From a virus: a stretch of DNA of 20,927 bases. Below are positions 1 through 20,927 of this stretch, one piece after another. The notes beneath the pieces were generated by a model, which was not told where the DNA came from, searched no databases, and saw only the letters and a program-made list of their open reading frames with translations. The stretch lies in IMG/VR virus record IMGVR_UViG_3300034954_000204, positions 1 to 20,927 of that record. One strand, written 5' to 3'. The translations under genes and the position numbers were made by a program. The first letter of the stretch is position 1, and each line of letters begins with the position of its first letter.

Positions 1-1808
1 CATCTCTTGGCAGGTGGGGACTGACATTGGTAATGGAAACTACACAATGGTTTACCATCAGCAAACGTAAGACTCACCGCAAAAAGTATGAGTACAGGGT
101 AATCCCTACTGACCTCTTCAATGAAAAAAGAGCAGAACTCATAAAATCAGCTGAATTATTCGCTGGTATACCGTGGCCAATGCTAGTGGTACCAGACGAT
201 TGGGGCTACGATGAATCTGGTAACATCATATATGGTGGTTACCTGACAAACCGTATGATGAAAGGTCATGATTTGACCCGCAAGGGAAACCCCACCATAA
301 TACACGGAGAGACTCCTATTAACTTTTTAAACAAGTTACAGGCAGTTAAGTACTGTGTTAATCAGCACGTGCTGCACATAGCAGATAAGATGAGGTTGAG
401 AGGTACTATAATAGGTAAATTTATACCTATATCACCTAGTACTAAACTACCACGTCCTGTAGATGCTGATGAAAATGAGCAATCTAACCTAGCTTGGAGA
501 CGAGCTATGGCTGAAGCTCACAACGCTGACCGAGTTAATTTTAAACGCTCTGTCCGCACCCGTACTCAGCTAGAAGCTGCTGAAAAGTTTAAGGATGATG
601 TCTTTCATCTCTGTTGGTCTTTCGATTACAGAGGTCGAGCATATCCCATCCCAGCTTTTCTCACACCCCAAGACACAGACTTTGGTAAGGCATTACTAAG
701 GTTTGCTGATGAGGCTAGTGTGACAGATGAAGCAGAACTCTGGTTATCTTTCCAAGTAGCTACAACCTACGGATTGGACAAAGAAACGCTAGAGGACAGA
801 CATCAATGGGTGTCTGAAAATACTGAGTTAATAACTAAGGTTGCAACTGACCCACTAGAGTACCTTTCTGAATGGGATTCTGTTGACGAACCTTGGCAGT
901 TCATGGCTGCTTGTCATGAATATTATCACTGCTGTATAGCTAAAGACAAGTTAACTACTGGTCTTATGGTCGCAGTCGATGCGACATGCTCTGGTCTACA
1001 GATCCTTGCTGGTCTAGCTAGAGACAAAAGCACAGCAGAGCTTGTAAACGTTGTACCTAGTGAAAAACCTAGTGACGCTTACAAAGCGGTGGCTGAACAA
1101 GCTAAAGAGTTCTTACCTACATACATGCACCGTTGGATGAATAGATCCGTGTGCAAACGCACAGTGATGACTATTCCCTACAACGCTACTAAAGACAGTA
1201 GTCGTAAGTACATACGTGAAGCATTACTTGAAGAGGGTATCGACCCCACAAAGGACGAACTCACACAGGTCGTAAACGCTGTCTACAGCAGCATGGACAC
1301 TATAGTTCCAGGGCCTATGCAAGTTATGCGATGGATAAAGAAACATGTCGGACAGTACATCAGAAATGGTGCTACTGAAGTTGAATGGGTCACACCATCT
1401 GGTTTTGTTGTTAATCAAAGAAGAGATGACATTGAAACAGAAAGGATGGAGCTGCAGTTACTTGGACGTACAAGTGTAAGATTACCTACTGGTAAAACCT
1501 CACCTAGTCCTAACAAACATAAGTCAAGCACTGCCCCTAATTACATTCACTCATTCGATGCTTCGATCCTTCACAGATCATTCACAAAGTTCGATGAACC
1601 ATTCACAGTCATACATGACTCGGTTCTTTGCAGAGCAAGCGATATGGGAACACTCAATCAGCTTGTGCGAGAAACCTACACCAATATCTTTTCAGAAGAA
1701 TGTTGGCTCTCTAAATTTGCAAAGATTATCAATGCCTCAGAACCACCACCAATCGTTGGAACATTAGATCCAAAGGTTGTATCCAATTCCACCTATTTTT
1801 TCTGTTAA
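1..1808 (+). CDS. T7-like single-subunit RNA polymerase (5' partial)
   Basis: This is the phage DNA-dependent RNA polymerase that transcribes the later phage genes. The reading frame is open to the left edge from base 3, so the TTG at 27 and ATG at 33 are internal codons; T7 RNA polymerase is 883 residues and about 600 are visible here. The palm and fingers motifs of the family are present: catalytic Asp in VAVDATCSG (codon 978-980), Lys and Tyr of the O-helix segment KRTVMTIPYNA (codons 1155-1157 and 1179-1181), and catalytic Asp in VIHDSV (codon 1617-1619). FDYRGRAYPI near codon 630 matches the conserved T7 segment MDWRGRVYAV. The C-terminus is aromatic (YFFC), as in T7 (FAFA). The next gene starts 2 bases after the stop. 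Function is secure; only the N-terminal domain is missing. Confidence 0.97.
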   Translation, partial: SLGRWGLTLVMETTQWFTISKRKTHRKKYEYRVIPTDLFNEKRAELIKSAELFAGIPWPMLVVPDDWGYDESGNIIYGGYLTNRMMKGHDLTRKGNPTIIHGETPINFLNKLQAVKYCVNQHVLHIADKMRLRGTIIGKFIPISPSTKLPRPVDADENEQSNLAWRRAMAEAHNADRVNFKRSVRTRTQLEAAEKFKDDVFHLCWSFDYRGRAYPIPAFLTPQDTDFGKALLRFADEASVTDEAELWLSFQVATTYGLDKETLEDRHQWVSENTELITKVATDPLEYLSEWDSVDEPWQFMAACHEYYHCCIAKDKLTTGLMVAVDATCSGLQILAGLARDKSTAELVNVVPSEKPSDAYKAVAEQAKEFLPTYMHRWMNRSVCKRTVMTIPYNATKDSSRKYIREALLEEGIDPTKDELTQVVNAVYSSMDTIVPGPMQVMRWIKKHVGQYIRNGATEVEWVTPSGFVVNQRRDDIETERMELQLLGRTSVRLPTGKTSPSPNKHKSSTAPNYIHSFDASILHRSFTKFDEPFTVIHDSVLCRASDMGTLNQLVRETYTNIFSEECWLSKFAKIINASEPPPIVGTLDPKVVSNSTYFFC

Positions 1809-1810
1809 CC

Positions 1811-2389
1811 ATGCCAAACACCCACGTAACTCCAGATCCTGTAACACTTGATGGCTTCCAAGCTGTCCTAAAACCAGGTGAGTGGGGTTACAAGTTATCA
1901 GCTCTTGTTGACGAGTCACTTATATCAAAACTCGAAGAAGAGCGTATGTCAGCTCTAGAATGGGCTAAGAGCAAGGCTAAGAACCCTAAGAGGGTCACAG
2001 TCAAGCCAGAGCCTTGGGAAGAGCTAGACAACCAAAAAGGGTCATACCATCTACGTTTTAGCTGGAGAGATGGCGACAAGATTGTACCTGTCGTTGTTGA
2101 TACAGAAGGAACACAGATCAAAGACACAGACACACCAGTTTACAGCGGTAGTAAAGTTAAGTTAGCTTTCTTCCAAAAGCCATATGTACTCCCAAGCGGT
2201 GACATCGGCACATCACTAAAACTAAAGGCAGTTCAAATTGTTAGTCTTAACAGCGGAGCTGGCGTAGTTGATACAGGTGATATGTCTGCTGACCAAGCGT
2301 CAGAGCTATTTGGTAAGACAACTGGCTTCAAGGTCGAAGAGCCAAACGTAGACGCAGCTCCATGCTCTATTGAAGAGGACGATTTCTAA
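1811..2389 (+). CDS. Single-stranded DNA-binding protein, gp2.5-like
   Basis: A 192-residue protein in the position of T7 gp2.5 (232 residues), between RNA polymerase and the endonuclease. Gp2.5 coats single-stranded DNA at the replication fork and contacts the polymerase and helicase through an acidic tail. Here the tail is acidic and ends in an aromatic residue (SIEEDDF), the hallmark of this family. The segment YHLRFSWRDGDKIVPVVVD and the later GSKVKLAFFQKPY region look like the OB-fold strands. Its stop codon overlaps the ATG of the next gene (TAATG). The assignment rests on tail, position and fold-like sequence. Confidence 0.88.
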   Translation: MPNTHVTPDPVTLDGFQAVLKPGEWGYKLSALVDESLISKLEEERMSALEWAKSKAKNPKRVTVKPEPWEELDNQKGSYHLRFSWRDGDKIVPVVVDTEGTQIKDTDTPVYSGSKVKLAFFQKPYVLPSGDIGTSLKLKAVQIVSLNSGAGVVDTGDMSADQASELFGKTTGFKVEEPNVDAAPCSIEEDDF

Positions 2390-2733
2390 TGCGTAGCCAC
2401 TTGGAGGAACAGGTGGCAGATCTACTAGATCAGATGAAGATTCCTTACGCTTACGAATCGGAAAAGCTTAAATACCTTATCGAGGCTAACTACATCCCCG
2501 ACTTCAAGGTTGGGGATATATACCTTGAAACCAAAGGCTACTTTCCTCCAGACCAAAGACGTAAGATGAAGGCAGTCAAGTTATGTAACCCAGACTTAGA
2601 CATCCGTATCATCTTTCAATCTCCTCACAATAAAATATCCAAACGTTCCAAAACTACTTACGCAAAATGGGCAGAAAAGAACGGTTTTCCTTGGTGTGCT
2701 TATTATGCAATCCCAGTTGACTGGCTCAAATGA
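2389..2733 (+). CDS. Endonuclease I (Holliday junction resolvase), gp3-like
   Basis: A 114-residue nuclease of the T7 gp3 family, which cuts branched DNA and helps degrade the host chromosome and resolve replicating phage DNA. The active-site set of T7 endonuclease I (E20, D55, E65, K67) is matched by Glu6 in LEEQV, Asp38 in IPDF, and Glu47/Lys49 in LETKG. The segment NPDLDIRIIFQ aligns well with T7 HPELDIRIVFS. It is shorter than T7 gp3 (149 residues) because the basic C-terminal extension is missing. The start overlaps the SSB stop, and its own end overlaps the start of the primase-helicase gene. Confidence 0.94.
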   Translation: MRSHLEEQVADLLDQMKIPYAYESEKLKYLIEANYIPDFKVGDIYLETKGYFPPDQRRKMKAVKLCNPDLDIRIIFQSPHNKISKRSKTTYAKWAEKNGFPWCAYYAIPVDWLK

Positions 2734-4303
2734 AGAATCATCCTTCCTATATCACACCAGCTGTCCTAGCTGTGGTTCGTCAGACGGTAATTCCGTATAT
2801 TCTGATGGACATACTTATTGTTTTGTATGTAACCACTTTGATAGCGGGCAGCTACACGAAACCACCATCGTCAAGACCAAAACTGCTATGTTAAAAGGCG
2901 AGCCAACTAAACTTAGGAAAAGAGGTCTATCAGAAGAGACCTGCCGTAAATATCGTATCCACAAGGACGGTGACACTTTACGGATGCACTACTTCACTAA
3001 AACTGGTCAAGTATGTGCAGCAAAAGTCAAAACAAAAGACAAAGACTTTTGGATGGAGGGTACCAATACCGACCATCAACTTTTTGGGCAAAATTTATTC
3101 CCAGATAAGGGTACAAGGCTTACCATATACGAAGGAGAGCTCGATGCAGCCTCTGGATGGGAAGCACAACCCAAATGGCCTCATGTATCCATACCAAATG
3201 GTGCAAAGGCTGCAAAGAAGTCATTACAGAGGGTTCTAGACCTACTTCAAAACTATGAAGAGGTTGTACTATTCTTTGACAATGATGAGGCAGGTAGACA
3301 GGCAGCACAAGAATGTGCAGAACTGCTACCGCCTGGAAAAGCTAAAATCGCCCGCCTTGAGAAGTATAAAGACGCTTCCGAGGCACTACAAGCAGGCGAT
3401 GCTGAAGCGGTAAGAAGAGCTATCTGGGATGCAAAAACATACAGACCAGATGGAATTGTTGACGCTAAGACTTTACTTGATTTAATCACCACCCCTACCC
3501 CACCCGCTGACCATGACTACCCATTTCAAGGATTACAGCTCAAGCTGCACGGCATACGATATGGAGAGCTTGTTACAATTACTGCAGGTTCTGGCACAGG
3601 AAAATCCTCATTCTGTAGGAGTCTTGCAAGTGATCTTCTCAACAAAGGAGAACGGGTCGGCTACTTGGCACTTGAAGAATCTAACCGTAGGACGGCACTC
3701 GGATTGATGTCTGCACAGCTAGGTAAACCCTATCACCTTGGAGAATATGAACGAACAGAACTCGAATACGCCTATAACAGTACTATTGCTAATTGGAATC
3801 TTTTTCTCTTCGATGGCTTTGGCAGCTATGACCCTGATACGATCTATTCACGCATCGAATACCTTGCCTGTGGATTGGAGTGTCGTGTTATATTCCTCGA
3901 TCACCTCAGTATTTTATTGAGTGGATTAGACGGAGATGAGAGGCGTATGATAGATGTTACAATGACCAAGCTACGTTCGCTAGTAGAACGCACTGGTATT
4001 GTTCTGTTTCTAGTATCGCACCTCAGACGTACACAATCCGATCAAAACCATGAAGAAGGTGCCCGTATTACACTTGGACAACTGCGAGGATCTGCTGCGA
4101 TTGCACAGTTATCTGACACAGTTATTGCCCTTGAACGCAATCAACAGGATCCAAACAAACGAGATACTACGACTGTTAGAGTCCTCAAGAATAGATATTC
4201 TGGGGAAGTTGGTATCGCAAATGAACTAACCTACGACCTACAAACATGCACCTTTGACGAACGTGAAGCTACGCCCGACTTCAACCCAGCGACAGACTTC
4301 TAG
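2705..4303 (+). CDS. Primase-helicase, gp4-like
   Basis: Bifunctional replication protein: the N-terminal primase makes RNA primers and the C-terminal hexameric helicase unwinds the fork. Counting from the ATG at 2705 (532 residues; T7 gp4A is 566), a zinc-binding module is formed by Cys20, Cys23, Cys39 and Cys42, followed by TOPRIM elements (YEGELDAAS, FFDNDEAGR), then a RecA-type domain with Walker A GSGTGKS (Lys300) and Walker B VIFLDHLSILL. The C-terminus FNPATDF resembles the T7 tail (SNDTDF) that docks on the DNA polymerase. A GTG at 2696 in the same frame is a possible alternative start, but the ATG matches the T7 N-terminal length better. The first 29 bases overlap the endonuclease gene and the last bases overlap the exonuclease gene. 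Confidence 0.96.
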   Translation: MQSQLTGSNEESSFLYHTSCPSCGSSDGNSVYSDGHTYCFVCNHFDSGQLHETTIVKTKTAMLKGEPTKLRKRGLSEETCRKYRIHKDGDTLRMHYFTKTGQVCAAKVKTKDKDFWMEGTNTDHQLFGQNLFPDKGTRLTIYEGELDAASGWEAQPKWPHVSIPNGAKAAKKSLQRVLDLLQNYEEVVLFFDNDEAGRQAAQECAELLPPGKAKIARLEKYKDASEALQAGDAEAVRRAIWDAKTYRPDGIVDAKTLLDLITTPTPPADHDYPFQGLQLKLHGIRYGELVTITAGSGTGKSSFCRSLASDLLNKGERVGYLALEESNRRTALGLMSAQLGKPYHLGEYERTELEYAYNSTIANWNLFLFDGFGSYDPDTIYSRIEYLACGLECRVIFLDHLSILLSGLDGDERRMIDVTMTKLRSLVERTGIVLFLVSHLRRTQSDQNHEEGARITLGQLRGSAAIAQLSDTVIALERNQQDPNKRDTTTVRVLKNRYSGEVGIANELTYDLQTCTFDEREATPDFNPATDF

Positions 4304-4823
4304 GAAGATCAACCTCGCTTTCGACATAGAAACAAATGGAATAGACTCAGACTATATCCATTGTGTCGTCACCCAAGACCTAGACACAGGTCTCGTTACT
4401 GAGTACAACGATCAAGCTACACCAAATTATAGTGTAGTAAATGCTGTATGTGATCTCGATACTGCTGACAACATTATCTCACACAACGGTATTATGTTTG
4501 ATGTACCACAAATAGAAAAACACTTTCCTTTTTTTAAACGAAAAGCCAACCACTGGGACACACTTATACTAAGTAGGTTCTTCCATCCAGACTTACAGGA
4601 AATTGACCTCAGACGTAAATGGCACATGATGCCAGCACGTTTGTACGGTTCACACAGTCTCGAAGCGTATGGATACAGACTTGGTATGTTAAAAGGAGAG
4701 TTTGGCAAAACCTCTGACTGGTCACACTGGTCACAGGAGATGCAAGACTACTGTAAACAAGACGTAGCTATCTTAGCTAAACTATGGACACATTTCCAAA
4801 AATCGCTGAAAGCGTTGTCCTAG
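4254..4823 (+). CDS. DNA polymerase, 3'-5' exonuclease (proofreading) part
   Basis: About 189 residues matching the N-terminal third of T7 gp5. The three proofreading motifs are present: ExoI FDIETNG (Asp and Glu), ExoII SHNGIMFDVP, and ExoIII YCKQDVAI. SHSLEAYGYRLGMLKGEF is very close to the T7 equivalent. The frame is open from a stop at 4227-4229 and has no ATG before the ExoI motif, so the start must be non-AUG; TTG at 4254 and GTG at 4263 are the candidates. It ends at TAG 4821-4823, inside the start of the polymerase ORF, which lies in the -1 frame relative to it. In T7 both parts are one polypeptide. It is either a separate proofreading subunit, one half of a frameshift fusion, or split by a sequence error. 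Confidence 0.85.
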   Translation: MTNVKLRPTSTQRQTSRKINLAFDIETNGIDSDYIHCVVTQDLDTGLVTEYNDQATPNYSVVNAVCDLDTADNIISHNGIMFDVPQIEKHFPFFKRKANHWDTLILSRFFHPDLQEIDLRRKWHMMPARLYGSHSLEAYGYRLGMLKGEFGKTSDWSHWSQEMQDYCKQDVAILAKLWTHFQKSLKALS

Positions 4824-6052
4824 AACACCAGATAGCACAGCTCATGTCAGAACAAAAGACTACAGGCTGGCCATTTGATGTACGAAAGGCACAGGAACTA
4901 GAGAATCAGCTACTCACCGAGCTGGACAGACTCAAGAAAAAGGCTGAGAACATTTGCCATTTCGTTCCACACAACTTGTTCACTCCAAAGAGAGACAACA
5001 AGAAACAAGGTTACTTTGCTGGTTGCGAGATGCAACGGTTAAAGGACTTTAATCCTAGCAGTAGAGAACATATTGCTTGGTGGTTCAAGACTTTTCAGGG
5101 TTGGAAACCATCTAAACTCACACCGACTGGTAAAGCAGTCATTGATGAGACAGTTCTCAAAGAGATAGGAACAGAAGAGGCGTTGGTATTTCTAAATATT
5201 CTGGTCATTCAGAAGAAGTTAGGAATGTTATCCCAAGGAACCAATGCTTGGTTGAAGCTAGTCAAGGATGGCAGACTTCACCACTCTTGCTTTATCGGTG
5301 CGGTGACACACCGAATGGCACATTCACACCCGAATCTTGCTCAAGTAAGTTCGGACGAGGATTGCCGTGAACTATTTATCACCAACCCAACTTGGAAACT
5401 AGTCGATAGCGACCTTGCTGGGATAGAACTAAGACTATTTGCTCACTACCTAGCACGTTATGATGAAGGTAGGTATGCAAAAATCTTATTAGAACAAGAC
5501 ATTCACCAAGTTAATGCAGACAAAATTGGAATCTCTCGCAGACAAGTCAAGACAATTACTTATTGTTTCTTGTATGGAGGGGGTGACCAAAAACTTGGAT
5601 TATCTTATGACAATATGCTCCCCCTCGACAAAGCGAAGAAGAAGGGGGCAGAAATTAGGCGAGCTTATATGGATGCTATTCCAGGCTTGGAAGATCTTGT
5701 CAAAGATACTCGCAGAGTTGCTGAGAGAGGTAGTATTCGTGCTATCGACAAACGTCAAATCATTGTGGACAAAGAACACAAGGCGTTGAACTGTCTCTTA
5801 CAAGGGTCGGCAGCGGTTGTCGCAAAGCGATGGCTGCTACTTACAGACCAGAATCTAAGAATGAGTATGTTTCATCATGAGCGGTATGCGTTTGTGCATG
5901 ACGAACAGGTACTAGGTGCTCCACACCTTGTTGCTCATGACGTAGCTGAGGTTTGTAAACTATCTGCATTACAAGCTGGTGAGTATTACAACATACGATT
6001 ACCCATTGAAGCTGACGCACAAGTTGGTGACAACTGGGCACAGGTACACTAA
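4784..6052 (+). CDS. DNA polymerase, polymerase part (family A, gp5-like)
   Basis: A 422-residue polymerase domain matching the C-terminal two thirds of T7 gp5. Motif A is DSDLAGIELRLFAHY (catalytic Asp210, Glu215), motif B is RRQVKTITYCFLYGGG (Arg252, Lys256, Tyr260) and motif C is FVHDEQ (Asp373, Glu374). Tyr260 occupies the place of T7 Tyr526, the position that is Phe762 in E. coli Pol I. The region between the thumb helices and NPSSREH is roughly 40 residues shorter than in T7, where it holds the thioredoxin-binding loop. The ATG at 4784 has no clear Shine-Dalgarno, and an in-frame TAA at 4778-4780 rules out an earlier start. It overlaps the exonuclease ORF by 40 bases. The stop overlaps the ATG of the next gene. 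Confidence 0.95.
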   Translation: MDTFPKIAESVVLEHQIAQLMSEQKTTGWPFDVRKAQELENQLLTELDRLKKKAENICHFVPHNLFTPKRDNKKQGYFAGCEMQRLKDFNPSSREHIAWWFKTFQGWKPSKLTPTGKAVIDETVLKEIGTEEALVFLNILVIQKKLGMLSQGTNAWLKLVKDGRLHHSCFIGAVTHRMAHSHPNLAQVSSDEDCRELFITNPTWKLVDSDLAGIELRLFAHYLARYDEGRYAKILLEQDIHQVNADKIGISRRQVKTITYCFLYGGGDQKLGLSYDNMLPLDKAKKKGAEIRRAYMDAIPGLEDLVKDTRRVAERGSIRAIDKRQIIVDKEHKALNCLLQGSAAVVAKRWLLLTDQNLRMSMFHHERYAFVHDEQVLGAPHLVAHDVAEVCKLSALQAGEYYNIRLPIEADAQVGDNWAQVH

Positions 6053-6777
6053 TGTTATTAATTGACTCTGATTTCCTCGCTTACAAGGCTGCCCAAGCCT
6101 GTGAGATAGGCATAGATTTTGGAGAGGATGTCATCATTGCTCAATCACAGTTCAGTGAAGTGCTAAAAGTATTTACCCATGAACTAAACAAAGTGACTAA
6201 GGCTATGATGGAGGACGACTTCATACTATACTTCTCAAGCCCTAAAAATTTTAGGAAGAAAATTTATCCCGATTACAAGGGACATCGAATGAAACGTAAG
6301 CCCCTTGGCTATAAACGTTTAGTAAATCATTGTAGAGAAAACTACAACTTTAAACTAATTGAAGGGTTGGAAGCTGATGATACCATTGGCATCGAAGCAA
6401 CACGCTATCCAAACCCGAACAACATTATTGTTAGTCCAGACAAGGACATGAAACAGATACCATCTACGTTATGGAATCTTACTGATGATGTTGTAGAGAT
6501 TACGAAAGAAGAAGGAGATCGTTGGCATCTTATACAGAGCCTAAGCGGAGACCCTACAGATGGGTACTCTGGTTGCCCTGGAATAGGAGTCAAGCGAGCT
6601 GCTGAATTACTAGACAAAAATGAAAACCAGTGGGAGGCAGTGTGTAAAGCCTACAGAGATAGAGGGTTATCAGACGATGACGCTATACTCAACGCACGTC
6701 TAGCCAAGATCTTACGTACTGAAGATTTCGACCACACCAACTTACAACCAATTCTCTGGAACCCCCCAACATGTTAA
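6052..6777 (+). CDS. 5'-3' exonuclease, gp6-like (FEN family)
   Basis: A 241-residue flap/5' nuclease of the T7 gp6 type, used to remove RNA primers and to degrade host DNA into nucleotides. The metal-binding start LLIDSDFLAY, the middle EGLEADDTIG, VSPDKDMKQI, and the helix-hairpin-helix region GDPTDGYSGCPGIGVKRAA are the family's conserved blocks in the expected order. T7 gp6 is longer (300 residues). The gene follows the DNA polymerase directly, as in T7, with a 1-base stop/start overlap. Its last 7 bases overlap the ribonucleotide reductase start, so its nucleotide products and their reduction to dNTPs appear to be translated together. Confidence 0.94.
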   Translation: MLLIDSDFLAYKAAQACEIGIDFGEDVIIAQSQFSEVLKVFTHELNKVTKAMMEDDFILYFSSPKNFRKKIYPDYKGHRMKRKPLGYKRLVNHCRENYNFKLIEGLEADDTIGIEATRYPNPNNIIVSPDKDMKQIPSTLWNLTDDVVEITKEEGDRWHLIQSLSGDPTDGYSGCPGIGVKRAAELLDKNENQWEAVCKAYRDRGLSDDDAILNARLAKILRTEDFDHTNLQPILWNPPTC

Positions 6778-8156
6778 ACGATTTGTTTCCACACCCTTTG
6801 ATAGCTAGAACTGGTAGAATAGATAGCTGGATAAAGAATCCAGACGGACGCTTGCCTGTCAGCTGTACAGTATTTGTAGTCGAAGACAGCATCGAGGGTG
6901 ATAATGGAATAGAAGCTAGCTGGCGTTTCGTCAGCCACGCATTAAGATACGGAGCAGGTGTAGCAGTACACCTCTCTAAGATTAGACCTAACGGTCACAC
7001 CAATGAGAAAGGACTCGTAGCTAGTGGCCCTGTATCATTTGGTAAAGTATACTCTGCACTCAACGAAACTATACGTAGAGGTGGAGTCTATAAAAATGGA
7101 GCGTGTGTCTTACACTTAGACTTAGATCATGCTGACATACTAGAGTTCATAACCACACCAAGGAGTGAACTACCTTGGGTCAAGAGGTGTGTAGATCTCA
7201 CCGAAGAAATGTGGAAGAACACCCCGTACAAACAGGAGTTACTAGATGGAATAAAATCTGGTGACATCTGGCTCAACAAAATTAGACACCAACATGGAGA
7301 AAGAATCTACAGCAACGTCTGTCTTGAAGTTTACTTGCCCTCACGAGGCACTTGCTTGTTACAGCATGTCAGTCTCGGTGCCTGTACTATCGGCAACATA
7401 CAAGAGGGTTTCGTTGAAGCTATGTCCGAATTGTGTGATCTCCATGCACGGACAGGTGTTGGAGAATCTGGAGAATACCTTGCCCCATCACTTGACAGAC
7501 AAGTGGGGCTTGGGATGCTCGGTCTTGCCAACCTCCTCAGAAGATACGAAGTAACTTACAAAGAGTTTGGTGAAGCACTCGAAAGAGTTAATCAAGGCTT
7601 GACACCACGAGAAGGTACTGCAGCTAAACTAGCATTTGCTTTCAAGCGTAGTATCATAGCAGCAGCAGATGTAGCACGTGCAAACGGTATGGATAGAGCT
7701 TTTGCTATAGCCCCTACTGCATCATGTAGTTACAACACCAAAGATCTTGATGGGTTTACATCCTGTCCTGAGATTGCACCACCTATAGCTCGAAGCGTAG
7801 ACCGTGACAGCGGTACGTTTGGAGTAACATCTTACAATTATGGCGATGTGGAGATCGCCTCGGAAGTTGGCTGGGACGCATACAAGCGTGTAGCAGACGG
7901 CATTATGACAATGCTCCATAAGACTGGACTACTACACGGATACTCATTCAACTCATGGTCAGATGTTGTGACCTATGATGAAGCGTTTATTCAACAGTGG
8001 TTAGATAGTCCTCAAACATCTTTATACTACTCGCTTCAAGTTATGGGAGATACACAAGACAAGTCTAGTGCCTTTGCTGCATTGGATGAGTCTGAGGTTA
8101 ACGATTACTTAAGCGGTATACTCGAACCAATTAAGTGCATAGGTTGTGAAGAATGA
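6771..8156 (+). CDS. Ribonucleotide reductase, catalytic (alpha) subunit, cyanopodovirus type
   Basis: Reduces ribonucleotides to deoxyribonucleotides for phage DNA synthesis. The 461-residue protein keeps the catalytic barrel residues: Asn182, Cys184 and Glu186 in SNVCLEV, matching the Asn-Cys-Glu triad of the family; the redox pair as Cys32 (PVSCTVF) and Cys205 (GACTIGN); the PTASCSYN loop; and a C-terminal swinging-arm pair Cys456/Cys459 (CIGC). It is short compared with bacterial NrdA and has no recognizable ATP-cone. Enzymes of this group in cyanopodoviruses were long labelled class II (B12-dependent) but have been reannotated as class I with the small subunit next door. That fits here, because the next gene overlaps by ATGA and looks like a ferritin-fold beta subunit. 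Confidence 0.93.
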   Translation: MLNDLFPHPLIARTGRIDSWIKNPDGRLPVSCTVFVVEDSIEGDNGIEASWRFVSHALRYGAGVAVHLSKIRPNGHTNEKGLVASGPVSFGKVYSALNETIRRGGVYKNGACVLHLDLDHADILEFITTPRSELPWVKRCVDLTEEMWKNTPYKQELLDGIKSGDIWLNKIRHQHGERIYSNVCLEVYLPSRGTCLLQHVSLGACTIGNIQEGFVEAMSELCDLHARTGVGESGEYLAPSLDRQVGLGMLGLANLLRRYEVTYKEFGEALERVNQGLTPREGTAAKLAFAFKRSIIAAADVARANGMDRAFAIAPTASCSYNTKDLDGFTSCPEIAPPIARSVDRDSGTFGVTSYNYGDVEIASEVGWDAYKRVADGIMTMLHKTGLLHGYSFNSWSDVVTYDEAFIQQWLDSPQTSLYYSLQVMGDTQDKSSAFAALDESEVNDYLSGILEPIKCIGCEE

Positions 8157-8869
8157 ACCCTTATGAAAAATTATATCAACGGAAGCGTAAATGGACTCCC
8201 GTTAAACCAACAAAAGGAAAGCTCCTTGATGGTAGTGAAGAAGCCATCTACCGTGCTCTTGCAATACGGCATATGGAGCTACCTGTTGGTGCCTTTATTA
8301 CGGAAACCCTTAGCAAAGAGGTTCCCGATATTGCTAGAACACTTCTCGAATCAAACGTAAAGGATGAAGAGAGACATGATCTTGCTCTCAGTTATGTTGC
8401 TGATGTCCACGGACTAGACGACAAAGCTGAAAGAGAGGCAATGTTATTACGGGACGCTTGGATAGCTCACCCCGACCACACTATACTAAAAGCATTGGTA
8501 GCAGAACGTGCAATATTCTTTGTTATTTTACCTTTCAACAGGTTTTGTGGCGATGCTGCTCTTAGGACAGTATCAGCTGACATTTCCAGAGACGAACAGA
8601 TCCACGTTGCTTGCAATAGTCTTGTATGCTCTGCTATGGGCTTACGCCCTAGTCCTTCTTTGGACAAACTTAGGAAAGCTACAATTAATTGGATCTTTGA
8701 ACCTCTAAGAAACGAGGCAACCAACAAACATTTGAGCAGAAAATTTTGGACAGATTGTAGTGATCGTCTAATGTATGAGGGCAAAGCCCCCGAACTTTCT
8801 GACACCAAGCGAGCTAGGATGCCCGCATTTTTTGAACATGCAAACACCAACTTACCACAGTACTCTTGA
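8153..8869 (+). CDS. Ribonucleotide reductase small (beta) subunit-like, ferritin fold
   Basis: A 238-residue, helix-rich protein whose spacing of carboxylates and histidines fits a class I RNR beta subunit: Glu42, Glu72-x-x-His75 (DEERHD), Glu118 (VAERAI) and Glu148-x-x-His151 (DEQIHVA). The beta subunit normally makes and stores the radical that starts catalysis in the alpha subunit. The residue four after His75, where E. coli NrdB has radical Tyr122, is Leu79, so the classical tyrosyl radical cannot form there. It is short relative to NrdB (about 375 residues). It overlaps the alpha gene by ATGA, which supports joint function. The assignment is by metal-site pattern and context rather than overall identity. 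Confidence 0.8.
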   Translation: MNPYEKLYQRKRKWTPVKPTKGKLLDGSEEAIYRALAIRHMELPVGAFITETLSKEVPDIARTLLESNVKDEERHDLALSYVADVHGLDDKAEREAMLLRDAWIAHPDHTILKALVAERAIFFVILPFNRFCGDAALRTVSADISRDEQIHVACNSLVCSAMGLRPSPSLDKLRKATINWIFEPLRNEATNKHLSRKFWTDCSDRLMYEGKAPELSDTKRARMPAFFEHANTNLPQYS

Positions 8870-9017
8870 CTGGGGACGTATTGAGAGAATTATAGATGAA
8901 CTCGATGAGCAGTTTCCAGACAAGTTTCCAGACCACAACCTATCAGAGAAAGAAATATCTTTTAGGGCTGGTCAATTATCAATCATTAGAATACTAAAAG
9001 AAAAGCTATGTGCGTAG
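8838..9017 (+). CDS. Small conserved-looking protein of unknown function (59 aa)
   Basis: I do not recognize this protein. It begins at the ATG at 8838, overlapping the beta-subunit gene by 32 bases; an earlier ATG at 8775 in the same frame would add 21 residues that are probably just overlap. The product is charged, with a predicted helical start (LDWGRIERIIDELDEQF) and end (SIIRILKEKL), and no membrane segment. Its stop lies inside the first codons of the next gene. A real gene is likely because it fills the space between RNR and the structural genes with no gap, in a genome with almost no noncoding DNA. Confidence 0.6.
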   Translation: MQTPTYHSTLDWGRIERIIDELDEQFPDKFPDHNLSEKEISFRAGQLSIIRILKEKLCA

Positions 9018-9322
9018 GATCATTATTCGGAGGGGGTAGATCAACACCCCCCGCTCCTCCAACACCAGCCCCACCAACCACTCCTCCACCCCCAATGCCA
9101 GTACAACAGGCTCCTACACCTATGCCTGAAGCTCCTACTCCAGCTCCTGTATCAGAAGATGGTACTAAGAAGAAGGCTAAAGTTAAAGCTAAGAAAGCTA
9201 GCGAGTCTAGCAAGACAAAAGGAACCACACAGTTACAGACTAAGAAACCTACAAGCGGTGGTCTAAGTGGTATTACTACATCTCAAGGAGTTAACACTGG
9301 AGGAACTGGGGGCACACCATGA
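9008..9322 (+). CDS. Proline-rich virion protein, gp7.3-like
   Basis: A 104-residue low-complexity protein just before the portal gene. It starts MCVGSLFGGG, continues with a Pro/Ala/Thr-rich stretch (residues about 13-50), then a Lys/Ala/Ser-rich segment, and ends in a Gly/Thr-rich tail. This layout and location resemble T7 gp7.3 (99 residues), a small virion/host-range protein with a basic Lys/Ala-rich body and a Ser/Gly-rich end. The similarity is in composition and position, not clear sequence identity. The ATG overlaps the end of the previous small ORF, and its stop overlaps the portal start (ATGA). Confidence 0.72.
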   Translation: MCVGSLFGGGRSTPPAPPTPAPPTTPPPPMPVQQAPTPMPEAPTPAPVSEDGTKKKAKVKAKKASESSKTKGTTQLQTKKPTSGGLSGITTSQGVNTGGTGGTP

Positions 9323-10911
9323 AGACAGCACGGCAAAGATACAATGAGTTATCGAGTCACCGTGAACAATTCTTAGAAGTAGCTTACGATTGTGCGGAGC
9401 TAACTATCCCTACATTATTAATGAGAAACGAGGGGGAGACAAACTTTAATAATTTTGTAACCCCTTGGCAATCAGTCGGAGCTAAAGGAGTAACCACATT
9501 GAGTTCAAAACTCATGCTAGGATTGCTCCCTCCCTCTACAAGTTTCTTTAAACTACAACTAGACGATTCTAAATTAGGAGTCGAGATACCACCAGAAGCA
9601 AAGAGTGAATTAGACCTTAGCTTTGCAAAGATAGAACGTATGATTATGGAAAGCATTGCAGCTTCCACAGATAGAGTACAGATCTTTGCAGCTCTAAAAC
9701 ATCTTGTCGTTACTGGTAATGCTCTTGTCTTTATGGGCAAAGATGGTATGAAAGTATATCCACTTAATAGATATGTAGTAGAGAGAGATGGTAACGGTAA
9801 TGTTATAGAGATTGTAACTAAGGAAAGAGTCAGCAAAAAACTATTAGGACTACCCGAAGTAGAAGAAGCTAACTCTGTAAACGATGATGCTCAAGGTGAC
9901 TACAAAAGCACTAAGGATGTAGATGTATATACATGTGTAAAATTATATGATGGTCAATGGCGTTGGCATCAGGAGGCTATGGATGAGCTGCTACCAGACA
10001 GTGTAGGTAAAGCTCCTAAGTCTAAGACTCCTTGGCTCCCTCTCAGATTTGTAACTGTAGACGGAGAAGATTATGGTCGTTCTAGAGTTGAAGAGTTCCT
10101 TGGGGACTTGAAGTCTTTAGAGGCACTAATGCAAGCTATCGTTGAAGGTAGTGCAGCAGCAGCTAAAGTTATATTTACTGTGTCACCTTCGTCTGTAACT
10201 AAACCAGCTTCACTAGCTAACGCTGGTAACGGAGCCATCATACAGGGTAGACCAGATGATGTTGGTGTAGTACAGGTAGGTAAAACTGCTGACTTCCAAA
10301 CAGCGTACCAGATGATTAACATGTTAGAGAAAAGGTTAGCCGAGGCGTTCCTTGTATTAAACGTGAGACAATCAGAAAGGACTACAGCAGAGGAAGTCCG
10401 TATGACACAGATGGAATTAGAGAGACAGCTTGGCGGGCTCTTCAGCTTGTTAACGACAGAGTTTCTCATACCCTATCTCAACCGTAAGATGCACACTCTG
10501 ACTATATCTAAACAGATACCTAAAGTACCTCAGAGCATAGTTAAGCCTACGATAGTAGCAGGTATAAATGCACTAGGACGTGGACAGGACAGAGATGCTC
10601 TTGTACAATTCATAACAACTATATCACAGACGATGGGGCCAGAGGCGTTAGCTCAATACATGAACGCTGACGAGGCAATAAAACGTCTCGCAGCTGCTCA
10701 AGGTATTGACATCCTTAACCTCGTTAAGAGTATGGAGGAGCGTAACGAAGAGCAACAGCAAGCTATGCAGGCACAGCAAATGCAGTCCCTAACTGACCAA
10801 GCAGGTCAGCTTGCTAGTACACCTATTATGGATCCATCCAAAAACCCAGACCTAATCCAGAACTTACAACAAGCAGCTGGAGCAGCTGGTGACGTACCAC
10901 AACAACAGTAA
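9319..10911 (+). CDS. Portal (head-tail connector) protein, gp8-like
   Basis: The dodecameric ring at the head vertex through which DNA is packaged and to which the tail attaches. At 530 residues it matches T7 gp8 (536). It has the family's N-terminal region (RQRYNELSSHREQFLEVAYDCAELTIPTL), followed by TTLSSKLMLGLLPPSTSFFKL, and later NVRQSERTTAEEVRMTQMELERQLGG, the helix near the channel. The C-terminal 60 residues are Gln-rich. It overlaps the upstream gene by ATGA, and the scaffold gene starts 2 bases after its stop. Confidence 0.97.
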   Translation: MKTARQRYNELSSHREQFLEVAYDCAELTIPTLLMRNEGETNFNNFVTPWQSVGAKGVTTLSSKLMLGLLPPSTSFFKLQLDDSKLGVEIPPEAKSELDLSFAKIERMIMESIAASTDRVQIFAALKHLVVTGNALVFMGKDGMKVYPLNRYVVERDGNGNVIEIVTKERVSKKLLGLPEVEEANSVNDDAQGDYKSTKDVDVYTCVKLYDGQWRWHQEAMDELLPDSVGKAPKSKTPWLPLRFVTVDGEDYGRSRVEEFLGDLKSLEALMQAIVEGSAAAAKVIFTVSPSSVTKPASLANAGNGAIIQGRPDDVGVVQVGKTADFQTAYQMINMLEKRLAEAFLVLNVRQSERTTAEEVRMTQMELERQLGGLFSLLTTEFLIPYLNRKMHTLTISKQIPKVPQSIVKPTIVAGINALGRGQDRDALVQFITTISQTMGPEALAQYMNADEAIKRLAAAQGIDILNLVKSMEERNEEQQQAMQAQQMQSLTDQAGQLASTPIMDPSKNPDLIQNLQQAAGAAGDVPQQQ

Positions 10912-10913
10912 TT

Positions 10914-11765
10914 ATGGCAGAAACAATACGCTACGACACATCTGATGATCCCGTAGCAGCACAACAAATAGCTGAGGCAGAGGCTGAGTCTCTTAAGGTT
11001 GGCGAAGAGCTAGCTGCCAAGCAAGAAAAAATGCTTGCTGGTAAGTATAAATCCGCTGAAGATTTAGAGACTGCCTACCTTGAACTACAAAAGAAACTAG
11101 GTGAGACTCCTAGTGAAACACCTCAAGCAGACGAGCCACAACCAGAGTACGAATTGTACACTGACGATGGTGCTGTCAACTACGATACAGCGAACGAGTT
11201 GTACGGAGACAAGCTCGGTGATATGTTTAAGGCTAATGACATTGACCCGTTTGCAATGAGCAAACACTTTGAAGAAAACAATGGTCAGTTGTCAGAAGAT
11301 ATGTATGGTCAGCTACAGAAAGCTGGTCTTAGTAAACAAGTTGTTGACAACTATTTAGATGGTGTAAGAAAAGAGGTTGGCTTACAAGCTGACACAGCAG
11401 CACCATATCTAAGTGAAGCGGAAGTCAATGAAGTAAAGGCAGTAGCTGGTGGAGATGAAGGTTACCAATCTCTTATGGATTGGGCTGGACAGAATCTAAC
11501 CAAAGAAGACGCAGCCAACTATGACCAAGTCCTTGCTACAGGTAACAAGGCAGCAGTAACGTTTGCGGTGAAAGCACTTATGGGACAGTATGAAGATGCC
11601 AATGGCAGAGACTCTAAGATCGTAACTGGTAAAGAGTCAGCAACAGAAACATACAGAAGTATGGCAGAGGTCGTACGAGATATGAACAAACCAGAATACA
11701 CACAAGATGAAGCGTTCAGAGATGACGTTATCAGAAAACTAGCAGCATCAAACTTAAAAGTATAG
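10914..11765 (+). CDS. Capsid assembly (scaffolding) protein, gp9-like
   Basis: A 283-residue, acidic, helical protein between the portal and the small basic genes, in the place of T7 gp9 (307 residues). Scaffolds fill the procapsid and guide capsid shell assembly, then leave. The N-terminal third is rich in Glu, Ala and Gln (for example AEAESLKVGEELAAKQEKM), followed by KYKSAEDLETAYLELQKKLG, a typical segment of phage scaffolds, and a C-terminal helical domain ending RDDVIRKLAASNLKV. Sequence identity of scaffolds is low in general, so position and composition carry the call. Confidence 0.9.
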   Translation: MAETIRYDTSDDPVAAQQIAEAEAESLKVGEELAAKQEKMLAGKYKSAEDLETAYLELQKKLGETPSETPQADEPQPEYELYTDDGAVNYDTANELYGDKLGDMFKANDIDPFAMSKHFEENNGQLSEDMYGQLQKAGLSKQVVDNYLDGVRKEVGLQADTAAPYLSEAEVNEVKAVAGGDEGYQSLMDWAGQNLTKEDAANYDQVLATGNKAAVTFAVKALMGQYEDANGRDSKIVTGKESATETYRSMAEVVRDMNKPEYTQDEAFRDDVIRKLAASNLKV

Positions 11766-11774
11766 GAGATTATT

Positions 11775-11894
11775 ATGCCAATGGGTAAAGGTACTTACGG
11801 AAGTAAGAAAGGTAGACCTTCTAAGAAAGGTATGAGCAAAGGTATGTCTAAACTACCTGCAGCGGTACGCAAGAAGATCTTGAAGAAAAAGTAA
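11775..11894 (+). CDS. Small basic protein (39 aa), unknown function
   Basis: A short ORF beginning at ATG 11775 with a good ribosome binding site AGGAG at 11764-11768, 6 bases upstream. The product is rich in Lys, Gly, Ser and Met, with the repeated pattern SKKG/SKG and a basic end (RKKILKKK). No known domain is visible. Its stop overlaps the next ATG (TAATG). Such lysine-rich miniproteins are common beside head genes of marine phages; DNA or RNA binding is plausible by charge only. Confidence 0.7.
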   Translation: MPMGKGTYGSKKGRPSKKGMSKGMSKLPAAVRKKILKKK

Positions 11895-11956
11895 TGGCAA
11901 AGAAATGTCCTTGTAAACATGGCAAGAAAAAAAAGCGTAAGTCTAAGTATAGGTAG
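11894..11956 (+). CDS. Very small basic Cys-containing protein (20 aa), unknown function
   Basis: An ATG overlapping the previous stop opens a 20-codon frame encoding a peptide with a CPC motif followed by a His-Gly and a run of Lys/Arg. It overlaps the following gene by 38 bases in a different frame. It could be a real micro-gene linked by the TAATG chain, or a coupling device that delivers ribosomes to the start at 11919. The TAATG junction is the main support; there is no domain evidence. Confidence 0.4.
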   Translation: MAKKCPCKHGKKKKRKSKYR

Positions 11957-12164
11957 AGGCGAGAAGTCCCGTAAGGGTGGTCTCACTGCTAAAGGCAGAG
12001 CAAAATATAATCGTGCAACTGGCTCCAACCTCAAGGCTCCACAGCCTGGGGGTGGTGCACGTAAGCGTTCCTTTTGTGCTCGCATGAAAGGGAACAAAGG
12101 GCCAATGAGAAAGAACGGAAAGCCAACCCGTAAAGCTTTGGCACTACGTAGATGGAAATGCTAA
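11919..12164 (+). CDS. Small basic phage protein, DUF6321-like (81 aa)
   Basis: A Lys/Arg/Gly-rich protein with the conserved segments KGGLTAKGRAKYNRATGSNLKAP, PGGGARKRSFCARM, and KGPMRKNGKPTRKALALRRWKC. I recognize this pattern from many phage genomes, where it is annotated as a domain of unknown function (DUF6321). It has no membrane segment and two cysteines (in SFCAR and the C-terminal WKC). Function is not known; the high positive charge suggests nucleic acid contact. It sits in the chain of basic miniproteins after the scaffold gene, and its stop overlaps the next ATG. Confidence 0.88.
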   Translation: MARKKSVSLSIGRGEKSRKGGLTAKGRAKYNRATGSNLKAPQPGGGARKRSFCARMKGNKGPMRKNGKPTRKALALRRWKC

Positions 12165-12304
12165 TGGCAAACAAGAAAAAGAAAGATAACTTCGTACAGA
12201 AGATCTTTAAACTTCCATACGATACTCTCGATGTTTATAAAAAACTTAAGAAGCGTACACAACAAACGAACAGCGTAAATCAAAAATCACAAGGTCACTA
12301 CTAA
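12164..12304 (+). CDS. Small basic protein (46 aa), unknown function
   Basis: An ATG overlapping the DUF6321-like stop starts a 46-codon frame. The product begins with a Lys run, then has an amphipathic stretch with aromatic residues (FVQKIFKLPYDTLDVYKKLKK) and a Gln/Asn/Ser-rich tail. I see no known family. TAATG junctions on both sides support that it is translated. A role near the head or DNA is only suggested by its neighbours. Confidence 0.65.
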   Translation: MANKKKKDNFVQKIFKLPYDTLDVYKKLKKRTQQTNSVNQKSQGHY

Positions 12305-12471
12305 TGGCTAAACGAGGATTATATGCAAACATCCACGCCAAGCGTAAGCGTATCAAAGCTGGCTCTGGCGAGAAGATGAGAAAGGTGGGTTCTAAGGGTG
12401 CCCCCACCGCAGCTAACTTTAAACGGGCAGCTAAAACAGCAAAACCTTACAAACGTAAAAAGAAAAAGTGA
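12304..12471 (+). CDS. Small basic phage protein of the RGLYANIHAKRKRI type (55 aa)
   Basis: A 55-residue, strongly basic protein starting MAKRGLYANIHAKRKRIKAG, with GSKGAPTAANFKRAAKTAK and a Lys-rich end. Similar miniproteins with the RGLxxNIxxK/R pattern are widespread in phages of marine bacteria and are of unknown function. Its ATG overlaps the previous stop. It is the last of the five basic miniproteins before the photosynthesis genes; a 35-base gap follows with no ORF. Confidence 0.78.
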   Translation: MAKRGLYANIHAKRKRIKAGSGEKMRKVGSKGAPTAANFKRAAKTAKPYKRKKKK

Positions 12472-12506
12472 ACAACATTTTTCCCAACGAAACAAAACCA
12501 ATTATT

Positions 12507-12638
12507 ATGAATCATAATCACAACAACGATCAGTGGCATGTTGCTGAAGAGACTAATGGTAGACTAGCTATGATAGGCTTTGTCGCTGCTATTGGATCTT
12601 ACATCTTCACTGGTAACATCATACCTGGAATTTGGTAA
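12507..12638 (+). CDS. hli: High-light-inducible protein (Hli)
   Basis: A 43-residue single-helix chlorophyll-binding protein that protects the host's photosystems from excess light during infection. The diagnostic motif is complete: EETNGRLAMIGFVAAIG, with the Glu, Asn, Arg, Ala and Met residues that bind chlorophyll, followed by one membrane helix and the short end IIPGIW. The N-terminus is Asn/His-rich and very short, as in other cyanophage Hli proteins. The ATG of psbA follows the stop directly, so hli and psbA are one transcript. The start has no clear Shine-Dalgarno. Confidence 0.95.
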   Translation: MNHNHNNDQWHVAEETNGRLAMIGFVAAIGSYIFTGNIIPGIW

Positions 12639-13700
12639 ATGGCTGCAATTACATTATCAAAACCAAATACTAATTGGCAGACTTTTTGTAAGTGGGTAAC
12701 AAGCACAGACAACCGCCTCTACTTGGGGTGGTTCGGTGTGTTAATGATACCTTGCTTATTAACTGCTGCTACATGTTTTATACTCGCCTTCATTGCTGCA
12801 CCTCCTGTGGACATAGATGGCATACGTGAACCAGTAGCTGGCTCATTACTCTATGGAAACAACATCATATCTGGAGCAGTCGTTCCCTCCTCAAACGCAA
12901 TCGGACTACATTTTTATCCCATCTGGGAAGCAGCAACAGTCGATGAATGGCTCTATAACGGAGGGCCATACCAGCTCATCATCTTCCATTTCCTTATCGG
13001 TGCATTGTCTTACATGGGACGACAATGGGAACTTAGTTATAGACTAGGGATGAGACCTTGGATATGTGTAGCTTACTCAGCTCCCGTATCAGCTGCACTA
13101 GCAGTATTCCTTGTATATCCTTTTGGACAAGGATCTTTTTCTGATGGTATGCCTTTAGGAATCAGTGGAACATTCAACTTTATGTTTGTCTTCCAAGCGG
13201 AGCACAACATCCTTATGCACCCCTTTCATATGCTCGGAGTTGCGGGTGTTTTTGGCGGTGCTTTGTTTAGTGCTATGCACGGAAGCCTTGTTACTTCCTC
13301 AATCCTTCGGGAGACCACGGAAGAGGTTTCACAAAACTATGGTTACAAGTTTGGTCAAGACGAAGAGACATATAACATTGTAGCTGCACACGGTTACTTT
13401 GGTAGACTTATATTTCAATATGCTTCTTTCAATAATTCTCGTAGCTTACATTTCTTTCTTGGTACTTTCCCCGTGGTTGGCATATGGCTTACCTCTATGG
13501 GAATCTGCACTATGGCTTTCAACCTTAATGGGTTTAACTTTAACCAGTCAGTAGTTGACAGTAATGGTAAAGTCATACCTACATGGGCTGACGTTGTCAA
13601 TAGACAGAACCTTGGAATGGAAGTGATGCACGAACGTAACGCTCATAACTTCCCACTAGACCTCGCTGGAGAGGTAATTTCAGCACCAACACTCGCATAA
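12639..13700 (+). CDS. psbA: Photosystem II reaction centre protein D1
   Basis: D1 is the fast-turning-over core subunit of photosystem II; phage copies replace damaged host D1 to keep energy flowing during infection. The 353-residue protein lies one residue behind standard D1 numbering and keeps the functional residues: Tyr161, His190, His198, His215, His252, Phe255, Ser264 and His272, plus the Mn-cluster ligands Asp170, Glu189, His332, Glu333, Asp342 and Ala344 (standard numbers). The processing site after Ala344 is followed by only 10 residues, shorter than the usual C-terminal extension of about 16. Standard position 130 is Gln (in MGRQWEL), the form typical of low-light D1. The reading frame is intact with no intron. 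Confidence 0.99.
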
Positions 13701-13705
13701 CGTCA

Positions 13706-13762
13706 CGTCCGTTCATCCTTTATAGGACGCATGAAACCTAATCATGGAACGGGGATTAGGTA
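13706..13762 (+). promoter_or_regulatory. Candidate glutamine-II (downstream-peptide) riboswitch
   Basis: Right after psbA the RNA can form hairpin TCCT/AGGA (13716-13719 with 13724-13727), then a stem CCTAATC/GATTAGG (13737-13743 with 13754-13760). The ten-base loop of this stem contains GGAACGG, and GAACGG at 13747-13752 pairs perfectly with CCGTTC at 13709-13714, forming a pseudoknot. The order CGTTCAtCC, GGACGCATGAA, stem, loop with GGAACG is what I recall of the downstream-peptide RNA, reported to bind glutamine, in cyanobacteria and their phages. A ribosome binding site and a 17-codon gene follow within 20 bases, again as in that class. The structure is seen; the ligand is inferred. Confidence 0.8.
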
Positions 13763-13775
13763 TATGGAGATTACC

Positions 13776-13829
13776 ATGAAAGTAACATTCGTATATCGTG
13801 GCATTGCTTACACCAAAATAATTAAGTGA
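13776..13829 (+). CDS. 17-aa peptide, DUF4278-like, downstream of the riboswitch
   Basis: A short frame with a good Shine-Dalgarno (GGAGA at 13766-13770, 5 bases before the ATG). The peptide MKVTFVYRGIAYTKIIK has the VTxxYRGxxY pattern that I associate with small DUF4278 proteins of cyanobacteria and cyanophages. It is the gene that the adjacent riboswitch would control. A terminator 15 bases downstream of its stop makes this a self-contained unit. What the peptide does is unknown. Confidence 0.68.
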   Translation: MKVTFVYRGIAYTKIIK

Positions 13830-13844
13830 AGCTAAATTCTTTAT

Positions 13845-13876
13845 GGGTCATAACCATCTCGGTTATGGCTCTTTTT
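13845..13876 (+). terminator. Rho-independent terminator after the peptide gene
   Basis: An 11-bp stem (13845-13855 with 13861-13871, two G-U pairs) closes a five-base loop ATCTC and is followed by TTTTTACTTTTAT. It would end transcripts coming from hli-psbA and the riboswitch-peptide unit before the capsid gene. The loop ATCTC is complementary to GAGAT at 13767-13771, which overlaps the peptide's ribosome binding site; this may be chance. Confidence 0.82.
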
Positions 13877-13881
13877 ACTTT

Positions 13882-14028
13882 TATAGAATGGTCACACGTT
13901 CTATATCATATGAGAGAAGAGACACCTCAGAGTCGGATCTCTTCTTAATTGGTATGAGCCCAGTACGCTGGATACCTTATGCCGTCTAGACGGTGTGGAC
14001 AGACACACAGCAGCTTGAGTCTTAGCTG
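13882..14028 (+). other. Hairpin-rich noncoding region before the capsid gene
   Basis: This 150-base stretch has no convincing gene but several stems: TATAGAATG/CGTTCTATA (13882-13890 with 13897-13905), an 8-bp stem 13914-13921 with 13939-13946, GGTAT/ATACC plus CCAG/CTGG (13951-13976), a perfect 12-bp palindrome CCGTCTAGACGG (13982-13993), and CAGCT/AGCTG (14011-14015 with 14024-14028). Possible roles are RNase III processing sites, a stabilising 5' leader for the capsid transcript, or a small phage RNA. I do not recognize it as a known RNA class. Confidence 0.55.
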
Positions 14029-14044
14029 AAACAATTAAGATTCC

Positions 14045-14062
14045 TATAATTCTAGATCTAGA
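14045..14062 (+). promoter_or_regulatory. Possible promoter/operator element upstream of the capsid gene
   Basis: A perfect TATAAT at 14045-14050 is followed at once by a perfect 12-bp palindrome TCTAGATCTAGA (14051-14062). The start codon of the capsid gene is 24 bases further on. There is no good -35 hexamer at 17-base spacing (TTAGCT at 14022-14027 is weak). The site could be a host sigma-70 promoter, part of an unrecognized phage RNA polymerase promoter, or a protein-binding palindrome. Confidence 0.35.
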
Positions 14063-14086
14063 GACGATAAATAATACCTTACGAAA

Positions 14087-15256
14087 ATGGCACAACAGTC
14101 AACAAATAACCCAGCGTCACAAACCTTTCTGGGTAGAATAAATACAGCTACAAACGCTACAAATAACAGAGACCTTTATTTAAAGTTGTTCTCAGGTGAG
14201 ATGTTTACTGGATTCCAGAGGGAGACAATCGCACGTGACCTAGTCATGAAGCGTACGTTAACCAACGGTAAGAGTTTACAGTTCATCTACACTGGACGCA
14301 CCAGTGCGGAGTACCACACACCTGGAAATAGCATATTAGGAAACTCTGACAAAACTCCTCCAGTAGCAGAGAAGACAATCACAGTAGATGACCTACTCAT
14401 CTCTAGTGCATTTGTCTATGAACTGGATGAGACACTTGCTCACTACGAATTGAGGGGTGAAATTTCTAAGAAGATCGGCTACGCACTTGCACAAAAGTAC
14501 GATAGACTAATCTTCAGAGCTATTGCTAAAGGTGCTAGACAGGCATCTCCAGTATCACTAACCAACTTCGTTGAGCCTGGTGGTACACAGATCCAAGTTG
14601 GAGCTGGTTCTAATGCTGACGATGCTCTTGATTCAGCTAAACTCGTAACAGCATTTTATGATGCTGCTGCAGCTTTAGACGAGAAAGGAGTTTCTGATGA
14701 TGGTCGGGTTGCCGTACTAAACCCACGTCAGTACTATGCACTTATCCAAGAAGCAGGTTCTAACGGATTAATTAACAGAGACGTACAAGGTACAGCTTTA
14801 CAGAGCGGAAACGGTGTAATTGAAATTGCAGGCATCAGAATCTTCAAGTCAATGAACGCTCCATTCTTCTCTAAGTATGGTACTAAGTATGCACCTAACA
14901 GTGGTGCTTCTGCCTCTACTGACCTTGATACAGTAGATCCTGGAAATACAGGTTCATTCGTATCTGAGTCAATCGAAACAGCTACAACAGTTACAGGTAA
15001 CAACTATGGCCCACGCCAAAACTACGGTGCTGCCTCTAACTTTGCAAACACATGCGGGCTAATCTTCCAGAGAGAAGCTGCAGGTGTAGTAGAAACCATT
15101 GGCCCACAGGTACAGGTTACATCTGGCGATGTGTCAGTTGTATACCAAGGTGATGTCATCCTAGGAAGACTCGCTATGGGAGCAGATTATGTGAACCCAG
15201 CAGCTTGTGTAGAATTGTTCGCAGGAACAACTACAAAGCCAGCAGCTTTCTCATAA
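14087..15256 (+). CDS. Major capsid protein, gp10-like
   Basis: Forms the icosahedral head shell. At 389 residues it is somewhat longer than T7 gp10A (345). Characteristic segments of the family are RDLYLKLFSGEMFTGFQ, GKSLQFIYTGRTSAEYHTPG, TVDDLLISSAFVYELDETLAHYELR and YALAQKYDRLIFRAIA, all matching T7 gp10 blocks in order, and it ends in a beta-rich region (SGDVSVVYQGDVILGRLAMGADYVNPAACVELF). There is little Shine-Dalgarno character before the ATG. It has its own transcription unit: a terminator lies upstream at 13845-13876 and a strong one downstream at 15272-15295. Confidence 0.97.
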   Translation: MAQQSTNNPASQTFLGRINTATNATNNRDLYLKLFSGEMFTGFQRETIARDLVMKRTLTNGKSLQFIYTGRTSAEYHTPGNSILGNSDKTPPVAEKTITVDDLLISSAFVYELDETLAHYELRGEISKKIGYALAQKYDRLIFRAIAKGARQASPVSLTNFVEPGGTQIQVGAGSNADDALDSAKLVTAFYDAAAALDEKGVSDDGRVAVLNPRQYYALIQEAGSNGLINRDVQGTALQSGNGVIEIAGIRIFKSMNAPFFSKYGTKYAPNSGASASTDLDTVDPGNTGSFVSESIETATTVTGNNYGPRQNYGAASNFANTCGLIFQREAAGVVETIGPQVQVTSGDVSVVYQGDVILGRLAMGADYVNPAACVELFAGTTTKPAAFS

Positions 15257-15271
15257 TATATACATTTATAC

Positions 15272-15295
15272 GGGGGCACTCGCCCCCCTTTTTTT
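15272..15295 (+). terminator. Strong rho-independent terminator after the capsid gene
   Basis: GGGGGC at 15272-15277 and GCCCCC at 15282-15287 form a perfect 6-bp GC stem around ACTC, followed by C and seven T residues (15289-15295). It lies where T7 has Tphi, between genes 10 and 11. The T-run directly abuts the ATG of the tail tubular protein A gene, so no ribosome binding site exists for that gene outside the terminator. Confidence 0.93.
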
Positions 15296-15931
15296 ATGGC
15301 ACAAATATCTTACGGAGTGTCTACCGAACTAGATGCTGTCAACTCAATCCTGATGAGCGTTGGAGAAACCCCAGTTAATACATTAACAGTGCAGAGCCCC
15401 GAAGTGGCTATAGCACAGAAGACTCTAAGGCAAGTCTGCCGTGAGATACAAGCTGAGGGTTGGTCTTACAACACAGAGAACGAGTACCCTATAACCCTTG
15501 TTAACAATCAGTGCATTGTACCTAACAATGTATTACAGATAGATCTTAATATCTTTCAACATGGTAAAGACTACGATGTTGTTAGACGTAGTGACAATGG
15601 AGTTATGAAAGTATATGACAAGAAAGGTCATAGCTTTACTTTCCAAAATTGTGATAAATTATATTTTGACATTATATGGATGTTGGAGTTTGATGATCTA
15701 CCACAACCATTTAAAGATTACATTACCGTTAGAGCTTCGAGGATCGCCTCTAACCGTATGACAAATAACCCACAGTCTGCTAAGTTACTTGAACAAGATG
15801 AGGCAGGTCTGAGAGCCTTAGCGTTGGAGTATGATACTAAGCAAGGTGACTATAATATATTCAATGATCCACAGTATCATCACGATGCTAATACGGTTTA
15901 CAAACCATTCAAAGTACTTAGAAGAATGTAA
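15296..15931 (+). CDS. Tail tubular protein A, gp11-like
   Basis: Ring protein joining the portal to the tail nozzle. The N-terminus (TELDAVNSILMSVGETPVNTL) closely follows T7 gp11 (ELSAVNDILASIGEPPVS), which fixes the start; 211 residues compared with 196 in T7. Later blocks such as QAEGWSYNTENEYPI and FKDYITVRASRIASNRM are also typical. No Shine-Dalgarno precedes the ATG, because the seven-T tail of the terminator ends at the base before it. The stop overlaps the next ATG (TAATG). Confidence 0.96.
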   Translation: MAQISYGVSTELDAVNSILMSVGETPVNTLTVQSPEVAIAQKTLRQVCREIQAEGWSYNTENEYPITLVNNQCIVPNNVLQIDLNIFQHGKDYDVVRRSDNGVMKVYDKKGHSFTFQNCDKLYFDIIWMLEFDDLPQPFKDYITVRASRIASNRMTNNPQSAKLLEQDEAGLRALALEYDTKQGDYNIFNDPQYHHDANTVYKPFKVLRRM

Positions 15932-18900
15932 TGGCAGCGATCAATCAACGTATACCAAACTTTCTAGGGGGTGTATCTCAACAGCCAGATAAAATAAAAT
16001 TTCCAGGACAGTTAAGGGTATGTGATAACGCTGTTCCAGACATAACATTTGGTCTACGAAAACGTCCTCCCGCAGAGTTTGTAGGAACTTTAACTAATGC
16101 TAACTCAACAGGGCATTGGTATGAAATACTTAGAGATGGTGATGAGAAGTACATAGTGCAAATCACACCAGCTAACAGTGGCAGTATGCCAATTAGGATA
16201 TGGGACTTAGCTGATGGTACCCCAAAAAATCTGACAAATAATTCTGGAGATTCTCTATTTAGCTATTTAGCTGGAGCCACACAACCCTACGCTCTTACCA
16301 CAATTCAAGACTATACAATTATTGCTAACCCACAGAAGACTGTTGGTAAATCTAGTAGTAATACTTTTACACCTATACATAGCGGTGAATACTCATATGC
16401 TAGATTAGATACAGTTGCATATAATACCGAGTATATTTTATACAGCGGTACTGCACCTACACCTAATACTTTTTTCCGAGTCACCTCTGTTAAAGTAGAC
16501 AGAATAGACAGTGGTAGTTTAGTTGGCCCTACATGGAATGATACTAATGAGAACCAGCAAAAATCTGGTACTTTAACATGGTCATTCTCTGGTGGTACAG
16601 CTGTAGACGACACAGGAGCTAAGGTTGGTGGTACAAATATTACAGAAAATATTGAAGGTAGTTTACAAGTTAATGGTAATAGTTATATTGCCAATAACAC
16701 AGCGACTTACGATGGCAGTGGTACATCCTCCTCTGACTTTCTAGGTTACGTACAGGACTATGATGTAAGATATACTGCTACAGTTACATTACAAGACGGT
16801 GGTCTAATTAAAACTACTAACAAGTCTACTGCTGAAGGTTTATTTGTAGATGTAACTATTGAAGGTATTGCCTATCGTGTATCAGTTGAAGCTGTAGAAC
16901 CAGTAACAACATACCAAGAGGTATCTGGTATAGGATATTTTAAAACGCCTAAGAATCCAGACAATGGTACTATCTCTATGGCTACTATCCTTAATGGACT
17001 CAAGACATCAGTTAATAGTAATCTTAGTAATGTAACAGCAGAGGTTATAGGTAGTGGTTTATTCATGCACGGTTCAGCTGCAGACGGAGTTAACTTCCTC
17101 GGTGGAGCTGTCAACGAAAACATGAGTGTTATAGGTCAGAAGGCACAGGATATTAGTAGGTTACCAGCTATGTGTAAACAAGGTTATGTAGCTCAAATAT
17201 CTAACGCTGCTGATTTAGATACAGATGATTACTATGTAAAATTTGAAGCTGATAATGGAGTATCTGGAGCTGGTAGTTGGGAGGAATGTGTAAGACCTCA
17301 TAACTTTGCTGCTTCTAATACTGCTAACGAAATGAAACTAGGGTTAGATCCCGCAACAATGCCACACGCTTTAATTAATAACCGTGATGGTACATTTAGT
17401 TTTGTTAAGTTAGATGAAGCTACAGCTACTGGACAAGGTAACGAAAACTATTGGAAAGATAGAGAGGTTGGTGACAACACATCTAACCCATTTCCTACGT
17501 TTGTAGGTGGGGAAATACAAGAAATGTTTTTCCATAGAAACAGACTAGGGTTAATCTCTGGTGAGAATATAGTGATGAGCCAGCCTGGTAGCTATTTCAA
17601 CTTCTTTATAGTATCTGCTATATCTTTTAGTGACGATAATCCTATAGACATAACAGTATCTGATGTTAAACCAGCGTTTATTAACCACGTTCTACCCATA
17701 CAAAAGGGTATGATGATGTTTAGTGACAATGGACAGTTCTTGTTATTTACTGAATCTGACATATTTAGTCCTAAAACAGCACGATTAAAGAAGGTTTCAA
17801 GCTACGAATGTGATGCTAGTATACAACCAGTAGACCTTGGTACGTCTGTACTATTCACTTCTAACGTCTCAGCGTACGCTAGAGCCTTTGAAGCAACCAT
17901 TATAGATGATGATGCACCTCCAAATATACTAGAACAAACCAGAGTAGTACCAGAATTTTTACCTAAAGATATTACTAAGTCCTGTAATTCAGTTGCTATA
18001 GGTATTGTTTCCTATGGTAAGAAGGGTGATGATAAAGTATTTCATTACAAATACTACAATTCAGGGCAGAAACGAGAGCAGTCAGCATGGTATACATGGA
18101 CATTAACAGGTACTATGCAACATATGCTGTATACTGCTGGTAGTCATTACATAGTTACATTCCATGACGGAAGCTATAAGCTTTGTAGACATGAGTATGT
18201 AGCTGATGCTGACTCTACTAGAGCATATGTACTAGGTGGTTCAGCAAGTAATGTAGGTAATCCACTCTATACTGCACGATGGTTTGAGGCACATTTAGAT
18301 TCAATGACTATAGCCAGTGCAGTAACTGGTACAGCACAAACTACTACAGCTCCTGAGAAAACAGTTCTCACAATACCGTATACACCTGCAAATACTACTG
18401 ACTTATTTATAGTAGGTTTGTCTGGTAACGACTCTAATGGAGATTCTATTGCTGGTACAGTAAAAGCTGTTGATGCAGTAGGTACTAACTCAGTAACTGT
18501 TAACGGAATAAACATCCATAGTGCAGCTAAGGTTGCAGTAGGATATAAGTATGAAAGTTGTATAGAATTACCTCACTACTATTTTGTACTACAAGGTCAA
18601 AATACCTATGATGTAGACGGTGATCTAAGGATTGCTGGTATTAATTTTGAGCTAGGTGTGACAGGCCCTATGGAGTTTCACCTTACCTCTCCCTACACAT
18701 ATACAGATGCAAGTGGTAATGTAACTAAAGATGTTGATGATTACATACAGTATGAATCTGGTATGTTCACTAACTCTAGTGTATTTGACAAACCACCCTC
18801 TGAATTGTCACGTAGTATAAGGGTTCCAATCCAACGTAAGAATGAGAAATATAGATTACAAATAAAAATACCAGATCCATTTCCTACCGCTTTAATCTCA

Positions 18901-18948
18901 GCCAGCTGGGATGGTAGCTATTCACCAAAACGACATGTACGAAGGTAA
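15931..18948 (+). CDS. Tail tubular protein B (nozzle), gp12-like
   Basis: Forms the nozzle of the short tail. The start (AAINQRIPNFLGGVSQQPDKIKFPGQL) is the family's signature, and the later HRNRLGLISGENIVMSQPG, DDNPIDITVSDVKPAFINHVLPI and QFLLFTESD blocks are conserved in podovirus nozzles. At 1005 residues it is about 200 longer than T7 gp12 (794); the extra length seems to be in the Gly/Thr/Asn/Ser-rich region around residues 170-420, which looks like added beta domains. The gene shares one base with the stop of protein A. Confidence 0.96.
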   Translation: MAAINQRIPNFLGGVSQQPDKIKFPGQLRVCDNAVPDITFGLRKRPPAEFVGTLTNANSTGHWYEILRDGDEKYIVQITPANSGSMPIRIWDLADGTPKNLTNNSGDSLFSYLAGATQPYALTTIQDYTIIANPQKTVGKSSSNTFTPIHSGEYSYARLDTVAYNTEYILYSGTAPTPNTFFRVTSVKVDRIDSGSLVGPTWNDTNENQQKSGTLTWSFSGGTAVDDTGAKVGGTNITENIEGSLQVNGNSYIANNTATYDGSGTSSSDFLGYVQDYDVRYTATVTLQDGGLIKTTNKSTAEGLFVDVTIEGIAYRVSVEAVEPVTTYQEVSGIGYFKTPKNPDNGTISMATILNGLKTSVNSNLSNVTAEVIGSGLFMHGSAADGVNFLGGAVNENMSVIGQKAQDISRLPAMCKQGYVAQISNAADLDTDDYYVKFEADNGVSGAGSWEECVRPHNFAASNTANEMKLGLDPATMPHALINNRDGTFSFVKLDEATATGQGNENYWKDREVGDNTSNPFPTFVGGEIQEMFFHRNRLGLISGENIVMSQPGSYFNFFIVSAISFSDDNPIDITVSDVKPAFINHVLPIQKGMMMFSDNGQFLLFTESDIFSPKTARLKKVSSYECDASIQPVDLGTSVLFTSNVSAYARAFEATIIDDDAPPNILEQTRVVPEFLPKDITKSCNSVAIGIVSYGKKGDDKVFHYKYYNSGQKREQSAWYTWTLTGTMQHMLYTAGSHYIVTFHDGSYKLCRHEYVADADSTRAYVLGGSASNVGNPLYTARWFEAHLDSMTIASAVTGTAQTTTAPEKTVLTIPYTPANTTDLFIVGLSGNDSNGDSIAGTVKAVDAVGTNSVTVNGINIHSAAKVAVGYKYESCIELPHYYFVLQGQNTYDVDGDLRIAGINFELGVTGPMEFHLTSPYTYTDASGNVTKDVDDYIQYESGMFTNSSVFDKPPSELSRSIRVPIQRKNEKYRLQIKIPDPFPTALISASWDGSYSPKRHVRR

Positions 18949-19384
18949 GTATATTAAGACCTGCACTCCTGAGTTAGCTCTCAGTGTGGGTCTTAACTTA
19001 CGCTATGAAGATAGGCGTGAGACGGAAGAAGTCACAGGTTTATGTGCTGAGGCTGCTATATTACAGTCTTATTATGACTCTGCATATGCTGTATACTTTA
19101 CGGTTCCCAACGGCAAGGCTGCTGGTGTGGCGGGTGTAACCCCACATAATATTATATGGATGTTGTGTACTGATGCAAGCACAGAGTATCCTCATACATT
19201 TGTAAAAGAAGCGAAACGCTGGATAAACAGTTTACACAATCCTTACTTATGTAACCAAGCAGATATGCGAAACGAAGCACATATTAAATTATTAAAACTT
19301 TTAGGATTTTCTTTCATTAACTATCATGTCTACAAACAAGTACCTCTTATACAATTTATAAAACCATGTGCAGTCCAGCCATAG
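18935..19384 (+). CDS. Internal virion protein A, gp13-like
   Basis: A 149-residue protein between the nozzle and gp14-like genes, as gp13 is in T7 (138 residues). Its start, in the style of TPELALSVGLNLRYEDRRETEEVTG, matches the Gp13 family, whose fold is thought to resemble GNAT acetyltransferases; EEVTGLCAEAAI and GVAGVTPHNIIWMLCTDA fit that. I chose the ATG at 18935; another in-frame ATG at 18911 would add eight residues and deepen the overlap with the nozzle gene. T7 gp13 is needed for virion assembly. Catalytic activity is not implied by the sequence. Confidence 0.8.
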   Translation: MYEGKYIKTCTPELALSVGLNLRYEDRRETEEVTGLCAEAAILQSYYDSAYAVYFTVPNGKAAGVAGVTPHNIIWMLCTDASTEYPHTFVKEAKRWINSLHNPYLCNQADMRNEAHIKLLKLLGFSFINYHVYKQVPLIQFIKPCAVQP

Positions 19385-20073
19385 CTCTGGGTGCAATTTC
19401 TGGTGTAGGAAAAGCGGTTGTTGGCATTAGTGAACAGAACAGACGACATCGAGCACAAGTCGATGCAGTTAATCGTTCTAATGCAATGGCTCGTCAGAAA
19501 TATCTAAACGATATTCAGATCTCAGCTTTCAACGACCAAAGAAAAGGTGAAGTATTTACAGCTCAATTAAAGGCTGACGCAGCTTCACGTGAACGTTTCT
19601 TTAGGCAGAGAGAGATAAACCAGTTAGAAGCAAACAGAGCAAGCGAATCAGCTCAAGCAGAGCTTAGAGAAAAAGTAACAGAAAGTATGTTCCAATCACA
19701 AGAAGCATTAGCTAAGGCTATACAAGCTCAAGGAACTATGCTCGCTAGCGGTCAACAAGCGGGTCAATCATTATCACTTATGTTAGATGATGCAGACAGA
19801 ACTATGGGCATGAAGGAAGCTCAACTGAACGCATCTTTATTTGACGCAACAAGAACATACGGACTCAAAGAGTTTGGTGTGTCTCTTGATAGACATGCAG
19901 CTGATGGTACAGCTTACAATAGTATTACTACTTCTGCAGCTACATCCCCCGCAGCATCCTTCAAAACCATACAACCAATTAAACAAGAACCCCCTTCAAA
20001 ACCATCTATACTTGGCCCTATCCTTGGTGGATTTAGCACAGGTGTAAGTGTGTATGGAGATTTAAAAGCATAA
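19366..20073 (+). CDS. Internal virion protein B, gp14-like
   Basis: An internal core protein that in T7 is ejected first and forms a pore in the outer membrane. It is 235 residues (T7 gp14 is 196) and starts MCSPAIALGAISGVGKA, like T7 MCWAAAIPIAISGAQA. The middle is a long Ala/Gln/Arg-rich helical region (about residues 30-165) with likely coiled coil, and the end is Pro/Gly-rich. It overlaps the gp13-like gene by 19 bases, and the next gene begins three bases after its stop. Confidence 0.9.
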   Translation: MCSPAIALGAISGVGKAVVGISEQNRRHRAQVDAVNRSNAMARQKYLNDIQISAFNDQRKGEVFTAQLKADAASRERFFRQREINQLEANRASESAQAELREKVTESMFQSQEALAKAIQAQGTMLASGQQAGQSLSLMLDDADRTMGMKEAQLNASLFDATRTYGLKEFGVSLDRHAADGTAYNSITTSAATSPAASFKTIQPIKQEPPSKPSILGPILGGFSTGVSVYGDLKA

Positions 20074-20076
20074 AAA

Positions 20077-20927
20077 ATGGCATACAAAAGACAGACTAGT
20101 TTTATGCCGTTCGATAGGAAACGTCAAGCAACTATTAAAGACGAATCCAAAGAACTACGAACCTTAGCTAAGGCTTTGGAAGGACAACGCAAACAAACAG
20201 TCAAAGAATTTGCTACGGCAAGCAACCAACAACTAACTGAAATGAAACGTGGCGATCAGATTGCTACGAAAAAAGATCAGTATGAAATTGAAGAGTTAGC
20301 ACGTTTTAGTCAGAATTTAACTAATGCTTTAACAGTTGGCTCTAGAGTCTTAGGTAAACAATACATTGAAAATCAAGAGGCAAAAGGTTATAAAGCCTAT
20401 GTTGAAGATCCTGTTGATGTCAAAGAGCTTAACATGGAGATTAATGAGCTTCGTGTTAAAAATGCAGAAGAAATAGATGAGATTGAAAAAGAGGCAAATA
20501 AAGAAAGAATATTAACTTTACAAGAAAAATTAAAATTACACGAAACTCGTTTAAAAAGAGGGTCGTGGGGTAATGGATATACTAGAGCATACTTACAGGA
20601 AGTAGGAAATGGTTTCCTTCCTCATCTTATGCAAACTACTTCTAGTAGTGAAGAGTGGTATAAAGAACCAGAAATTGGTGATGACGGTTTACCTATAGAA
20701 GGTACTGGTATAGCCTTCAAAGATTACATGGCTCAAGACCTAAAAACTAAAGGTCTAATGGAGCAAGAAATACTTAGAAGATATATTGAAAACAATGATC
20801 TTGATGGTATTAATGCAAGTTGGCAAAATGAATATGTACTAGAACCTGCTAGCAAAATTTTAACAAAGTGGGCTAATCAACAACTTCAAAATGATATAAT
20901 TGAAAACGCTAGGGTAGAGCGTAATGG
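20077..20927 (+). CDS. Internal virion protein C, gp15-like (3' partial)
   Basis: An open frame of 283 full codons from ATG 20077 to the right edge without a stop. It starts MAYKRQTSFMPFDRKRQA and is rich in Lys, Glu and Gln, with a likely coiled coil around residues 105-165 (for example EEIDEIEKEANKERILTLQEKLK). Its position after the gp14-like gene matches T7 gp15 (747 residues), part of the ejectosome that spans the periplasm. Sequence similarity to gp15 is not obvious by eye; the call rests on gene order and helical character. Confidence 0.72.
   Translation, partial: MAYKRQTSFMPFDRKRQATIKDESKELRTLAKALEGQRKQTVKEFATASNQQLTEMKRGDQIATKKDQYEIEELARFSQNLTNALTVGSRVLGKQYIENQEAKGYKAYVEDPVDVKELNMEINELRVKNAEEIDEIEKEANKERILTLQEKLKLHETRLKRGSWGNGYTRAYLQEVGNGFLPHLMQTTSSSEEWYKEPEIGDDGLPIEGTGIAFKDYMAQDLKTKGLMEQEILRRYIENNDLDGINASWQNEYVLEPASKILTKWANQQLQNDIIENARVERN

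Follow-up and report, generated by a model that had tools for sequence, protein, structure and literature searches.

A candidate type-2 glutamine riboswitch with a micropeptide gene upstream of the capsid gene of T7-like cyanophages

Which RNA element lies between the psbA gene and the capsid gene of this virus, which gene does it control and how, and does it belong to the photosynthesis genes or to the capsid locus? The window, i.e., the whole 20.9 kb virus record that was analyzed, has a T7-like gene order, with an RNA polymerase fragment followed by replication genes, head genes, psbA, and the capsid gene. Autographiviridae cyanophages such as P-SSP7 are the nearest isolates around the riboswitch locus. 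The first-pass annotation had proposed a glutamine riboswitch and a micropeptide at this site, and it had placed them within the photosynthesis gene unit, where host nitrogen status would be coupled to expression of the peptide. The riboswitch identity and the micropeptide held, but the placement in that unit and a coupling of nitrogen sensing to it were not supported. The site is bordered by the following features:

12639-13700, plus strand: psbA (D1) gene, an open reading frame with psbA matches in related phages
13698-13700: psbA stop codon TAA, overlapping the 5′ strand of helix P0 (see below)
14087-15256: open reading frame of the major capsid gene

The class of the element was determined with the Rfam covariance models. 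A cmscan search of the window yielded RF01704 (Glutamine-II) at 13707-13761 with 59.7 bits (E 2.1e-12; Rfam cut-off 33), the sole Rfam match anywhere in the window, which agrees with the glutamine riboswitch class named in the first pass. For Glutamine-I (RF01739) the window reached 19.1 bits, below the cut-off of 35. The aptamer is composed as follows:

13707-13761, plus strand: Glutamine-II (downstream-peptide) aptamer, RF01704
13710-13714, plus strand: pseudoknot 5′ strand CGTTC, pairing with 13747-13751, invariant in 32/32 relatives
13716-13727, plus strand: P1 hairpin, 13716-13719 with 13724-13727, paired in 97% of cells, both sides changing
13728-13730, plus strand: CGC strand, invariant, corresponding to C17-G18-C19 in the crystal structure
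13736-13761, plus strand: P2 hairpin, 13736-13743 with 13754-13761, compensatory changes in 7/8 pairs
within 13736-13761, plus strand: P2 loop ATGGAACGG, which holds the pseudoknot 3′ strand

In an alignment of 32 relatives, 97.6% of the cells in P1, the pseudoknot, and P2 were paired, and the covariation was 0.346, compared with 0.119 after shuffling (0/500, with shuffles that ignore kinship). Both sides had changed in 7 of the 8 P2 pairs and in 3 of the 4 P1 pairs. Covariation in three helices had been proposed as a check; P1 and P2 indeed covary among the relatives, but the pseudoknot is invariant and offers no covariation to see. The first-pass coordinates of the pseudoknot (CCGTTC 13709-13714 with GAACGG 13747-13752) and of the stem (13737-13743/13754-13760) were exact. 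The bases of the crystal structure (PMC6698751) were mapped by hand to 13710, 13711, 13729, 13730, 13744, and 13750-13753, and within this mappable set the ligand-contact and triple bases C1, G2, G18, C19, A33, C39, G40, G41, and G42 were all present and invariant in the 32 diverse relatives. In that structure, C17-G18-C19 form a triple and a long-range pair at the ligand site (PMC6698751). The Rfam match, the helix covariation, the intact ligand-contact bases, and the invariably associated peptide support the identification of the element as a glutamine riboswitch: the aptamer is of the Glutamine-II class and is predicted to bind glutamine. Aptamer class, ligand, and ON behavior are already known.

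The gene that follows the aptamer is very small:

13766-13769, plus strand: Shine-Dalgarno (SD) motif GGAG, read from the sequence
13776-13829, plus strand: 17-residue micropeptide open reading frame (ORF) MKVTFVYRGIAYTKIIK

A short ORF with a YRG motif was found downstream of 177/177 viral aptamers with at least 140 nt of downstream sequence, starting 23-32 nt past the aptamer, and this association is far beyond chance. The lengths of these ORFs cluster at 13-21 and 32-38 residues, and within the 17-codon class dN/dS was about 0.44. The 17-mer of P-SSP7 lies just past position 20,520 of AY939843. The SD motif and the 17-residue gene of the first pass are thus real features of the locus. Its description of the peptide as DUF4278-like was borne out in part. 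Longer phage relatives match part of DUF4278 (PF14105) with 15.1-24.5 bits, the best of them near the cut-off of 25.3, but the window peptide, run as a 21-residue frame from an upstream ATG, had no match in Pfam. Host proteins pass the same cut-off with 35.1-42.9 bits. The window peptide is below the Pfam threshold and is therefore DUF4278-like, not a demonstrated DUF4278 member. A PHROGs search gave weak matches only, to families of unknown function, and a search for a solved structure of a host DUF4278 protein gave no match. The original downstream-peptide description comprised ORFs of 17-100 residues, and its 17-residue ORFs fit the phage class seen here.

When flanks and codons were listed across the phages, two additional helices became visible that lie outside the Rfam model:

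13699-13707, plus strand: P0 5′ strand AACGTCACG, pairing with 13797-13805 (own-versus-swapped duplex test, covariation counts)
13797-13805, plus strand: P0 3′ strand, YRG-motif codons Arg-Gly-Ile, inside the micropeptide ORF
13759-13768, plus strand: P4 5′ strand GGTATATGGA, pairing with 13788-13797, sharing 13759-13761 with P2 and covering the GGA of the SD motif
13788-13797, plus strand: P4 3′ strand, codons leading up to and including Tyr-Arg of the YRG motif

In the relatives, the Arg-Gly-Val/Ile codons find their complement in the strand preceding the aptamer. Duplexes of own strands were more stable than those of swapped strands for P4 (-7.1 versus -4.9 kcal/mol) and for P0 (-8.8 versus -6.7 kcal/mol), with 0/300 permutations in each case. 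This excess holds in the short and the long peptide classes, and the wrong-partner controls of the duplex test were null. In the 32-sequence alignment, P0 and P4 together were 80.5% paired, and their covariation was 0.260 compared with 0.160 after shuffling (0/500, kinship again being ignored by the shuffles) and 0.06-0.12 after sliding. Alignment column 75-118, for example, contains UA 14, CG 13, GC 2, and AU 1 times, and the innermost pairs of both helices are nearly invariant. A few lineages lack P4 (L023/L057 type and L327/L344 type), and no P0/P4 signal was present in the host copies tested. The Tyr of YRG is encoded by TAT in 132/137 unique ORFs and the Tyr five codons later by TAC in 119/137, which points to a constraint at the RNA level. 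The region 13697-13832 folds better than shuffled sequences (z -2.8). The column common to P2 and P4 is able to pair in both helices in 30/32 sequences, and removal of the shared bases costs P4 about 4.3 kcal/mol. Phages of the S-TIP37/S-RIP1 type show complementarity between GTACGAA, directly before the AUG, and the 5′ flank together with the first pseudoknot base. These sequence patterns suggest that the codons of the micropeptide fold back and hide its own translation start, a wiring unseen in the host versions compared.

Type-2 glutamine switches are regarded as ON switches that are thought to act on translation (PMC6698751; PMC6316151). Combined with the competition between P2 and P4, this published view leads to a simplest model. 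Without glutamine, P4, stacked on P0, would keep the SD motif closed. Glutamine would stabilize the pseudoknot and P2, and the bases 13759-13761 would be reclaimed from P4. P0 may be strained as well, since its 5′ strand ends only 2 nt short of the pseudoknot strand of the aptamer. The weakening of P4 would open the ribosome binding site, and the peptide would be translated, so that the element would be a translational ON switch. The micropeptide, in turn, may act on a target common to the host DUF4278 proteins that are encoded under host type-2 riboswitches. Opening of the ribosome binding site by glutamine is a prediction of this model; it was not reproduced in silico by a nested ViennaRNA fold with blocked pseudoknot bases (mean unpaired value of the SD motif 0.320 apo and 0.322 holo), a method that can represent neither the pseudoknot nor the strand competition.

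The equal accessibility of the SD motif in the apo and the pseudoknot-blocked folds would also fit a real aptamer accompanied by constitutive mRNA structures P0 and P4, serving stability, processing, or low basal translation, with the switching done by another alternative structure. P4 can, in addition, remain partly formed while P2 is intact. However, P2 and P4 compete for shared bases, P4 is much less stable without them, and flank and first pseudoknot base pair with the ribosome binding region in S-TIP37/S-RIP1-type phages, so that we consider a purely constitutive role unlikely. It is similarly doubtful that the micropeptide serves mostly as a leader cistron, which need not have a function of its own and relays the switch to the next gene by translational coupling. 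The stop codon of the micropeptide forms a 4-nt overlap (ATGA) with the next ATG in 23/167 loci, mostly before a 43-residue membrane-protein-like ORF, a 1-nt overlap exists in 14/167, and the next ORF is at most 20 nt away in 32/167, which suggests a possible relay of the switch to the next gene in these lineages. Yet a conserved coupled ORF is absent in 81/167 loci and, in practice, in the window, the YRG residues are kept beyond the needs of pairing, with the dN/dS given above, and the YRG motif occurs up to three times in host DUF4278 proteins. Downstream of the ORF, the window also contains a good hairpin with a T-run (13845-13871), and similar hairpins exist in P-SSP7 and L247. Attenuation, i.e., control of such a terminator-like hairpin by the aptamer or by peptide translation, and thus of readthrough into the capsid gene, could be envisaged. 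As the hairpin was present in just 20/156 relatives compared with 9/101 random windows, it is not conserved, and attenuation was rejected and is given next to no credence here.

Another proposal, which the first pass had emphasized, is that the element is a 3′ regulator of psbA linking host nitrogen status to photosynthesis. In the window the element begins 9 nt past the psbA stop codon, and P0 overlaps this codon. The distribution of the element was analyzed in an unbiased sample of 33 viral contigs, each anchored on the capsid gene and reaching at least 2 kb upstream. A regular-expression search of the locus missed divergent copies, to which Rfam was therefore applied. The element was found in 29/33 contigs, 27 by pattern and L296 and L322 by Rfam. 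It was as common without adjacent psbA (13/15) as with psbA nearby (16/18). Isolates with the element include P-SSP7, 9515-10a, P-SSP10, P-GSP1, P-SSP2, NATL1A-7, S-RIP1, S-RIP2, S-TIP37, S-CBP1, and S-CBP4, and it is also present in S28-C3, S-TIP28, and SS120-1, in which psbA is absent from the stretch. The S-SBP1 element scored below threshold, and the element is absent from S-B28, S-CBP2, S-CBP3, S-CBP42, S-SRP01, DSL-LC07, P60, and Syn5. The equal frequencies show that psbA is not the fixed partner of the element; the capsid locus and the peptide are, and the YRG ORF is always downstream of the element. Regulation of psbA is thus rejected on the distribution, and we regard it as very improbable; the element does not form part of a photosynthesis gene unit. 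Its place is the region upstream of the major capsid gene, where psbA is an optional upstream neighbor. The distance between the end of the upstream gene and the aptamer has a median of 10 nt and is within 20 nt in 114/157, and hence the switch lies between cistrons. No sigma-70-like site was found near the aptamer in the window, and the phage element does not have the arrangement of host-type leaders, with a promoter directly upstream and transcription starting some 20 nt ahead of the motif.

Several other elements and genes were observed at these loci. A conserved, structured, RNA-like element of about 95 nt occupies 13915-14018 of the window and recurs at about 160 viral loci (alignment A2); its distance to the capsid ATG is 92 nt in the window and ranges from 62 to 123 nt overall. 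In it, a variable hairpin (often tRNA T-arm-like GGAGGTTCGAGTCCTCC) is followed by TTGG, then by another hairpin, in which compensatory changes occur, and then by GCCGTCTAGACGGTGGGATAGACCAC. It had no match in Rfam and could represent a new leader RNA of the capsid gene or a signal for processing. A group I intron (RF00028, 107.6 bits; L114 4136-4363, minus strand) lies beside a partial capsid match and probably interrupts the capsid gene. In many podovirus loci (L003, L330, L306, L034, and others) the micropeptide is directly followed by a signal-peptide protein of 118-120 residues (gp222 in isolate annotations), in L025 by a LAGLIDADG homing endonuclease-like ORF starting MHRSIEWAAGLFEGEGYITNNGKYPKVGLTM, and in L251, L252, L253, L269, L292, and other psbA-less loci by the conserved 43-residue membrane-protein-like ORF MNDRAIWFGIIGLALIMGALELSHIKTHMTEKRPNLHFHKVVR with the ATGA overlap. 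In P-RSP2 (L343 535-652), Glutamine-II and a YRG micropeptide MKQIKLVYRGVVYYINN are found near the left genome end, far from the capsid gene and without psbA nearby. The Glutamine-II pattern also occurred in a non-cyanobacterial MAG (L155, Porticoccaceae) and, as a phage-type copy with YRG micropeptide, in a genome-collection contig (L212); both are likely to be phage contigs that were binned with bacterial genomes.

Taken together, this T7-like cyanophage probably has an intercistronic riboswitch of type 2 (Glutamine-II) that governs translation of a 17-residue YRG micropeptide. More tentatively, and with somewhat less than even confidence, we propose that the YRG codons serve as protein motif, as anti-Shine-Dalgarno strand (P4), and as strand of the enclosing helix (P0), so that the coding sequence of the peptide would be its own expression platform. 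This would be relayed to a second gene by stop-start overlap in some lineages, and a self-contained cassette, intercistronic and located at the capsid locus, would have replaced the promoter-driven leader of the host. T7-like cyanophages, a major marine phage group, thus hold a putative glutamine sensor at one fixed pre-capsid site even without psbA. The reading of host nitrogen status by a phage would become directly testable in laboratory systems, e.g., P-SSP7 on Prochlorococcus MED4, and the codon-embedded P0/P4 platform offers specific synonymous mutations for such tests. In the accessible literature we found no description of the fixed pre-capsid position in T7-like cyanophages, the independence of psbA, or codon-embedded P0/P4 helices, and priority is uncertain. 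Weinberg 2010 hints at a regulatory role for the conserved amino-acid sequence.

Earlier mentions of glutamine riboswitches in cyanophages concern T4-like phages. Glutamine-I (glnA, RF01739) has been reported in cyanophage AJ630128 (PMC6806525) and near the tmRNA in phage Melnitz (PMC9004378). These and the window element are glutamine aptamers in marine phages, but the Glutamine-I fold and genes differ. In Synechocystis, a type-1 glutamine switch, the gifB/IF17 leader, precedes a glutamine synthetase regulator that contains DUF4278 (PMC6316151). A glutamine switch ahead of a DUF4278-related ORF is common to both systems, but the phage peptide, with only a single DUF4278-like repeat, is much too short for an IF7-like inhibitory half. 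The closest counterpart is the host Glutamine-II element (RF01704) of marine picocyanobacteria, which has the P1/pseudoknot/P2 fold, the ligand-site bases, and a downstream short YRG (DUF4278-type) ORF in common with the phage. In contrast, the host copies tested lack a P0/P4 signal, carry a promoter-like GCTACTTTT flank, and precede proteins of about 55-63 residues with three YRG-like repeats, whereas the phage copy is intercistronic, draws P0 and P4 from the codons of its ORF, and precedes a single-repeat micropeptide.
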